Shown here piece after piece: positions 1-64,000 of a stretch of 64,000 nt of DNA (position 1 is the first letter of the stretch; each line of letters starts with the position of its first letter). This DNA comes from an uncultured Lachnospiraceae bacterium. Lineage in GTDB: Bacteria > Bacillota > Clostridia > Lachnospirales > Lachnospiraceae. Below the pieces are notes generated by a model. The model searched no databases and was not told the origin of the DNA. It saw only the letters and a program-made list of their open reading frames with translations. Where the stretch lies: assembly GCA_947384285.1 (NCBI GenBank), contig CANDGI010000012.1:1-64000 (forward strand), in the 5' to 3' direction. The translations under genes were made by a program, and so were the position numbers.

Positions 1-2
1 TT

Positions 3-548
3 ATGAAATTATTTGTTGCTCGTCATGGTCAAACAACTTGGAATGCTCAAAATAAAGTATGCGGTATTACTGATGTAGAATTAACAGAAAAAGGAATAGA
101 ACAAGCAAAGAAATTGGCTGATATAGTAAAAAAACACAATATTGATATAATTTTATCTTCACCATTAAAAAGAGCCATAGAAACAAGTCAAATTGTTGCT
201 GACAAAAATAATATCACTTTACAAATAGTGGAATTGCTTATTGAACAGAATTATGGAATATATGAGGGTGTGGACAGAAAGAATGATAACTTTTTAGCCA
301 ATAAAAGAAATTTTGCATACAAATATCCTAATGGAGAATCTATGATGCAGGTAGCATATAGAATATACGGACTAATTGACAAAATAAAGGAGCAATATCA
401 AGGAAAAAATATTTTAATTATTAGTCATGGTGGGATATGTCGTATAATTAGGACTTATTTTATAGATATGTCAAATGATGAATTTTTCAATTATACACTA
501 GAAAATGGTAAATTAGAGGAATACGAGTTGCAAGCAGTTTTTGGTTGA
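3..548 (+). CDS. Histidine phosphatase family protein (phosphoglycerate mutase-like)
   Basis: A 181-residue single-domain protein of the histidine phosphatase superfamily. The N-terminal RHG signature (residues 7-9, in VARHGQTTWNA) carries the phospho-accepting histidine, and a second histidine sits in the ISHGG segment near residue 142, as in this family. The substrate cannot be read from the sequence; relatives dephosphorylate sugars, nucleotides or cobalamin precursors. The ATG lies two bases inside the window edge, so the upstream context is missing, although the N-terminus looks natural. The gene is much more AT-rich than the genes after 2.8 kb and begins a stretch of decayed accessory genes, which suggests horizontal origin. 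Confidence 0.85.
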   Translation: MKLFVARHGQTTWNAQNKVCGITDVELTEKGIEQAKKLADIVKKHNIDIILSSPLKRAIETSQIVADKNNITLQIVELLIEQNYGIYEGVDRKNDNFLANKRNFAYKYPNGESMMQVAYRIYGLIDKIKEQYQGKNILIISHGGICRIIRTYFIDMSNDEFFNYTLENGKLEEYELQAVFG

Positions 549-586
549 TCTGATTGAGAAAAAGTTTTAATAAATTTTCTTAAGAG

Positions 587-817
587 GATAGACTGCTATA
601 TCAATTGAAGAATGAGCATAGACCTATGTTTGCATATTATGATGATGGTAAAATCATTGGCTGTTATTCATTGGCGATATAAGATAATAATGAGTGTGAA
701 CTTAATAACCTGTGCGTTTTTCCACAATATCGCCATAAACATATTGGTGCAAAGCTGTTGGAGGATGCTTATATCAAGGCAAAAGAAATTAACATAGATA
801 TGCAAGAAAGTGTTTGA
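587..817 (+). pseudogene. GNAT N-acetyltransferase remnant with in-frame stop
   Basis: Reading from 587 gives an acetyltransferase-like stretch (FAYYDDGKIIGCYSLAI), then a TAA at 680-682, then in the same frame the typical GNAT acetyl-CoA-binding segment LNNLCVFPQYRHKHIGAKLL. The TAA is one C-to-T change away from CAA. No plausible start codon with a ribosome site precedes it, and the frame ends at 817, before the usual C-terminal strand. It is therefore interrupted and truncated at both ends. Any product would be non-functional. Confidence 0.7.
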
Positions 818-892
818 CGGGTCAATGCCCTAATACTATGATTTTAATATTGTATATTATTTTGCAGTGAGGATTATAAAGGAGGATGTCAT

Positions 893-1258
893 ATGGCTAA
901 CGTAAGAAGAAAGCTTGGTGTAAATATCAGTACGTGTATGCTGGAAGCTAACATTAGTCTTGATAGCTTTGCCAAATATTTGGGGTATTCAATTAAAGAT
1001 GTGTGGAATGTTATCGAAGGAAAGGTTATAATTCCACCAGTTGAATTAGATAAGATGGCAAGTCTTCTTAAAACAACAAAGAGTGAATGGATGAATCATG
1101 AGTCAGACAGTTTTGTGCCGGATTTGCAGTATATGAAAGAGTTTAGCAATCCTGATAATTTGGATAGAATATTGGATATGATGGATGAATATGTGGAACT
1201 TAGGGAATATCCATTTATGAGAAATTGTTGCAAATATAATTTGATTACGATATTATGA
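893..1258 (+). CDS. XRE-like helix-turn-helix protein, possibly C-terminally altered
   Basis: A 121-residue protein preceded by a good ribosome site (aaggagg at 880-886). Residues about 10-60 look like an XRE/Cro helix-turn-helix: LDSFAKYLGYSIKDVWNVIEG followed by a P-x-LDKMASLL segment. Such proteins often act as repressors or antitoxins encoded beside ImmA/IrrE peptidases, and a broken IrrE-like gene lies about 730 bp downstream. The last 15 residues (after ELREYP) are Cys-rich and unlike the rest, so the original C-terminus may have been replaced by a frameshift. The DNA target is unknown. Confidence 0.55.
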   Translation: MANVRRKLGVNISTCMLEANISLDSFAKYLGYSIKDVWNVIEGKVIIPPVELDKMASLLKTTKSEWMNHESDSFVPDLQYMKEFSNPDNLDRILDMMDEYVELREYPFMRNCCKYNLITIL

Positions 1259-1321
1259 TAGGTAGTAAGAGTAAATTTTGTTATAAGCGGGACACTAAAA
1301 AAAGCAGGAAGGATTGATTGT

Positions 1322-1495
1322 ATGGCTGTGGCATTAAAAGAAGATTTCCAGAGAGCTTTGGACGAACAGACAAAAGAAATCCGAGAGCTTGTAATGGCTG
1401 GACTGGAACAGATAAAAGAAGGAAAGTCAAAGGACTTTAATACTGTATGTGACAGATTGGAGAGGAAATACAGAGATGAGGCAATATCAAATTAG
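1322..1495 (+). CDS. Type II antitoxin, RelB/ParD-like
   Basis: A 57-residue acidic and basic helical protein (MAVALKEDFQRALDEQTKEI at the start), too short for most gene callers. It lies directly upstream of a ParE/RelE-type toxin gene, and its last 20 bases overlap the toxin start at 1476. That coupling is typical of toxin-antitoxin operons. A weak ribosome site (caggaagg) lies at 1306-1313. By family analogy it would bind and neutralise the toxin and repress the operon. Because the partner toxin is interrupted by a stop codon, the antitoxin may now be without a target. The family call rests on context and size. Confidence 0.6.
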   Translation: MAVALKEDFQRALDEQTKEIRELVMAGLEQIKEGKSKDFNTVCDRLERKYRDEAISN

Positions 1496-1802
1496 GATTA
1501 CGGAGTTGGCAGAGGAGGATTTAGAAAATGCTGGCGATTATATTGCCTATGAATTGAAAAATTCGTCTGCCGCTGAAAATACTGTAAGTGGGATTCGTGC
1601 AAAGATAAATTCTTTGGTAAATTTTCCGAGGAAAAACGAGTTGGACGAAGATGAGTTACTTGCTGGATTGGGTGTCTGAAAAGATTATTATCGCAATTAC
1701 AAGATTTATTATGTGATAGAGGAGGACACCATTTACATAGTTAGGATTCTGCATATGTTAGTTGATAGCAAAGCGTGGCTGTATCGGACATTTGGGTTGT
1801 AA
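1476..1802 (+). pseudogene. ParE/RelE-family toxin gene interrupted by TGA
   Basis: From the ATG at 1476 the frame encodes a typical RelE/ParE toxin start (MRQYQIRITELAEEDLENAG, then DYIAYEL) and reaches a TGA at 1677-1679 after LLAGLGV. The same frame continues without further damage for 40 codons (KDYYRNYKIYYVI, then ILHMLVDSKAWLYRTFGL) to the normal family end at 1802. The C-terminal strands with the RILH and YR residues are therefore intact but separated from the N-terminal half. TGA is one C-to-T change from CGA (Arg), and arginine fits the expected sequence at this site. The toxin is probably dead; readthrough is possible but there is no sign of it. Confidence 0.75.
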
Positions 1803-1955
1803 AATTTCATGATACCATGTAATACCCATATGATACCTGTTTACTCTGAAAACCAAGATAATATGGAAAATATGCGAAATTAAGGATATAAAATAGTAGG
1901 AAATACGCCTGGAAGATTAACAAATAAGCTAATTATTAGAGTTGTATAAAAAGGA

Positions 1956-1981
1956 AAGCTGTACGAAAGTACAGCTTTTTT
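1956..1981 (+). terminator. Rho-independent terminator of toxin-antitoxin operon
   Basis: A perfect 10-bp stem (AAGCTGTAC and GTACAGCTT) closes a GAAA tetraloop and runs into a T tract. It lies about 150 bp after the toxin remnant and just before the IrrE-like remnant. Confidence 0.85.
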
Positions 1982-1991
1982 AAGGTGGCAA

Positions 1992-2395
1992 ATGGATTGG
2001 GAAAAGATAAAAGAACAAATTCCAACAGTAATAGAAAAAGTTAGAATAGATTATGTTTTGAATAATATGGTAATTAGGGATGATATATTTGGAATTTTGG
2101 AAAAGCATTGTACAGTTGTATATTATCCAATAGAGAATGAGATTAACTGTGGTTTTCATACGAAGCGTTTTGTTAAAGATAAATTAAAGGACTTTGTATA
2201 TATTAATACTGCAAAGACTGTTGCTGAACAAGTTTTTGCGGCTGCTCATGGGTTGGGACATGTATGGGGGCGCTGCCCGAGTATGGAAACTAGCTGGTGA
2301 ACAAGGCGTATTAGAGAGTAAGATCGAAGAGCGAATAATTAATAGATTTGCAGCGGAATTATTAATGCCAGCAAAAGAATTTAGGAAAACCTTTT
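1992..2395 (+). pseudogene. ImmA/IrrE-family metallopeptidase remnant, frameshifted and truncated
   Basis: The N-terminal part (from ATG at 1992) carries the zinc peptidase region, but the motif reads HGLGH where HELGH is expected, so the catalytic Glu is Gly (GAG to GGG). Directly after it the frame shifts at a run of five G (2266-2270). Removing one G would join VWG to AARVWKLAGEQGVLESKI and the conserved NRFAAELLMPAKEF segment. The coding similarity stops near 2395, where a repeated element begins. Family members cleave XRE-type repressors; an XRE-like gene is at 893. With three independent defects this copy is inactive. Confidence 0.75.
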
Positions 2396-2507
2396 GGGTG
2401 CAAATATCGCGCAAAGCGGGGCGTGCTTTTCACTAAGGGGTATCAGATGCGAAGCCTGGTGGATGCCTTCATGCGGATTGGGGAATGAATTTTCAAACAC
2501 GCTCTAG
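2396..2507. repeat. Half copy of dispersed inverted-end element
   Basis: About 112 bp that match, in inverted orientation and at roughly 88 percent by eye, the left half of the element at 42916-43193. The copy ends in the same outer tetranucleotide CTAG and contains the shared segment TATCAGATGCGAAGCCTGGT. It separates the IrrE remnant from a minus-strand fragment. Confidence 0.8.
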
Positions 2508-2520
2508 CCTTAGGTACATA

Positions 2521-2706
2521 TCATACGCCGTAATAATGCCGGACAGCGCGTGCAGCATATTCAGAACAGCCTTTTCCAAACTGCTGATCGGTTGCTTCTG
2601 CAAGTTTTTCGTTTTGCAAATACTCCTTTGCCAAATCCAGCAGGATATTTCTTGCATTATCAAGTGCAAACATTGTCTTATAATTCTCTGCAAGCAGTTC
2701 AACCGA
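2521..2706 (-). pseudogene. C-terminal fragment resembling a TipAS-type ligand-binding domain
   Basis: The minus-strand frame ending at 2521 reads ELLAENYKTMFALDNARNIL, then LDLAKEYLQNEKLAEATDQQ and FGKGCSEYAARAVRHYYGV. The end, with a Phe-Gly-x-Gly-x-x-Glu-Tyr pattern and an AVRHYY tail, resembles the C-terminus of TipAS domains found in MerR-type drug-responsive regulators. There is no start codon or DNA-binding domain, so it is a severed 3' end. The family assignment is tentative. It abuts the repeat element at 2396-2507. Confidence 0.4.
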
Positions 2707-2854
2707 ATTTTAAATGCAGCAATAAAAATTAAAATAAGAACTTGTGTTCTGTCTTGAAATATGATATTATAAAATAGACGGAAAGTAAAGTATAAAATTA
2801 ATGCCGAGAATATTTTATGCGAGAAGAAAGATTTCAGAGATACAAGGAGTACAG

Positions 2855-4366
2855 ATGATTAAGATATTGATCGTTGACGATGAGAGAGAAGAGCGGGAAG
2901 GAATTGATTATCTGCTGAAGCGGTATCAATATCCCGTAGAGACGGTACAGGCGGCCAATGGAGCGGAGGCGTCCAGATATATCCACAGCCATAAGGTGGA
3001 TATATTATTTACAGATGTGAAGATGCCCGTTATGAACGGGCTGGATCTGGCAAAAGAGGTGAATGAGTATGATCCCCAGGTCAAAATCATCATTTTCAGT
3101 GCATATGGTGAGTTTGAGTATGCAAAGCAGGCGCTTGAGGCAAATGCAGTCAGCTATCTGTTAAAGCCAATCGAACTGGATGAATTCCGCCGGTTGATGG
3201 ATGACGTCATTGATTCTGTCAATCAGTGTAAGGTTTTATATGAGAAAAAGCAGCAGGATGACAGGCAGAACAGGAAAAATTTGTTTTATAAGGTTTTGAC
3301 CAGCGGCAGGGTAGATGAAAAAGAGGAAGAACGTTTGTGTGAAATACTTTTCCCAAGAGAAAATACGGTATATGGATTTTTGGATATTGAGTTTATGGGA
3401 AATTATTTTGAAAGACAGGAGGAGGAATTTTTACATTTTGTGAAAATGTATCTGGGAGAGCAGACGGAGTATATTGAGATATATCCCAACAAAGCATTTT
3501 TGATTATGCCCTATGTGAATAGCAAGCTGTTAGAGGAGCAGCTTAGGAAATTACTGCGGGATATTAAGATTCAGACCGGAGACGAGTGCCTGATTTTGGT
3601 TTCTTCCCAGGTTACTGCCATTGACAGCCTGATTGAACAGTTAAAACGGATGAATGAGATACATACGGAAGTTTTGGGATATGGGGATCAGATTATCCTG
3701 GTGGGAGACTACTATAATCGAACCGAGTATTATGCAGCAGATGTGGAGATTGCCAGTAAACAGCTTATGACAGCAATTGAGTCAAAGAATGCAGACCTGA
3801 TCCGGGGACAGAACAAACAGTTTGCCAGCTGTATCTGTTCCCTTGAGAAAGTAAGCAGGCTGTATATCCAGAACCTTTTGTATTCCATTGTAAAGGCAAT
3901 TTACGATATCGTCCCTGGCATTGCATATGAGAAGGTACTCATCTCAGCTGAGGCATTGTTCCAGGAAAATGATTTAAGGACAATGCTTCAGGAATATGAG
4001 CGGATGATAGAATTTATGATAGATTCTTTAGAACACGAGAAGGTGGACGAGTCCAGGATTGTACAAAATATCAAGAACCTGGTAGAAAAGGAATATATGA
4101 AGGATATCAGCCTGAATTATGTTGCAGATAAGGTGAATCTGGCTCCGGCATATGTCAGCTACATTTTTAAGAAGGAAACAAACCAGACGCTGGTAAAGTT
4201 CATTACAGATGTAAAGATGCAGAAGGCAAAGCAGTTATTGGAAGAGGGAAATTTAAAGATTGTCCAGATTGGACGTGCCTGCGGCTATGGGAACCAGTCG
4301 TATTTTAACAGGCTGTTTAAAAATTATTATGGTGTGACGCCGAAGCAGTACAGGGAAAAAGCATGA
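2855..4366 (+). CDS. Response regulator, AraC-type (YesN-like)
   Basis: A 503-residue DNA-binding response regulator. Residues 1-120 form the receiver domain, with acidic pocket D8/D9, phospho-accepting D54 in FTDVKMP and the conserved Lys in LLKPIE. The C-terminal 100 residues hold two AraC helix-turn-helix units (SLNYVADKVNLAPAYVSYIF and QIGRACGYGNQSYFNRLFK). The start at 2855 is chosen over an ATG at 2801 because aaggagt lies at 2843-2849 and the receiver begins there. Its stop overlaps the kinase start by four bases (ATGA). By analogy with YesN it probably activates the downstream sugar-uptake genes when phosphorylated by the adjacent kinase. Confidence 0.92.
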   Translation: MIKILIVDDEREEREGIDYLLKRYQYPVETVQAANGAEASRYIHSHKVDILFTDVKMPVMNGLDLAKEVNEYDPQVKIIIFSAYGEFEYAKQALEANAVSYLLKPIELDEFRRLMDDVIDSVNQCKVLYEKKQQDDRQNRKNLFYKVLTSGRVDEKEEERLCEILFPRENTVYGFLDIEFMGNYFERQEEEFLHFVKMYLGEQTEYIEIYPNKAFLIMPYVNSKLLEEQLRKLLRDIKIQTGDECLILVSSQVTAIDSLIEQLKRMNEIHTEVLGYGDQIILVGDYYNRTEYYAADVEIASKQLMTAIESKNADLIRGQNKQFASCICSLEKVSRLYIQNLLYSIVKAIYDIVPGIAYEKVLISAEALFQENDLRTMLQEYERMIEFMIDSLEHEKVDESRIVQNIKNLVEKEYMKDISLNYVADKVNLAPAYVSYIFKKETNQTLVKFITDVKMQKAKQLLEEGNLKIVQIGRACGYGNQSYFNRLFKNYYGVTPKQYREKA

Positions 4367-6084
4367 GAAAGATTTGGAATTGGTATTATGGAACGGCAAC
4401 GATAAGGAAGAAATTAGTCATTAGTTATCTGGTCTTAGTCCTGCTTCCCATCCTGATTCTTGGCCTGTATTCTTACCATATTTCGAAGAAAAGCCTTTTA
4501 GAGCAGACCAGAAGTACAGTGGAAGGGAATCTGTCTTCCATCGCAGACAGCATGGAAAGGAATATACAAAGGGAAAACGATAACATCAAATATTTGTCTT
4601 ACAATGTAAAATTCCGGGAGAAACTGGAGGCAGGCATAGAGGACGCAAGCACGCTGGCTCAGGAACTGAACAATTCCGTGGAACCCACATTCTGGTATTT
4701 TATTACCAGTGATGATAATATCAAGTCCATTGAGAGCTATTCTCCGTATGTAAGGTATGCCATTGGGAGTTTCTTAAAACCCATAGACGAAAATGAGGAA
4801 GCCCAGATATATGAAGAGAATAAGAAAACATATAAGACGCTCTGGCATTATGAGGAGGGGCAGGTTTATGCCACAAGGACATTGCTGGATTCCAATACAT
4901 CTTCGAAGGCCATAGGCGTCATGAGGCTTGAGGTATTTGAGGATAATTTTGTCAGCCCGGTTTTCCAGGCGGAATATTTAAACAACGGCGTGATTCTTGC
5001 GGATGCGGAGGGAAGGATTTGCAACGGCAGGCCGGTTTTAAATTCAGAGATAGAGGATGAAATACAAGGGCTTGTGAAAGAGGGGAAAACCAGCGGATTT
5101 GTGGAAACCAGCCGGTATATGCTCCTGGCATCAGAAAGCCTGGTGAATGGCTGGAGGATTTACTATTACGTGGACAAGCAGGAGATTTCAGGTAAGTTAG
5201 ACGAGATACTTGCAGGCACGGTGTTTCTTATGCTGGTGTGCCTCGGCATTATTACCGTGCTGATTAGCATTATTTCCCGGATTTTAAGTTCACGTATCTT
5301 AAGGCTCAAGGAATGTGCAGAGGAGGTCAGCAGAGGGAATTTTGACCTAATCATCAGCACGGATTCCACAGATGAAATAGGCGTTGTTGCCAATAGTTTT
5401 CATGATATGTGCAGCAAGATTAATGAGATGATGGAGGAGATGTACCAACTTGGCCTGGAGAAGCGGTCGGAGGAGCTGAAAGCACTGCAGGCTATGATTA
5501 ACCCTCATTTTTTGTATAACTGCCTTTCCAGCATCAAGTGGAAGGCTATCCGGGCAGAGCAGGATGAAATCAGCGACATTACCGGGCTTCTGGCAAAATT
5601 TTACCGGACGGCGCTAAATCAGGGGAAGCAGATTACTCTGGTAAAAAATGAGATACAGAACATAAAGGCTTACCTGGAATTGCAGAGCAGGGCGCATGAG
5701 CATAGCTTTGATGTGGAATATGTTTTGTCTGAGGAGGGGATGGAGCTTGAAATGCCGAATTTCCTTTTGCAGCCAATTGTAGAGAATGCCATCTGCCATG
5801 GCATAGAATATTGTGAGGAAGGCGTAAGGGGTCTGATTAAGGTGGAATATGAGAAGAAGGACGGGTTTTTAATCTTCCGTATTTCTAACAATGGCGCCGT
5901 ACTGGAGGAGGAAGCGGTATCCAGGATACTGACAACGCCTGGGCAGGGGTACGGTATCTATAATATCCAGGAACGGATCCGGATGTATTACGATGAAGAG
6001 TGCGGGGTATCCGGCAGCGTGCCAGAAGAAGGGATAGTGTGTTTTTCCATAAAACTGAAAGAGTGCATGGTTAAAGGGATATAA
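4363..6084 (+). CDS. Sensor histidine kinase, YesM-like
   Basis: A 573-residue membrane kinase of the LytS/YesM type. One membrane segment lies at about 20-40, an extracytoplasmic sensor region follows, a second membrane segment is at about 282-305, and then come a HAMP domain and a His_kinase module with phospho-accepting H382 in MINPHFLYN. The ATP-binding N box is PIVENAICHGIEY and the G box is GQGYGIYNIQERI. It is translationally coupled to the AraC-type regulator upstream and followed by an ABC importer, the usual arrangement for sensing extracellular oligosaccharides. The ligand is unknown. Confidence 0.93.
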   Translation: MRKIWNWYYGTATIRKKLVISYLVLVLLPILILGLYSYHISKKSLLEQTRSTVEGNLSSIADSMERNIQRENDNIKYLSYNVKFREKLEAGIEDASTLAQELNNSVEPTFWYFITSDDNIKSIESYSPYVRYAIGSFLKPIDENEEAQIYEENKKTYKTLWHYEEGQVYATRTLLDSNTSSKAIGVMRLEVFEDNFVSPVFQAEYLNNGVILADAEGRICNGRPVLNSEIEDEIQGLVKEGKTSGFVETSRYMLLASESLVNGWRIYYYVDKQEISGKLDEILAGTVFLMLVCLGIITVLISIISRILSSRILRLKECAEEVSRGNFDLIISTDSTDEIGVVANSFHDMCSKINEMMEEMYQLGLEKRSEELKALQAMINPHFLYNCLSSIKWKAIRAEQDEISDITGLLAKFYRTALNQGKQITLVKNEIQNIKAYLELQSRAHEHSFDVEYVLSEEGMELEMPNFLLQPIVENAICHGIEYCEEGVRGLIKVEYEKKDGFLIFRISNNGAVLEEEAVSRILTTPGQGYGIYNIQERIRMYYDEECGVSGSVPEEGIVCFSIKLKECMVKGI

Positions 6085-6088
6085 ACTA

Positions 6089-6135
6089 TGAAACAGCCCA
6101 TGGCGCAGGTTCTGCGGTTTTAGGGCTGTTTTTAT
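6089..6135 (+). terminator. Terminator after kinase gene
   Basis: The arms AAACAGCCC and GGGCTGTTT flank a short spacer, followed by TTTAT. The hairpin isolates the two-component genes from the solute-binding protein gene. Confidence 0.8.
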
Positions 6136-6299
6136 TTGCTGTGAAGCACTAAAATGCATGGCTTTTCCAGAAGATAAAAATTCCCCAGCGGTGAGCTTTC
6201 TTAAAAATATATTAGGAATCTAAAAAATGTGCAATTTTTTTATTAATTTTTTGACATTATAATAAAATTACGCTAACAAAGAAAGAGAGGAGAAATGGT

Positions 6300-7640
6300 A
6301 TGAAAAAGAAACTTGTGAGTGTATTGCTATGTGCTATGATGGTTGTGGGAATGGTTTCAGGCTGCGGAAAGAATTCGTCAGAAGCAGATTCCGGAAAGAC
6401 AAACGAGGGTACGGAAAGCGAAGGTACGGAAAGCAAAGGTACGGAAAGCGAGGGTACAAAAAATGAAGGTGAGGCAGGCGGGGATAAGACAAAGATCCGC
6501 ATGACTTACTGGAACAGCGAGGATACGGTAAAAACTCTGCTGGACTACCTGAAAGAAGAAGTGCCGGATGTTGAGGTTGAATTCCAGTTCATCGACAATT
6601 CCAACTATGACACGGTAGTTGATACGCAGCTATCTGCAGAGGAAGGGCCGGACATTATCTGTGAGTCCCCGGCTTCCGCATTAAAGCATGCTAGATTAGG
6701 GTATCTTGCAGAGGTAAATGATTTGGGTGCAAAGTATTCAGATGCAGGAACAAGCGTATACAGCTATGACGGCAATATCTATGCGCTGCCGGGCATCAGC
6801 TGGTTTGAAGGGATTTATTACAACAAGCAGCTGTTTGAGGATAATCAGATTGCGCTTCCTACAACCTTTGATGAGTATATTGCTGTATGCAAGAAGTTCC
6901 AGGAACTGGACATCAAGCCCCTTGCAGCAGGATTGAAATCCTGGGAGCCTATGCTGAAAAATTCCATGGCGTTTGTGACAGCGGAATATCTTTCCACAGA
7001 CGAAGGAAAATCCTTTGGCGAGGATTACCGGAACGGTGAGGCAACCTTGGACGGCACATGGAATTCCTATTTGGAGAAATGGTCTGAAATGATTTCAGAA
7101 GGGATTTATACCACCGATATGACAGGAACCGACCACGACCAGGCATTGGAGGAGTTTGCAACAGGCAAGGCAGCAATGTTCTGTTCCGGGCCTTGGGATC
7201 TTGAAACCATCACCAGCAAAAATCCGGATCTTAAGATTGACATGATGCCCTTTAACGGAACCAAGGCAAGCGACGGATGGCTGATTGGCGGGCCTGGATG
7301 TGGTATTGCAATTAACGAGAGCTCAAAGAATAAGGAAGCAGCGAAAAAGGTATTGGAAGCTATCTCAACCGTAGAAGGGCAGAAAGCATTCTGGCAGGAT
7401 AACCAGGGCGGATCTTCTTATCTTGACGGTGCAGAGTTTGAACTTCCTGAGGCATATACAAGTGTTGCAAAAACACTGGCAGCAGGAAATGTATACTGCC
7501 CGTGGAACGAATGGGGCGGCGCAGCAGGCGCCCATGAGAAATATGGCATAGAGATGCAGTCCTATCTCTTAGGGCAGCAGGATATAAGCCAGACATTGCA
7601 GAATGTTGATGCTGAAGTAAAGGAATTGCTTGAGAAATAG
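6300..7640 (+). CDS. ABC transporter sugar-binding lipoprotein (family 1)
   Basis: A 446-residue extracellular solute-binding protein. The signal peptide ends in a lipobox (GMVSGC, Cys22), so the mature protein is lipid-anchored outside the membrane. A low-complexity linker (residues about 35-58) is made of five-residue repeats of the type GTESE. The remainder has the usual family features, such as ADGDG-like ligand residues, FATGKAAMFCSGPWDL and GGPGCGIAIN. A strong ribosome site (agaggag) precedes the ATG. Together with the two permeases it would form an oligosaccharide importer. No ATPase is encoded here, so a shared MsmK-type ATPase elsewhere is likely. Confidence 0.93.
   Translation: MKKKLVSVLLCAMMVVGMVSGCGKNSSEADSGKTNEGTESEGTESKGTESEGTKNEGEAGGDKTKIRMTYWNSEDTVKTLLDYLKEEVPDVEVEFQFIDNSNYDTVVDTQLSAEEGPDIICESPASALKHARLGYLAEVNDLGAKYSDAGTSVYSYDGNIYALPGISWFEGIYYNKQLFEDNQIALPTTFDEYIAVCKKFQELDIKPLAAGLKSWEPMLKNSMAFVTAEYLSTDEGKSFGEDYRNGEATLDGTWNSYLEKWSEMISEGIYTTDMTGTDHDQALEEFATGKAAMFCSGPWDLETITSKNPDLKIDMMPFNGTKASDGWLIGGPGCGIAINESSKNKEAAKKVLEAISTVEGQKAFWQDNQGGSSYLDGAEFELPEAYTSVAKTLAAGNVYCPWNEWGGAAGAHEKYGIEMQSYLLGQQDISQTLQNVDAEVKELLEK
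6395..6469. repeat. 15-bp coding repeats in lipoprotein linker
   Basis: Four to five imperfect units of the form GGTACGGAAAGCGAA encode the Gly-Thr-Glu-Ser-Glu linker of the solute-binding protein. Copy number could vary between strains. Confidence 0.8.
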
Positions 7641-7655
7641 GAAGATTTTAAAATA

Positions 7656-7761
7656 GGGTTGTCGGGAAATGATACGTTATCCACAATATATAATGTGGCG
7701 TTTTTAGTGGCACAACTATATATTGTAGAAAAATTCCATTTCCCGGCAGCCCCGTTTTTTT
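7656..7761. repeat. Palindromic intergenic element, copy A, with DnaA box
   Basis: A long hairpin. The outer arms 7656-7671 and 7737-7752 pair over 16 positions (GGGTTGTCGGGAAATG with CATTTCCCGGCAGCCC, including two G-U wobbles), followed by a T run to 7761. The inner arms are TTATCCACAATATATA and TATATATTGTAGA. A perfect DnaA box consensus TTATCCACA lies at 7677-7685. It sits between the binding-protein gene and the permease genes, where it could terminate some transcripts and stabilise the upstream message. Confidence 0.85.
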
Positions 7762-7777
7762 AGCCAGGAGGGGTTTT

Positions 7778-8677
7778 ATGACAAAAAAAAGAAAGTTGAG
7801 GCCGGGAGAACTGGGAAAATATTTTATGATTTTTATTCTGCCGGCGTTGGTTATCTATTTGATATTTAGTATCGCACCGTTTTTGTATACGATTTTTTAC
7901 AGCTTTACCGACTATACGGATATGAATCCCGTCAATCTGCATTTTGTGGGACTTAAGAATTATTTCAAGGTGTTCGAGACGCCGCTGATGCTGACAGCCA
8001 TTGAAAATTCGGTTATCTATGCGATTCTGCTGACTGGTTTCCAGACTGTGCTGGGGCTGCCCCTGGCTGTAATCCTCAACAAGAAGCTGAAAACAAGAAA
8101 CCTTCTTCGGGCAGTATTCTTTTTCCCGGCAGTGTTCAGCTCCTTGATTATCGGATATCTGTGGAACTTTATTATGTCCTCCTCAGACTTTGGGCTTATC
8201 AATAATCTTCTGCACCAGCTGGGCATGGATACCGTAAATTTCTTTACTTCTGATAATGCGCTGTATTCTGTGGTGCTTACCCAGATTTGGCAATGGACTG
8301 GATGGGGAATGGTTATTTATCTTGCAAATTTACAGAGCATATCGCCGGACTTATATGAGGCGGCAGATATAGACGGAGCCACCGGCATACAGAAGTTTTT
8401 CCGGGTTACGCTGCCCCTTATGTGCCCTTCCGTTAAGATTATCGTGGTCACCGGATTGATCGGAGGCATGAAGGTATTTGATATTATCTATTCCATGACG
8501 TCCGGCGGTCCGGGGGATGCCACACAGACAGTTATGATGGTTATGATGAAAAAAGGAATCTCAGATGGATTTTATAGTACGGGCTCTGCATTTGGCGTAT
8601 GCTTTTTCGTAATTGTATTGCTGATCAGTGCAGTTGTCACAAAGCTAATGGGGAAATGGAGTGAAGCGATACAATGA
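7778..8677 (+). CDS. ABC transporter permease, MalF-like
   Basis: A 299-residue integral membrane protein with six predicted membrane segments, the first at about 20-40 (FMIFILPALVIYLIFSIAPF). The cytoplasmic EAA loop, which contacts the ATPase, reads EAADIDGATGIQKFFRVTLP. The ribosome site aggagg is at 7766-7771. It belongs with the binding protein upstream and the MalG-like permease that overlaps its end. Together they would import an oligosaccharide. Substrate specificity is not visible from the sequence. Confidence 0.93.
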   Translation: MTKKRKLRPGELGKYFMIFILPALVIYLIFSIAPFLYTIFYSFTDYTDMNPVNLHFVGLKNYFKVFETPLMLTAIENSVIYAILLTGFQTVLGLPLAVILNKKLKTRNLLRAVFFFPAVFSSLIIGYLWNFIMSSSDFGLINNLLHQLGMDTVNFFTSDNALYSVVLTQIWQWTGWGMVIYLANLQSISPDLYEAADIDGATGIQKFFRVTLPLMCPSVKIIVVTGLIGGMKVFDIIYSMTSGGPGDATQTVMMVMMKKGISDGFYSTGSAFGVCFFVIVLLISAVVTKLMGKWSEAIQ

Positions 8678-9504
8678 GAAAAACAAAGAGAAATTTAATA
8701 CTGGCAGAGCTTATCATGATTCTGATTGCAATTGTCTGGTTTATCCCGATCTATTACCTGATTGTTACAACCCTGAAAAATCCGCAGGAAGCAACGGCAT
8801 CGCCGCTGGCCTTGCCCAAAACGCTGCAGCTTGAGAATTATGTAAATGCGTGGGTGAATATGGAGTATCCCCGGGCGTTTGGCAATACCTTTCTTATAAC
8901 GGCGTCAGCGGTGCTTTTGATTGTGATATTGGGCTCTATGGCAGGATATGCGCTGGCAAGAACCAAATCAAGGCATGGGAATGTGATATTTCTGTTATTC
9001 CTGGCAGGATTGATTGTGCCTTTCCAGATGAATATCGTAAGCCTTTATAAGATTGTAAAAAGCTTCGGGCTGATGAATACCTTGTTTGCCGTTATCCTGG
9101 TGGACGTTGCCATAAATACGCCCCAGGCAATCTTCCTGTTCAAAGAATTCATACAATCTACCATACCAAAGGAGCTGGAGGAGGCTGCTACCATAGACGG
9201 ATGCTCCGTGGTAAAACGCTTTTTTGTGATTGTCCTTCCACTGTTAAAGCCGGTCATCTCCACCGTGGTAATTATCGTTACCTTGAATGTGTGGAATGAA
9301 TTTATGACGCCCTTACTGTTCCTGCAGAGCAGGGAAAACGGGGTAATCCTTCAGGAGGTAACAAGGAATATCGGCCAGTTTGCAACGGATTGGACAGCAT
9401 TGTTCCCAATGCTGATGCTTGGAGTGGCGCCCCTTATGATTTTCTATATCTTTATGCAGAAGTATATTATTGCAGGCGTGGCGGCAGGCGCCGTGAAAGG
9501 TTAG
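8674..9504 (+). CDS. ABC transporter permease, MalG-like
   Basis: A 276-residue integral membrane protein that starts four bases before the end of the preceding permease gene (ATGA overlap), so the two are translated together. The EAA motif is EEAATIDGCSVVKRFFVIVLPLL written in the usual position, near residue 170-190. The C-terminus (MQKYIIAGVAAGAVKG) is the hallmark of CUT1 sugar permeases. It is the second half of the heterodimeric membrane channel. An unrelated deacetylase-like gene follows after eight bases in the same apparent operon. Confidence 0.92.
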   Translation: MRKTKRNLILAELIMILIAIVWFIPIYYLIVTTLKNPQEATASPLALPKTLQLENYVNAWVNMEYPRAFGNTFLITASAVLLIVILGSMAGYALARTKSRHGNVIFLLFLAGLIVPFQMNIVSLYKIVKSFGLMNTLFAVILVDVAINTPQAIFLFKEFIQSTIPKELEEAATIDGCSVVKRFFVIVLPLLKPVISTVVIIVTLNVWNEFMTPLLFLQSRENGVILQEVTRNIGQFATDWTALFPMLMLGVAPLMIFYIFMQKYIIAGVAAGAVKG

Positions 9505-9512
9505 GTGCAGGG

Positions 9513-10373
9513 ATGAAAGAGCTTAAGATAGAGGAGGGCTTTGGCAGCATTATGGTTCTTGTGCCCCACCAGGATGATGAAATCCTGATGGCGGCAGGGG
9601 TGTTGTACCAGGCAGTGCAGGCGGGCCTTCCGGTTACCGTGGTTATAGTTACCAATGGCGATTGTGACTGCAGGGATTACACAAAGGGAAGAACCCGTCT
9701 TCGGGAAACGATTTTAGGCTGCAAGCGTCTTGGAATGCAGGAGGAGCAGTTGGTTTTCCTGGGATATGCAGATACGGGCATGCCAGAGGAGGACAGCTTT
9801 GTGGCGCACCTGTTTGAGGAACAGGAGCCTTCCAGGGTATATTCTTCCCACTGTTCTTACGTAACCTACAGCCTGGAGGAAAAACCAGAATTTCATATGG
9901 AAATGACAGGGGAACATGCCCCTTATACCAGGGAAATGTTAAAAAACGACCTAAAACAGGTAATTGAAGCATATCATCCCAGGAATATATTTACCACCTC
10001 GGAGTTCGACATGCATGGAGATCATTCCGGGCTGTGCAGATTTGTATATGAAGTGTTAGAGGAAATGGAAAAAGAGAATGCAGATTCCAGGCAGGTATAT
10101 TGCGGGCTGATCCATTCCTGCGCAGGGGATGGCAATTGGCCCGTTCCAGATACGGAAACCTTTGACTGCCCGAAGGGGCTGGAAGAAGACACAGACTATG
10201 TATGGGACGAACGTTTTGTGCTGCAGATGCCGGATGAGCTTAAAAGAAGCGCAGGGAAAGACAATCTGAAATATCAGGCGCTTTTAGAATATGAAACGGC
10301 TTTGGAGCCAAACGCATATGGATTTCTGATGGCATTTGTGAAAGATGAAGAAATCTTCTGGAAGGTGCGGTAA
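9513..10373 (+). CDS. PIG-L family deacetylase
   Basis: A 286-residue protein with the PIG-L/LmbE zinc-hydrolase signature: PHQDDE at residues 18-23 (usual form PHPDDE; Gln replaces Pro), and a downstream EFDMHGDHSGL segment supplying further metal ligands. The family removes acetyl groups from N-acetylglucosamine-containing glycoconjugates. The start at 9513 is chosen because the domain begins there and a purine-rich aggtgcaggg precedes it. It lies in the importer operon, which suggests that the imported glycan may carry acetylated amino sugars, though this is inference. Confidence 0.85.
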   Translation: MKELKIEEGFGSIMVLVPHQDDEILMAAGVLYQAVQAGLPVTVVIVTNGDCDCRDYTKGRTRLRETILGCKRLGMQEEQLVFLGYADTGMPEEDSFVAHLFEEQEPSRVYSSHCSYVTYSLEEKPEFHMEMTGEHAPYTREMLKNDLKQVIEAYHPRNIFTTSEFDMHGDHSGLCRFVYEVLEEMEKENADSRQVYCGLIHSCAGDGNWPVPDTETFDCPKGLEEDTDYVWDERFVLQMPDELKRSAGKDNLKYQALLEYETALEPNAYGFLMAFVKDEEIFWKVR

Positions 10374-10396
10374 GAAATGTTTCAAAGAGCGATAGA

Positions 10397-12778
10397 ATGG
10401 AGGAAATTTGTTTGAATACAGCAAAACAGCCGATTTACCCGGTGGAGCCATGGACGATTACAGAACCCTCGTTTGATAAGGCGAATAACTATCGGAATGA
10501 GACCACCTTTGCTTTGTCCAATGGGTATATCGGAACCAGAGGAACCTTTGAGGAGGCTTATCCTTTTGATATTGATACAGGGCTGGAAGGAAATTTTGTG
10601 AATGGGTTTTATGAGAGTGAGAAAATCCGGTATGGCGAAGCGAATTTTGGCTCGCCGCTCCACAGCCAGTCCCTGTTGAACCTTCCCAATATGAAGGAAA
10701 CAAAGGTTTTTCTTGACGGGGAGCTTTTTACCATGGAGGAAGGGGAAACAGAGGATTATTCCAGAACCCTCTATTTGAAGCAGGGCGTTTTGGAGCGGAA
10801 GCTTACCTGGACTTCTCCTTCCGGGAAAAAGGTTCAGATTGATATCAAAAGGCTGGTATCCTTTGAACTTAAAAACATTATGGCAATCTGCTATCAGGTG
10901 ACTCCCCTTAATTTTTCAGGAGAAATAAGGTTCACATCGGTACTTCAGGCTGATGTGGAAAACCATACCAGAAAGACCAATCCCATTGTGGATTACGGTC
11001 CCTTTGGCAGAAGGCTGGAACCTCTTCGGCTTGTTACAGAAGACAACCGGATGTTTTACCAGGGAATCACAAAGGGAAGCAGGCTGACCTTAGCCTGTGG
11101 GTGCAGCCATAAAATAGAGGGAGGAAACGGCTCGGTTACCGTAAGCCAGGAGACGGGTGAGCTGGCAGCAAGGGTAAGCTTTACGCTCCAGGGCAGGCAG
11201 GAGGAGACAATTACCTTAGAAAAAATGCTCTGCTACTCTACGAATTTGGATATGGAGCCGGAAAAGCTGGATGTTTTTGTGGAGGAAACCCTGAATCTGG
11301 CAGAGGAAAAGGGCTATACAGAGCTTGAGAACAGCCAGAAAGCATATCTGGGCCGGTTCTGGGATACTGCGGATATAGAGATTCAGGGGGAGGAAAGCGA
11401 ATCCCTGCAGCAGGGCATTCGTTTTAACCTGTTCCATATCCTGCAGTCTGCAGGAAGGGACGGAAGAACTGGAATGGGAGCCAAGGGCTTGTCAGGAGAG
11501 GGCTATGAAGGGCACTATTTCTGGGATACGGAGATGTATGTGCTTCCAGTGTTTGTGTATACGGAGCCGGATACGGCAAAGAAGCTTTTGGATTACCGGT
11601 ATGCCACGCTGGAGCCGGCAAGGGAACGGGCGCGGATTCTGGGGCATGAGAAGGGGGCGTTATTCCCCTGGCGGACCATCAATGGTGAGGAAGCCTCCAC
11701 TTATTATCCCTTAGGGACGGCGCAATATCACATTAATGCAGATATTGCATATGCGCTGTGCCTGTACCTGCAAGTGACAGGCGATACGGAGTATCTGAAA
11801 GAAAAAGGTGCGGAAATTCTTATAGAGACGGCAAGGGTCTGGGCGGATGTGGGCAGCTTTGCGGAATGTAAAGGGGGAAAATACTGCATCTGCCATGTGA
11901 CCGGGCCGGACGAGTATAATGTGCTGGCAGACAATAATTTTTATACCAACCTGATGGCCCGGGAGAATCTGAAAGCTGCAAAGGCAGCGGTGGAATATCT
12001 GGCATCCCATCACAAGGAAGCGCTGGCGGGTCTGGAAAGAAAGCTGGATTTTTCACGGGAGGAGACAGCGCTTTGGCAGCAGATTATTGACAACATGTAT
12101 TTCCCGTATGATGAATCCAGGCAGGTATATCCGCTGGATGACGGGTTTATGATGCGCAAACCCTGGGACGAGTCAAAGATACCAGAGGAGAAAAGAGCCT
12201 GGCTGTATGAGAATTACCATCCCCTGTTTATTATGCGGCACCGTATGTCCAAGCAGGCAGATGCAATCCTGGGGATGTATTTATACAGCAATCTTTTTAC
12301 ACCGGAGGAGCTTAGGCGTAATTATGATTTTTATCAGGAGGTTACGCTGCACCACTCTTCCCTGTCCACCTGTATTTTCGGCATCGTTGCATGTGACATT
12401 GGATATTATGAGGAGGCGTATCGGTATTTTTCCCAGTCTGCCAGGATGGATTTGGATGATTACCATAACAATTTTTATGCAGGAATTCATGCGGCAAATA
12501 TGGCGGGCACATGGCAGGCGATTGTAAATGGGTTTGCCGGGCTGCGCTGCCAGGATTCTAAGCTGCGGTTTCGTCCGTCTCTCCCAAAAGCATGGGAAAG
12601 CTATTCTTTTAAAGCCAGGTATCGGGACGCTCTCTTAAAAGTTACCATAACCAGGAGTGAGACAATCTTTGCCTTGGAGGCTGGGGAGAGGATTACATTT
12701 TATGCAGGAGAAAAAGAAATTACTATAAAAGCGGAAGCTCCCATAGTAAGGATGGCCATGGAGCCTGTCGCACCATAG
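10397..12778 (+). CDS. Glycoside hydrolase family 65 phosphorylase
   Basis: A 793-residue cytoplasmic enzyme of the GH65 clan, the family of maltose, trehalose, kojibiose and nigerose phosphorylases. The proposed general acid Glu506 lies in CHVTGPDEYN. Other family segments include GHYFWDTEMYVLP (residues about 372-384) and the C-terminal GIHAANMAGTWQAIVNGFAGL. Members split alpha-glucosides with inorganic phosphate to beta-glucose-1-phosphate. The sequence does not reveal which linkage is used. It is encoded between the PIG-L protein and a HAD protein, downstream of the importer, so it probably processes the imported sugar. Confidence 0.9.
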   Translation: MEEICLNTAKQPIYPVEPWTITEPSFDKANNYRNETTFALSNGYIGTRGTFEEAYPFDIDTGLEGNFVNGFYESEKIRYGEANFGSPLHSQSLLNLPNMKETKVFLDGELFTMEEGETEDYSRTLYLKQGVLERKLTWTSPSGKKVQIDIKRLVSFELKNIMAICYQVTPLNFSGEIRFTSVLQADVENHTRKTNPIVDYGPFGRRLEPLRLVTEDNRMFYQGITKGSRLTLACGCSHKIEGGNGSVTVSQETGELAARVSFTLQGRQEETITLEKMLCYSTNLDMEPEKLDVFVEETLNLAEEKGYTELENSQKAYLGRFWDTADIEIQGEESESLQQGIRFNLFHILQSAGRDGRTGMGAKGLSGEGYEGHYFWDTEMYVLPVFVYTEPDTAKKLLDYRYATLEPARERARILGHEKGALFPWRTINGEEASTYYPLGTAQYHINADIAYALCLYLQVTGDTEYLKEKGAEILIETARVWADVGSFAECKGGKYCICHVTGPDEYNVLADNNFYTNLMARENLKAAKAAVEYLASHHKEALAGLERKLDFSREETALWQQIIDNMYFPYDESRQVYPLDDGFMMRKPWDESKIPEEKRAWLYENYHPLFIMRHRMSKQADAILGMYLYSNLFTPEELRRNYDFYQEVTLHHSSLSTCIFGIVACDIGYYEEAYRYFSQSARMDLDDYHNNFYAGIHAANMAGTWQAIVNGFAGLRCQDSKLRFRPSLPKAWESYSFKARYRDALLKVTITRSETIFALEAGERITFYAGEKEITIKAEAPIVRMAMEPVAP

Positions 12779-12827
12779 GACGTGCATGATGATGGGTTTC
12801 CTACAGAGGGAAGAGGAGGTATCTACA

Positions 12828-13709
12828 GTGAAAAAGTATAAGGCAGTTTTTTTTGATTGGGACGGGACGGCGGTTATGTCCAGAAAAGCGCCTGTGGATG
12901 ATGCGGTAATTGCAATGGCGCCCTTGCTGGATGCAGGCGTAAAACTTGCCATTATCAGCGGAACTACCATTGAAAATATAGCAGGCGGGGAAATAGAGAA
13001 ATATTTTACCGAAAAGCAGCTGAAAAATCTCTATCTGGGGCTGGGGCGCGGCGCCTATAACTATATGTTTCAGGAAGGAAAGCCCTGCTGTTTTGAAAAT
13101 AGGATACCAGATGGAAAGACGCTGCTGGATATCCACAGGATATGCTTTGACGTCCATCTGGAATTAAAGGAAAAATACGGGTTAGATACGGATATTGTAT
13201 TCAGCAGGCCCAATTACTGCAAGATAGATTTGATGGTAAATAGCGGAAGAGGGGACAACCTGTTTTTGCAGGAAAACGAGCTAGAGCTGCTGAAAAAAGT
13301 GATGGCGGAGCATGGGATGGAGGGCGGCATCCGGCAGCTTATGGATTTGGCAGATGAGATAGGGAAAAAATATCAGATTGCCCTTGTCCCCACATGCGAT
13401 GCAAAATATCTGGAGGTAGGAATTTCCAGTAAAAGCGACAATGTAGACACTATTTTTAGGCGGATACAGGAGGAAGAGGGGATAAAACCGGAGGAGTGCG
13501 CATACTGGGGGGATGAATACGTCGGAATAGAAGAGGGGATATTTGGCAGCGACAGCTTTATGCATACGCCGGTAACAGCAGCAGGTGATTTTTTTGATGT
13601 ATCTGATATAGACAGCAAGGACCGCCCGGAGTGGGCGAGGATAATAGGAGGAGGGGTAGACAGCTTTTTGAAATTTTTATGTGGACAGAACCAGGAGATT
13701 CTCATGTAA
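12828..13709 (+). CDS. HAD family hydrolase
   Basis: A 293-residue HAD-superfamily protein. Motif I is FFDWDGT (D10 and D12), motif II is in AIISGTT, and motif IV lies in CAYWGDEYVGIEEG. The GTG at 12828 is preferred to ATGs at 12786-12792 because gaggagg lies eight bases before it. In GH65 loci a HAD protein is usually beta-phosphoglucomutase, but this sequence lacks the DLDGV signature and has a longer cap region. It is more likely a phosphatase of the Cof/IIB kind. The end of the gene is partially duplicated downstream. Confidence 0.75.
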   Translation: MKKYKAVFFDWDGTAVMSRKAPVDDAVIAMAPLLDAGVKLAIISGTTIENIAGGEIEKYFTEKQLKNLYLGLGRGAYNYMFQEGKPCCFENRIPDGKTLLDIHRICFDVHLELKEKYGLDTDIVFSRPNYCKIDLMVNSGRGDNLFLQENELELLKKVMAEHGMEGGIRQLMDLADEIGKKYQIALVPTCDAKYLEVGISSKSDNVDTIFRRIQEEEGIKPEECAYWGDEYVGIEEGIFGSDSFMHTPVTAAGDFFDVSDIDSKDRPEWARIIGGGVDSFLKFLCGQNQEILM

Positions 13710-13754
13710 GCGTCATTGGGATAAGGTAGATAGCTTCTTGAAATTTCTATGTGG
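13655..13754. repeat. 70-bp-offset duplication of HAD gene 3' end
   Basis: The 30-bp segment 13655-13684 inside the HAD gene, encoding VDSFLKFLCG, recurs at 13725-13754 with four substitutions, in the gap before the GH16 gene. The second copy has no start codon. Confidence 0.8.
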
Positions 13755-13781
13755 GAAGAATGATACAAGGAGGGATAAATA

Positions 13782-15065
13782 ATGAAGAAGCTTTTAAAAA
13801 TGCTGTGCAGCGCTGCCATATTTTCATTTGTATTTATGGCATCCATGAATGTCCATGCAGCAGATACGCCGGCAAACCCGGCGGAAAAAGAAGGGTATAC
13901 TTTGGATTTTGCGGATGAGTTTAACGGGCCGTCCTTAGACACAGAAAAGTGGACAGACTATTATCTGCCCCATTGGTGTGAGGATGCAAGCAAAGCAAAG
14001 GGCAATTACCGGTTTGAGAACGGATGCCTGGTTGAATATATTACAGAAGATCAGGAAGCGTGGTGCCCGGAGCATGATGGGACGGTGAAGTCTTCTGCGA
14101 TTATGTCATTCGACAAGAGCTGGGTGCATAATTTCAGCGGAACAACGGATAATCATGACAGGCCCACCTGGTACGGCTATAAGACCAAGTATGGATATTT
14201 TGAAATCCGGGCGAAGCTGGCAAATTGCGGCGGCGGCGGACACCAGGCTTGGTGGATGGTTGGCTTGCAGCAGGATACGGACGACTGGTTTCATTCCACG
14301 CAGACCGGGGAGATTGATATATTGGAAACATTCTTCAGCACGCCGGACGCATGGCGCATCGCTGCCTTTGGATGGAATGATCCCAATTTCCAGTCAGGAA
14401 GCTGGTGGTCCAGCCAGGATAGTGTTCCGTCTGGCCAGCCCACAGAAGAATTTCATATCTATGCAATGGATTGGACGCCTACAAGCTTAAAGTTTTACTA
14501 TGATAACCAGTTGGTAAAGGTGCTTTATGATTCGCCGGATTATGAGATGGGAACCATTTTAAACATTTATACGGATGCAGGCTCTGGAGTGCATAATGAT
14601 GTGTGGCCAAAAGAGTGGTATGTGGACTATTACAGGGTTTGGAAATCCAATGATGGCTACGATACACCGGATACAGGAGAATATCTGCTGAGAAACCATC
14701 AGACCGGCAAGTTCGCTTATATCGACCCGGCAGTTGAGTATGTACAATATGGAGACGTGCCTGCAGATGAAGGCTATGCCAAATGGACGCTGGAGGAATT
14801 CGAAGGGTATGTGCTGCTTAAGAATGTGGCTACAGGGGAATACATGCATATAGAAAACCTTACCGGATTTGTGGAGCATGGGGCTGTGCCATCCACCTAT
14901 TGGAGCGCCCAGTGGAGGATGGATACCGTAGGCAGTTATAAGCGGTTTACCAACAGATGGCAGACAGATCAGACGATACATACGGAGGACGGGCTGTCCA
15001 AACTGCAAACTGGCACATGCCCGGAAACCTGGTGGACCAGCCAGTGGCAGTTAATAGAATTGTAA
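13782..15065 (+). CDS. Secreted glycoside hydrolase family 16 protein
   Basis: A 427-residue exported enzyme. Signal peptide about 1-27 (cleavage after VHA), GH16 jelly-roll domain about 35-295, and a C-terminal region about 300-427 with two repeated stretches of the type GEYMHIENLTGFVEHG, resembling a beta-trefoil or carbohydrate-binding module. The catalytic signature is GEIDILE with nucleophile Glu177, Asp179 and acid/base Glu182. GH16 enzymes cut beta-1,3/1,4-glucans or galactans; the exact substrate is not readable. aaggaggg precedes the ATG. It probably generates the oligosaccharide taken up by the upstream importer. Confidence 0.88.
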   Translation: MKKLLKMLCSAAIFSFVFMASMNVHAADTPANPAEKEGYTLDFADEFNGPSLDTEKWTDYYLPHWCEDASKAKGNYRFENGCLVEYITEDQEAWCPEHDGTVKSSAIMSFDKSWVHNFSGTTDNHDRPTWYGYKTKYGYFEIRAKLANCGGGGHQAWWMVGLQQDTDDWFHSTQTGEIDILETFFSTPDAWRIAAFGWNDPNFQSGSWWSSQDSVPSGQPTEEFHIYAMDWTPTSLKFYYDNQLVKVLYDSPDYEMGTILNIYTDAGSGVHNDVWPKEWYVDYYRVWKSNDGYDTPDTGEYLLRNHQTGKFAYIDPAVEYVQYGDVPADEGYAKWTLEEFEGYVLLKNVATGEYMHIENLTGFVEHGAVPSTYWSAQWRMDTVGSYKRFTNRWQTDQTIHTEDGLSKLQTGTCPETWWTSQWQLIEL

Positions 15066-15082
15066 AGGAGATTGGCTAAAGA

Positions 15083-15697
15083 ATGAAAAAAGGTATCTTA
15101 CTTATCTTGATGGTTTTGTTATGCGGATGCGGCGCGCCAGAACCGGAAAAAGCTGTTTTAGAATCGTCCCAGAGTGAAAAAGAAGATACTGCAGCGCTGC
15201 AGGAGGAAGAAACCCTGTGGGCGGTATTGGATCATGATGAAAATACGGTCGGATACTTAGCGGAGGATGATAAAAATGTAGTTCAAATCAAAGAACTTAT
15301 TGAAAAACACTGTAATTATGTAGATAACCGGACCGCGGATAATCTTCCCATCCAAGAAGAAATGCAGTTATATACAGAGGAATTCTGTACATTATTGGAG
15401 GAAAGCGGGTATGCACAAAGCGTGCAGGACATGTATCAGGGAAATCAGCTGGCTCTGGAGAAAAAGCAGATTATCTGGTGCCCCAATACCTTCGATGAGG
15501 AATTAAAATATGGAAAAATTACTGTGGAAGCACAATTTCTGCTGACGGAGGGAAGCGAGGGATATTTAAAGCAGCATGAGATGAGCTTAGATACCATTTA
15601 CAAGGAACAGAGAGTTTACTATCTGGAAAAGACAGATGGAAACTGGAAAATAAGCAATATTAACAAAAGTGCATTAAATGCAGTAAATCCCACATAG
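15083..15697 (+). CDS. Lipoprotein of unknown function
   Basis: A 204-residue protein with a lipoprotein signal (LMVLLCGCG, likely Cys15 or Cys17), followed by an acidic Ser/Glu-rich linker (residues about 20-48) and a globular domain that I do not recognise. The ribosome site aaaggaga is at 15064-15071, and the gene starts 17 bases after the GH16 stop, so it is probably co-transcribed with the glycan locus. It may be a surface accessory protein. Function is unknown. Confidence 0.75.
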   Translation: MKKGILLILMVLLCGCGAPEPEKAVLESSQSEKEDTAALQEEETLWAVLDHDENTVGYLAEDDKNVVQIKELIEKHCNYVDNRTADNLPIQEEMQLYTEEFCTLLEESGYAQSVQDMYQGNQLALEKKQIIWCPNTFDEELKYGKITVEAQFLLTEGSEGYLKQHEMSLDTIYKEQRVYYLEKTDGNWKISNINKSALNAVNPT

Positions 15698-15723
15698 AAA
15701 TGAAAAAGTTATGATATATTTTA

Positions 15724-15756
15724 GAAAAGCAGCATGGCATATGCTGCTTTTCTTTT
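15724..15756. terminator. Terminator, bidirectional
   Basis: AAAAGCAGCAT and ATGCTGCTTTT form an 11-bp stem with a short loop, flanked by T and A runs on both sides. It closes the lipoprotein transcript and would also serve the minus-strand DUF2164 gene. The 190 bp between it and the DUF2164 stop hold no gene I can support. Confidence 0.85.
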
Positions 15757-15947
15757 GAAAGCAGCAGGAGAATCAGCAGAGCACAGGAAGTGCGCCATGC
15801 AAGCGGTTATGATGATTTTTATATTATTTGATCCTTGCCTTTGAGAAACGGATAACATGGACAGGCACTGATATGTTTGTATCCGCATATGCTGTTTTTG
15901 CCGCTGGCAAAGCATTTCCTGCTGTTCCAGAGAAATATCAGGCTGCA

Positions 15948-16211
15948 TCAATTTTCGTTTTTATACAGCATATAATAATCAGAGTCTAAATTCTCCAGCA
16001 TTTGGGAAAACCATTTTTTTGCATCATCAAGAGCCCTGTTGTAGATAATCGGCGCAAGCTTTTCTTCAAATAAATCTATCAGCTGCATTTGTTCAATCAT
16101 GCCGATTTCTTCGCCCCGCTCATCCAGATAGAACGCTTTTATTTCAGCGTTTAATTTTTCCCGCTGTAAATCCGATAATTTAATTTTTGATAAACTCTCT
16201 CTTTTTCTCAT
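15948..16211 (-). CDS. DUF2164 family protein
   Basis: An 87-residue helical protein matching the DUF2164 pattern: a basic start (MRKRESLSKIKLSD), the segment ERGEEIGMIEQMQLIDLFEE, and the end NRALDDAKKWFSQMLENL followed by DSDYYMLYK. The family has no established function. The ribosome site ggaggata lies before the start on the minus strand. It is a monocistronic gene transcribed away from the PepSY lipoprotein gene. Confidence 0.85.
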   Translation of the reverse strand: MRKRESLSKIKLSDLQREKLNAEIKAFYLDERGEEIGMIEQMQLIDLFEEKLAPIIYNRALDDAKKWFSQMLENLDSDYYMLYKNEN

Positions 16212-16370
16212 AGGAATATCCTCCCTGCCATGAAACCAAATGAAAAACCTTCTTTTTTATTTTACCATAAAAAGGGGAAAAAGACATTAATTTTTTCATT
16301 GATTATCACAGGCCTGTTGAGTATAATAGAAAAGTAAATAATCTTTTGATTTGGAAAGGAAGAAAGAAGT

Positions 16371-17141
16371 ATGAGAGAATCTATCTATTACAAAAGAAAG
16401 CTTCGCCCCGCAATGATTCTGATCATGTCAATGGCAGTTCTTTTATTAGCAGGATGTGGGAATAAGAATATACAAAGAGATAACTCTTCACAGGAAAACC
16501 AAGGCAGCCAGGCAGAAGTGCCGGAAGAAGAGAATAAAGACAGCCAAAAGAGCCAGCCAGGGACAGCAAATGAGGGCGGCCAAAAGAGCCAGCCAGGGAC
16601 AACAAATGAGGGCGGCCAAAAGAGCCAGCCAGGGACAGCAAATGAGGGCGGCCAGCCAGAGGATTTAAACCAGCAGAGCCCGGCAGGTTCTGTCAATCAA
16701 CCGAAAATTGGGGCAGAGGAAGCCAAAGAGGCGGCGTTAAAACATGCTGGCCTGACTGCACCAGAAGTTACTTTCATAAAAGAGGAACTGGACTACGAGG
16801 ACGGAAAAACAGAATATGATATTGAATTTGTAACGAGCACCGCAAGGTATGAATATGAAATAAGCGCAGAGGATGGAGCCGTATTGGAGAGCTCCCAGGA
16901 GCCAGTGGAACAGGTTCCGGAAAACCTGCTTGGCCCGGGGGTGGTTTCCGTGGATCAGGCCAAGGAGGCGGCATTAAACCATGCCGGATTTACCCCGGAA
17001 CAGGTGGCATATATCAAGGTTGAGCTGGAGCAGGATGACGGAGCTTTGCAGTATGAAATTGAATTTTATGCAGAGGGGAAGGAGTATAGCAGCGCCATCA
17101 ATGCAAACACAGGCGCGGTGATGGAATACGAGATGGAATAG
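16371..17141 (+). CDS. Lipoprotein with two PepSY-like domains
   Basis: A 256-residue lipoprotein. The signal peptide ends in LLLAGC (Cys29). A hydrophilic linker (residues about 45-105) contains three copies of a 12-residue repeat SQPGTANEGGQK. Two similar PepSY-type domains follow at about 112-175 and 192-256, each with an EEAKEAALKHAG-like helix and a YDIEF strand. PepSY domains are thought to inhibit peptidases or to bind at the cell surface. The ribosome site aaggaagaaag precedes the ATG. It is flanked by unrelated genes; the partner is unknown. Confidence 0.85.
   Translation: MRESIYYKRKLRPAMILIMSMAVLLLAGCGNKNIQRDNSSQENQGSQAEVPEEENKDSQKSQPGTANEGGQKSQPGTTNEGGQKSQPGTANEGGQPEDLNQQSPAGSVNQPKIGAEEAKEAALKHAGLTAPEVTFIKEELDYEDGKTEYDIEFVTSTARYEYEISAEDGAVLESSQEPVEQVPENLLGPGVVSVDQAKEAALNHAGFTPEQVAYIKVELEQDDGALQYEIEFYAEGKEYSSAINANTGAVMEYEME
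16548..16655. repeat. Three 36-bp tandem repeats in PepSY gene
   Basis: Three nearly identical in-frame units beginning AAAAGAGCCAGCCAGGGACA encode the SQPGT(A/T)NEGGQK repeats. The high identity points to recent slippage or recombination. Confidence 0.85.
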
Positions 17142-17209
17142 CACAGCCTATGGCGTCCCTGTAAGCCAGAGCAGAAGAAAAAACAATGTTTTGCTGGGAG
17201 GAAACAAAA

Positions 17210-17842
17210 GTGACAAAAGAAGAGTTAGCGCTTAACATTATAGAGCGGTTGAAAAAAGAATACCCGGATGCAGGGTGCACCCTGGACTACAACCAGGCCT
17301 GGAAGCTTTTGGTAAGTGTCCGCCTGGCGGCTCAGTGCACCGACGCAAGGGTGAATGTGGTTGTACAGGATCTGTATGCAAAGTTTCCAGATGTGGCGTC
17401 ATTGGCAGAGGCGCCGGTGGAAGAAATCGAAGCCATTGTCCGGCCCTGCGGGCTGGGGCGCAGCAAGGCCAGGGACATCAGCGGATGCATGAGGATGATA
17501 CGGGAGGAATACGGCGGGAAGGTGCCGGATGACTTTGACGCGCTTTTGAAGCTGCCTGGGGTAGGGAGAAAAAGCGCAAACCTGATTATGGGGGATGTAT
17601 TTGGCAGACCCGCCATAGTAACCGATACCCACTGTATCCGCCTGGTAAACAGGATGGGGCTTTTGGATGGCGTGAAAGACCCGAAAAAGGTGGAAATGGC
17701 ATTGTGGAAGCTGATACCGCCGGAAGAAGGAAACGATTTCTGCCACAGGCTGGTATACCACGGCAGAGACGTGTGCACGGCAAGAACCAGCCCCCATTGC
17801 GAGAAATGCTGTGTCAGTGATTTGTGTGCAAAAAATATATAA
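17210..17842 (+). CDS. nth: Endonuclease III
   Basis: A 210-residue DNA glycosylase/AP lyase of base-excision repair. The helix-hairpin-helix LPGVGRKSAN carries catalytic Lys121, and catalytic Asp139 is in VTDTH. Four cysteines near the C-terminus (CTARTSPHCEKCCVSDLC) would hold the 4Fe-4S cluster; the first spacing is seven residues rather than the usual six. The GTG at 17210 is chosen because gggaggaaac lies just upstream. An ATG at 17186 lacks such a site. The next gene follows after 47 bases. Confidence 0.92.
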   Translation: MTKEELALNIIERLKKEYPDAGCTLDYNQAWKLLVSVRLAAQCTDARVNVVVQDLYAKFPDVASLAEAPVEEIEAIVRPCGLGRSKARDISGCMRMIREEYGGKVPDDFDALLKLPGVGRKSANLIMGDVFGRPAIVTDTHCIRLVNRMGLLDGVKDPKKVEMALWKLIPPEEGNDFCHRLVYHGRDVCTARTSPHCEKCCVSDLCAKNI

Positions 17843-17889
17843 GAAACGATAATTATGTTTCGTATCATACAGAAAGAGAGGAAATACAG

Positions 17890-19131
17890 ATGGCAGTAAT
17901 CAGACCTTTTTGTGCAATCAGGCCTGCTAGGGAGAAAGCAGAAAAGATAGCGGCTCTCCCATATGATGTGTACAACCGTATGGAAGCCAAGGAAGTGGTG
18001 GCAAGGAACCCAGAAAGTTTTTTAAAAATTGACCGGGCAGAAACCCAGCTTGCAGATACGGTGGATACGTATGCCCCAGAAGTATACCAAAAAGCCCATG
18101 ATACACTATGGGAGATGGTGGAGAACGGCTCCTTTGTCAAAGAGGAAAAGAAATGCTATTACATATATGCGCTGTCCATGAATGGAAGAACCCAGACAGG
18201 AATTGCAGCATGCGCTTCGATAGATGATTATGAGAAGGGCGTGATTAAAAAGCATGAAAGCACCAGGGCTGAGAAAGAAAAAGACAGGATTAATCATGTG
18301 AATATCTGCAATGCCCAGACAGGGCCTATTTTTCTGGCGTACCGCTCCAATCCGGTTATTAATGAAGTGGTAAGCCAGGTGGAAAGGGAGGAGCCGCTTT
18401 ACGATTTCACAGCGGAAGACGGCATCCGGCACAGCGTTTGGGCCATTTCAGAGGAAAAGCAGATTGATACGGTAGAAAAAGCATTTGCGCAGATCGGGGA
18501 AATCTATATTGCAGACGGGCATCACCGGGCGGCCTCTGCGGTGAAAGTAGGCCAGAACCGGAGAAAAGAACACCCAGGTTATACCGGGGAAGAGGAATTC
18601 AATTACTTTCTGTCTGTGCTGTTCCCAGACCAGCAGCTTATGATTATGGACTATAACCGGGTGGTAAAAAGCTTAAACGGGCTGACGGAGCAGGAATTTC
18701 TGGAAAAAGCGTCAGAAATTTTTGAAATTAAGAAAGCTGGAAGAAAGGCAGTAAAGCCGGAAAGAAAGGGATGCTTTTCCATGTATCTGGGCGGCAGCTG
18801 GTATCAATGTACCGTAAAGCCTGAGGATATTCCAGAGGATCCGGTAGAAGGATTGGATGTGTCTTTGCTGCAGAACAAATTATTGTCCCCCCTGCTTGGG
18901 ATTACAGACCCAAAAACCGACAGCAGAATTGATTTCGTGGGAGGAATCCGGGGATTGGAAGAGCTGGAACGAAGGTGCAGCCAGGATTGTGTGGCAGCAT
19001 TTGCTATGTATCCTACTTCCATTCAGGAGTTATTTGCAGTGGCAGATGCAGGGCGTTTGATGCCGCCAAAATCCACCTGGTTTGAGCCGAAGCTGCGAAG
19101 CGGACTGCTGATTCACGGGCTGGAAGGCTGA
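17890..19131 (+). CDS. DUF1015 family protein
   Basis: A 413-residue protein of the DUF1015 family, recognised by the start VIRPFCAIRP, the segment ALPYDVYNRMEAKEVV, and the motif IYIADGHHRAASA. Function is not established; in many anaerobes it lies beside serine/phosphoglycerate pathway genes, which are not seen here. The start at 17890 follows agagagg at about 17875-17881. The 3' end overlaps the convergent MocR-type gene by 19 bases. Confidence 0.88.
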   Translation: MAVIRPFCAIRPAREKAEKIAALPYDVYNRMEAKEVVARNPESFLKIDRAETQLADTVDTYAPEVYQKAHDTLWEMVENGSFVKEEKKCYYIYALSMNGRTQTGIAACASIDDYEKGVIKKHESTRAEKEKDRINHVNICNAQTGPIFLAYRSNPVINEVVSQVEREEPLYDFTAEDGIRHSVWAISEEKQIDTVEKAFAQIGEIYIADGHHRAASAVKVGQNRRKEHPGYTGEEEFNYFLSVLFPDQQLMIMDYNRVVKSLNGLTEQEFLEKASEIFEIKKAGRKAVKPERKGCFSMYLGGSWYQCTVKPEDIPEDPVEGLDVSLLQNKLLSPLLGITDPKTDSRIDFVGGIRGLEELERRCSQDCVAAFAMYPTSIQELFAVADAGRLMPPKSTWFEPKLRSGLLIHGLEG

Positions 19132-20576
19132 TGCTCTGCACACTGGACTGCCTGGCATAACAGGTCAATGGCCTTTTTGATATGCTCTGGGTGGATGGAG
19201 GAGTAATTCATAATAAAAGTGTGCTCCCCCAAAGGGATGTTTGGGCATGCGGCGCCAGGCCCGGGATTTTGGAACCGGCTGCCCTCATAATATTCGGACA
19301 GGGAGGCAAGGCGGAGCCCTTTGGATTTTGCACATTGGATGATGGTTTCATCTGGCGCAGAGGTGTCTACATGCATGAGAAAATGCAGTCCGGCGTCTTC
19401 TTCCGTAATCGTAATGCGGGAGGAGAGCGGGCTGTTTTTCAGGTAATTTAAAAGCAAATCCCGTTGGTTATGGTAGAAGTTCCGCATACGGTTAATGTGC
19501 CGTTCAAAATGCCCGTTCTGGAGAAAACGTGTCAGGGTGTATTGCTCAAAATTGGATACGGTACAGGAGTAAAAGCCCATGCTCTGCTGAAACTGTTCCA
19601 TTAAATGATGGGGCAGCGCCATGTAACTGATACGGATGGTGGAAGCAAGTGTTTTGGTAAAGGTATTCATATAAATCACCTTCTCCATCACATCGATGCT
19701 TTGCAGGGAAGGGATAGGCTTTCCCATAAACCGGAATTCACAATCATAATCGTCTTCAATAATGTATCTGGAATCGGATTCGGAAGCCCAGCCAAGAAGC
19801 TCATACCTGCGGCTGATGGGGGTGATAATGCCGGTAGGGAAATGGTGGGAAGGGGAAATATGTAAAATATCCGCATTGGTTTCCCGCAACTGCTCCATAC
19901 AGATTCCCTGGCTGTCCATGGGGACGTGGCAGCATTTGACCTGGTTGCTCCTGTAAATGGCAGAGATTTTCTGATAGCCGGGATCTTCTACGGCGTAAAG
20001 CTTCTGGAAGCCAAGCAATTGAATCAAAAGGCCGTAGAGATATTCTGTTCCGGCTCCTACGATAATCTGTTCTGGCAATACGCTCATTCCCCGAAATGAT
20101 TTTAAATGATTAGCAATGGCCTGGCGCAAAGGGAAGATGCCGCCGCTGGGAGAATTTTTCATCAATGCAAAGCTGTTTTCGCTGATGACTTCCCGTATCA
20201 GCTTTGCCCAGATAGAAAATGGGAAAGTGTCGGGATGGGTCTGGCTGCTGGCAAAGTCTGCAAAGTAAAGCTCCTCCTTTTGTTCCTTAACAGGGGCGGG
20301 GGAAGGTTTGGCCGTCGCCGGAATCCTGCCGGCGGAAATATCTGCCGCGTAGTAGCCTTTTTTTGGAATGGAATAAATATAGCCTTCTGCCAAAAGCTGG
20401 GCATATGCATTTTCAATGGTAATGGCGCTGATGTTTAAATGCTTTGCAAAGCTGCGTTTGGAGGGAAGGCGTTCCCCAGGGGAGAGAGTTCCGTTTTGAA
20501 TGTCATTTTTTATGCATTTATATAAATATTCATATAGGCTGTCGGAGCCAATCTCAGAAAAAGAATAGGTCAGCAT
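19113..20576 (-). CDS. MocR/PdxR-type regulator (GntR helix-turn-helix plus aminotransferase domain)
   Basis: A 487-residue chimeric regulator. Residues about 10-78 form a GntR-type winged helix (GERLPSKRSFAKHLNISAIT), joined by a Pro/Ala/Lys linker (about 86-102) to a class I aminotransferase-like domain. The PLP-binding Lys308 is in NTFTKTLA, and IIEDDYDCEF and the distal NPGPGA segments fit the family. Such proteins usually control vitamin B6 or amino-acid metabolism genes. It is divergent from the small alarmone synthetase gene, with about 160 bp between. Confidence 0.9.
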   Translation of the reverse strand: MLTYSFSEIGSDSLYEYLYKCIKNDIQNGTLSPGERLPSKRSFAKHLNISAITIENAYAQLLAEGYIYSIPKKGYYAADISAGRIPATAKPSPAPVKEQKEELYFADFASSQTHPDTFPFSIWAKLIREVISENSFALMKNSPSGGIFPLRQAIANHLKSFRGMSVLPEQIIVGAGTEYLYGLLIQLLGFQKLYAVEDPGYQKISAIYRSNQVKCCHVPMDSQGICMEQLRETNADILHISPSHHFPTGIITPISRRYELLGWASESDSRYIIEDDYDCEFRFMGKPIPSLQSIDVMEKVIYMNTFTKTLASTIRISYMALPHHLMEQFQQSMGFYSCTVSNFEQYTLTRFLQNGHFERHINRMRNFYHNQRDLLLNYLKNSPLSSRITITEEDAGLHFLMHVDTSAPDETIIQCAKSKGLRLASLSEYYEGSRFQNPGPGAACPNIPLGEHTFIMNYSSIHPEHIKKAIDLLCQAVQCAEHQPSSP

Positions 20577-20736
20577 TTGTGAAAACCTCCCATCAGACTG
20601 CTTGAACTATGGAAACATTATAAGGAACAAGGATAGATTTGTAAACCTGTTTGTTTTAAAAATTATAATCCGAACATCGGGATATACTATGCATAAGATA
20701 AAAGAATGCAGGATATTTTTGATTTTGGAGGAAAAT

Positions 20737-21348
20737 ATGGAATTAAGGGATTTTTTACAGCAGGAGGATTTTATTGTAAAGTGCCAGTGGGGCATCAGTT
20801 TTATGAATGCCAAGCTGCAGATGATAAATGCGGAATTAGGCATGCGGTGCGGACGGAAAGTCATACACAGTTATTCCAGCAGGATTAAATCATATGAAAG
20901 CATTGCGGCAAAGCTGAAGAAAAAGGGGCAGGAGGAGAGCGTAGCGGCCATGGAGGAGCATGTCAATGACCTGGCAGGCGTCCGGGCGGTCTGCACCTAT
21001 ACGGATGATTTATACCGGATTGGCGAAATGCTCTGCGCCCAGCCGGATATGCGCCTGTTAAAGAAAAAGGATTATATCAGGAATCCCAAGAAAAGCGGCT
21101 ACCGGAGCCTGCATTTGATTTTCCAGGTGCCGGTTTCAGTTCAGGAGGATGCCCGGTGGATGAAGATAGAGGTACAGCTCCGCACCGGAGCCATGGACTA
21201 TTGGGCGGGATTGGATTATCAGCTCCAATATAAAAAAGAAAACCGGGGAGCGAAAAATATCAGCAGAGAGCTGAAAGCCTACGCCAACGCTATAGAGCAG
21301 ATTGACAGTAAGGTATTGGAGCTTCGGAAACGGATAGAGGCCATATAA
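20737..21348 (+). CDS. Small alarmone synthetase, RelQ/RelP-like
   Basis: A 203-residue single-domain (p)ppGpp synthetase without the HD hydrolase or regulatory domains of long RelA/SpoT proteins. Conserved segments are RIKSYESIAAKL, HVNDLAGVRAVC, DYIRNPKKSGYRSLHLIF and EVQLRTGAMDYWAGLDY. It transfers pyrophosphate from ATP to GDP or GTP. The start at 20737 follows tttggaggaaa; earlier ATGs lack a site. The gene is divergent from the MocR-type regulator and precedes a chemoreceptor gene. Confidence 0.88.
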   Translation: MELRDFLQQEDFIVKCQWGISFMNAKLQMINAELGMRCGRKVIHSYSSRIKSYESIAAKLKKKGQEESVAAMEEHVNDLAGVRAVCTYTDDLYRIGEMLCAQPDMRLLKKKDYIRNPKKSGYRSLHLIFQVPVSVQEDARWMKIEVQLRTGAMDYWAGLDYQLQYKKENRGAKNISRELKAYANAIEQIDSKVLELRKRIEAI

Positions 21349-21539
21349 AAAAGTTAAAAAGCAATGGGTATGATATGGCTTGTTTGTGTGCTGGATTCCA
21401 TGGGAGCGCCCAATATTGTGCAGATTTTCATATAAATTTCACAAAACTGCAGAATTACAGTTGAATCATGCACTTTAAAAAGCTATAATTATTTTAGTAA
21501 TGATTTGGGTGAATAAAAAAGTGTATGGAGGCGGAATCG

Positions 21540-23270
21540 GTGAAAGAACAAACAGGTCAGAAGAAAATGAAATTTGGTATCATGCAGAAGATATTAGCCC
21601 TTGGGTTTATTCCTATGTTGTTCCTTGCGGTTGTTTCAGCTGCAATTTCTGCAAAGACCATTCGAAAAGGGATGCAGGACGAAGCGGTGAAGCGGCTGGA
21701 GGATATTACGGTTGGCCTGGAAGAGGCATTAGGGGTTGTTGATAAAGGGGATTACCGTTTCGATGGACAAAGCCTTTGGAAAGGGGAACACAATATTTCC
21801 GAGGATATAGGGGCTTTCCAGGAGTTTTATGGCAGCTCGGGCATTGATGTTACAATATGCTGGGGAGATGTCCGTATAGTGACAACTCTGGTTGACAAAA
21901 ACACCGGGGAAAGCATGGCAGGCACACAGATATTGGATGAAGTGGCTCAGAGAGTGTTAAAGGACGGCATGGAATATACCGATATGGATATGCTGATTAA
22001 TGGCGAGCCATATTTTTGCTGTTACATACCTTTAAAGAACAATGATGGGACAATTGCTGGGCTGGCCTTTGCGGGAGAACCCAGCAGCGGAATTGAAAAA
22101 TATATCAATGAGGAGCTGGTAGAAGTCACCATCATGAATGTGGCGCTGATTTTGCTGGCCAGCGGGGGAATCGTTCTTTTTTCAAGGAATCTGGCCAAGG
22201 CAATCCGCAAGGAGGAAGCTATTATCCAGCAGCTTGCAGAAGGCAATTTGAATCTGGAAGTAGAAGGGAAGCTGAGGAATCGGGGAGATGAGCTTGGCAG
22301 CATTGCGAGAGCCTTGCAGAACCTGGTTCAGCAATTGTCGGCGATTATCCAGCATATCCAGAAATCCTCCGGTGAATTGATGCAGTCCGGCCAGTCCTTG
22401 GATGAGATGGCGGAGCGGGTGAATGCCAATGCAGCAGAAATCAGCCGGGCGGTGGAAGAAATCTCTACTGGCGCGGTTTCCCAGTCAGAGGAGATTGAGA
22501 CTGCGTCCAGCCAGATTATGGATATGGGTTCTGTGATTGAACATATTGTGCAGGATGTAGATAAATTGAATAACACCTCGAAAACCATGAAACAGGCGGG
22601 AGATACTTCGGCAGAGATTATGAAGCATCTGGCGGATTCTACGGAACGTACCAATGAAGCCATCCAAAAAATCGCAGTACAAATTTATGCAACCAATGAG
22701 TCTGCCCAGAAGATCCGTACGGCAGTGGATATGATTTCTTCCATTGCCAGCCAGACCTCCCTGCTGTCTTTAAATGCAAGCATAGAAGCAGCAAGGGCTG
22801 GGGAGTTCGGCAAGGGATTTGCAGTGGTGGCCTCAGAGATTCAAAAGCTGGCAGATGAATCCAGCGATTCTGCAAAGACCATTACCGATGTGATTAATTC
22901 CCTGGTGGCGGATTCAGAAATGACAGTGGAGATTATGAAGGAAGTAGAGGAAATTATCATAGACCAAAGGGAGAAATTGGAGGCGACCCAAAGCCACTTT
23001 GTGGACGTGGAAACAGGCATCAACAGTTCCAGGGAGGATACCACTATGATTGAGGAACGGGCGCATATCTGTGATTCCTCCAGAAAGACCGTTGTGGATG
23101 TGATTAATAACCTCACTGCATTGTCCCAGGAAAATGCGGCCTCTGCCCAGGAGACCACTGCTTCTATGGAAGAGTTGAATGAAACCATCCATTTGCTGGC
23201 AGACGCAGCCAATAGCTTAAGGGGTATGTCTGACCAGATGGAGGAGCAGATGAAGTTCTTTAAGTTATAA
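21540..23270 (+). CDS. Methyl-accepting chemotaxis protein
   Basis: A chemoreceptor of about 576 residues. One membrane segment lies near residues 15-35 ([20 protein letters not shown]), followed by an extracellular single-Cache domain (about 45-185), a second membrane segment, a HAMP domain and a long helical signalling domain. The hairpin tip reads [20 protein letters not shown] followed by [12 protein letters not shown]. The GTG at 21540 is preferred because ggaggcgg precedes it; an ATG lies at 21525. No flagellar or che genes are present in this window, so its partners are elsewhere. Confidence 0.9.
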
Positions 23271-23297
23271 GGAATGATCCAGGTTAGGAGATGCCGG

Positions 23298-23411
23298 GAA
23301 ATAAAAATTATTTCACAGCCTGTTTGTGGCTGAGCGAAATAAAAATTATTTTACTGCCTGTTTGTGACTGAGCAAAATAAAAATTATTTTACTGCCTGTT
23401 TGTGACTGAAC
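23298..23411. repeat. Three 38-bp tandem repeats before hypB
   Basis: Three consecutive 38-bp units (23298-23335, 23336-23373, 23374-23411), each containing AATAAAAATTATTT and GCCTGTTTGTG. They fill the gap between the chemoreceptor stop and the hypB start. A 12-base word, ATCCAGGTTAGG (23277-23288), precedes them and recurs at 43340 and 47951. Confidence 0.9.
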
Positions 23412-23430
23412 GAAAGGAATGTAAGTTAGA

Positions 23431-24144
23431 ATGAATGAATTCAGGACTATGGAAATTAAACGAAGCATTTTTGAGGACAATGACAAGGATGCAGAATGCC
23501 TGCGGCAGGAACTGAAAGAGAAGAAGACGTTTCTGCTGAACCTTATGTCGTCGCCAGGGGCGGGGAAAACCACCACGCTGGCTGGCACCATAGAGGCATT
23601 GAAGGATGAGATGAGGATTGGCGTTATGGAAGCGGATATTGATTCTGATGTGGATGCACAGACGATTTCAAGGACAGGGGCAAAGGTTATTCAGCTCCAC
23701 ACAGGGGGCATGTGCCATCTGGACGCGGATATGACCCGCCAGGGAATCCAGGGGCTTGGCATAGAAGAGATAGACCTGGCGATTCTGGAAAACGTGGGGA
23801 ACCTTGTGTGCCCTGCGGAATTTGATACGGGGGCTTCCAGGAATGCCATGATTTTGAGTGTACCGGAAGGAGATGACAAGCCGCTGAAATATCCATTGAT
23901 GTTTTCCATCTGCGACGTATTGCTGATTAATAAAATAGATGTTTTGGAGTATTTTGATTTTGACCTGGAAGCATGTAAGGAACGGGCAAGGAAGCTGAAT
24001 CCTGGTATTAAGATTATCCCCATTTCAGCCAAGACTGGAGAGGGGATAGAAGAATGGGCGGATTGGTTAAGGCAGGAAGTCAAAGTGTGGAAAGAAGGGG
24101 CAAAAAGTGTTTCATGTGCAATGAATGTGTGTTGTAATTGGTAA
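23431..24144 (+). CDS. hypB: Hydrogenase nickel-incorporation GTPase HypB
   Basis: A 237-residue SIMIBI-class GTPase. The P-loop is MSSPGAGKTTTL (residues about 40-51), followed by EADIDSDVDA, the nickel/GTP-responsive region HTGGMCHLDADMT, ENVGNLVCPAEFD, and the specificity motif NKID. It delivers nickel to [NiFe] hydrogenase, or to urease in some species. No hypA, other hyp genes or hydrogenase genes are visible here, so it is an orphan in this neighbourhood. There is no His-rich nickel-storage tail at the N-terminus; the short C-terminus has two Cys pairs. The weak ribosome site gaaaggaatg lies upstream. Confidence 0.92.
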   Translation: MNEFRTMEIKRSIFEDNDKDAECLRQELKEKKTFLLNLMSSPGAGKTTTLAGTIEALKDEMRIGVMEADIDSDVDAQTISRTGAKVIQLHTGGMCHLDADMTRQGIQGLGIEEIDLAILENVGNLVCPAEFDTGASRNAMILSVPEGDDKPLKYPLMFSICDVLLINKIDVLEYFDFDLEACKERARKLNPGIKIIPISAKTGEGIEEWADWLRQEVKVWKEGAKSVSCAMNVCCNW

Positions 24145-24261
24145 ATAGTATATTCTTATTATTGCGCGTTTATACCGGAATTTCAATCGCCTTTTTAAAA
24201 TAGAAAAAAGATTTCGATAATATGAAAAAATTTTGATATAATAAAAATCAATCAAGAACAG

Positions 24262-24299
24262 GAAAAAGATTTCGATATAACGAAATCTTTTTTCTGCAT
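24262..24299 (+). terminator. Terminator after hypB
   Basis: AAAAAGATTTCG and CGAAATCTTTTTT form a 12-bp stem around a TATAA loop, with a T tract. A partial earlier copy of the same words (AAAAAAGATTTCGATA) lies at 24205-24221. Confidence 0.85.
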
Positions 24300-24326
24300 T
24301 AAGATTTATATTTTCCCACATTCCAT

Positions 24327-25310
24327 TTATATGGCATTGCGCCGGATAGGGGTAATGTCATAGACATTAGCTGCAGCAGGCTTCGAATCCTGTTCCCGTA
24401 CAATATAGATGGGGCGGTTTTTATTTTCCAGGTAATCCTTGGAAAGGTATTCTCCCAGAATGAAAATCATCATCATCTGCAGGCTGCTGAGAAATATTAC
24501 AATGTCGGAAACGAAGTAAAGGGTTCCCATATTGTGGTGGAAGAATATCTGCTGTGCCAGCCCCAGGCCTCCAAGGAGGAAAGAGAGCAATAACAGGAAT
24601 GCCCCAAGGATGCCGGGCAGCTTCAAAGGCGCGGTGGAGAAGGATAAAATTCCGTCAAAGGCGTAGGAAAACAGGCTTCCCAGGTTCCATTTAGACGTTC
24701 CGGCGGCCCGCTGCACGTTGTGGAATTCCAGCCACTTGGTTTCAAAGCCTACAAAGGAGAAAATGCCTTTGGTGTAACGGTTATATTCCTTCATTTGAAG
24801 AATGGCTTCTACCATTTTGCGGTTCATCATTCGGAAATCCCCGGCACCGTCGCTCATATCCATATGGGTCATGTTTTGGATAATTTTATAAAAACTGCGG
24901 GAGAGGAAACCCCGGAGCGCGCCGTCCCCTTCCCTTCCGATGCGCTTTCCGGCGCAGCAGTCATATCCTTCCTGGGTGAGCGCCTGATACATAGAAGCGA
25001 GAAGCACTGGCGGATGCTGCAGATCTGCGTCCATGATGACACAGTAGTCTCCGCAGGATTGCTCCAGACCCGCATACATGGCGGCTTCCTTGCCGAAATT
25101 TCTGGAAAAGGAAAGATAATGGCAGTTTTTGTCCTGACAGGAGAGAACCCGAAGGATGTCGAGCGTGTGATCCTTGCTGCCGTCATCAATGAAAATAAAT
25201 TCATAATCCAGGTCTGGGATGCTGGTTACTGCTTTGTGGGTTTCCTGGTAAAAAAGGGAAACTACATCTTCCTCGTTATAGCATGGTACGATAATACTTA
25301 ATTTCTTCAT
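24327..25310 (-). CDS. Family 2 glycosyltransferase (GtrB/DPM1-like)
   Basis: A protein of about 327 residues with an N-terminal GT-A domain: SIIVPCYNEED at the start, FIDDGSKD, and the metal-binding DADLQHPP. Two C-terminal membrane segments (about 232-255 and 265-290) end in the RPIYIVRE motif, as in bactoprenol glucosyltransferases. It would transfer a sugar from a nucleotide donor to undecaprenyl phosphate. The second ATG at 25310 has better spacing (nine bases) to aaggaga than the first at 25316. It is the last gene of the minus-strand YfhO-GtrA-GT2 operon. Confidence 0.9.
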   Translation of the reverse strand: MKKLSIIVPCYNEEDVVSLFYQETHKAVTSIPDLDYEFIFIDDGSKDHTLDILRVLSCQDKNCHYLSFSRNFGKEAAMYAGLEQSCGDYCVIMDADLQHPPVLLASMYQALTQEGYDCCAGKRIGREGDGALRGFLSRSFYKIIQNMTHMDMSDGAGDFRMMNRKMVEAILQMKEYNRYTKGIFSFVGFETKWLEFHNVQRAAGTSKWNLGSLFSYAFDGILSFSTAPLKLPGILGAFLLLLSFLLGGLGLAQQIFFHHNMGTLYFVSDIVIFLSSLQMMMIFILGEYLSKDYLENKNRPIYIVREQDSKPAAANVYDITPIRRNAI

Positions 25311-25325
25311 GATCATTCTCTCCTT

Positions 25326-25838
25326 TCACTGTAACTCTTCCTTTTGAAAAATCTGCGCCCTTGCAGCTGCATGGTTCTTTTCAGAATCTGCATGCAGGTA
25401 TCCAGAGGGTTTACGGAAAATCTGGCATTTGCAAATCACATAGTTGGCGGCCACTGTGACAAAGCTTACGGCAATTTTTGATGCTGCCGGGTGGAACTGG
25501 CAGTACTGAACCAAAAGGATTAAAAGGGCATTTTCCATCAGCAGCGTGAGAAACCGCAGGGATACAAAGGAAAACAATTCTTTTCCAACCCGGTTCCGGG
25601 AGCGGAACACAAAGGTGCGGTTGCTGACATAGGCAAAAGCTGCTGCAAAGACCCAGGCAACGGTGTTGGCAGCCAGGTAATCTGCCTTAAGGTGCAAAAG
25701 CGACAGATATATCATGTAGTTAATCAGGGTAGTCGCTCCTCCCGTCAGCAGGTAGCTTACGATTTCCAGGATTGAATCTTTGGAAAGGGAGGCTGTGGGT
25801 AGCAAGATCCGTTTTTTTAGCTGTAATACATGTTTCAT
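25326..25838 (-). CDS. GtrA family membrane protein
   Basis: A 170-residue protein with four predicted membrane segments. The family landmark GGATTLINYMIYLSLLHL lies near the start and SNRTFVFRS in the middle. GtrA proteins are thought to flip lipid-linked sugars across the membrane, and the GT2 gene directly downstream (10-15 bases away) is the usual partner that loads them. The start at 25838 follows agaggaatc on the minus strand. The pair probably glycosylates a cell-wall polymer together with the YfhO protein upstream. Confidence 0.88.
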   Translation of the reverse strand: MKHVLQLKKRILLPTASLSKDSILEIVSYLLTGGATTLINYMIYLSLLHLKADYLAANTVAWVFAAAFAYVSNRTFVFRSRNRVGKELFSFVSLRFLTLLMENALLILLVQYCQFHPAASKIAVSFVTVAANYVICKCQIFRKPSGYLHADSEKNHAAARAQIFQKEELQ

Positions 25839-25884
25839 AATGATTCCTCTTTTCTGTTTACATTTATTTATGTTGAGAACCTTT

Positions 25885-28440
25885 CTAGGAAAGGTTACGG
25901 AAATTCTTTTTCTTGTGTTCTGCCCTATGCCTGGAAAACATGCTAAGGAAAAACAAAAGCAGTGATGCAAGGCTGATCATGCCAGCAGCCGTTTTTCCAG
26001 GGGGCTGGTAGGTTACGGTAATCTTATGGGAACCGGCAGACAGCGGGAAGCCCACAAAGCTTTCATTGACAAGCTGGACGGGAACTTGTTTTCCATCTAC
26101 CCAGGCCTCATAGCCTTTGCGGAAGGGAAATGAGGTAACAAAGAAGCTGTCTGCACTGCAGGAAGCTGTTCCCTGAACGAGGGTTTTTCCCATGGCTGTT
26201 TCAAAATCTGCAGTGCGAATGCTGCTGTTGCCCCACGCTTTCGTATCCATGGCCCAGAACTTGAATTCTGACAAAAGATATTCTCCAGCTTTCAGGTCAA
26301 TATCAAGGGCGTTTATCTCCTGATTCGAAGAAACCAGGTAGGTAAAGGTATGGTTTTGGTTGGGGTAGGGCGCCCTGCTGCCGGAAAGCTTATTTCGGAT
26401 TCCGTTGATATCTATGGTAACTTCTTTGTGTTTCGGGGATTCCACCGCAAAAGAGCAGATGAGAATCTTATTTTTCATAGGCTCTGGCAGAGGAAATGAT
26501 ATCTGCATGCTTTTTTTCAGGGATACCGCTAATGTTCCTTCTTGTTTTTCCTGGTTCCAATCTACGGAAGGAATATCCTCGAAAAGAGCAGCCGGCTCCT
26601 TTCCGGTCAGTGTTTCTATGGAAACAGGAGTAATCCGGGAGGTTTCCATAAAGCGTTCCGCAGTAATGGCTGGGGCTTTTCTATCAGGCGTAACCGTATA
26701 TCTGGCCAGCGCTTCCAAGGTATAAGGAAATTCTAATTTCTCAAATTCCGCCTGTTCCATGAATGAAGCGCTGGTATAAGCGGTGGGAAGCACCTGGCTG
26801 TTTTCTGCGATGACGGTCTGCCCTTTCCTTGCAATGGGCTCATAGCCCAGGGGAAGTGCATCCTCCTTTGCCTGGATATACCGTATCCCCATCAGGTAAG
26901 CAAAAAAGGGGTTTGCGTCTGTCATCAATGCTACCCGGTTGCGGATGCGGATAGGGTTTCGCATGGTGTTATAAAAAAAGTCTGCATACCTGCTGTCCGT
27001 GACAGAGGAATACATGCAGGTGCTTCCTATGCCCTGCAAGGGAAGCACATTGGCATTGGCAAAAGGCTCCATCAGGCAGTCAAAGCGGTAGCTGCCGTCT
27101 AAATCCAATGCTTCCAGTTCCTCTTTGGAAAAAACAGCCTGCCGGTTATCAGAAGCTAAAATAAACTGGTCATTGCTTCCAACCGTAATGGATACGATGG
27201 CCGGGGACAGGCAGAGCAAAAGGTAAAGATTTCGTATTGTCCTTCCTGCCCCAATCACAGTAAATGCCAGGATGGTCAATATGTAGTCTGCCAATGCTGC
27301 ATCAAAGGGCTTGAAAAAGAACACTGGAACCAGGCAGAGCAGGCCGCAAAGGAGGCTGTGATGTTCTTTTTTTTCAGAAAGCAATTCCAAAGTCTGTGTG
27401 CAGAGCAGAAGAATCAGCGGAACCAGCGGAATCAGCGTCTTATACCGTATATATAAAAAACCGCTCAGCACATAAGGGCATGCATTCACTGTAAGGCACA
27501 GAAGCAGCAGAAAGCTTAGTATTCTTGTGCTCTTGCGCCGGACGCTTAACAGCAGCGTGTACAGGCAGAGCATGGTAAGCCCGCATCCGCCTGGATGGTA
27601 AAGCAGTGATTCCAGGGAAAGGCGGATGGACCATATCTCGGAAAGGGAAGGAGGGATGCCCGCATCCTTCCTTGTGGAAAGCAGATCCAGTCCTGTGGGC
27701 AGCAGCAGAATAGCTGCCATTCCTACCGAAATTCCAATGGAAAAGAAAAGGAAAAGCCAATACTTTCCCTTGCCCTTTTCCCACCGGTATTTCTTTTCAA
27801 AATACAGGCGGTAGAGGAAGTAGAGGAAAACGACTGCAAGTACTGCCGGGGCAAAATAATAGCTATGTAAATAGGCAAGCACCAGGGATACGGCCAGCAA
27901 GCCGTGTTTTTCCTTTTCCAGCATCCGGTCAATGCCCAAAAGCGCCAGCAGCAGAAAAGGCATATAATTCACAAACATAATCTGGTGGTGGGCCTGGTAA
28001 AAGCATCCGGCGCAGGAATACAGGATTCCCCCCAGAAAAGCAAAAAACGAAGAGGATACATGCTGTTTCAGCCAGTAATAGCACAGGATGCTGCCAGCCA
28101 CAAGCTCCAAAATGGCGTAACCGGAAATAATAAAAGCCATAGGAACCTTCGGAAGCAGAAAGGAAATTAAAACATCCGGCCGAAGGAGCCCGTAATAGGA
28201 AAAATCATAAATATTGCTGCCAGCGCCGGCGGGGGAAAGGTCAGGAATCATCTGCCCTGTCGCATAAAAAATCGTCCGGAATTGTTCTGCGATTGCAACA
28301 TGCTGGCTGAACCAGTCCCCTTCCGAGCCGAACAATGCATGCTCTGGTAAAATCGCCAGTATGCAGAAAAAAATAAATAAGGTTAAGAAAGCTGGATAAA
28401 TCAATGGATGCATATATTTTTGATAAAAGTTCCTGTTCAT
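25885..28440 (-). CDS. YfhO family membrane protein
   Basis: An 851-residue protein with about a dozen membrane segments in the first 420 residues, an extracytoplasmic C-terminal domain, and a final membrane segment (AGMISLASLLLFFLSMF). This is the layout of YfhO-type GT-C glycosyltransferases, which add sugars from lipid carriers to cell-wall polymers or lipoteichoic acid. The early PEHALFGSEGDWFSQHV segment contains the acidic loop expected after the first membrane helix. The start at 28440 follows ccaggaggg. It is the first gene of the minus-strand surface glycosylation operon. Confidence 0.88.
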   Translation of the reverse strand: MNRNFYQKYMHPLIYPAFLTLFIFFCILAILPEHALFGSEGDWFSQHVAIAEQFRTIFYATGQMIPDLSPAGAGSNIYDFSYYGLLRPDVLISFLLPKVPMAFIISGYAILELVAGSILCYYWLKQHVSSSFFAFLGGILYSCAGCFYQAHHQIMFVNYMPFLLLALLGIDRMLEKEKHGLLAVSLVLAYLHSYYFAPAVLAVVFLYFLYRLYFEKKYRWEKGKGKYWLFLFFSIGISVGMAAILLLPTGLDLLSTRKDAGIPPSLSEIWSIRLSLESLLYHPGGCGLTMLCLYTLLLSVRRKSTRILSFLLLLCLTVNACPYVLSGFLYIRYKTLIPLVPLILLLCTQTLELLSEKKEHHSLLCGLLCLVPVFFFKPFDAALADYILTILAFTVIGAGRTIRNLYLLLCLSPAIVSITVGSNDQFILASDNRQAVFSKEELEALDLDGSYRFDCLMEPFANANVLPLQGIGSTCMYSSVTDSRYADFFYNTMRNPIRIRNRVALMTDANPFFAYLMGIRYIQAKEDALPLGYEPIARKGQTVIAENSQVLPTAYTSASFMEQAEFEKLEFPYTLEALARYTVTPDRKAPAITAERFMETSRITPVSIETLTGKEPAALFEDIPSVDWNQEKQEGTLAVSLKKSMQISFPLPEPMKNKILICSFAVESPKHKEVTIDINGIRNKLSGSRAPYPNQNHTFTYLVSSNQEINALDIDLKAGEYLLSEFKFWAMDTKAWGNSSIRTADFETAMGKTLVQGTASCSADSFFVTSFPFRKGYEAWVDGKQVPVQLVNESFVGFPLSAGSHKITVTYQPPGKTAAGMISLASLLLFFLSMFSRHRAEHKKKNFRNLS

Positions 28441-28670
28441 GATGCCCTCCTGGTTTGCAGCGGAACAAATACAGTTCTTGCAAAATACTTGTTTCTGATT
28501 GTTAAAATGAATCAAACTTTCATCTGACTGCAAAGAGAAGTATAAAGTCATTTTCTTAAAAATTCACCAAAGAAAATCTTAAAGATTCTTAAGAATTTTT
28601 GAAAAGGGGCGCAGATGTGCTAGAATTAGTATGAAAGTTTTATGTAAATTTCAGACAGGAGATAAGAATT

Positions 28671-29426
28671 ATGGATACAGGGAATGCATCAAGAATCCTG
28701 ATGGTAGACGACAACCAAGAAATCCGCGAGGTGGTGAATATATTGCTGGCAGGGGAAGGGTATGCGGTGGATGAGGCTGGAAACGGCAGGGAGGCTCTTG
28801 AAAAAATCCGGGCAGATGATTATGATTTGGTTATCCTGGATGTGATGATGCCCGGCATGAATGGGTATCAGGCCTGCATGGAAATCCGCAAAAGCAAAAA
28901 CACGCCTATTTTGTTTTTAAGCGCCAAGTCCCAGGTGGAAGACAAGACCCTGGGTTTTTCCAGCGGCGGAGATGATTATCTGCCCAAACCTTTCTCTTAT
29001 CAGGAGCTTTTAAGCAGGGTGAAGGCCTTGATACGCAGATATCAGGTGTATAAAGGAAAAGAGGAAGAGGGGCAGGAAGAAGCCGAAGCAGAAGCGCACA
29101 AGGAGCAGAAACGGGTGGATAAGGAAAAAGCTATTGTCCTGCCACGGCTTAAAATTTATGAGAACCAGGAAAAGGTGCTGCTTGAGGGGAAAGAAATCGA
29201 GCTGACAGACATTGAATTTGCAATATTATGCCTGCTGGGAAAACACAGGGGGCAGATATTTTCTGTCCAGCATTTGTATGAGAGCATTTGGGAGGAGGAT
29301 TATTATTACGGGGCTTCCAACACGGTGATGGTGCATATCCGTAACCTGCGGGGGAAAATAGAGGAAGACCCCCATAACCCGAAAATTATTAAAAATGTCT
29401 GGGGAAAGGGATATCGCTGTGAATAG
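28671..29426 (+). CDS. Response regulator, OmpR/VanR-like
   Basis: A 251-residue response regulator. The receiver domain has D15/D16 in MVDDNQE, phospho-acceptor Asp near 59 in LDVMMPGMNGY, and Lys in YLPKPFS. A charged linker (about 125-150, rich in Glu, Ala and Lys) is unusually long. The winged-helix DNA-binding domain follows (LTDIEFAILCLL, ending VWGKGYRCE). The ribosome site is caggagat. The kinase gene overlaps its 3' end, so the two form an operon. Targets are unknown. Confidence 0.93.
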   Translation: MDTGNASRILMVDDNQEIREVVNILLAGEGYAVDEAGNGREALEKIRADDYDLVILDVMMPGMNGYQACMEIRKSKNTPILFLSAKSQVEDKTLGFSSGGDDYLPKPFSYQELLSRVKALIRRYQVYKGKEEEGQEEAEAEAHKEQKRVDKEKAIVLPRLKIYENQEKVLLEGKEIELTDIEFAILCLLGKHRGQIFSVQHLYESIWEEDYYYGASNTVMVHIRNLRGKIEEDPHNPKIIKNVWGKGYRCE

Positions 29427-30750
29427 AGAAAAATGGACAGAAAAGATGACGGTAAGGCTCTTTTTGCTGCTCATCATATGCGGGATTATGAGTATCTGCT
29501 GCTTTAGGTATCTGATGCAGTGGCAGACCTGGGCCTATGTAGAGCTGCTGGAAAAGGGATATATCAATTTTGAACCGAAAAAAATTGTGGCGGAAATGCA
29601 GGAGAAGGCAAAAAATATCAGCTATGGAAAAATGGGGGAAGAAGAGCTGAAAGAGCTTTTGGATATTGAGAAATATGATGATGGCTTCACCTCAATTATG
29701 TTCTACGACGCAGAAGGAAAATTTCTGTTTTACGGAATAGAGCCAGCCGTGTGGGATTCCTACATCAGTGATGTTTTCTGGTATTCTGACGTGAGTAACT
29801 ACCGGATGATGGATTACTCTGGTGAATTGGAATTTCAGGATGTTACGGGGCAGGTGATGATTTATTCTATGCACCAGGCCAAGATTGTAATGCCGTATTT
29901 TTTCGCTGCCTTAGGGGTTAGCATGCTGCTGTTTCTTCCGGTGCTGCTTTATGTGTGGAACAGGATGCGGTATGTAGGAAAATTGAAAGACGAAATCCTT
30001 GTCATGGCGGATGGAGATTTGGAGCATCCCATTACCGTGAAGGGAAAGGATGAAATCGGGGTTTTGGCAAGGAACCTGGATGAAATGCGCCGTGCCTTGG
30101 ATGAAAATATCTACAGGGAACAGGAAGGGCAGAAGGCCAACCATGATTTGATAAGCTCCATTTCCCATGATTTGCGGACGCCGATGACCACTTTATATGG
30201 ATATTTGGAGATTATGGCACAGAAGAAATGCCCGGAGGAAAAACGAGAAGAATATGTCAGCAGATGCATTGGGAAGGTGGAGGAAATCCGTGCATTGTCC
30301 GATAAAATGTTTGAATATGCCCTGGTCTATGAGAAAAATGAAAAAGTGGAGCTGACAGAGATTTTTTTGTGGGAGCTGTTGGAGGAGATGGAGAGCAGCC
30401 AGGAGTTTTTAAGGCTGAAAGGCTTTCAGGTGCTGGCAGAGCGAAAGGCGCCAGAGAACGTGAAGGTGGAAGGAAACCGGGTATTTTTCCAGCGTATTTT
30501 TAACAATCTTTTTTCCAATATTTTAAAGTACGGGGAAAAGGAAAAGCCGGTGTATATCACCACGGCAGCGGACAAGGGCAGCGTGGAGTTTGGATTCCTG
30601 AACGGGAAAAAGCAGCTGGCACAGCAGGTGGAAAGCAACCGGATTGGCTTAAAAAGCGTACAGAAAATGATGGAGCTGCAGGGGGGCAGCCTTTTTATGG
30701 CAGAGGAGGCAGATATTTTTGCAGTTACGATTCGGATGCCTCTTGGATAG
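29419..30750 (+). CDS. Sensor histidine kinase
   Basis: A kinase of about 443 residues with two membrane segments (about 10-32 and 160-185), an extracytoplasmic sensor between them, a HAMP domain, a dimerisation helix with the phospho-accepting His in SSISHDLRTPMTTLYGY, and a catalytic domain with NNLFSNILKYG. The final glycine-rich part of the ATP lid is poorly conserved (NRIGLKSVQKMMELQ). The GTG at 29419 is chosen because ggaaaggg lies at about 29402-29410; an ATG at 29395 is also possible. It overlaps the regulator gene. Confidence 0.88.
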   Translation: MNREKWTEKMTVRLFLLLIICGIMSICCFRYLMQWQTWAYVELLEKGYINFEPKKIVAEMQEKAKNISYGKMGEEELKELLDIEKYDDGFTSIMFYDAEGKFLFYGIEPAVWDSYISDVFWYSDVSNYRMMDYSGELEFQDVTGQVMIYSMHQAKIVMPYFFAALGVSMLLFLPVLLYVWNRMRYVGKLKDEILVMADGDLEHPITVKGKDEIGVLARNLDEMRRALDENIYREQEGQKANHDLISSISHDLRTPMTTLYGYLEIMAQKKCPEEKREEYVSRCIGKVEEIRALSDKMFEYALVYEKNEKVELTEIFLWELLEEMESSQEFLRLKGFQVLAERKAPENVKVEGNRVFFQRIFNNLFSNILKYGEKEKPVYITTAADKGSVEFGFLNGKKQLAQQVESNRIGLKSVQKMMELQGGSLFMAEEADIFAVTIRMPLG

Positions 30751-30831
30751 GAAATGATGGGGCAGCAGAATCCATTGGGGCAGAAGATTAGGAAGCAGTA
30801 AAATATATAGGGAATTTTCAGGAGGGTAAAA

Positions 30832-31335
30832 ATGAGAGAACAACTGACAGAGAGTGATGTAAAGAAGATAGAGGAAGAAATTGAATACCGGAAGCTGGTG
30901 GTGCGCAAGGAAGCTATAGAGGCAGTAAAGGAAGCCCGGGCTCATGGAGACTTGAGCGAGAATTTTGAGTACCATGCAGCCAAAAAGGATAAAAATAAAA
31001 ATGAAAGCAGAATCCGGTATCTGGAACGGATGCTGAAAACCGCAGTGATTGTTTCCGATGTTTCCAAAGAGGATGAAGTAGGCATCAATAATACGGTGAC
31101 CGTGTATTTTGAAGAGGATGAGGAGGAACAGGTTTTCCGCCTTGTGACCTCCATCCGGGGAAATTCCATGAAGAATTTAATCAGCACGGAATCTCCCATA
31201 GGGAAGGCAATCCTGGGCCGCAAGGCGGGCGAACGGGTGCAGATAAGGGTCAATGACGTTTACAGCTATTATGTTGTAATCCGCAAGATTGAAAATACTT
31301 CTGAAAGCGAAAACGATACTATCCGCGGATTTTAG
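30832..31335 (+). CDS. GreA/GreB-type transcription elongation factor
   Basis: A 167-residue protein with the Gre layout: an N-terminal coiled coil carrying acidic tip residues (ARAHGDLSENFEYHAAK, residues about 36-52) and a C-terminal FKBP-like domain (about 85-160). It would insert its coiled coil into the RNA polymerase secondary channel and stimulate cleavage of backtracked transcripts. A ribosome site caggagg is at 30821-30827. The spacing pattern is close to GreA, but it could be a paralogue. It follows the kinase gene by about 80 bp. Confidence 0.9.
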   Translation: MREQLTESDVKKIEEEIEYRKLVVRKEAIEAVKEARAHGDLSENFEYHAAKKDKNKNESRIRYLERMLKTAVIVSDVSKEDEVGINNTVTVYFEEDEEEQVFRLVTSIRGNSMKNLISTESPIGKAILGRKAGERVQIRVNDVYSYYVVIRKIENTSESENDTIRGF

Positions 31336-31402
31336 GGTATATTGGGATACGCAGGTCAAGGCAGGATGACCCTTTGCCACACAGACTTGGGCGGTTCTTC
31401 CG

Positions 31403-31759
31403 CTATTTTATAAATTTTTCTATGGCGGTTTTTAAGTCTTCCAGCGCTTGCTCATCCCCGTGCTCCACGGCGTCTACGATGCAGTGGGAGATATGGTCTT
31501 CCAGGATGATTTTTCCAATGTTATTGATGGCGGAACGGACGGCGGCGATTTGTATCAGCACTTCGCTGCAGTCCCTTCCGTCTTCTACCATGCGCTTTAC
31601 CGCTTCCATATGGCCGATGGCCCGGGACATGCGGTTTAACACAGCCTGGGTCTGGGTATGGCTGTGGGTATGAGGGTGTGTGTGGGAAGCGGCTTGTTCT
31701 GTATGGCTGTCTGGTTCGTCTTCATAAATGTTTTGATTTTCTATGTCCAATTCTAACAT
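31403..31759 (-). CDS. CsoR/FrmR-family metal-sensing repressor with His-rich N-terminus
   Basis: A protein of about 118 residues. Residues about 40-118 form the all-helical CsoR fold, with conserved RAIGHMEAVKRMVEDGRDCS and LEDHISHC, giving the Cys-His-Cys ligand set of copper-sensing members. The N-terminus has a His-rich run (SHTHPHTHSHTQ). The start is uncertain: the ATG at 31759 lies only one base from aggagg, and a TTG at 31750 has better spacing. The coding region begins just inside the upstream glpP gene end, so the two genes are coupled. No copper exporter is adjacent. Confidence 0.82.
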   Translation of the reverse strand: MLELDIENQNIYEDEPDSHTEQAASHTHPHTHSHTQTQAVLNRMSRAIGHMEAVKRMVEDGRDCSEVLIQIAAVRSAINNIGKIILEDHISHCIVDAVEHGDEQALEDLKTAIEKFIK

Positions 31760-31764
31760 TCCTC

Positions 31765-32331
31765 CTACAAAAACCAAATGTTTTCACTGGTAGAGGATAC
31801 GCAGGAGGCTCCAGCGGAACGCATGGAGGTGATATCTTCTTTTTCAGAAATCAGGCCTCCCGTAATTACCGGAACATGGCTGATGCTGCAGATGCGGGTA
31901 AGGATTCTGGGCATAAGCGCTGGAAGCACTTCGATCACATCCGGCTTCACGTTTTGAATCTGCTTTTCCATATTGGAAAAGGCAAGGGAGTCAATTACAA
32001 AAAACCGAAGCACAGTGAACATAGAGAGTTTTCTTGCGTATTTCACCAATGCGGGCTTTGTGGAAATGATGCCGTCTGCGTCTGTACGCTCCTTGATAAA
32101 GTCCACAGCAATTTCTTTTGAAGCCAGTCCGGTAATCAGGTCGATATGAACCACAGCCAGTTTTCCGGCCTCCTTTATTTTTGCAACAATCTCTGAAATA
32201 TTGCAGATATTTCCAAAAAGGATAAAAATAATGCGGCTGCTGCAGGACAAAGATTTTTCCAGGCTTTCAAAACTGTTGACTGCAGCAATGACAGGAGATT
32301 CATAAAGAGCGTCGCGATGTTCCTTTTTCAT
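31765..32331 (-). CDS. glpP: Glycerol-3-phosphate-responsive antiterminator
   Basis: A 188-residue protein of the GlpP family, a TIM-barrel-like fold. Recognisable stretches are SPVIAAVNSFESLEKSL, VVHIDLITGLASKEIAVDFI, TDADGIISTKP and PVITGGLISEKEDI. GlpP binds glycerol-3-phosphate and prevents termination in leader RNAs of glycerol utilisation genes; none are in this window. It is upstream of and nearly overlaps the metal-sensing repressor gene on the minus strand. Confidence 0.9.
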   Translation of the reverse strand: MKKEHRDALYESPVIAAVNSFESLEKSLSCSSRIIFILFGNICNISEIVAKIKEAGKLAVVHIDLITGLASKEIAVDFIKERTDADGIISTKPALVKYARKLSMFTVLRFFVIDSLAFSNMEKQIQNVKPDVIEVLPALMPRILTRICSISHVPVITGGLISEKEDITSMRSAGASCVSSTSENIWFL

Positions 32332-32647
32332 AATCCCACTCCTTTGTATCGTTAAGTTTTTTGGCAGGCTGCCACTATGCTTAACTATTATACATGATAG
32401 AAAGCAAAATGGCTATAAGCAACTGTTGTTTCATCTTTTTTTCTGGCTTTTCTCTGTGCTGCTTCCAGATATTGATAAAGTTTTGCTTGTTCCACAATTC
32501 AGTTCCTGCCGTTCCGGGGGCAGGGCGCGGTAAGCGATGTGAAGCTCCGTAGAAAATTGCCTTCCAAACGCGAATGAGATCCACAAACGTGGATTTTGAG
32601 GATGCCATGGCGCCTGCTGGGCGGTGGGATAAGCCTGATGGAGGGGG
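32332..32647. other. Gap without supported gene
   Basis: About 315 bp between the glpP start and the SDR stop, both on the minus strand. Short minus-strand frames exist (for example 32381-32608, about 75 codons), but none has a ribosome site, a known motif or convincing codon use. I see a likely promoter region for glpP and nothing else. Confidence 0.4.
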
Positions 32648-33382
32648 TTACTGCCAGCCCCCATCCATGGCAATAATCTGGCCGGTCATGTAAGAAGGTG
32701 CATTTATCATGGAGTAAGCCAGCTTTGCAACTTCTGTGGGGGAGCCGAACCTTCCGGCAGGAATCTCTTCCTGGAGCTGCCTGTGTTCTTCCGCAGAAAA
32801 GCATTGGTTCATTCTGGTATCAATCACGCCGCAGGCAATGGCGTTGACGGTGATATTGCTGGGGGCAAGCTCCTTTGCCAGTGCTTTGGTAAAAGCATTT
32901 ACGCCGCCTTTGGAAGCAGAATATGCAACCTCGCAGGAAGCGCCTATATTCCCCCACACAGAGGAGATGTTTAGGATGGCGCCGGATTTTTGCCGGACCA
33001 TAGCAGGGATGGCATGCTTGCAGCAGCAGAACAGGGAGGTGAGATTGACCTGCATCACCCGGTTCCATTCTCCAAGGCTCATGTCAGATAACAGGCCGAT
33101 ATGGGAAATACCTGCGTTGTTGATAAGGATATCCACCCTTCCAAATGCCTGGCCTATGCGTTGAAAAGTATCTGCAGCGAATCTCTCATCGCTTGCATCT
33201 CCAATGAAAGGAAGGCAGAAGATGCCAAAGGCATCATGGAGGTATCCGGCAAATGCTTTTAATTCTTCCCCGGAGCTTTGGCAGTTGATGGCAAGGGAAT
33301 AGCCGTGACGTGCAAATTCTTCTGCAATGGCACGGCCGATTCCATGGGAAGCGCCGGTAATAAAGGCAGTTTTTGGCTTCAT
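32648..33382 (-). CDS. SDR family oxidoreductase (FabG-like)
   Basis: A 244-residue short-chain dehydrogenase. The NADP-binding TGASHGIG is at residues 10-17, NNAG near 89-92, the catalytic Ser is in ILNISSVWG, Tyr-x3-Lys is AYSASKGG, and the protein ends in IIAMDGGWQ. It is close to 3-oxoacyl-ACP reductases and to the reductase that finishes elongation factor P modification (YmfI type). The sequence alone does not decide between them. No other fatty-acid genes are adjacent. It is divergent from the HPF gene. Confidence 0.88.
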   Translation of the reverse strand: MKPKTAFITGASHGIGRAIAEEFARHGYSLAINCQSSGEELKAFAGYLHDAFGIFCLPFIGDASDERFAADTFQRIGQAFGRVDILINNAGISHIGLLSDMSLGEWNRVMQVNLTSLFCCCKHAIPAMVRQKSGAILNISSVWGNIGASCEVAYSASKGGVNAFTKALAKELAPSNITVNAIACGVIDTRMNQCFSAEEHRQLQEEIPAGRFGSPTEVAKLAYSMINAPSYMTGQIIAMDGGWQ

Positions 33383-33600
33383 AGTCAGATGTTCCTTTCT
33401 GCAGCTTGATTGATGTAATATTAGGACGGATTACGGGAAATGTCAAGAATTCCCAGAGATTTGTTGTATTCAGTTTTTAGGTATGATATAATATCGGCAG
33501 ATATTAGGTGCGCCGAAGGGTGCGCAGGCAGCCATGCTATATCGCAAAGTTATGCACCTGGCATAAATATCTAAAATAAATGGAAAAGGGGTTGGACACC

Positions 33601-34128
33601 ATGCGTATTACAATCAGTGGAAAAAATATTGATATAACGGACGGATTGAGAAAAGCAGTAGAGGACAAGTTATCGAAGCTGGAAAGGTATTTTACTCCTG
33701 AAACAGATATTGCTGTAACCTTAAGCGTGGAAAAAGAGCGCCAGAAGATTGAGGTTACAATTCCGGTAAAGGGAAATATTATCCGCTCAGAGCAGGTGAG
33801 CAATGACATGTATGTCTCCATAGATTTGGTGGAGGAAGTTATTGAACGGCAATTGAAGAAATATAAGAATAAAATTGTAGACCAGAAGCAGGCGGCAGGC
33901 AATTTCCAACAGGAATTCATTGAAAAAGAGGTAGAGGATGAAGAGGAAATCAAGATTATCCGTACCAAACGTTTTGGGATGAAGCCGATGTATCCAGAAG
34001 ACGCCTGCATCCAGATGGAGCTGCTGGGGCATAATTTCTTTGTGTTCCAGAATGCGGAGACAGAAGAGGTTAATGTGGTGTATAAGAGGAAGGGCAATAC
34101 TTACGGTTTGATTGAGCCGGAGTTTTAG
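33601..34128 (+). CDS. hpf: Ribosome hibernation-promoting factor, long form
   Basis: A 175-residue protein. The N-terminal HPF/RaiA domain (MRITISGKNIDITDGLRKAV) would occupy the ribosomal decoding site, and the C-terminal domain (TKRFGMKPMYPEDACIQMEL to the end) mediates dimerisation of 70S ribosomes into 100S particles. The start at 33601 follows aaaggggttgg. A likely -10 box (TATAAT) is at about 33486-33491. Its expression would rise in stationary phase, by analogy with other Firmicutes. Confidence 0.93.
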   Translation: MRITISGKNIDITDGLRKAVEDKLSKLERYFTPETDIAVTLSVEKERQKIEVTIPVKGNIIRSEQVSNDMYVSIDLVEEVIERQLKKYKNKIVDQKQAAGNFQQEFIEKEVEDEEEIKIIRTKRFGMKPMYPEDACIQMELLGHNFFVFQNAETEEVNVVYKRKGNTYGLIEPEF

Positions 34129-34204
34129 GAATTGCTGAAGAGGGCAAGGTATCTTTGGATGCGGAAGGAGATTGAAGAGGGCATTTTATCTTTGGAAACA
34201 AACG

Positions 34205-34306
34205 GAGTGAGCGGATTGCCCTCTGTCATACAAACTGGGCAGCGTTCCGGCGGACTAAGAACGCTCGTGAATCGTTTGCTTAGCCAAAGGGCAATCCGCT
34301 CGTTCC
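34205..34306. repeat. Large imperfect hairpin downstream of hpf
   Basis: Perfect 14-bp arms GAGCGGATTGCCCT (34209-34222) and AGGGCAATCCGCTC (34288-34301) flank a 65-bp interior with its own smaller inverted repeat. No T run follows directly. It may be an RNA structure or a miniature mobile element. The rest of 34129-34370 holds no gene. Confidence 0.65.
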
Positions 34307-34375
34307 TGTGTATCGAAATATAGATTGTCCGATATTCCGCGTATAAGTACTTAGACATAAGGCATTCCCCAAAAA

Positions 34376-34484
34376 GGAGGGGCTGTCGGAAAAATGACAA
34401 GTTATCCACAATATATACTGTGCGCTTTCAGTGACACAACTATATATCGTAGATAAACTCCATTTCCCGGCAGCTCCTTCTTAT
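34376..34484. repeat. Palindromic intergenic element, copy B, with DnaA box
   Basis: The outer arms GGAGGGGCTGTCGG (34376-34389) and the CCGGCAGCTCC end near 34477 pair, and the inner arms TTATCCACAATATATA and TATATATCGTAGATAA form a second stem. A perfect DnaA box TTATCCACA is at 34402-34410. It lies between hpf and ddl in the same orientation as copy A. Confidence 0.85.
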
Positions 34485-34633
34485 TATCTCTACAGGTGGG
34501 TATACCTTGCGCTCTGCCGCTGCAATGCACTTTATATCCCAATACACAGAAAAAATATGTGCAAGTTATTGATACAATGAATAAAATAGTATAAGATATC
34601 GGCAGAGCATTGAAATACAAGGAGGATTTAGAA

Positions 34634-35686
34634 ATGGATATTGTGGTGTTGGCAGGGGGCTTAAGCACAGAACGGGATGTATCTTTTGTAACAGGAAACA
34701 ACGTAGCAGGGGCATTGCGGCAAAAGGGCCATCGAGTGATTCTGTTGGATGTTTTTATGGGATACAGCGACAAGCCAGAAGACCTGACGGGAATTTTTGA
34801 ACATTCCGAGGAAGCAAGTGTTTCTGTAGCAGGCATATCTGAAAAAGCTCCTGATTTGGAGGCTGTAAAAAAGAGCAGAAAAGACCAGAGCAGCAGTTTT
34901 TTCGGTCCCAATGTCATTGAATTGTGCCGGATGGCGGATATCGTTTTTATGGCGCTTCATGGAGAGAACGGGGAGGACGGCAGGATTCAGGCAGCCTTTG
35001 ACCTGTATGGCATCCAGTATACTGGGACTGGCTATTTAAGCAGCGCCCTTGCCATGGATAAAGCGTTGTCCAAACGGCTGTTTGCGGCAAACAACATTCC
35101 CACCCCGGCAGGGATTTCCATGGAAAAAGAAACCTGCCAATGGGACTTTGACAAGACGGGGCTATTGCTGCCCTGTGTGGTAAAACCTTGCTGCGGCGGT
35201 TCCAGCATCGGAGTATCGATCGTACAAACTAAAGAGGAGTACCGCCGCGCGCTGGAAGAAGCCTTCCGCTGGGAGGAACGGCTGATTGTGGAAAGCTATA
35301 TAAAAGGCCGGGAATTTTCTGTGGGAGTCATTGATTTTAAAGCGCTGCCTGTAATTGAGATTGCGCCCCTGGAAGGATTTTATGACTATAAAAATAAATA
35401 TGCTGCTGGAAGCACAGTGGAAACATGCCCTGCGGATCTCCCCTGGGCTATTGCAAAAAAAATGCAGCATTATGCAGAAGAGGCAGCCCGGGCGCTGAAC
35501 TTAGAGACCTATGCCCGGATGGATTTCTTATTGGACAGCCAGGAGAAGCTATACTGCCTGGAAGCCAATACCCTTCCCGGCATGACGCCGATGAGCCTGC
35601 TTCCCCAGGAGGCACAGGCGGCAGGCATGGACTTCGGAGAACTTTGCGAAGAGATTATTCGGATTTCTAAGAAAAAATATGCATAA
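34634..35686 (+). CDS. ddl: D-alanine--D-alanine ligase
   Basis: A 350-residue ATP-grasp enzyme that makes the D-Ala-D-Ala dipeptide for peptidoglycan. The start segment LAGGLSTERDVSF, the Ser in ALHGENGEDGRIQAAFDL, the GGSSIGV loop, and the terminal EANTLPGMTPMSLLPQEA fit the family. The start at 34634 follows ggagga at 34620-34626. murF begins 15 bases after its stop; MurF uses the Ddl product, so the pairing is functional as well as positional. Confidence 0.95.
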   Translation: MDIVVLAGGLSTERDVSFVTGNNVAGALRQKGHRVILLDVFMGYSDKPEDLTGIFEHSEEASVSVAGISEKAPDLEAVKKSRKDQSSSFFGPNVIELCRMADIVFMALHGENGEDGRIQAAFDLYGIQYTGTGYLSSALAMDKALSKRLFAANNIPTPAGISMEKETCQWDFDKTGLLLPCVVKPCCGGSSIGVSIVQTKEEYRRALEEAFRWEERLIVESYIKGREFSVGVIDFKALPVIEIAPLEGFYDYKNKYAAGSTVETCPADLPWAIAKKMQHYAEEAARALNLETYARMDFLLDSQEKLYCLEANTLPGMTPMSLLPQEAQAAGMDFGELCEEIIRISKKKYA

Positions 35687-35701
35687 AGGTGGAGAAAAGT
35701 T

Positions 35702-37090
35702 ATGAAAAATATGACTTTGGAAAATATTGCAAAAGCATGTAAAGGCGTTTACTTTGGCGGGGAACAGGAGAAACAGAAGGAAATCTGCGGGGCAGCCACA
35801 GACAGCAGGCAGGCAGCGGAGGGATTTCTCTTTATCCCCATCAAGGGCGCAAGAGTGGATGGGCATGATTTTATCCCGGATGTGTTTGAAAAAGGAGCCT
35901 TGGCAGTACTTTCGGAGAGGAAGCTTCCCGGCTGTGAGAAACCCTATATCTTAGTAACATCCACAGAGCAGGCCTTGAAAGACATAGCAAGGTTTTACCG
36001 CCGCCAGCTTACAATTCCTGTGGTAGGCGTCACCGGAAGCGTGGGAAAGACCAGCACCAAAGAGATGATAGCTTCTGTGCTTTCAGAGAAATACAATGTA
36101 TTGAAGACAGCGGGAAATTATAATAATGAAATCGGGCTTCCCCTTACGCTTTTGCGTATCCAGGAAGAGCACGAAGCGGCAGTGGTGGAGATGGGGATTT
36201 CTGATTTCGGGGAAATGCACCGTCTGGCAGAGATGGCGCAGCCGGATATCTGCGTGATAACCAATATTGGAATCTGCCATCTGGAAAATCTCAAAACCAG
36301 GGACGGGATTTTAAAAGCCAAAAGTGAAATCTTCGATTTCCTGAAACCAAAGGGACGCATCCTGCTAAATGGGGAGGATGATAAGCTGTCCACGTTAAAA
36401 TGTGTCAAAGGCATCCAGCCTGTATTTTATGGATTTGGAGAAAAAAAGGATGTGCAGCAGGATATCTATGGGGACAATATCAGAAATTGCGGCCTTAAGG
36501 GCATGGAGGCTGATATCCACACGCCGGAGGGCATGATTTCCGTGCATATTCCCATTCCAGGACAGCACAATATTTTCAATGCTATGGCGGCTGCAGGGGT
36601 TGGGCTTGCGCTGGGCATGGAGCTTGGGGAAATCCAGGCAGGCATTGCCTCCGTGGAAACCATAGGGGGACGCACCAACCTCATAGAAACCGGAGGCCTG
36701 ATGGTGATTGACGACTGTTACAATGCGAACCCGGTGTCCATGCGCGCTTCCATTGACGTGCTCAGCAATGGGCTTGCCCGGACGGTGGCGGTATTAGGGG
36801 ATATGGGAGAATTGGGGGAGGATGAAAGAGCGCTTCATTACCAGGTCGGCGCCTATGTGGCTGAAAAGCAGATTGACACGTTATTCTGTGCAGGGACATT
36901 ATCGGAGGAGACTGCCCGGGGGGCCAGAGAAGCTAATGACTGGTGCGAGGTATTCCACTTTGATTCCCGGGATGAAATGCTGTCCCAGGTTTTAGATTAT
37001 CTACAGGAAGGGGATACGGTACTGGTCAAAGCTTCCCATTTTATGGATTATCCGAAAGTAGTTGAGGCAATCAAGGAAAAATTCCAGTAG
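35702..37090 (+). CDS. murF: UDP-MurNAc-tripeptide--D-alanyl-D-alanine ligase
   Basis: A 462-residue Mur ligase that adds D-Ala-D-Ala to the UDP-MurNAc-tripeptide. The ATP-binding loop is VTGSVGKTSTKEM (residues about 112-124), followed by NYNNEIGLPLTLL, the Mg-binding EMGISDFGEM region and the C-terminal DDCYNANPVSM. It is co-transcribed with ddl. Length is normal for the family. The downstream gene is convergent (plsC-like), starting its 3' end 23 bases away. Confidence 0.95.
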   Translation: MKNMTLENIAKACKGVYFGGEQEKQKEICGAATDSRQAAEGFLFIPIKGARVDGHDFIPDVFEKGALAVLSERKLPGCEKPYILVTSTEQALKDIARFYRRQLTIPVVGVTGSVGKTSTKEMIASVLSEKYNVLKTAGNYNNEIGLPLTLLRIQEEHEAAVVEMGISDFGEMHRLAEMAQPDICVITNIGICHLENLKTRDGILKAKSEIFDFLKPKGRILLNGEDDKLSTLKCVKGIQPVFYGFGEKKDVQQDIYGDNIRNCGLKGMEADIHTPEGMISVHIPIPGQHNIFNAMAAAGVGLALGMELGEIQAGIASVETIGGRTNLIETGGLMVIDDCYNANPVSMRASIDVLSNGLARTVAVLGDMGELGEDERALHYQVGAYVAEKQIDTLFCAGTLSEETARGAREANDWCEVFHFDSRDEMLSQVLDYLQEGDTVLVKASHFMDYPKVVEAIKEKFQ

Positions 37091-37113
37091 ATGTGGAGCA
37101 GGCCAAACATATT

Positions 37114-37851
37114 TTACAGCATGGACTTATGTTTTTTTAACATTTCTTCAATTTTGGACTGGGTATAGGCACCGGAGAATTTCCGCTGTTCTTTATCCAG
37201 TTCTTTGATGTAAATAGGTTCTCCATATTCTACAATTACATGGCATTTCTTGATCCATGGAATGTGGCTTTCAAAAATGTTATTGGTGTTGCTGATTGCA
37301 ATGGGAATGATGGGGCAGCCGGATTTTTCAGCCATCTTTAGGCTTCCTTCTTTAAAGGCCAGCATTCCCTCTTCCGGGTGGGGGTTCCTTGTTCCTTCCG
37401 GGAAAATGCATACGGAAATTCCCCGTTTAATCTGGTCGATTCCTGTTAAAACCATTTTCAGCCCTTCCCGCATGTCCTTCCGGTCCAGAAACAGGCAGTA
37501 CAGCCGTTTCATCCATACAGAGAGCACGGGGTAACGAGCCATTTTGTCTTTCGCGATATATCCTGTCAGCCCGGGGCATCTGGAGTAGGTGATGACAATA
37601 TCAAAATAGCTCAGATGGTTGGGGACATAGAGTACGGCCTGGTCTTTGGGCACATGTTCCTCCCCGATGATGGTAATTTTAGTCCCGGCAAGCAAGAGAA
37701 CCACTTTAAATGCCCATTGGACGATACGCAGGCTGCTTAAGTCCGCCGCATAGGGATTGAATTCTCCCACAATCCACTCTAAAAACAAAATGGGAATAGA
37801 AACAATCAGAAAAGTAATTAAAAAAACTGCTACTAAAATTATTCGTATCAT
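37114..37851 (-). CDS. plsC: 1-acyl-sn-glycerol-3-phosphate acyltransferase
   Basis: A 245-residue membrane-associated acyltransferase that makes phosphatidic acid. A membrane segment is at the N-terminus, the HX4D motif is NHLSYFD (residues about 78-84), and the second motif is FPEGTRNPHPEEG. A third PII-type motif (PIIPIAISNTNNIF) follows. It is transcribed toward murF. The ribosome site is within the aaaggaaaaggtatgatg stretch on the minus strand. Confidence 0.9.
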   Translation of the reverse strand: MIRIILVAVFLITFLIVSIPILFLEWIVGEFNPYAADLSSLRIVQWAFKVVLLLAGTKITIIGEEHVPKDQAVLYVPNHLSYFDIVITYSRCPGLTGYIAKDKMARYPVLSVWMKRLYCLFLDRKDMREGLKMVLTGIDQIKRGISVCIFPEGTRNPHPEEGMLAFKEGSLKMAEKSGCPIIPIAISNTNNIFESHIPWIKKCHVIVEYGEPIYIKELDKEQRKFSGAYTQSKIEEMLKKHKSML

Positions 37852-37982
37852 AACATCATACCTTTTCCTTTAAAGAATTCATGTGCTTATACTATTATAC
37901 AGAGGGGGACGGGGAAATACAATCATAAATAAAGGAATTTTTTCATAGAATTCAGGAAGAATGTAAAAAAATCGGTGAACGG

Positions 37983-38423
37983 ATGATGAGAAAATTGAAG
38001 CAATGGAGTGCGTGCATTTGTACCTGGCCAATCCTTTTTCTTTTGAGCGCAGCTTTTTGTTTTTTGCAAGGATGCGGATTGGAGGAGACAGACACAAAAA
38101 AATTAAAGGATCTCTCCTATGAAATCCTGGAGGAAAAAGAAATTCCAGAGGAATTCCTGTCGGTTATCGAGGGGAAGAAAGAAACGGTTTTCAAGCTGAC
38201 CTACACGGACAAGGAATATTTGTACATAGCAGCAGGTTACGGGGTACAGGAAACCGGGGGCTACAGTATTTCCGTCAATGACTGTTATCTGACGAAAAAC
38301 GCCATTTATTTTGACACAACCTTGATAGGCCCTTCCAAAGGGGAGAAGATTAATCAGGTAAAATCATATCCATATATTGTGGTGCGGACGAAATATTTGG
38401 AAAAAAACGTAGTGTTTGAGTAA
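37983..38423 (+). CDS. Lipoprotein with PrcB-like domain
   Basis: A 146-residue lipoprotein: signal peptide, lipobox FLQGC (Cys31) and a C-terminal segment GGYSISVNDCYLTKNAIYFD followed by KSYPYIVVRT, which resembles the PrcB C-terminal domain. The function of that domain is not well known; it is linked to surface proteases in spirochaetes. The first or second ATG (37983 or 37986) could start it. It lies divergent from plsC and upstream of murA. The call is moderate. Confidence 0.65.
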   Translation: MMRKLKQWSACICTWPILFLLSAAFCFLQGCGLEETDTKKLKDLSYEILEEKEIPEEFLSVIEGKKETVFKLTYTDKEYLYIAAGYGVQETGGYSISVNDCYLTKNAIYFDTTLIGPSKGEKINQVKSYPYIVVRTKYLEKNVVFE

Positions 38424-38465
38424 AAAGATAATTGTAGGAATTTTATTTCAAATATGTTAAAATAA

Positions 38466-38528
38466 GAAACAGAAATTATTTCTCGTTTTACACAGGGAAG
38501 GGGTAAAATGGGAATAATTTCTGTTTCA
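38466..38528. terminator. Inverted repeat, probable terminator
   Basis: AAACAGAAATTATT and AATAATTTCTGTTT are perfect 14-bp arms separated by about 34 bp, followed by a T-rich run. It ends the PrcB-like gene transcript, but it also spans the start of a small open frame at 38508. Confidence 0.65.
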
Positions 38529-38693
38529 TTTTTTTATTTTAATGGAAGAACCGCAAAAGCGGCGCATGATTTTTTGAGAAAGGCCTATACTAAAAACAGT
38601 GGTTTTTTGAAAAAGGCTTATACGAAAAGCGGTGTTTTTCAGTGGGAATTGAATATCCTGCCAATGATTTTTCCTAGGGCCATGCACGGATGA
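38508..38693 (+). CDS. Possible small protein of 61 residues
   Basis: An ATG nine bases after gggaagggg opens a 61-codon frame. Its middle consists of two similar units (FLRKAYTKNSG and FLKKAYTKSG) produced by a 33-bp tandem duplication (about 38569-38634). No known domain is visible. The frame overlaps the right arm of an inverted repeat, so it may be untranslated. I keep it as a weak candidate. Confidence 0.25.
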   Translation: MGIISVSFFYFNGRTAKAAHDFLRKAYTKNSGFLKKAYTKSGVFQWELNILPMIFPRAMHG

Positions 38694-38763
38694 TGCAATT
38701 TCACATAAAATAAGATAAGCTGAATTGTAATTTAACGTCATTATGCTGGACTGTAAAGGAAAG

Positions 38764-38846
38764 ATTTACAAATCGACAAAGTGTGTTATAATAGTACATA
38801 AAGATTTTTTGCCAAAAACTTGACAAGGAAGAAAAAATGTTACTAT
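38764..38846 (+). promoter_or_regulatory. Tandem promoters upstream of murA
   Basis: Two sigma-A-like promoters. The first has TTTACA at about 38764 and TATAAT at about 38785. The second has TTGACA at about 38819 and TATAAT 18 bases downstream. murA begins at 38887. Confidence 0.65.
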
Positions 38847-38886
38847 AATAACTTCTTGTACGAAAAATATAGCATAGAGGTGCAAT

Positions 38887-40182
38887 ATGGAACAATATGT
38901 AATAAAGGGAGGCAATCCGTTAGTGGGCGAAGTGGAAATCAGCGGAGCGAAAAACGCAGCGCTGGCAATTCTGGCAGCAGCGATCATGACGGATGAAACC
39001 GTAACAATAGATAATTTACCCGATGTAAGAGATGTTAACGCGCTGCTCCAGGCCATGGGAGATATTGGAGCAAAGATAACCAGAACAGATGCCCATACCG
39101 TGAAAATAAACGGTTCCTTTGTAAAAGATATTCCAGTAGACTATGATTCTATGAAAAAAATCAGAGCCTCCTATTATCTTTTGGGTGCTATGCTTGGAAA
39201 ATATAAGAGGGCGGAGGTTACGCTGCCGGGAGGGTGCAACATTGGGAGCCGTCCGATGGATTTGCATATTAAGGGGTTCCGTGCGCTGGGCGCCCATGTG
39301 GAAATCCGTAACGGGGCAGTTGCGGCTGAGGCAGAACGCTTAATTGGAAGCCATATTTATTTAGACAAGGTATCTGTGGGAGCTACCATTAATATTATGA
39401 TGGCCGCGGCCATGGCAGAAGGGAAAACTACCATTGAAAATGCAGCAAAGGAGCCTCATGTGGTGGATGTGGCCAATTTCCTCAACAGCATGGGAGCGAA
39501 TATCCGCGGCGCCGGAACCGATGTGGTCCGTATTGTAGGCGTAGAGAAGCTTCACAGGACGGAATATTCTGTGATACCAGATCAAATCGAAGCAGGAACC
39601 TTTATGTTTGCAGCGGCAGCCACCAGGGGAGATGTTACGGTTAAGAATGTAATTCCCAAACATTTAGAAGCTACCACCGCCAAGCTGCTGGAAGCAGGCT
39701 GTGAGGTGGAAGAATTTGACGATGCTGTCCGGGTGGTAGCCTCCAAGCCTTTGCGCCATACCCAGGTCACGACCCTGCCCTATCCAGGATTTCCTACAGA
39801 TATGCAGCCCCAGATGTCCGTGGTGCTTGGGATTGCCCAGGGAACCAGTACGGTAACGGAAGGTATTTTTGAGAATCGTTTTAAATATGTGGATGAATTG
39901 ACCCGTATGGGAGCGGACATTAAGGTAGAGAGCAATATTGCTATTATCAATGGCGTAAAAGGCTATACCGGCGCTAGGGTCAGCGCGCCGGATCTGCGTG
40001 CCGGGGCAGCTCTTGTGATTGCAGGCCTTTCTGCAGAAGGGGTTACAATTGTAGACGATATCCACTATATCCAGCGCGGCTATGAAGCCTTTGAGGAAAA
40101 ATTGGAGAGCCTGGGGGCGCAGATTGCCCGGGTCAGCTCAGAAAAAGAGATTCAAAAATTCCAATTTAAGGCAATTGGCTAA
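38887..40182 (+). CDS. murA: UDP-N-acetylglucosamine 1-carboxyvinyltransferase
   Basis: A 431-residue enzyme that carries out the first committed step of peptidoglycan synthesis, transferring enolpyruvate from PEP to UDP-GlcNAc. Active-site Cys117 (the fosfomycin-reactive residue) is in LPGGCNIGSRP, so intrinsic target-site resistance through Asp at this position is not expected. Other landmarks are ISGAKNAALAILAA and PYPGFPTDMQPQM. It ends just upstream of the metK promoter. The ribosome site is tagaggtg. Confidence 0.95.
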   Translation: MEQYVIKGGNPLVGEVEISGAKNAALAILAAAIMTDETVTIDNLPDVRDVNALLQAMGDIGAKITRTDAHTVKINGSFVKDIPVDYDSMKKIRASYYLLGAMLGKYKRAEVTLPGGCNIGSRPMDLHIKGFRALGAHVEIRNGAVAAEAERLIGSHIYLDKVSVGATINIMMAAAMAEGKTTIENAAKEPHVVDVANFLNSMGANIRGAGTDVVRIVGVEKLHRTEYSVIPDQIEAGTFMFAAAATRGDVTVKNVIPKHLEATTAKLLEAGCEVEEFDDAVRVVASKPLRHTQVTTLPYPGFPTDMQPQMSVVLGIAQGTSTVTEGIFENRFKYVDELTRMGADIKVESNIAIINGVKGYTGARVSAPDLRAGAALVIAGLSAEGVTIVDDIHYIQRGYEAFEEKLESLGAQIARVSSEKEIQKFQFKAIG

Positions 40183-40189
40183 ATATCTC

Positions 40190-40218
40190 TTGACAGAATC
40201 GGGAAAAGAGAGTATGTT
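40190..40218 (+). promoter_or_regulatory. Promoter of metK leader
   Basis: TTGACA at 40190-40195 and TATGTT at 40213-40218 are separated by 17 bp. The promoter overlaps the murA stop region and leads into the S-box. Confidence 0.7.
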
Positions 40219-40293
40219 AATGGATAGAGAAGATTTGAAAACCGAATATTGTTACGCTGATAGAATATTTGATATTTTATCAGTTATTAATTT

Positions 40294-40390
40294 CTCTTAT
40301 TCAGAGTGGTGGAGATACATAGGATCTGTGAAGCCACGGCAACCCCTCTACGGAAGGTGCCAACCTGAGCGAGCAATCGAACAATAAGAG
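40294..40390 (+). ncRNA. SAM-I riboswitch (S-box)
   Basis: The closing helix CTCTTATT/AATAAGAG encloses the S-box core: AGAGTGGTGGAG, GAAGCCACGGCAACC and AAGGTGCCAACCTGAGCGA. The motif binds S-adenosylmethionine and turns transcription off when it is abundant. It lies upstream of metK, a classic S-box target. Confidence 0.95.
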
Positions 40391-40418
40391 GATTTGATAA
40401 TCTTTTTGGAAGAATCGG

Positions 40419-40449
40419 GTCCGCTTATATTGTTTAAGCGGACTTTTTT
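40419..40449 (+). terminator. S-box expression-platform terminator
   Basis: GTCCGCTTA and TAAGCGGAC form a nine-bp stem followed by TTTTTTT. When SAM is bound, this hairpin should form and stop transcription before metK. Confidence 0.92.
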
Positions 40450-40669
40450 ATGCGCACGGGCATCCGGCGCGCGAGCAGGGGAAGATGGCTCTCCCCTGCT
40501 TGATTGCACACAGGTGTCCAGAGTAACGAGTTGAGGAAACCGAATTTTCCTTATTCAATTATGCACATGGATGTCCAGAGGAAAGATATCAGCAGAGCTG
40601 GCAGGCGTCCAGCGCGCAAGGAGGAAAAAAGAATTTTCCCTATTTTTATTATCAGACAGGAGGAGAAAA
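40450..40669. other. Leader between S-box terminator and metK
   Basis: About 220 bp without a gene. It holds a second hairpin, AGCAGGGGA with CTCCCCTGCT at about 40472-40500, and four degenerate words of the type GCACA-x-GG-x-GTCCAG (near 40452, 40507, 40562 and 40603). The role is unknown; the second hairpin could be another terminator or a pausing site. Confidence 0.5.
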
Positions 40670-41857
40670 ATGGAAAAAAGATTATTTACTTCAGAATCAG
40701 TAACAGAAGGCCATCCCGACAAGCTTTGCGATGCCGTATCGGATGCAATTTTGGATGCACTGATGGCACAGGATCCCATGAGCAGGGTGGCATGCGAGAC
40801 AGCGGCATGCACTGGATTTGTGCTTGTAACAGGAGAAATCACCACCAAGGCAAATATAGATATTCCCCAGATTGTAAGGGAGACGGTAAATGAGATTGGG
40901 TACAATGACGCCGCCACCGGATTTGATGGGAATACCTGTGCGGTTATGGTAGCCCTGGATCAGCAGTCCGCAGATATTGCAATGGGCGTGGACAAAGCGC
41001 TGGAAGCAAAGGAAAATAAGATGTCTGAGGAAGAGTTGGAAGCAATCGGGGCAGGCGACCAGGGCATGATGTTTGGTTATGCAACCAACGAAACACCGGA
41101 ATTGATGCCTTATCCCATTTCACTGGCACATAAACTGGCATTGCAGCTGACGAAAGTCCGCAAGGACGGCACATTGAGCTATCTGCGCCCGGATGGGAAA
41201 ACCCAGGTTTCTGTAGAGTATGATGAAACTGGGAAGCCCAGAAGGCTGGAGGCGGTGGTATTATCCACCCAGCATGATGCAGATGTCACTCAGGAGCAGA
41301 TTCACGCAGATATCAAAAAACACGTATTTGACCCGATTCTGCCCCAGGAGATGGTGGATGGAGAGACAAAATTTTTCATCAATCCTACGGGACGCTTTGT
41401 GATTGGAGGCCCCCACGGGGATGCTGGCTTGACCGGGCGTAAAATTATTGTGGATACATACGGCGGATACGCCCGCCACGGCGGCGGAGCTTTCTCCGGC
41501 AAGGACTGCACCAAAGTGGACCGTTCCGCAGCCTATGCGGCGCGGTATGTGGCAAAGAATATTGTAGCCGCAGGCCTGGCAGAGAAATGTGAAATCCAGC
41601 TGTCTTATGCCATCGGCGTAGCGCAGCCCACCTCCGTTATGGTGGATACATTTGGAACAGGAAAAATTTCGGATGAGAGGCTGGTAGAAATTATCCGGGA
41701 GAACTTTGACCTTCGCCCAGCAGGAATCATTAAGATGCTGGATTTAAGGCGTCCCATCTACAAGCAGACGGCAGCTTACGGACATTTTGGAAGGAATGAT
41801 TTGAACCTGCCCTGGGAAGCAGCCGATAAGGTAGAAATTTTAAAAAAATATTTGTAA
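40670..41857 (+). CDS. metK: S-adenosylmethionine synthetase
   Basis: A 395-residue enzyme making SAM from methionine and ATP. It has the start [20 protein letters not shown], the hexapeptide GAGDQG near residue 120, and [18 protein letters not shown]. The ATG at 40670 follows aggaggagaaaa. Control is through the S-box leader upstream, which gives feedback by the product. A 9-bp GC-rich hairpin ends the gene. Confidence 0.95.
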
Positions 41858-41865
41858 ATGCTGAT

Positions 41866-41893
41866 AGGGGCTGCCGGGAAATGGCAGCCCCTT
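41866..41893. terminator. Short palindromic element after metK
   Basis: GGGGCTGCC and GGCAGCCCC enclose GGGAAAT. The arms and loop are the outer ends of the palindromic element family (copies A-D) without the inner part. It acts as the metK terminator and may be the core from which long copies grew. Confidence 0.8.
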
Positions 41894-42100
41894 ACTGTTA
41901 AGGGCGCTTCATTCCTGCACAGGTCTAATACCCCAAAGCTCTGCCGCGGAGAAGTTTAATCAGATTTCATAGGAGTCTGCTGAAATCAGCTTTCTGTCAG
42001 ACGTTCCAAGCAGGATCCAAAGGTTAGAGACCAAACCTTTTCCATATTTCCTCGTCAGGGGGGTACGGTGAACTTGAGTTCACGGCAGAAAAATGCTAAG

Positions 42101-42217
42101 ATGAAATTCCCCAACGAACATTTTTTAGGCCGAAAAATGACGGTTGATGAAATAGCGGAAGATACAGGACTCAGCGTGACGGAAATAGAACAGCTTGCCG
42201 GGCTTCAAACAGTCTAG
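42101..42217 (+). pseudogene. C-terminal remnant of a Rpn/YhgA-like nuclease-transposase
   Basis: A 38-codon stretch (MKFPNEHFLGRKMTVDEIAE, then DTGLSVTEIEQLAGLQTV) resembles the C-terminal end of PD-(D/E)XK-family transposase-like proteins that are common in Lachnospiraceae. The catalytic core is missing. The 41894-42100 and 42218-42440 flanks have no supported gene. Confidence 0.5.
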
Positions 42218-42454
42218 GATGAAAAGCAGAATACAAATTTATGCCCTAGAGCATGCTTATTTACCAAATGATTTGGTATACGGCTTGGGATAATTTGAGG
42301 TTGTCGGCAGAACATTTGGCTTATGGGTATAAGCTTGCAGTTATAAAGCAGGGAAATAACGGACGATTCCGTTTTTTTGTTGAAAAGGCTTGGCATGGAT
42401 GGTATAATAAAGGCGGAACGCTTGATGTTATAGGCATAAAGGAGGGAACTCGCT

Positions 42455-42907
42455 TTGATTTATACACCCTTAACCAAAAAAGCCATGGAAATTGCTTACC
42501 AAGCCCATCATGGGCAGAAAGATGCCGGCGGAGTTCCCTATATATTCCACGCCATCCATCTGGCAGAGCAGATGAAAGAAGAAATCACCACATGTGCAGC
42601 GCTGCTTCATGATGTGGTAGAGGACACAAGCGTAACCCTGGAAATGCTGCAGAAAGAATTTCCAAAGGAAGTGACAGAGCTGGTATCCTTGCTGACCCAC
42701 ATTCCCGGGGAGGATTACTTTGACTATATACGTAAAATCCGCAAGAATCATGCAGCAGCCATAATAAAGCTGGCAGATTTAGCGCACAATTCTGATGAAA
42801 GCCGGTTGTGCGGCAGTTCGTCTGTCACAGAGGAAAAGAAAAGAGCCTGGCGCATAAAGTATGAAAAGGCTCGGAGGATTTTGAACGGAGAAGGTGCACA
42901 GCTATAG
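42455..42907 (+). CDS. HD-domain protein, RelA/SpoT hydrolase-like
   Basis: A 150-residue protein with an HD phosphohydrolase domain: AYQAHHGQKDAGGVPYIFHA (first His ligand), LLHDVVEDT (His-Asp pair, residues about 52-60) and KLADLAHNSDESRL. It resembles the ppGpp hydrolase domain without the synthetase part, as in small alarmone hydrolases. A TTG at 42455 with ggaggga upstream is the start. The substrate is inferred from family. Confidence 0.82.
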   Translation: MIYTPLTKKAMEIAYQAHHGQKDAGGVPYIFHAIHLAEQMKEEITTCAALLHDVVEDTSVTLEMLQKEFPKEVTELVSLLTHIPGEDYFDYIRKIRKNHAAAIIKLADLAHNSDESRLCGSSSVTEEKKRAWRIKYEKARRILNGEGAQL

Positions 42908-42915
42908 GAAGAATC

Positions 42916-43193
42916 CTAGAGCGTGTCTTAAAATTCATTCCCCTAATCTGCACGAAGGAATCCACCAGGCTTCGCATCTGATACCCCCTTAGTGCAAGGC
43001 ACGCCCCGCTATGCGCGATATCTGCACCATCAGATTGAACCTTAGTAGTTCAATCTGCATGAATTCAGGCGGCATAGACCGCTATGCGCCCTTCATTTGG
43101 CACAAATCCCCACAGGGCGTCTTCGGTGTCCCGCAAACTGTGGCGTACATCTTGGAGAAAGCAATTTTCAAACACGTACTAGAGTATTTTTCA
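42916..43193. repeat. Dispersed element with inverted ends, about 278 bp
   Basis: The ends are related and inverted: CTAGAGCGTGTCTTAAAATT at the left and, on the other strand, CTAGTACGTGTTTGAAAATT at the right. Inside are a hairpin (CAGATTGAA and TTCAATCTG at 43031-43056) and a GCATAG/CTATGC repeat. There is no transposase. The left half is also present inverted at 2396-2507. It resembles a miniature inverted-repeat element. Confidence 0.75.
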
Positions 43194-43298
43194 GACATGC
43201 GTTAGGGAGCAGGGCATTGGCCAAATAATCCAGAAGTCTATCAAACAAGTCTGACAAGAGAACCCAAAACTGTAATTAGGCGCTTAAGAATGAAATCT

Positions 43299-43351
43299 CG
43301 CGCAAAATGGCAAAATTTTTGTATCGCGCTATTCTGCTCTATCCAGGTTAG
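43299..43351. repeat. 53-bp dispersed repeat, copy 1
   Basis: Matches 47910-47962 over 53 positions with nine differences, and ends in ATCCAGGTTAGG. It contains the word AATTTTT and short CGCGC blocks. It sits upstream of the two-component genes at 43508. Confidence 0.75.
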
Positions 43352-43507
43352 GCAATTTATACAAATTTTATAAATTTTTAGAAAAATTCCATATGATTTT
43401 CTATGAAAGCTGTTATAATATAATCTGTCAGAGATTATGAGGCTTATGAAGTGTAAAGCGGATCATGTTATTTGTTCCGCAAATACTGTTGGAGGCTGCA
43501 GCAGTTT

Positions 43508-44998
43508 ATGAAATTAAGAACCAGATTGATTATCTCATTTTGTATCATTATATTTGTTCCAGTGCTTTTGGCAGTGGCAACCATATGGGGATTTGGCCGT
43601 TATCAGATGAAAGCGGTGCGGCAGATTTATAATATAGATGGAAATGCCTATGACTATTTCGTCAATTCTTTTAAGGTGCTCAGCCATTTTACCAAATCAG
43701 AATATGAGGATTTGCAGAAGGCGGCGGAAGCCACCCCTGAAAAATTGGAAGACATGTCTTATCTGGATCAGGTGAACCGTGAGCTTGCGGAAAAATATTC
43801 CTATTTGATTGTGCGTAAGGGCGATGAACTGATTTATGGAAGCAGAAAGGAAAAGGAGGGTTTCCCGGAGGAGAAGCTGCCGGAATATGACAGTGATGTC
43901 CTGCAGGGCTCCGGTTCCGGTTTTTATATCGAAGGCGAGACGCAGTCTTTAGTGAAGCAGATTGATTTTCTGTTTTCGGATGGAGGCCATGGGAGTATTT
44001 TTATTGTTACATCCATGGAACAGATACAGCCGGAGATTCGGGGGATTCTGTTTGATTTGCTGATTTCCGTGGTATTAATTTTGGTTTTTACCGCAGGAAT
44101 GCTTACCGTATGGATTTATCAGGGAATCATTAACCCGATACGGAAATTAGAAATAGCAGCCCAGAATATTAAAGCAGGCAATCTGGACTTTACCATTGAA
44201 GCGGATGGAAAGGACGAAATCGGGGAGCTTTGCCGGAATTTTGAGGAAATGCGTTTCCGCCTGAAGGAATCCGCAGAGGAAAAGGTGGAAGGAGAAAAGG
44301 AAAACAAAGTTTTAATCAGCAATATTTCCCATGATTTGAAAACGCCTATTACAGCCATTAAAGGGTATGTGGAGGGTATCATGGATGGGGTTGCGGACAC
44401 GCCGGAGAAGCATGACAAGTATATCCGCACCATTTACAATAAGGCAAATGAGATGGACATGCTCATCAATGAGCTGACATTATATTCAAAAATAGATACA
44501 AACCGGATACCTTATAACTTTAACCGTATCAATGTAGCGGACTATTTCGAAGACTGTGTGGAAGAAGTAGGGCTGGATTTGGAGGCTAAGGACATCAAGC
44601 TTACCTACATTGATTATGTGGATAAGGATGTACTGATTATTGCAGACCCAGAGCAGCTCCGCCGCGTCATAAATAATATTATTGGGAATTCTATCAAATA
44701 TCTGGACAAGGAACAAGGCTTTATCAATATCCGGATCCGCGATGCAGGAGATTTCATCCAGGTTGAAATTGAGGATAATGGAAGAGGGATTGCAGCCAAA
44801 GACCTGCCCTATATTTTTGACCGGTTCTACCGCACGGACGCTTCCAGGAATTCAGCCACAGGAGGCAGCGGTATTGGTTTGTCCATTGTGAAGAAGATAA
44901 TTGAAGACCATGGCGGTAAAATCTGGGCTAACAGCAAAGAAGAAAGCGGAACGATTATGTATTTTGTAATCCGAAAATACCAGGAGGTAATAACTTGA
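43508..44998 (+). CDS. Sensor histidine kinase, PhoR/CssS-like
   Basis: A 496-residue kinase with a membrane segment at about 8-30, an extracytoplasmic sensor region, a second segment at about 178-202, a HAMP domain, the phospho-accepting His in SNISHDLKTPITAIKGY, and a complete catalytic domain (NNIIGNSIKYL, DNGRGIAAKDLPYIFDRFYR, GGSGIGLSIVKKI). The ATG at 43508 is 13 bases from ggagg at 43491; a TTG at 43472 is an alternative. Its stop overlaps the regulator start (TTGA). Confidence 0.92.
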   Translation: MKLRTRLIISFCIIIFVPVLLAVATIWGFGRYQMKAVRQIYNIDGNAYDYFVNSFKVLSHFTKSEYEDLQKAAEATPEKLEDMSYLDQVNRELAEKYSYLIVRKGDELIYGSRKEKEGFPEEKLPEYDSDVLQGSGSGFYIEGETQSLVKQIDFLFSDGGHGSIFIVTSMEQIQPEIRGILFDLLISVVLILVFTAGMLTVWIYQGIINPIRKLEIAAQNIKAGNLDFTIEADGKDEIGELCRNFEEMRFRLKESAEEKVEGEKENKVLISNISHDLKTPITAIKGYVEGIMDGVADTPEKHDKYIRTIYNKANEMDMLINELTLYSKIDTNRIPYNFNRINVADYFEDCVEEVGLDLEAKDIKLTYIDYVDKDVLIIADPEQLRRVINNIIGNSIKYLDKEQGFINIRIRDAGDFIQVEIEDNGRGIAAKDLPYIFDRFYRTDASRNSATGGSGIGLSIVKKIIEDHGGKIWANSKEESGTIMYFVIRKYQEVIT

Positions 44999-45684
44999 GT
45001 AAAGTATTGATTATTGAGGATGAAGTGGCAATTGCAGATTTGGAAAAGGATTATCTGGAGTTAAGCGGTTTTGATGTAGAGATAGAGAATAACGGCAATC
45101 ATGGATTGGTGCGGGCATTAGGGGAAGATTTTGATATGTTTATCCTTGACCTGATGCTGCCAGGAGTAGATGGATTTGAGATTTGCAAGAAAATACGTGA
45201 AAATAAAAACACACCCATTCTGATGGTATCTGCAAAGAAGGATGATATTGATAAAATCCGCGGTCTGGGTCTTGGAGCGGATGATTACATTACAAAGCCC
45301 TTCTCCCCCAGCGAATTAGTAGCAAGGGTGAAAGCCCATCTTTCCCGGTATGAGCGGCTGATTAACAGCAGCGTGCAGGAGAATGATGTGATAGAGATCC
45401 GCGGCTTGAAAATCGACAAGACTGCAAGGAGGGTATGGGTCAACGAGGAGGAAAAGCAGTTTACCACCAAGGAGTTTGATTTGCTGACATTCCTTGCCCA
45501 GAATCCCAACCATGTATTTTCCAAGGAGGAGCTGTTCAGCCAGATTTGGGATTTGGAATCGGTGGGGGATATTGCGACTGTCACGGTGCACATTAAGAAG
45601 ATTCGGGAGAAGATTGAATTCAGCACGACGAAGCCACAGTATATAGAAACAATTTGGGGAGTAGGATACCGTTTTAAGGTATAA
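44995..45684 (+). CDS. Response regulator, OmpR/PhoB-like
   Basis: A 229-residue regulator with receiver (IIEDEVAIADLE, phospho-acceptor Asp in MFILDLMLPGVDG, KPFSPSELVARVKAHL) and winged-helix domains (TKEFDLLTFLAQN, ending ETIWGVGYRFKV). It starts at TTG 44995 after aggaggtaat, overlapping the kinase stop by four bases. The order kinase-then-regulator is the reverse of the 28.7-kb pair. A pseudouridine synthase gene follows after 15 bases and may be in the same operon. Confidence 0.92.
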   Translation: MSKVLIIEDEVAIADLEKDYLELSGFDVEIENNGNHGLVRALGEDFDMFILDLMLPGVDGFEICKKIRENKNTPILMVSAKKDDIDKIRGLGLGADDYITKPFSPSELVARVKAHLSRYERLINSSVQENDVIEIRGLKIDKTARRVWVNEEEKQFTTKEFDLLTFLAQNPNHVFSKEELFSQIWDLESVGDIATVTVHIKKIREKIEFSTTKPQYIETIWGVGYRFKV

Positions 45685-45699
45685 TAGGATATAAGCATT

Positions 45700-46410
45700 A
45701 TGATGGAAATTATGTATGAAGACCGCCACATTCTGGTCTGCCATAAGCCGCCGGGGATTCCCGTGCAGACGGCTCATGCTTCCCAGCAGGATATGGTGAG
45801 CATGCTGCGGAATTATTTTGCAGATAAAAAGGAATCCGCAGAGGTTTTTGTCATCCGGCGTTTGGACCAGCCGGTGGAGGGAGTCATGGTGTTTGCCAAG
45901 AACCCACAGGCAGCAGCCGTATTAAGCCGCCAGGTACGGGACAGAGCCGTGGAAAAAGAGTATCTTGCATTGGTGGAAGGCAGCTTTGAGGAGCCTGAGG
46001 GGGTATTGGAGGATTATCTCTTGCGAGATGGGAAAACCAATACGTCCAAGGTAGTCCCAAAGGGAACAAAAGGCGCCAAGCTGGCAAGGCTTTCCTACCA
46101 GGCAAAGAAAAAAATAACAGATGCGGAAAAATTATCCGACATCTTAATTGCTGGCTGTCCGAGCCAGACGGCCAGCTTAGTAAGCGTTTGCCTGGACACA
46201 GGGCGCCACCACCAGATAAGGGTTCAGATGGCGCATGCAGGCCATCCCCTGATTGGGGACAAAAAATATAATAAAAATTGCCCGAAAGGCTATCTGCCCA
46301 TAGGCTTGTGCTCGGTTCGAACCTCTTTTTCCCATCCCGTTACCGGACAGCGGATGGAATTCTGTGTACAGCCCAAGGGAAAGCTGTTTGAAGAATTGGA
46401 ATGTCTTTGA
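45700..46410 (+). CDS. RluA-family pseudouridine synthase
   Basis: A 236-residue RNA-modifying enzyme. The catalytic Asp is in RRLDQPVEGVMVFAKN (usual signature RLD-x4-G), followed by EKEYLALVEG and the substrate loop GRHHQIRVQMAHAGHPLIGD. The first two codons are both ATG; either could be used. It has no S4 domain at the N-terminus, so it is a short form. The target uridine in rRNA or tRNA is not visible from sequence. Confidence 0.9.
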   Translation: MMEIMYEDRHILVCHKPPGIPVQTAHASQQDMVSMLRNYFADKKESAEVFVIRRLDQPVEGVMVFAKNPQAAAVLSRQVRDRAVEKEYLALVEGSFEEPEGVLEDYLLRDGKTNTSKVVPKGTKGAKLARLSYQAKKKITDAEKLSDILIAGCPSQTASLVSVCLDTGRHHQIRVQMAHAGHPLIGDKKYNKNCPKGYLPIGLCSVRTSFSHPVTGQRMEFCVQPKGKLFEELECL

Positions 46411-46509
46411 GAAATGATTCCTTTTGGATGTGATTGGTAATGTGGAAATAATCAAAGTGCAGGCAGATTTTTCCCGCATAAAAAGCGCAAAACACCGCAT
46501 ACTGATTCC

Positions 46510-47541
46510 ATGAAAAAAGAAGCAAAAGAAAGCATGCGGAGCATAGGAAAAGTTCTGGGAATTACCCTTATTGTTTATGCTGGCATCCGCTGGCTGCTCC
46601 CATTGGTAATTCCCTTTTTTATTGCCTTTTTACTGGCAAAATTTTTGAATCCGCTGGTAGAGAAACTAGAGAATAAATTAAAACTGAAGAGAAGCATATG
46701 GTCCTCATTGCTGGTAGGAATGCTGCTGCTGCTCTTAGGATTTGCTGTATTTTTTTTCCTGAAAACGCTGATTGAGCAGATGAAGCATGTGATGGATAAT
46801 CTGGATTTGTACAGACAGCAGGCAGGAGAGTTTTGGCAGGAATGCTGCTGCCAGATTGAGAACATGACCGGGATAGAGGCAAGGATGATCCAGCATGGCG
46901 TGGAAAAGCAGCTGCCGGAAATGATGAATCATGCAAAGCAGAATGTGATTCCCGCCGTGATGAATGGCACCATTCTGTACGCAAAAAATATATTTGTATT
47001 TCTGGGCGTCTGTTTTGTGGTGGTGATCAGCACAATCCTCATTCTAAAGGATTATAAGAAAATGCGGGCGGCTCTGGAACATCATCCGGTTGGAAGCATG
47101 GCTTTAAAAGTCTGCCGCAGGGCTTATGAAGCCGGGGGAGCCTATATCAAATCCCAGATTATCATCATGATCATTATCACAGCCATTTGTGTATTAGGCT
47201 TATATTTTTCCGGGAACGAATATGCATTGCTGGCAGGCTGCGGAATTGGAATTTGTGATGCAATGCCTTTTTTGGGAACCGGCACGATTTTTGTGCCCTG
47301 GGCGGTAATTGAGCTGATTCAGGGAAAATATATGCTGGCGGCAATCTATACGGTTATTTATACGGTTTGCAGCCTGATGCGTGAGATCCTGGAGCCAAAG
47401 CTTCTGGGCAATAAGCTGGGGATGCATCCTCTGGCTGTCATTGTCAGCATGTATGTGGGTTTGGAAATTTATGGTTTGTGGGGATTTGCCCTTGGCCCCC
47501 TTTCCTATATTTTGATAAAGGAAATCTATTTGGTGGCTTGA
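46510..47541 (+). CDS. AI-2E family transporter, YtvI-like
   Basis: A 343-residue protein with about seven to eight membrane segments, starting with two at about 13-35 and 60-82. Conserved segments are FLLAKFLNPLVEKLE and the C-terminal LGNKLGMHPLAVIVSMYVGL. Family members export small solutes or, in spore formers, support sporulation (YtvI). The sequence is close enough to YtvI for that suggestion, but this is inference. It lies upstream of the T-box leader of proS. Confidence 0.85.
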   Translation: MKKEAKESMRSIGKVLGITLIVYAGIRWLLPLVIPFFIAFLLAKFLNPLVEKLENKLKLKRSIWSSLLVGMLLLLLGFAVFFFLKTLIEQMKHVMDNLDLYRQQAGEFWQECCCQIENMTGIEARMIQHGVEKQLPEMMNHAKQNVIPAVMNGTILYAKNIFVFLGVCFVVVISTILILKDYKKMRAALEHHPVGSMALKVCRRAYEAGGAYIKSQIIIMIIITAICVLGLYFSGNEYALLAGCGIGICDAMPFLGTGTIFVPWAVIELIQGKYMLAAIYTVIYTVCSLMREILEPKLLGNKLGMHPLAVIVSMYVGLEIYGLWGFALGPLSYILIKEIYLVA

Positions 47542-47555
47542 CAATTGAGGGACTT

Positions 47556-47705
47556 TGGCTTAGAATAACCCTTATATAAAAACACAATTGGCAAAGAAAA
47601 GTGTCAGTCCAGACAGGAAGATAAGGATTTTGGTTCAGAACAACTCTTATATAAAAACAAAAATGGCAAGGAAAAGGACTAGTACAGACAGGAAGATGCA
47701 CAGAG
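47556..47705. repeat. 75-bp tandem duplication upstream of proS T-box
   Basis: Two units (47556-47630 and 47631-47705) share CTTATATAAAAAC, the GGCAA-GAAAAG block and CAGACAGGAAGAT, with about 75 percent identity by eye. The second unit runs into the beginning of the T-box. Confidence 0.75.
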
Positions 47706-47882
47706 AGGAAATCAGCGGTGAGAGATTTTCCATACGAATATCTGGAACCTGCCTTGGAGCTGCGTATGAAAGTACGACGTTTTGCCGCGTTAAGGCGATT
47801 GAGAGAATGAAAGCATGTTCATTAATCAGGGTGGTACCGCCGGATATCCGGTCCCTATTGGGATTGGATGTCCGTTTTTTTA
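47688..47882 (+). ncRNA. T-box leader for proS
   Basis: It has the T-box start (CAGAGAGG and GCGGTGAGAG), the antiterminator sequence AGGGTGGTACCGC at 47828-47840, and a terminator (CGGATATCCGGTCCC with GGGATTGGATGTCCG, then T7). A CCT in GAACCTGCC near 47747 is a candidate proline specifier. Uncharged tRNA-Pro should open proS expression; tRNA-Pro(CGG) is encoded at 62.5 kb. Confidence 0.9.
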
Positions 47883-47909
47883 TCTATAGGAGCTTGCCAA
47901 CAGGTTTTT

Positions 47910-47962
47910 GCGCAAAACAGTATAATTTTTATATCACGCTTTTCTGGTTTATCCAGGTTAGG
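47910..47962. repeat. 53-bp dispersed repeat, copy 2
   Basis: See the related copy at 43299-43351. This one lies between the T-box terminator and the proS ribosome site, so it is part of the proS leader RNA. The word ATCCAGGTTAGG is directly followed by aaaggagagg. Confidence 0.75.
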
Positions 47963-47976
47963 AAAGGAGAGGTAAA

Positions 47977-49419
47977 ATGGCGAAAGAAAAAAAATTAGTG
48001 GAGGCAATTACATCCATGGAGGATGATTTTGCACAATGGTATACGGATGTAGTGAAAAAAGCGGAGCTGATTGATTATTCCAGCGTAAAGGGATGCATGG
48101 TAATTAAGCCGGCAGGCTACGCAATCTGGGAAAATATCCAGAAAGAGCTGGATAGAAGGTTTAAGGAAACGGGAGTGGAGAATGTATATATGCCCATGTT
48201 TATCCCAGAGAGCTTGCTGCAGAAAGAAAAAGACCATGTAGAAGGATTTGCGCCGGAGGTAGCCTGGGTAACCCATGGAGGGCTGAATCCGCTGCAGGAG
48301 AGGATGTGCGTCAGGCCCACATCAGAGACATTGTTCTGTGATTTTTATGCAAATGATATCCAATCTTACCGGGATTTGCCCAAATGCTACAATCAGTGGT
48401 GTTCTGTGGTCCGCTGGGAAAAGGAAACCAGGCCTTTCCTGCGCTCCAGGGAATTTCTATGGCAGGAGGGGCATACCGCCCACGCTGCCGCAGAGGAAGC
48501 AGAAGAAAGAACCCTTCAAATGCTGCATCTTTACGCCGATTTTTGCGAAGAGGTGCTGGCAATGCCTGTGATTAGAGGAAAAAAGACCGATAAGGAGAAG
48601 TTTGCCGGGGCAGAGGCCACCTATACGATTGAGGCATTGATGCACGATGGAAAAGCACTTCAATCCGGCACCAGCCACAACTTTGGGGATGGGTTTGCAA
48701 AAGCCTTTGGCATCCAATATACCGATAAAGATAATAAGCTGCAATATGTCCATCAGACCTCCTGGGGAATGACGACCCGGCTGATTGGGGCGATTATTAT
48801 GGTGCATGGGGATGATTCCGGTTTGGTGCTTCCGCCAAGGATTGCTCCCACCCAGGTCATGGTAATTCCTATCCAGCAGCATAAGGAAGGAGTGCTGGAG
48901 AAAGCAGGCGAATTAAAAGATGCGCTGAAAAATGCAGGAATCCGGGTGAAAATGGACGACAGTGAAAAGAGCCCCGGATGGAAGTTCTCTGAGCAGGAGA
49001 TGCGCGGAATTCCCATTCGCGTGGAATTGGGACCGAAGGATATTGCCGAAGGGAAATGTGTGCTGGTGCGCCGGGATACCAGAGAAAAAACCCAGTGTGC
49101 GCTGGAAGAAGCAGCCTCCGTTGCAGCAGAATTGTTAGAGACAATCCAAAAGGAAATGTTTGACCGGGCAAAGGAACATCAAAAATCCCACATGACAGAT
49201 GCCAGGTCTTATGAAGAATTCAAGGATGCTGTGGAGCATAAGCCAGGATTTATCCGCGCTATGTGGTGCGGGGATGTGGAATGCGAAAATAAGATTAAAG
49301 AAGACACAACAGCTACCTCCCGCTGTATGCCTTTGGAGGATCAGGAAGCAGTTTCAGATGTATGTGTGTGCTGTGGAAAACCAGCTCATAAATTGGTTTA
49401 TTGGGGAAAAGCATATTAA
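47977..49419 (+). CDS. proS: Prolyl-tRNA synthetase, short (type 3) form
   Basis: A 480-residue class II synthetase of the eukaryote/archaeon-like type without the editing insertion of the bacterial long form. Motif 2 includes [20 protein letters not shown], motif 3 includes [17 protein letters not shown], and there is an anticodon-binding domain plus a C-terminal zinc-type region ([34 protein letters not shown]). It charges tRNA-Pro. aaaggagagg precedes the ATG, and the T-box controls it. Confidence 0.95.
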
Positions 49420-49477
49420 TTACGGAGGAAAATAGTGATATTGGGGAAGAACATATTAATTCAGCGGAAAAAGTGAT
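49400..49477. repeat. 39-bp duplication of proS 3' end
   Basis: TTGGGGAAAAGCATATTAAT, the end of proS, is repeated in altered form 39 bases downstream (TTGGGGAAGAACATATTAAT), including the GGAAAA and GTGATA words that follow. A third start of the unit (TTGGGTATAGG) is visible. Confidence 0.75.
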
Positions 49478-49529
49478 ATTGGGTATAGGCAGGAAAACAG
49501 CAGGTTCTTTCTTACACGAATAAAAATTC

Positions 49530-50380
49530 ACACAACAAAAGGCTGCACTGACATCAATTTCATCTAGTGCAGCCTTCTATACTATACTGTCCACGGGAAT
49601 TTACCTCGTTCTTTCCGAAATCTTGATTCTTTCCTGAGAAATTTGTTACCTCTGAATAAAATGGTACGTATCCATATGATGAATGAATCTTACTGGAATA
49701 TCATACACTCTTCTCTTTTCAATTACTGATTCAGGGCTTCTTTTGAAAATCCTCTTGATTTCTGTTTACTATGAAAATCTTCGACTTCCATAGCAGGGAT
49801 GGCCATGCGGCCTGTCACACAATAGGTTAAATATAATGGAGAGTGTTACTATAAAAGCCTCCAACTTCCTATAGTGGGATTACCATGCTACCTACCGGAC
49901 GGCAGGATAAATATGATGGTGAATCACTTTCTTCTTATCTTTTACTTTCAATCTGCAAATCTCTTGTAGAACTCTGTCTGGAACACTTGATAGTTGTTTT
50001 TATCTTGGTTTTATTTCCCCATTCCGAAAATATAAGATCGGATGTTACCACGTTTGTTAATATCTATTTCAGATACCATCAGGTTGGATAATAACCTTAT
50101 TATAATTTCCCATTCCGAAAATTCAACTTCTAATATCGACATCTAAAAACTATTCTATTTCAGAAATTCAACTTTCGTTTTGCATCTTCAAAGTTCCTGA
50201 TAAGGAAGAAGCCAGTTCCATTTGTCTTGTACCTCTAATAATAATTGAGGGAAGTTAATTTAGGTTTTTGGTGGTCCGTACCTTCCTTTCTTAAATTATG
50301 AGATATTTCATTCTGTTCTCGGTGGTCTGTACCTCCTTCTTTAGATTTTGTTGTGTGTTTGTTGTTTCTTTGTTTTGATG
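49530..50380 (-). ncRNA. Candidate large structured non-coding RNA
   Basis: About 850 nt between a consensus promoter at 50386-50414 and a terminator hairpin at 49538-49576, all on the minus strand. No reading frame above about 68 codons lies within it, and none has a ribosome site. It contains GGAGGTACAGACCACC and a second form 51 nt further on; two TTTTCGGAATGGG words; and two tandem modules (49769-49800 and 49849-49880) with a conserved GCATGG-x2-ATCCC and a helix that changes on both sides (CTATG/CATAG against CTATA/TATAG). The base composition is lower in GC than the neighbours. Size and architecture recall OLE, GOLLD and ROOL RNAs; I cannot assign it to a family from memory. Confidence 0.7.
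49538..49576 (-). terminator. Terminator of candidate large RNA
   Basis: AAGGCTGCACT and AGTGCAGCCTT form an 11-bp stem. On the minus strand the stem runs into TTTTGTTGTG. It can also end proS transcription from the other side, although the T run there is weaker. Confidence 0.8.
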
Positions 50381-50385
50381 AGTTC

Positions 50386-50414
50386 ATTATATCTAATAAA
50401 AAACAAAATGTCAA
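50386..50414 (-). promoter_or_regulatory. Consensus promoter of candidate large RNA
   Basis: On the minus strand, TTGACA (50414-50409), a 17-bp spacer and TATAAT (50391-50386). All twelve positions match the sigma-A consensus. It is one of the strongest promoters readable in the window and has no coding region after it. Confidence 0.88.
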
Positions 50415-50582
50415 CAACTATTTTAAAAATTTTATATTAAAGATACTTATAATTAAAATAATACAAATAAGCTTAAAAATATTCTGAAAATTAAACAGCT
50501 TCTAAAAGAATAACTGACAGCATCTATTTCAACCCCAGTCAACTCCCCCAGCAGGCAATCCATATTCTAATACACAGGAAAG

Positions 50583-50632
50583 GCAGGAGGACCCGCTGCC
50601 TAAGCAAACCATTCATGGGCTCTCCTGCCTTG
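50583..50632 (-). terminator. Hairpin after ABC exporter remnant
   Basis: AAGGCAGGAG and CTCCTGCCTT are inverted arms of 10 bp around a 30-nt interior. It lies just after the minus-strand ABC ATPase frame. The flanking 50415-50582 is AT-rich and holds no gene I can support. Confidence 0.6.
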
Positions 50633-50649
50633 GCCTTCGTATCCATATA

Positions 50650-51577
50650 TTAAAGGTTTTCCTTCTCCTTCTGATACAGCTCCAGGAAATAGCTATTGCC
50701 TGCCAGCAGCTCCTCAAAGGTTCCATGCCCAGCAATCTTTCCATCACGAAATACGAAAATCTGATCAAAGTCCCGGATGGAAGCCAGGTGATGGGCAATT
50801 GCTATGACAGAAGCCTGGCTTGCCTGCGCTAAAACATTTTTCATGACAATCCGTTCTGTCACATTGTCCAATGCTGATGTTGCTTCGTCCAGGACAACTA
50901 TTTGGGAATCATCAAACCACAGCCTTGCCAATGCCAGCCTCTGCTGTTCGCCGCCGGATAAGAGGGTTCCCTTTTCTCCGATTATTGTATCCAATCCATG
51001 GCTCAGTGACGCAAGCAAGGGCTGCAATTGCGTGGCTTCAAGGCTTGCATAAATATCTTCATCAGGAACTTCTTTGTCAAATACCAGGTTTTCCCGGAGT
51101 GTTCCATTGAATACAGGAGTGTTCTGGGAGAAATAGGATGCCTTTTCATATAAGGATTCCAAGGAAAAGCTTTTCAGCGGCTTATGGTCAAAAAGAATCT
51201 CGCCCTCCTCATATTTGAGCAATCCAATCAGCGCCTTTGCCAATGTGGATTTTCCAGAGCCCGATTCACCTACAAATGCTGTTTTTTCTCCCTTTCGGAT
51301 TGTCAGCTGAAGAGATTGAAAAATTTTCTCACCTTTGAAGCCACATTTCATTTTCCAATTTTGCTGCAGGGTACTCATCCAGGTAGTTTATGCCATAATC
51401 AACAACCAGGATCGTGCCGTAAAACAGGATTCCGTAAATGGTAATGGTCTGATCCGTCAGTCCGTCTACGATTTTCTGAAAATAGCCTGCCTTATAATTG
51501 GCCAGGAACGCATTGAATAATCCAATTGCCAGATATACAATCACAAGGTTCCTGTTATTTTTTAAAATTTCTTTCAT
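50650..51577 (-). pseudogene. ABC exporter gene with internal deletion and frameshift
   Basis: The frame from 51577 (MKEILKNNRNLVIVYLAIGL, with aggtgg upstream) encodes the first part of an exporter membrane domain and stops near 51329 after KLENEMWLQR. The overlapping frame down to 50650 encodes an almost complete ATPase: Walker A GESGSGKST, Q-loop FSQNTPVFNG, signature LLSGGEQQRLALARL, Walker B IVVLDEATSALD and the H-loop AHHLAS. Around 200 residues of membrane domain are missing, and the two parts are out of frame. The ATPase half might still be translated from an internal start, but it lacks a complete channel. Confidence 0.75.
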
Positions 51578-51735
51578 AAAATGAGCCACCTCAATTCTGT
51601 ATGAAATATTCGCATGATTCATTATAGCATACGTCCCATTCCCTGCAAGGACAGTATATCCAGAAAATCAGGTTGACCTTATGGTTTTTAGGTATATAAT
51701 AGTAAGAAAGGGGAACGGGAAGGAGAAGTGTTTGA

Positions 51736-54700
51736 ATGGAAAATCTGCAAAAGAAGAAAATATGGGGAAAAGGAATTGTCTGCATTCTTTTCTGGCTGTT
51801 TTTTGCAGCAGCTCCGCTTTGCGCCCATGCGGCAGAGGAGGATTTGGAGACAGCGATTTATGGTCTGGACAGCAAAGCGCAGGAAGTGTTAAGCATACCG
51901 GGAAATCTGCCCCAAAGTTACCAGATTCCAACGGGAAGCAATGCAGCATACAGTGTGGTAAGCGGCAAATCTGTAAAGGTTTCAGCCGATGGGCTGGTTA
52001 CGCCCAAATACACCTATTGGAAGAAATATCCCGGTTATAGTTCATCTGTGCCGGAAGGGCAGGAATATGATTATTATACGTTGAACGAGGGAGATGCCAG
52101 GATTGCAGTAAAGACCCGGGAAGGGACATTTTATGTTACGGTGCATGTTAAGGATTACGAAATTACTTATTGTGATGAGGTTATGGACGCATATATAAAT
52201 GAAAATATTACGGCTTCCATGACAGATGAGGAAATTATGAATGCAATTGCCAGGTTTCCGGCAAGGTATGATTATTCGGCTTCCTATTCCAGCGCTTATT
52301 CCATGATATTATATGGCGGCGGCGACTGCTGGGCCAGTACAGGCGCAATCATAACACTGTGTGAGAAAATGGGAATCAAAGCCTGGGCAAGAAATGGAAA
52401 CAAGGATCCTGGAGCCGGCGGCGGGCATATGAACGCCATGGCAGAATTAAATGGAACTTATTATGAACTGGAAGCAGGATTTTCTATGGAAAAAGGAGAG
52501 GATGGATACCGGCCTTATTCTGTTGCAGTAAGGGAATCCCTGTTTAGCTATTATGTATCCTCCGGCAGCGTTACGATTTATCAGTATGATGGATATGACA
52601 GCTCTGGAGTGCTGGAAGTGCCGGAAACCATTGACGGCAGGACAGTAACAGGAATTGCAGAGAGAACCTTCAGCCGCGCTCAATTTTCGGAAATCAGGCT
52701 GCCGGACACCCTGGCTGAAATAGGGGATTTTGCATTCAGCGCTTGCGGGAACTTAACCAGTATGGAGCTTCCAGCCTCCCTTGCATCTATTGGAAAGGGT
52801 GCGTTTGCCAGCTGTGAAAAGCTGACGGGCCTTTCCATGGCAGACGGGAATGAAAATTATCAGATACAGGATCAGGTCATTTACAGCAAGGATGGAACCA
52901 CGCTGGCTGCCTGCCCGGTGTCCGGGAATATTACAATTCCATCCACAGTCACGAAGATTGCGGATTACGCGTTTTATTATAATGAAAATCTTACAAGCAT
53001 TGTGATTCCCCAGTCGGTGGCAGAACTGGGGGAAGGGGCATTTGGAAACTGCACCCAGTTGTCCAAGGTAACTTTTGAAGGAAATGGAATCACCAGCATT
53101 GGGAATTTCTGTTTTAAGGATGACAGCTCCCTTTTTGTGCTGAGACTCCCGGCTTCTGTAAAAGCAATAGGCGCTATGGCATTTGATAGCTGCCGTTGTT
53201 TAAAATATATTTACTTTCTGGGGGATGCGCCGGAATTCGGGGCGACGGTAGAGGGCGTTTTCTATGACCGGGTGTTTGAAGGATGCAATGTCAATGCCTA
53301 TTATATCAATGGAAATGCTGCCTGGACGCAGGAAAACCTGACAGATCACGGCGGCACAGTTGTTTGGTCTTTCTGGGACGGCATGCAGGGGAAAACCATT
53401 GAGCAGGGGGTTTTGACGCTGGAAAAGGATTCTTATACCTTTAAGGGCAGAGAGATAAAACCAGCGGTGACGCTTACGGTAGACGGCCTGGTTTTGGAGG
53501 AAAATAAAGATTTTGTGGTAAACTACCTTCATAACATAAACGCTGGTACCGCAACTGTTACAGCCATGGGAATTGGTTCCTATTACGGGGACATCCAGAT
53601 GCCTTTTACTATTGCAAAGGCAGAAGGAAACGTCAGGGTTTCTTTGAATTCCAATAAGATTATGGAGAAAGATGATACAAAAGTCCTTTATTATGGAAAT
53701 GTATTTGGAACCTGTACCTATCAATCAGACAATCCATCGGTAGCAGCCGTGGACAGTGAAGGGAATGTCAGAGGAATTTCCGCAGGAACAGCGAATATTA
53801 TCCTGGAATTTCCAGAGTCCGCAAATTATCTTGCGGTAACCGGAAAGGTGCAGGTTACAGTGACCCATGATAGCAGCGGACAGGTTGTGGACGCAGCGGT
53901 GGTGGATGGATGCATTAAAATGAAGTGCAGCCGCTGCAGCCAGATTTGCAATATGACGGTGCCCACAAGGTATGAGCTTTATTGGTTAAAGGGTGAGGAA
54001 ATTTATCCTTTCAACCCCGGCAGCAAATATAAAGCTGGAGATATTTTAGAGTGTGAATGTTATGATGTTTCTGATGCTGATTTGGGGGAAATGGAGGTTA
54101 TCTCCCAGGATACCAATGTCATTCGGATTACAGAAAACAGGTATTTGAATTTTATTGCAGATGGAGTTGGGCGCGTGACGGTTCGACCTAAGTATCATCC
54201 GGCAATTGGGAAAACCTTCACCTTCTATGTGGGAAATGCTGCGGATCAAGCGGAAGACGGCAAAGAAGACGGCAAAGAAGACGGGAAGCAGGAAGACGGC
54301 AAAGAGGACGGGAAACAAGAAGATAGCAAGCAGGAAAATGAGGGGCAGGCCAATGCCAGCAGCAGGAAGTATTATGATAAGAAAACAGGAATCACTATTT
54401 CCGTCAATGGAAAAGGAAAAAAAGAAGCTGCCCTGGTAAAAGTGGATAACAAACATGCCAAAGGAACGTTCAAAGTGCCGGACACATTGAAAGCAAAAGG
54501 AAAAACATATAAGCTTACTGCAATCGGCAAAAATGCCTTTAAGAACCAAAAGCAGCTGAAAAAGGTTGTAATCGGAAAGAATATCAAAAGGATAGACGAG
54601 GGTGCTTTTTACGGCTGTGAAAGGCTGCAGAGTGTCACCGGTGGAAAGAATATTACCGCAATTGGAAGCAAGGCCTTTTATAAATGCAGAAAACTCCTGA

Positions 54701-54936
54701 AGATTACGATTCCGTCTAAGGTTAATAAAATTGGAAAGAGTGCTTTTTATGGATGTAAAAGCCTAAAGAGCATTACGGTCCAGTCCAAAAAACTGACGAA
54801 AAAGAATGTGGGGAGCAAGGCTTTTCAGGGGATACATCCAAGAGCCGTTATCAAAGCGCCGAAAAGTAAGATTTCTGCATATAAGAAGCTGTTGAGGTCG
54901 AAAGGTGCGGGCGCGAAGGTGAGGTGGAAAAAGTAA
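51736..54936 (+). CDS. Secreted transglutaminase-like/leucine-rich-repeat protein
   Basis: A 1066-residue exported protein. The signal peptide is at about 1-32 (ends CAHAAEE). A transglutaminase-like domain covers about 145-260, with Cys198 in GGGDCWAS and His231 in GGGHMNAM; the third catalytic position reads YYELEAG, with Glu in place of the usual Asp. BspA-type leucine-rich repeats (LRR_5) lie at about 300-530, a Big_2-like Ig domain at about 640-715, and an acidic GKEDGK linker at about 838-870. A second LRR_5 block (about 900-1010) and a basic C-terminus complete it. It may bind host or cell-wall ligands; function is not known. Confidence 0.85.
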   Translation: MENLQKKKIWGKGIVCILFWLFFAAAPLCAHAAEEDLETAIYGLDSKAQEVLSIPGNLPQSYQIPTGSNAAYSVVSGKSVKVSADGLVTPKYTYWKKYPGYSSSVPEGQEYDYYTLNEGDARIAVKTREGTFYVTVHVKDYEITYCDEVMDAYINENITASMTDEEIMNAIARFPARYDYSASYSSAYSMILYGGGDCWASTGAIITLCEKMGIKAWARNGNKDPGAGGGHMNAMAELNGTYYELEAGFSMEKGEDGYRPYSVAVRESLFSYYVSSGSVTIYQYDGYDSSGVLEVPETIDGRTVTGIAERTFSRAQFSEIRLPDTLAEIGDFAFSACGNLTSMELPASLASIGKGAFASCEKLTGLSMADGNENYQIQDQVIYSKDGTTLAACPVSGNITIPSTVTKIADYAFYYNENLTSIVIPQSVAELGEGAFGNCTQLSKVTFEGNGITSIGNFCFKDDSSLFVLRLPASVKAIGAMAFDSCRCLKYIYFLGDAPEFGATVEGVFYDRVFEGCNVNAYYINGNAAWTQENLTDHGGTVVWSFWDGMQGKTIEQGVLTLEKDSYTFKGREIKPAVTLTVDGLVLEENKDFVVNYLHNINAGTATVTAMGIGSYYGDIQMPFTIAKAEGNVRVSLNSNKIMEKDDTKVLYYGNVFGTCTYQSDNPSVAAVDSEGNVRGISAGTANIILEFPESANYLAVTGKVQVTVTHDSSGQVVDAAVVDGCIKMKCSRCSQICNMTVPTRYELYWLKGEEIYPFNPGSKYKAGDILECECYDVSDADLGEMEVISQDTNVIRITENRYLNFIADGVGRVTVRPKYHPAIGKTFTFYVGNAADQAEDGKEDGKEDGKQEDGKEDGKQEDSKQENEGQANASSRKYYDKKTGITISVNGKGKKEAALVKVDNKHAKGTFKVPDTLKAKGKTYKLTAIGKNAFKNQKQLKKVVIGKNIKRIDEGAFYGCERLQSVTGGKNITAIGSKAFYKCRKLLKITIPSKVNKIGKSAFYGCKSLKSITVQSKKLTKKNVGSKAFQGIHPRAVIKAPKSKISAYKKLLRSKGAGAKVRWKK
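54246..54342. repeat. Coding repeats in acidic linker
   Basis: GAAGACGGCAAA-type units repeat six to seven times and encode Glu-Asp-Gly-Lys motifs between the Ig-like region and the second leucine-rich-repeat block. Confidence 0.75.
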
Positions 54937-54957
54937 TTCCATGAATGAAGCATAAAA

Positions 54958-55126
54958 GGAGCTGGGGCTGTCTTGGAAACGTAACCAGTTTTCATTGATT
55001 GTGGCGGGATGCTCTCATGATTGCCTGCCGGAAAATAGAATTTGTCTACAATATATGGTTGTGCCGCTGAAGGCGCCACAGCATATATTGTGGATAACTT
55101 ATCATTTTCCGATTGCCCCAGCTCCC
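54958..55126. repeat. Palindromic intergenic element, copy C, inverted and enlarged
   Basis: The outer arms GGAGCTGGGGC and GCCCCAGCTCC are perfect. The core is in the opposite orientation to copies A and B; the DnaA box reads TGTGGATAA at 55090-55098. An extra segment of about 55 bp lies between the left outer arm and the core. It separates the surface-protein gene from the convergent TSCPD gene and could terminate both. Confidence 0.8.
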
Positions 55127-55166
55127 TTTCATTTTGCGCAGCCTCCAAAGCAGATTGAATCCGGTT

Positions 55167-55424
55167 CTAATTCTGTGCAGCTTCGAAAGCGGCCCGGCAG
55201 GCTTTTGCAAGCTGGTCTCCACAGGAGGTCGGCCTTCCGTTGCAGGAAATTCCGCCGATTTTTTCCTCTACCTGTTCGATGGTCAGGCCTTCCACCAGCT
55301 TGGGGATTGCCTGCAGGTTGCCGTTGCAGCCTCCGGTAAATTTCACATATTTTACAATGTTGCCGTCAAGCTCCACCTCAATTAATGTGGAACAGGTTCC
55401 CTTGGTCTTATAAGTATAGCTCAT
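55167..55424 (-). CDS. TIGR03905-type TSCPD domain protein
   Basis: An 85-residue protein with the TSCPD pattern: SYTYKTKGTCSTLIEVELDG, VKYVKFTGGCNGNLQAIPKL and CNGRPTSCGDQLAKAC. The conserved cysteines suggest metal or Fe-S binding. Related domains sit at the C-terminus of class II ribonucleotide reductases, but the free-standing form has no assigned function. The ribosome site gagagga precedes it on the minus strand. Confidence 0.88.
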   Translation of the reverse strand: MSYTYKTKGTCSTLIEVELDGNIVKYVKFTGGCNGNLQAIPKLVEGLTIEQVEEKIGGISCNGRPTSCGDQLAKACRAAFEAAQN

Positions 55425-55674
55425 TTCATCCTCTCCTTAATTTGTAGAAATATTTTTTGAATAGTTTCTCATTTCACAGATTTAATGGAAAGTATAACAT
55501 AAAAGAAGTGAAAGTGAAAGGGAATTTCATAAAAAGTTCATAATTCGTTCATGGGATTAAGTATTGTGAATGAAATCATTAAGTGGTACAATGTAAGAAG
55601 TTGTCCGTATAAAAATGGAATAAAATCGGCATGATGGAAGTCTACTGCCGAAGTGGAAATAGGAGCATAGTATT

Positions 55675-58239
55675 ATGGGTATTATGGATAAATTCTTCGG
55701 GACACATAGTGAACGGGAATTAAAAAGAATCAATCCCATTGTGGAAAAGATTGAATCTTATCGGCCGTCCATGATGGAGATGGCGGATGAACAGCTTAAG
55801 AGCAAGACAAAAGAATTTAAGAAGAGGCTGGAGGATGGGGAGACCTTGGATCAGATTCTGCCGGAAGCATATGCAGTTGTCCGGGAAGCAGCAAGGCGCA
55901 CGCTGGGAATGGAGCATTACAAGGTGCAGTTAATCGGCGGTATTATCCTCCATCAGGGACGTATCGCAGAGATGAAGACCGGTGAAGGAAAAACGCTGGT
56001 ATCCACCCTTCCGGCTTACCTGAATGCCCTGGAGGGAAAGGGCGTCCATATCGTAACCGTCAATGATTACTTGGCACATCGTGATGCGGAATGGATGGGA
56101 AAGGTACATGAATTCCTGGGGCTTACGGTAGGCGTGGTATTGAACTCTATGGATAATGATGAGCGCCGCGAAGCCTACGGCTGCGATATCACATATGTTA
56201 CCAACAATGAGCTGGGATTTGATTACCTGCGAGATAATATGGTAATTTACAAAGAGCAGCTTGTGCAGCGTGATCTTCATTATGCCATTATTGACGAGGT
56301 GGACTCCGTATTGATTGACGAGGCCCGCACCCCCCTTATTATTTCCGGCCAGAGCGGAAAATCTACCAGTCTGTATGAAGCTTGCGATATCCTGGCAAGG
56401 CAGCTGACCCGCGGCGAGGATATGCCGGAATTTTCCAAAATGGACGCCATTATGGGGGTAGAGCAGGAAGAGACAGGGGATTTCATTGTCAATGAGAAGG
56501 ATAAGGTGGTGAACCTTACCGAAGAGGGCGTGAAGAAGGTGGAGAAATTCTTTCAGATTGAGAACCTGGCAGATGCGGAGAATCTGGAGATCCAGCACAA
56601 CATCATTCTTGCCCTCAGGGCTCACAACCTGATGTTCCGGGATCAGGATTATGTGGTTCAGAATGAAAAGGTTCTGATTGTAGATGAATTTACCGGGCGT
56701 ATCATGCCGGGACGCCGTTATTCCGACGGGCTTCATCAAGCTATCGAGGCAAAAGAGCATGTGAAGGTAAAACGGGAGAGCAAGACCCTGGCAAATATTA
56801 CATTCCAGAACTTTTTTAATAAATATACCAAGAAGGCCGGCATGACCGGTACGGCCTTGACCGAGGAAAAAGAGTTCCGTGATATTTACGGCATGGACGT
56901 GATTGAGATTCCTACCAATATGCCGGTCGTCCGTGAAGATTTGCAGGATGCGGTATATAAGACCAAGAAAGAAAAGTTCCATGCGGTTGTGGAGGAGATT
57001 GAGAAATCCCATGAGAAAGGCCAGCCCGTTTTGGTTGGCACGATTACCATTGAAACCTCTGAGTTAATCAGCGGAATGCTGAAGAGACGGGGCATCCAGC
57101 ATAAGGTATTGAATGCCAAGTTCCATGAGCTGGAAGCTGAGATCGTAGCAGAAGCAGGCCAGCACGGGGCGGTTACCATCGCCACCAACATGGCAGGCCG
57201 TGGTACGGACATCAAGCTGGATGAGGATGCAAAGGCAGCCGGAGGTTTGAAGATTATTGGAACCGAGCGCCATGAGTCCAGGCGTATTGATAACCAGCTT
57301 AGAGGGCGTTCCGGGCGGCAGGGAGATCCGGGCGAGTCCCAGTTCTTTATTTCCCTGGAGGACGATTTGATGCGTCTGTTCGGCTCAGAAAAGCTGATGG
57401 GCATGTTTAATGCATTGGGCGTGCCGGAAAACGAACAGATTCAGCATAAAATGCTTACAAGCGCCATTGAAAAGGCTCAGATGAAAATAGAGAGCAACAA
57501 CTTTGGAATCCGTAAAAACCTGCTGGAATACGACCAGGTCATGAATGAGCAGAGAGAAATTATCTATGCAGAACGCCGCCGGGTGCTGGATGGAGAGAGT
57601 ATGCGGGATGTGATTTACAAGATGATTACAGACCGGGTAGAAAACACGGTGGACACCTGTATTTCTGCAGACCAGGACAGCGGAGAATGGGATTTAAAAG
57701 AATTGAACCAGCTTCTTCTTCCGATTATCCCTCTTAAGCCGGTGGCTCCTGAGGATGTGAAAGGCATTCAGGCCAATGAGCTCAAGCACCGCCTGAAGGA
57801 ACAGGCTGTGAAAGCTTATGAGATGAAGGAAGCGGAATTCCCAGAGCCAGAGGCAGTCCGTGAGCTGGAGCGTGTGGTTCTTTTGAAAACCATTGACCGC
57901 AAATGGATGGATCATATTGATGATATGGATCAGCTCCGCCAGGGAATCGGCTTGCAGGCATATGGGCAGCGTGATCCGCTGGTAGAGTACAAGATGAGCG
58001 GTTACGATATGTTTGACGGGATGATTGCAAACATCCAGGAAGATACGGTCCGGCTTTTGTTCCATGTGCGGATTGAACAGAAAGTAGAGAGGGAGCAGGT
58101 GGCAAAGGTAACAGGAACCAACCGGGATGAGTCCATGCAGAAGGGACCTAAGAGAAGGGAATCTGCTAAGATATATCCCAATGATCCCTGCCCCTGCGGC
58201 AGCGGAAAGAAATATAAGCAGTGCTGCGGAAGAAAATAG
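55675..58239 (+). CDS. secA: Preprotein translocase ATPase
   Basis: An 854-residue motor of the Sec export pathway. It has Walker A in [17 protein letters not shown] (residues about 100-116), Walker [15 protein letters not shown], the helicase-type [12 protein letters not shown], and the C-terminal zinc ligand cluster [13 protein letters not shown] that binds SecB or ribosomes. Length is normal. The ribosome site is weak (aataggagc). It probably exports the lipoproteins and secreted enzymes listed in this window. Confidence 0.96.
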
Positions 58240-58253
58240 ATATATTATGAAAA

Positions 58254-58350
58254 GGGCTGTCAGGAAATCATCTTTCTATACAATATATAGATATGGTTTG
58301 TGTAAATCATGCTGTATATTGTGGAAAACGAATATTTCCCGGCAGTCCCT
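58254..58350. repeat. Palindromic intergenic element, copy D
   Basis: The outer arms GGGCTGTCAGGAAAT and the partner TTTCCCGGCAGTCCC pair with a few mismatches. The inner arms are CTATACAATATATAG and CTGTATATTGTGGA. The DnaA-box-like word has one mismatch (TTTTCCACA on the minus strand). It lies 15 bp after secA and may be its terminator. Confidence 0.75.
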
Positions 58351-58451
58351 CTTTTTGAGGAATGAGAAATTGCGCGGACAAGGCATACAGCGGATTTTTC
58401 AATGACCTTTGTTCCTCTTTTTGCGGAATGAAAAATTGTGTGGAAAAGCAA
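58348..58451. repeat. 38-bp direct duplication after secA
   Basis: Two copies, 58348-58385 and 58414-58451, share CCTCTTTTTG, GGAATGA and AAATTG, with about seven differences. The first copy begins at the right end of element D. Confidence 0.75.
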
Positions 58452-58558
58452 TGTAAAAAATGCAGGATTCTACAAAAAATTCAAAAAAAATTAAGAAATA
58501 AGCCATGGGCTATTTAAGAAGTGTAGTTTATATTGTTATAGAAGAAAGGGAAAAACCC

Positions 58559-59239
58559 ATGAAGAAAAAGATTGAGATCATACCAGGGATTATGTGGCTG
58601 CCAATGATTCTTACACTTGTCTGCAATACCATAGCTTATAATGGCTCCAGGCTGTTCATGGCTGATAAATACCACTATAATCTTTCGAACGCTTTGGATG
58701 ACAAGATTCCATTTGTCCCCTGGACAGTCGCCATTTATTTTGGCTGTTATGTATTTTGGATTGTTAATTACATCATTGGGTGCAGGCAGGACAGGGAAGA
58801 GGCCTTTCGCTTTTTAAGCGCGGATTTACTGTCAAAGCTGGTATGCCTGATTTGCTTTCTGTTTCTTCCCACCACAAATGTAAGGCCGGCGGTGGAAGGG
58901 AATTCTATTTGGGATGAACTGATGCGTATACTGTATCAGATAGATGCAGCAGATAATTTATTTCCTTCCATTCATTGTTCCACCAGCTGGTTCTGCTTTC
59001 TTGCAGTAAGGAAAAATGACAAGATACCAAAATGGTATTCTCTGGCGTCCCTTTTGATGGCTTTAAGCGTCTGCGTATCCACCCTTACCACAAAGCAGCA
59101 TGTGCTGATAGATGTGATTGGAGGAGTGGCATTGGCAGAGGGAAGCTATTGGCTTGCCCCAAAAAGCGGATTTGCCAGATGGTATATGGATTTTATAGGG
59201 AAAATTTATGGCAGGAGAAAGGAAAGGCTGCATGAATAA
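58559..59239 (+). CDS. PAP2-family membrane phosphatase
   Basis: A 226-residue protein with about six membrane segments. The PAP2 signature residues appear as FPSIHCSTSWF (motif II) and the HVLIDVIGGVALAEG segment (motif III). Motif I is weak. It may dephosphorylate a lipid phosphate such as phosphatidate or undecaprenyl diphosphate. The ATG at 58559 follows gaaaggg. It begins an operon with VTT- and PssA-like genes. Confidence 0.82.
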   Translation: MKKKIEIIPGIMWLPMILTLVCNTIAYNGSRLFMADKYHYNLSNALDDKIPFVPWTVAIYFGCYVFWIVNYIIGCRQDREEAFRFLSADLLSKLVCLICFLFLPTTNVRPAVEGNSIWDELMRILYQIDAADNLFPSIHCSTSWFCFLAVRKNDKIPKWYSLASLLMALSVCVSTLTTKQHVLIDVIGGVALAEGSYWLAPKSGFARWYMDFIGKIYGRRKERLHE

Positions 59240-59786
59240 AAAGATAAAAACAGGGATAATGATAATTGTCTGTGCCATCATATTGTTTATTGCAAAAGAT
59301 TTTTTTAACCAGAAATTTGATTCTGTAGAAACTCTGCAGGCTTATATGAAAGATTTCGGCATTGCTGCGCCTTTGGTGCTTACCCTATTCCAGGCCATCC
59401 AGGTTGTGATTCCTGTGTTGCCAGGGTATTTAGGCTGCGCGGCGGGGGCGGTTGCATTTGGCAGCATGTCAGGGTTTTGGTGCAATTACATAGGTATCAG
59501 CGCTGGCTCTATTATTGCTTATTTTCTGGCACGGAAATATGGGAAGAATCTTGTGCTGTCCTTATTTCCAGAAAATCAGTATAGAAAATGGAGCGGACGG
59601 GTGGAAAAGAGCAAATCATACGGCCTGTTTCTTTTTGTTGCAACCTTGCTGCCGCTGTTTCCAGATGATTTTCTATGCTATTTTTCCGGGTTAATGAAAA
59701 TGAACAGCAGAAAATTCATTTGGATTATCATTCTTGGAAAACCATGGTGTATTCTGGCATACAGTATAGCGTTTGGACTAATATAG
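59232..59786 (+). CDS. TVP38/TMEM64-type (VTT domain) membrane protein
   Basis: A 184-residue protein with about five membrane segments and the VTT/DedA-like pattern: QAIQVVIPVLPGYLGCAAGA, GSMSGFWCNYIGISAGSIIAY and PLFPDDFLCYFSGLMKM. Relatives are lipid scramblases. The start codon lies inside the end of the preceding gene (overlap of eight bases), so the two are coupled. It is followed by a phospholipid synthesis gene, which supports a role in lipid movement. Confidence 0.85.
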   Translation: MNKKIKTGIMIIVCAIILFIAKDFFNQKFDSVETLQAYMKDFGIAAPLVLTLFQAIQVVIPVLPGYLGCAAGAVAFGSMSGFWCNYIGISAGSIIAYFLARKYGKNLVLSLFPENQYRKWSGRVEKSKSYGLFLFVATLLPLFPDDFLCYFSGLMKMNSRKFIWIIILGKPWCILAYSIAFGLI

Positions 59787-59799
59787 AGGGAGAAATGAG

Positions 59800-60441
59800 A
59801 TGAAGAAAAAATTGCTTGGATATTATGATTACACGGTGGTTCTTACATATTGCGGGATGTTGTCTGCTTTTTGCGGCATACTGCAGGCCATCGGGCAGAA
59901 TTATTGGAATGCAGTGTTCTGCCTGATGCTGGCGGGGGTCTGTGATATGTTTGATGGAACCGTTGCCGCTACGAAAATGAGGACGGAAAGTGAAAAAAGA
60001 TTTGGAATTCAAATTGATTCCTTAAGCGATCTGATAAGCTTTGGTGTTCTGCCGGGAATTTTTGTATATATGATTTCAGGGAAAAATCCATTGGCAGGGA
60101 TGACTGCTTCGGTATTTGTCCTGTGCGCCCTGATACGCCTGGCATATTTTAATGTGCTGGAGGAAGAAAGGCAGAAGGAGACGGCGGAGAAGCGGAAAAG
60201 CTATCTGGGCGTCCCGGTCACTACCATAGCTGTTCTGCTGCCGGCGGTCTATCTCTTATATGACTATAAGCTGTGTAAAACAGTTGTTTGTTTCCCGGTG
60301 CTCTTAATTTTTATGGGGATTGGCTATCTTTCTCCCATTGAAATAAAAAAGCCGGGGGCAGTTGGAAAAATAGCCATTATTGTTTTGGGCATTTTTGAGG
60401 CAGTGTGGATGATGCTTTTTATGGGATGGGATATGGTGTAA
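59800..60441 (+). CDS. pssA: CDP-alcohol phosphatidyltransferase, PssA-like
   Basis: A 213-residue membrane enzyme. The CDP-alcohol motif is present as CDMFDGTVAATKMRTESEKR followed by FGIQIDSLSD (D-G-x2-A-x8-G-x3-D-x3-D form). Its likely product is phosphatidylserine from CDP-diacylglycerol and serine, based on length and the end of the motif; other head groups are possible. It ends the PAP2-VTT-PssA operon. A ribosome site (agggagaaatg) lies upstream. Confidence 0.85.
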   Translation: MKKKLLGYYDYTVVLTYCGMLSAFCGILQAIGQNYWNAVFCLMLAGVCDMFDGTVAATKMRTESEKRFGIQIDSLSDLISFGVLPGIFVYMISGKNPLAGMTASVFVLCALIRLAYFNVLEEERQKETAEKRKSYLGVPVTTIAVLLPAVYLLYDYKLCKTVVCFPVLLIFMGIGYLSPIEIKKPGAVGKIAIIVLGIFEAVWMMLFMGWDMV

Positions 60442-60490
60442 GAAATATTAGCGTCTGTGCATAAAAAATATATGGATTTGTATAAATATG

Positions 60491-60517
60491 CCACTTGAAT
60501 TCTTTGGGAACAAGTGG
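60491..60517. terminator. Hairpin between pssA and marR-type gene
   Basis: CCACTTG and CAAGTGG are perfect seven-bp arms around a 13-nt loop. A strong T run is absent, so termination is only possible. Confidence 0.45.
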
Positions 60518-60524
60518 TATATTT

Positions 60525-60540
60525 AGTTTAAAATTAAACT
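60525..60540. promoter_or_regulatory. Putative MarR operator, site 1
   Basis: AGTTTAAAATTAAACT is an inverted repeat with seven-bp arms (AGTTTAA and TTAAACT). It lies 15 bp before the MarR-type gene. The same sequence, with one end base different, is upstream of the citrate synthase gene. Confidence 0.6.
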
Positions 60541-60554
60541 ATGAGGTGGAATCG

Positions 60555-60995
60555 ATGGACTGGATGCTGGAAGGGCTTTTGCAGGGGACGCAGTTTCGGA
60601 CATTATATAACCGGAAAATCGAATCATTACGCGAGGAGTACCATCTGCGGAAAATTGATATTGATATTTTATATTTTCTCTATAAATCAGGAGAACATAA
60701 TACATCGAAGGATATCTGCAGCCTTAATTTATTTAACAAGGGGCATATTTCCCAGTCTGTGGACCGTATGGTAAAGGAAGAATTGATCCACACAGTCCAT
60801 GACGTAGAAGACCGCCGGTGCGTGCACCTGGTGCTGACAAAAAAGGCAGTGGGGATTATTGAGCAGGCCACAAAGCTGCGGAGCCAGATGTATAATATTA
60901 TTTTGCAGGGAGTGACGGAGGAGGAACGGGAGGTATTGCGCCAGGTTTCTAAGAAAGTCAATGAAAATATCAAAAATGCCTTGCGAAATTCTTAA
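60555..60995 (+). CDS. MarR family transcriptional regulator
   Basis: A 146-residue winged-helix regulator. The recognition region is NLFNKGHISQSVDRMVKEEL, and the wing contains EDRRCVHLVLTKKA. The start at 60555 follows gaggtgg. An inverted repeat lies just upstream, suggesting autorepression, and an almost identical one is upstream of the citrate synthase gene downstream. The ligand is unknown. Confidence 0.88.
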   Translation: MDWMLEGLLQGTQFRTLYNRKIESLREEYHLRKIDIDILYFLYKSGEHNTSKDICSLNLFNKGHISQSVDRMVKEELIHTVHDVEDRRCVHLVLTKKAVGIIEQATKLRSQMYNIILQGVTEEEREVLRQVSKKVNENIKNALRNS

Positions 60996-61040
60996 ATAAT
61001 TCTAAAATCAGTTGGCAGCGGTATGGGTTTATGATAAAAT

Positions 61041-61056
61041 AGTTTAAAATTAAACA
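61041..61056. promoter_or_regulatory. Putative MarR operator, site 2, with promoter
   Basis: AGTTTAAAATTAAAC recurs here, overlapping the likely start point of a promoter with TTGGCA at about 61010 and TATGAT at about 61031. Binding would block transcription of the citrate synthase gene. Confidence 0.6.
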
Positions 61057-61091
61057 ATTGATGGGTTACAGATTAAGGAGGGATCGAATCT

Positions 61092-62429
61092 ATGAGAAAT
61101 GAAAACGAATTGATGAATTATGCGATCAAGCAGGAAGCAATCTGCCGGAAAAATGACAGTATTTCAGATAGTTTATTTGAAGAATATGGGGTAAACAGAG
61201 GCCTGCGCGACATGAATGGAAAGGGCGTATTGACGGGGCTCACAAATATTTCCAAGATTCTGTCCTTTGAAGATGTGAATGGGGTAAAGACCCCTTGCGA
61301 CGGCCAGCTGTGGTACCGGGGCTATAAGGTTCAGAGCCTTGTGAAACAGATGGCGGAGAATGGATTTGGTTTTGAAAAAACGGCATATCTTTTGTTGTTC
61401 GGCGAGATGCCGGATGAGGCAGAGCTGCAGGAATTCTGCAAGGTGATGGCACAGTGCAGAACCCTCCCTACAAATTTTACCAGGGATGTTATCATGAAGG
61501 CGGCGACGAAGGATATTATGAATTCCATGACAAGAAGCATTTTAACATTGGCTTCCTATGATAATCAGCTGAATTCCCCAGATGTTATCAGCAACAGCCT
61601 GCGGCAGTGCATTGAGCTGATTAGTATTTTCCCTATGCTTGCGGTATACGGTTATCATGCTTATAACCATTATGAAAATGATGACAGCATGTATATCCAT
61701 CGGCCAGAACCAGAGCTTTCTACAGCGGAAAACTTATTGATGATGCTGCGGCCGGATAAGACTTACAGCAAGCTGGAAGCAAAGGTGCTGGATGTGGCTC
61801 TGCTTCTGCATATGGAGCATGGCGGAGGGAATAACTCTACATTTACCACAAGGGTGGTAACTTCCTCCGGGTCAGATACGTATTCTTCCATTGCGGCGGC
61901 AATGTCTTCCCTGAAGGGGCCCAAGCATGGCGGCGCGAACATTAAGGTAATGGAAATGATGGAGAACATTCGTGAGAATATCAGGGATATCCATGATAAG
62001 GATGAGATTGAAGCATACCTTGCTAAGATTCTTGCAGGACAAGCTTTTGACCGCAAAGGATTGATTTATGGCATGGGCCATGCGGTTTACTCCCTTTCAG
62101 ACCCCAGGGAACGTGTCTTTAAAAGTTATGTGGAGAAGCTGGCCGGGGCAAAGGGCCGGGGCGATGATATGTTCTTATACAACAGCATTGAGGAGCTGGC
62201 GCCTAAGCTGATTGCCGGGAAGCGCAAGATCTTTAAGGGTGTAAGCCCCAATGTGGATTTTTACAGTGGATTTGTATATGAAATGCTGGGAATTCCCAGG
62301 GAATTGTACACGGCGATTTTTGCGATTGCCAGGATTGTGGGCTGGAGTGCACACCGGATGGAGGAATTGATTGGGATGAGCAAGATTATCCGCCCGGCTT
62401 ATATGAGTGTTATGGAAGAAAAAGAGTGA
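61092..62429 (+). CDS. gltA: Citrate synthase
   Basis: A 445-residue citrate (or 2-methylcitrate) synthase. Active-site regions include MEHGGGNNSTFTTRVVTSSG (first His), GPKHGGANIKVMEMM (second His) and the AVYSLSDPRERVFK and NVDFYSGFVYEMLGI segments (Asp region). It condenses oxaloacetate and acetyl-CoA, the entry to 2-oxoglutarate and glutamate. The ribosome site aaggaggga precedes it. It stands alone; aconitase and isocitrate dehydrogenase genes are not in this window. Confidence 0.92.
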   Translation: MRNENELMNYAIKQEAICRKNDSISDSLFEEYGVNRGLRDMNGKGVLTGLTNISKILSFEDVNGVKTPCDGQLWYRGYKVQSLVKQMAENGFGFEKTAYLLLFGEMPDEAELQEFCKVMAQCRTLPTNFTRDVIMKAATKDIMNSMTRSILTLASYDNQLNSPDVISNSLRQCIELISIFPMLAVYGYHAYNHYENDDSMYIHRPEPELSTAENLLMMLRPDKTYSKLEAKVLDVALLLHMEHGGGNNSTFTTRVVTSSGSDTYSSIAAAMSSLKGPKHGGANIKVMEMMENIRENIRDIHDKDEIEAYLAKILAGQAFDRKGLIYGMGHAVYSLSDPRERVFKSYVEKLAGAKGRGDDMFLYNSIEELAPKLIAGKRKIFKGVSPNVDFYSGFVYEMLGIPRELYTAIFAIARIVGWSAHRMEELIGMSKIIRPAYMSVMEEKE

Positions 62430-62500
62430 GAATTGCGTTTTTTTGGAAAATTGGGTGATTGACAAATCAAAAAAAATATGTTATTATGCCATAGTGATAT

Positions 62501-62574
62501 CGATGCGTGGCTCAGCTTGGTAGAGCGCTGCGTTCGGGACGCAGAGGTCGCAGGTTCAAATCCTGTCGCATCGA
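62501..62574 (+). tRNA. tRNA-Pro (anticodon CGG)
   Basis: A 74-nt cloverleaf. The acceptor arms are CGATGCG and CGCATCG, the D-loop contains AGCTTGGTAGAGC, the anticodon stem is CTGCG/CGCAG with loop TTCGGGA (anticodon CGG), and the T-loop is GTTCAAATC. CCA is not encoded. It reads CCG proline codons. Confidence 0.96.
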
Positions 62575-62588
62575 TTCTTGGCAATGAT

Positions 62589-62628
62589 GCTGGAAGCCTT
62601 TAAATTCAAGGGTTTCCAGCCTTTTTTT
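62589..62628 (+). terminator. Terminator after tRNA-Pro
   Basis: CTGGAA and TTCCAG arms with inner GCC/GGG pairing, followed by a run of seven T. Confidence 0.85.
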
Positions 62629-62760
62629 GCGTTTATGGGAGTGTATGCTTGGGAATAAAATACAGGGTCGGGTCAACAAAGTTCCAACAAATTTTTAAGG
62701 GACGTATGCATGGGGAATATTCCAAGAGTGTTTTCAGATATATGGGAATAGGGTTTCTGG

Positions 62761-63056
62761 TTGTTTATTTTAGAAAGGATGGATATGGTACAAAACAAAA
62801 CCAAATGAAAAATAAGGAGATTTTTGGATGAAGGTAAGAATAGTAAGATAGTGGTAGAAAAAGTGGAAATTTGGGAGAATTACAAAGCCAGAAAGGTATC
62901 TGGAAAGATTGTTTATTTTAGGAAGGATGAATATGGTACAGAACAGAACCAAATGCAAAATAAGGAGATTTTTGAATGAAGGTAAGGAATTGTAAGGTAG
63001 TAGTGAGAAAAGTGGAAATTTGGGAGAATTACAAAGCCAGAAAGGTATTAGGGAAA
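62761..63056. repeat. 148-bp tandem repeat with micro-reading frames
   Basis: Two units, 62761-62908 and 62909-63056, with about 88 percent identity by eye. Each contains aaggagattttt followed by an ATGA overlap, where one small frame stops (TGA) and another starts (ATG at 62828 and 62976). The peptides include KVEIWENYKARKV. No known protein is recognised. The rest of 62629-62760 and 63057-63190 holds no supported gene. Confidence 0.7.
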
Positions 63057-63059
63057 TAG
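62976..63059 (+). CDS. Possible 27-residue peptide
   Basis: An ATG at 62976, nine bases after aaggag, opens 27 codons (MKVRNCKVVVRKVEIWENYK and a short tail). The same peptide core occurs in the first repeat unit but is split by a stop after seven codons. It overlaps the upstream small frame by ATGA. Translation is unproven. Confidence 0.25.
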   Translation: MKVRNCKVVVRKVEIWENYKARKVLGK

Positions 63060-63193
63060 TTGGATTGGAAAAATATATGGGTGGTTCGATAGGGAAATGT
63101 AAAAATATTGGTTTCCCACAAAGATAAGATTTTTAGGCTGTGCTTTTCATAGATGTAAGGCATGGCCTTTTTTATATGGCTGCGGAATGAAAT

Positions 63194-63279
63194 GTTTTTG
63201 GAAGTGCACTTACAAGCAGTTACACCAGAATGGAACGTTTTTGGAAGTGCACTTACAAGCAGTTACATCAGGAGTGGGA
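63194..63279. repeat. 43-bp tandem repeat
   Basis: Two units, 63194-63236 and 63237-63279, both with GTTTTTGGAAGTGCACTTAC and AAGCAGTTACA. They contain the palindrome GTGCAC. They lie about 150 bp before the partial gene at the right edge. 63280-63430 has no supported gene. Confidence 0.85.
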
Positions 63280-63430
63280 TGGATATGCCTGTGCAGCTTC
63301 CCTAAAAACAATGGCGCAACACTGTCTATTTCCACGTCTATGCACTGCAACATCCCAGCGTTATGATTGTAAATGTAAGGAACAGAAAAAATAAAAAAAC
63401 AGTAAAAAAAGTAAACAGGAGGGCATGGAT

Positions 63431-64000
63431 ATGTGCAGGAAATTAGTGGTAGTCAATGAATTGTACTTAGGGAACAGGCAGCTTGGGTTTGAGACATTCT
63501 CACTCCCGAAAGGGGAACTGTTAGAATTCACGTCCAAGCAGTTAAAGGACATAATGAAACAGGGGAAAGATGAAGTGTACGGGCTTGAACTTTCAGAAAC
63601 AAATGAACTGGCAGCGGACACAGAGCATTTCTTCTGCAGCAACTGGATGGTGAAGTCACACATCAATTCCTTAACGCCTAAATTTGAAAGTGAAAGCATG
63701 GCAAACATTTTCTACATTGTCATAGGGGCGCATAAAGAGAAAGGGGGCATGGTTTATGACATGGTGTCGTCAAGGTATGAAAGGGCGGGCTTTTCGGAAG
63801 AGAAAACAAAGACTCTGCTGGAAATGGGCATCATAAGCGCAGGCGCAAAATTACAGGATGGGAAGATAATAGTCGCCCCATTGGAGAAACAACAGCAGGA
63901 GGAGCATGAAGAACAGGAAAAGGAAGCCGTAACAGCAACGAAAAAAGAAACAGTAAAGACAAAAGCAACAGCGGATAAAAAAGAGCCAGCAAAGGAAGAA
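63431..64000 (+). CDS. Unrecognised protein, cut by window end
   Basis: An open frame of 190 codons with no stop before the window edge. The ATG at 63431 is eight bases from aggaggg; an ATG at 63425 is too close. The N-terminal 150 residues (MCRKLVVVNELYLGNRQLGF at the start; WMVKSHINSLTPKFESESMA later) look globular, with a possible helix-turn-helix-like GFSEEKTKTLLEMGI region. The last 40 residues are Glu/Lys-rich repeats (KKETVKTKATADKKEPAKEE). I do not recognise it. Its place after a tRNA gene and tandem repeats suggests an integrated element. Confidence 0.7.
   Translation, partial: MCRKLVVVNELYLGNRQLGFETFSLPKGELLEFTSKQLKDIMKQGKDEVYGLELSETNELAADTEHFFCSNWMVKSHINSLTPKFESESMANIFYIVIGAHKEKGGMVYDMVSSRYERAGFSEEKTKTLLEMGIISAGAKLQDGKIIVAPLEKQQQEEHEEQEKEAVTATKKETVKTKATADKKEPAKEE

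Follow-up and report, generated by a model that had tools for sequence, protein, structure and literature searches.

The window analysed here, a 64,000-nt stretch of a contig from an uncultured Lachnospiraceae bacterium, carries on its minus strand a predicted stand-alone RNA gene whose neighbours are proS (PF00587/PF09180), convergent with it, and a 242-aa ABC ATPase fragment (PF00005). The first-pass annotation had reported a promoter of TTGACA, 17-bp spacer and TATAAT, a terminator behind the RNA, and a decayed ABC exporter and proS beside it, and each of these was borne out. Three elements delimit the gene:

50386..50414, minus strand: sigma-A-type promoter TTGACA-17-TATAAT with an A/T-tract upstream region (promoter scan, genus loci)
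49536..50379, minus strand: predicted transcript of about 844 nt, its ends inferred from promoter, terminator and conservation
49539..49576, minus strand: intrinsic terminator stem-loop AAGGCTGCACT/AGTGCAGCCTT, followed by a T-rich run (fold, covariation)

The promoter, read from 50414 to 50386, is the sole 12/12 match in the 6 kb of positions 47000-53000. The terminator stem has 16 pairs, of which 98.9% are paired across 22 sequences, with two-sided changes in two pairs; it was overlooked by a mechanical terminator scan because its loop is longer than 8 nt. The predicted RNA region folds better than 20/20 dinucleotide shuffles (z = -3.27), and, judging by its promoter, the RNA is likely to be abundant. 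Elsewhere in the window, a T-box leader (Rfam RF00230) lies upstream of proS at 47660-47859 (+), a SAM riboswitch (RF00162) at 40294-40390 (+), and a protein of 1066 aa, in which BspA-type leucine-rich repeats occur together with a Big_2 domain, adjoins the ABC fragment at 51736-54936 (+).

At the gathering score, Rfam 15 places no family over the RNA in the window or in eight genus loci, in agreement with the first-pass annotation, which could not match the RNA to OLE, GOLLD or ROOL. A relaxed search (E up to 10) gave seven matches in the RNA region, none at gathering score, and 20 loci from other genera gave three at E up to 0.1, all sub-gathering. One sub-gathering match, His_leader at 34.5 of 49 bits in locus L079, overlaps the 3' end of the RNA. 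The raiA motif (RF03072) had no match within the window, and a search of the window's own genome with it was silent, as equally were the control genomes. A literature search, with subscription journals and bioRxiv proper outside its reach, returned no description of the RNA. As for coding potential, the longest sense-strand ORFs inside the RNA are 60, 43 and 38 aa, and sense ORFs of at least 25 aa recur, in clusters found in up to 24/25 genus RNAs. No conserved long frame is seen, because the distance between the two strongest motifs (the GGAAUGG hairpins) takes all three residues modulo 3 among 21 sequences; on this spacing and on single-base indels within the 3' domain, a conserved longer protein was rejected, and no conserved frame with a conserved peptide was found. 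The earlier description of about 850 nt lacking a credible protein frame thus holds for long frames and fails for a conserved frame of five codons at 49594..49577, to which we return below.

Two models were used in what follows, R1 of the 3' domain and R2, a short model of the 3' end. A homologue of the RNA is present in 29/29 genomes of the window's genus by DNA search and R2 together: the DNA search of 61 genomes found it in 27, that is, in 27/29 of the genus and 0/32 others, and the two genus genomes that it missed were matched by R2. The near relative Lachnospiraceae bacterium 3-1 (locus L294) is 87% identical over 451 nt. The promoter reads TTGACA or TTGACT with a 17-nt spacer in all 25 of the 27 genus loci that are readable in full, where the pattern applied to the 27 itself demands AGATATAAT; of the other two, L033 has no terminator pattern and L052 begins within the RNA. 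Conserved islands in the genus alignment are the promoter, an upstream box, the 5' part, the two GGAAUGG hairpins, the 3' domain and the terminator, and locus L056 lacks much of the 5' half. The body of the RNA contains the following:

50105..50122, minus strand: hairpin AUUUUC-GGAAUG-GGAAAU, copy A, strongly conserved in the genus
50013..50031, minus strand: hairpin AUUUUC-GGAAUG-GGAAAU, copy B, strongly conserved in the genus
49764..49925, minus strand: inserted interspersed repeat of ~160 nt that comprises two ~78-nt units and does not occur in the RNAs of aligned relatives
49648..49737, minus strand: 3' domain, an outer stem GCCCUGAAU/AUUCAGAGGU around the stem GUAUG/CAUAC, with two-sided changes in both stems

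The repeat has 45 matching places in the window's own genome, itself included and many of them partial; in the sister genome G025, its matches are tandem and overlapping. Sister RNAs are 671-762 nt long in 19/24 cases (range 552-937). In the 3' domain, whose structure of 46 pairs was predicted from the same sequences on which covariation was counted, 96.9% of cells are paired, and 10 pairs with two-sided change and 19 two-sided cells compare with shuffle means of 2.7 and 3.1, respectively. Four of five measures were reached by 0/500 shuffles and the fifth by 7/500. When the structure was slid by 1-3 columns the scores were far lower, in part because it was derived from these sequences. The GUAUG/CAUAC stem escaped RNAalifold when the full alignment was used and was recovered from the 3' sub-alignment; for the 5' domain by itself, the genus alignment yielded no convincing consensus fold. 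The first-pass annotation had proposed looking in relatives for homologues and compensatory changes, and both are there: in the window's genus, the RNA is conserved with compensatory changes.

Beyond the genus, R1 matched 36/397 family genomes in 30/334 genera at E up to 0.001. Among 28 R1 matches from other genera that were read, a promoter of at least 10/12 lies within 900 nt in 26/28 and a 5' module is found by strict pattern in 23/28. All 28 have a 3' module whose NTG is followed by a stop at codon 6 or 7, this last count being anchored on CC..TGG. R2 matched 145/397 sampled Lachnospiraceae genomes, in 125/334 genera, and had no match in 252/397; in the window's own genome it matches one place at E below 0.9. 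In a class sample, R2 matched 10/391 genomes, of which four are family members; the other six matches were rejected, as they lie in or at the ends of apparent protein genes and have no 5' module (by eye). In one of these six, L146, a 12/12 promoter precedes a small protein frame. No credible member was thus found outside Lachnospiraceae in the class sample of 391 genomes. The E-values of both models are rough. Searches over 40 genomes apply stricter filters and may therefore have missed members. With a 24-base pattern taken from the 5' module only, at least 119 stretches were found in named genomes, most of them labelled Lachnospiraceae or Anaerobutyricum hallii, Eisenbergiella, Eubacterium ramulus, Sellimonas or Murimonas, which we take to be Lachnospiraceae, and a few labelled otherwise (Bacillus sp., Muribaculaceae and Acetivibrio bins); it had 0 matches in viral_contigs, where virus-borne copies were sought. 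We describe the RNA as the product of a predicted stand-alone gene; its family extends across Lachnospiraceae and is missing from Rfam 15. The sequences of this family are related, so that the counts given here are not independent events.

Measured from the best promoter within 1 kb, the median length is 379 nt (97 RNAs); overall, members range from about 123 nt up to 1050 nt. Those at the lower end (123, 135, 137 and 148 nt) consist of leader, one 5' module, 3' module and terminator, and therefore it is the modules that recur and not the middle, which in the other-genus loci read by eye is unlike that of the window. Of the large ornate RNA first envisaged, the stand-alone character and the strong promoter remain, and the RNA is conserved, whereas a resemblance to giant ornate classes such as OLE, ROOL and GOLLD is not apparent: length is variable, the recurring parts are short modules, and ~160 nt in the window are the inserted repeat. 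Some loci have unusual arrangements. In L111 (1709-1794; the same copy in L060), a second member of about 123 nt follows in tandem behind one of 426 nt, with its own promoter and the five-codon frame ATG GAC AAC CCA GTA TAA. In the genus of L141 and L147, the body has diverged (repeats of GTGGCTTAAGCTTCAC), but the Shine-Dalgarno sequence (SD), TTG and codon-6 stop before the terminator are kept, and genome G195 has three copies of the RNA (L090, L091 and L092), two of them about 16 kb apart.

The 3' module has the same layout across the family, namely an SD, an NTG, four to five codons and a stop at the terminator stem. In the window it comprises:

49604..49607, minus strand: SD core (GAGG) of the 3' module (alignment)
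49577..49594, minus strand: five-codon ORF GTG GAC AGT ATA GTA TAG, its frame conserved in homologues

The main set for this module is 102 aligned R2 matches from 100 loci, made up of 95 of at least 150 R2 places in the family sample, which were read only to rank 120 (E about 1e-5), and seven from the class sample, the genus and a second L199 place. The start place holds NTG in 99/102 (ATG 67, TTG 29, GTG 3, CTG 0; other 3), and the first in-frame stop falls at codon 6 in 85/102 and at codon 7 in 14/102. Both features occur together in 98/102, with TAG in 48, TAA in 42 and TGA in 8. No stop peak appears at this position in either of the other frames, save for stops spelled by the common ATAGTTTAG. 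Start codons lie 8-11 nt after the SD register in 85/98. Because R2 was trained on CC..TGG-anchored sequences, the count was repeated on an independent set of 119 listed loci, out of at least 119, that had been picked on the 5' module only. In this set, an R2 match (E up to 0.01) lies downstream on the same strand in 103/119, with NTG in 98/103 and NTG plus a stop at codon 6 or 7 in 93/103. Four of the 10 exceptions are NTG frames ending at codons 8-9. In L235, L274 and L301, by eye, the GTCC..TGGA wording is gone and an ATG...stop frame six codons long persists nearby, a pattern that speaks for a frame rather than for a mere RNA motif. Of the remaining three, L314 has a cut match, and neither L302 nor L324 has such a frame. 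Of the 16/119 loci that gave no R2 match, seven have less than 400 nt of sequence left and nine more than 800 nt. In 98/98 and 93/93 frames of the two sets, the first base of the terminator stem falls no more than 4 nt ahead of the stop codon's end and no more than 1 nt past it; in 61/98 it is the last stop base. With starts read as Met, there are 62 distinct peptides among 98 in the main set and 34 among 93 in the independent set. MDSIV is the commonest (17/98 and 24/93), and codon 2 is D or E in 93/98, whereas residues 3-5 vary even inside the window's genus. As read from these alignments, the frame of the 3' module is conserved and the peptide weakly so, because the 98/102 and 93/103 frames carry 62 and 34 peptides. 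A T-box-like pairing of UGGA with tRNA was dropped because of this frame evidence, and CsrA-type GGA sites were dropped because GGA varies within the module.

Near the 5' end of the window RNA are modules with an SD and, at the start place, no start codon:

50321..50338, minus strand: 5' module 1, AAGGAGGTACAGACCACC, with an SD, CCG at the start place and an in-frame TGA at codon 5
50270..50288, minus strand: 5' module 2, AAGGAAGGTACGGACCACC, SD-like, with CCA at the start place and an in-frame TAA at codon 4
50232..50250, minus strand: degenerate third module, a small CCUC/GAGG hairpin followed by TACAAG (alignment; pairing by eye)

Scored against a 16S tail that we assume from B. subtilis, 90 of 92 distinct 5' modules have a 5-9 nt match to its complement. 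The start place is CCN in 61, another non-start triplet in 19 and a start codon in 12, so that 80/92 have no start codon, and an in-frame stop stands at codon 4 in 64/92. An RNA has none to five such modules; by the one search pattern used, 15/102 have none. The CCN class is linked to an A before CC (40/46 vs 21/46 with another base, Fisher p = 5e-5, among related sequences); this A may allow GGU/ACC pairing and hence closed sites. In 24 genus RNAs, the 5' SD has a mean unpaired probability of 0.28 and the 3' SD one of 0.33. The 5' modules often read CCR-AAA-ACN-TAA, which is stricter than a plain SD would require and fits a hairpin or a protein site as well.

The sequences thus contain a promoter, the modules, a conserved ORF, a contact between its stop codon and the terminator, no fixed downstream gene and a family range. 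Our best reading, in which we place about half of our belief, is that the RNA docks 30S subunits and loads a ribosome on its terminal five-codon ORF, and that it thereby stabilizes itself and perhaps titrates ribosomes. The 5' modules, mostly start-less SDs, would dock 30S subunits, and the 3' module would load a ribosome that makes a peptide, likely a throw-away one, and halts against the hairpin; thus, both ends of the RNA would be shielded from exonucleases, as the 5' end of cry3A mRNA is by STAB-SD. With in-frame stops following within a few codons, ribosomes would not run on into the RNA body. Least certain is a further step, in which the occupied RNA would also withdraw some of the free 30S subunits, perhaps in response to nutrients through CodY. 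The minimal members of 123-148 nt favour ribosome engagement as such, whereas the conserved fold in the window's genus favours a body with its own task. Several observations count against the docking proposal: 15/102 RNAs have no 5' module by the search pattern, and the SDs are possibly closed; the peptide is partly constrained, with MDSIV the commonest and D/E at codon 2; the conserved middle and 3' fold in the window's genus are superfluous to it; and R2 finds no match in 252/397 genomes, while nine roomy loci have no 3' module. The wider claim, that such a ribosome dock is a new bacterial RNA class, made of start-less SD modules and a five-codon gene at the end, with selection acting on translation itself and on neither peptide nor fold, is possible but tentative.

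Four other explanations have to be weighed against ribosome docking. The RNA could be a structured scaffold-type non-coding RNA (OLE or raiA/ModT-like), with the fold doing the work and the ribosome modules stabilizing or insulating it. The covarying 3' domain of the genus (96.9% of cells paired, 10 two-sided pairs), the conserved GGAAUGG hairpins and the folding relative to shuffles speak for this, but the middle is dissimilar in the other-genus loci read and missing from the 123-148 nt members, and length spans 123-1050 nt; we hold this explanation to be rather unlikely. It is also conceivable, although we consider it distinctly unlikely, that the RNA acts as a sponge, taking up C-rich small RNAs or an RNA-binding protein that recognizes GGAGGUAC(A/G)G(A/U)CC. 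The GGTAC-R-G-W-CC wording asks for more than an SD does, and the CCN class is tied to the base that precedes CC (40/46 vs 21/46, p = 5e-5, in related sequences). However, a sponge leaves the start codons, frame and stops of the 3' module unexplained, and the frames survive where the motif is lost (L235, L274 and L301, by eye).

The other two explanations start from the mini-ORF itself. In a ribosome-controlled attenuator, its translation would hold the abutting terminator open so that transcription continues. A short ORF coupled to a terminator, as in leader attenuators, is indeed present, and the stop codon contacts the stem in 98/98 and 93/93; a regulated same-strand gene does not consistently follow, however: in 42/102 the next ORF lies on the opposite strand, the convergent proS of the window included, and neighbours vary by genus, which makes this explanation very improbable. 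Still less probable to us is an explanation in which the gene serves to make the formyl-pentapeptide, which might be a signal or regulator. The good SD, start codon and stop, D/E at codon 2 in 93/98 and MDSIV as the commonest sequence would suit it, whereas 62 peptides among 98 and 34 among 93, with residues 3-5 varying within the window's genus, would not.

OLE, ROOL and GOLLD are long stand-alone bacterial RNAs. The window RNA is likewise long and stands alone; unlike them, it has no covariance-model match, its length is not conserved and its core consists of short SD modules. Leader-peptide attenuators and phage-type minigenes have a very short ORF, and attenuators place the stop close to the terminator. 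The window-family RNA has a very short ORF in common with both and the nearness of stop and terminator in common with attenuators, but differs from them in having no fixed downstream target, a weakly conserved peptide and start-less SD modules upstream. According to PMC4113751, the STAB-SD of cry3A mRNA is a start-less SD near the 5' end at which 30S binding blocks RNase J1, and PMC7509114 describes SDs without start codons that stabilize other mRNAs in Bacillus. In common with the cry3A STAB-SD of Bacillus thuringiensis, the family has, near its 5' end, strong SDs that mostly lack a start codon and, as far as sequence alone can tell, would not direct initiation. The STAB-SD, in contrast, lies in the leader of a protein mRNA, whereas the window-family RNA stands alone and has none to five sites and a terminal mini-ORF. 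The raiA motif/ModT RNA (RF03072), described as widespread in Bacillota in PMC11706538, resembles the window RNA as a widespread Bacillota RNA, but has another architecture, and the window contains no match to RF03072.

Lachnospiraceae count among the principal animal-gut bacteria, and more than one third of the sampled family genomes (145/397) match the predicted RNA, for which Rfam 15 has no name. If the docking proposal is true, the RNA would set the numbers of free ribosomes or 30S subunits in a dominant gut family, and this setting may answer to CodY in part of the family. A frame kept in 98/102 with 62 peptides would then show selection on ribosome loading and stopping as such, and the family would offer a direct test of whether start-less SDs and mini-ORFs control ribosome supply or RNA life-time.

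CodY control of the RNA is partly supported by sequence motifs upstream of the promoter. The best promoter within 1 kb upstream scores 12/12 in 56/102 RNAs and 11/12 in 33/102. In the window, it is preceded by one further element:

50478..50492, minus strand: CodY-box-like motif AATTTTCAGAATATT, 78 bp upstream of the -35

This motif matches 14/15 of AATTTTCWGAAAATT, which we take to be the CodY-box consensus, and is conserved in the genus; CodY is encoded in the window's own genome. CodY-like boxes of at least 13/15 occur upstream in 23/96 regions vs 21/1920 Markov shuffles, and 13/23 lie 76-79 bp upstream of the -35 (one promoter counted twice). Of the 102 RNAs, 59 are followed by a same-strand ORF, 42 by one on the opposite strand and 1 by none, and a fixed downstream target gene was rejected on the 59 vs 42 split. 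Gene neighbours differ between genera. A SecA-like protein lies within a few genes of the RNA in the window's genus and in 5/20 other-genus loci, and in some loci with this neighbour a TSCPD protein is also near the RNA, both labels resting on one member tested per cluster.
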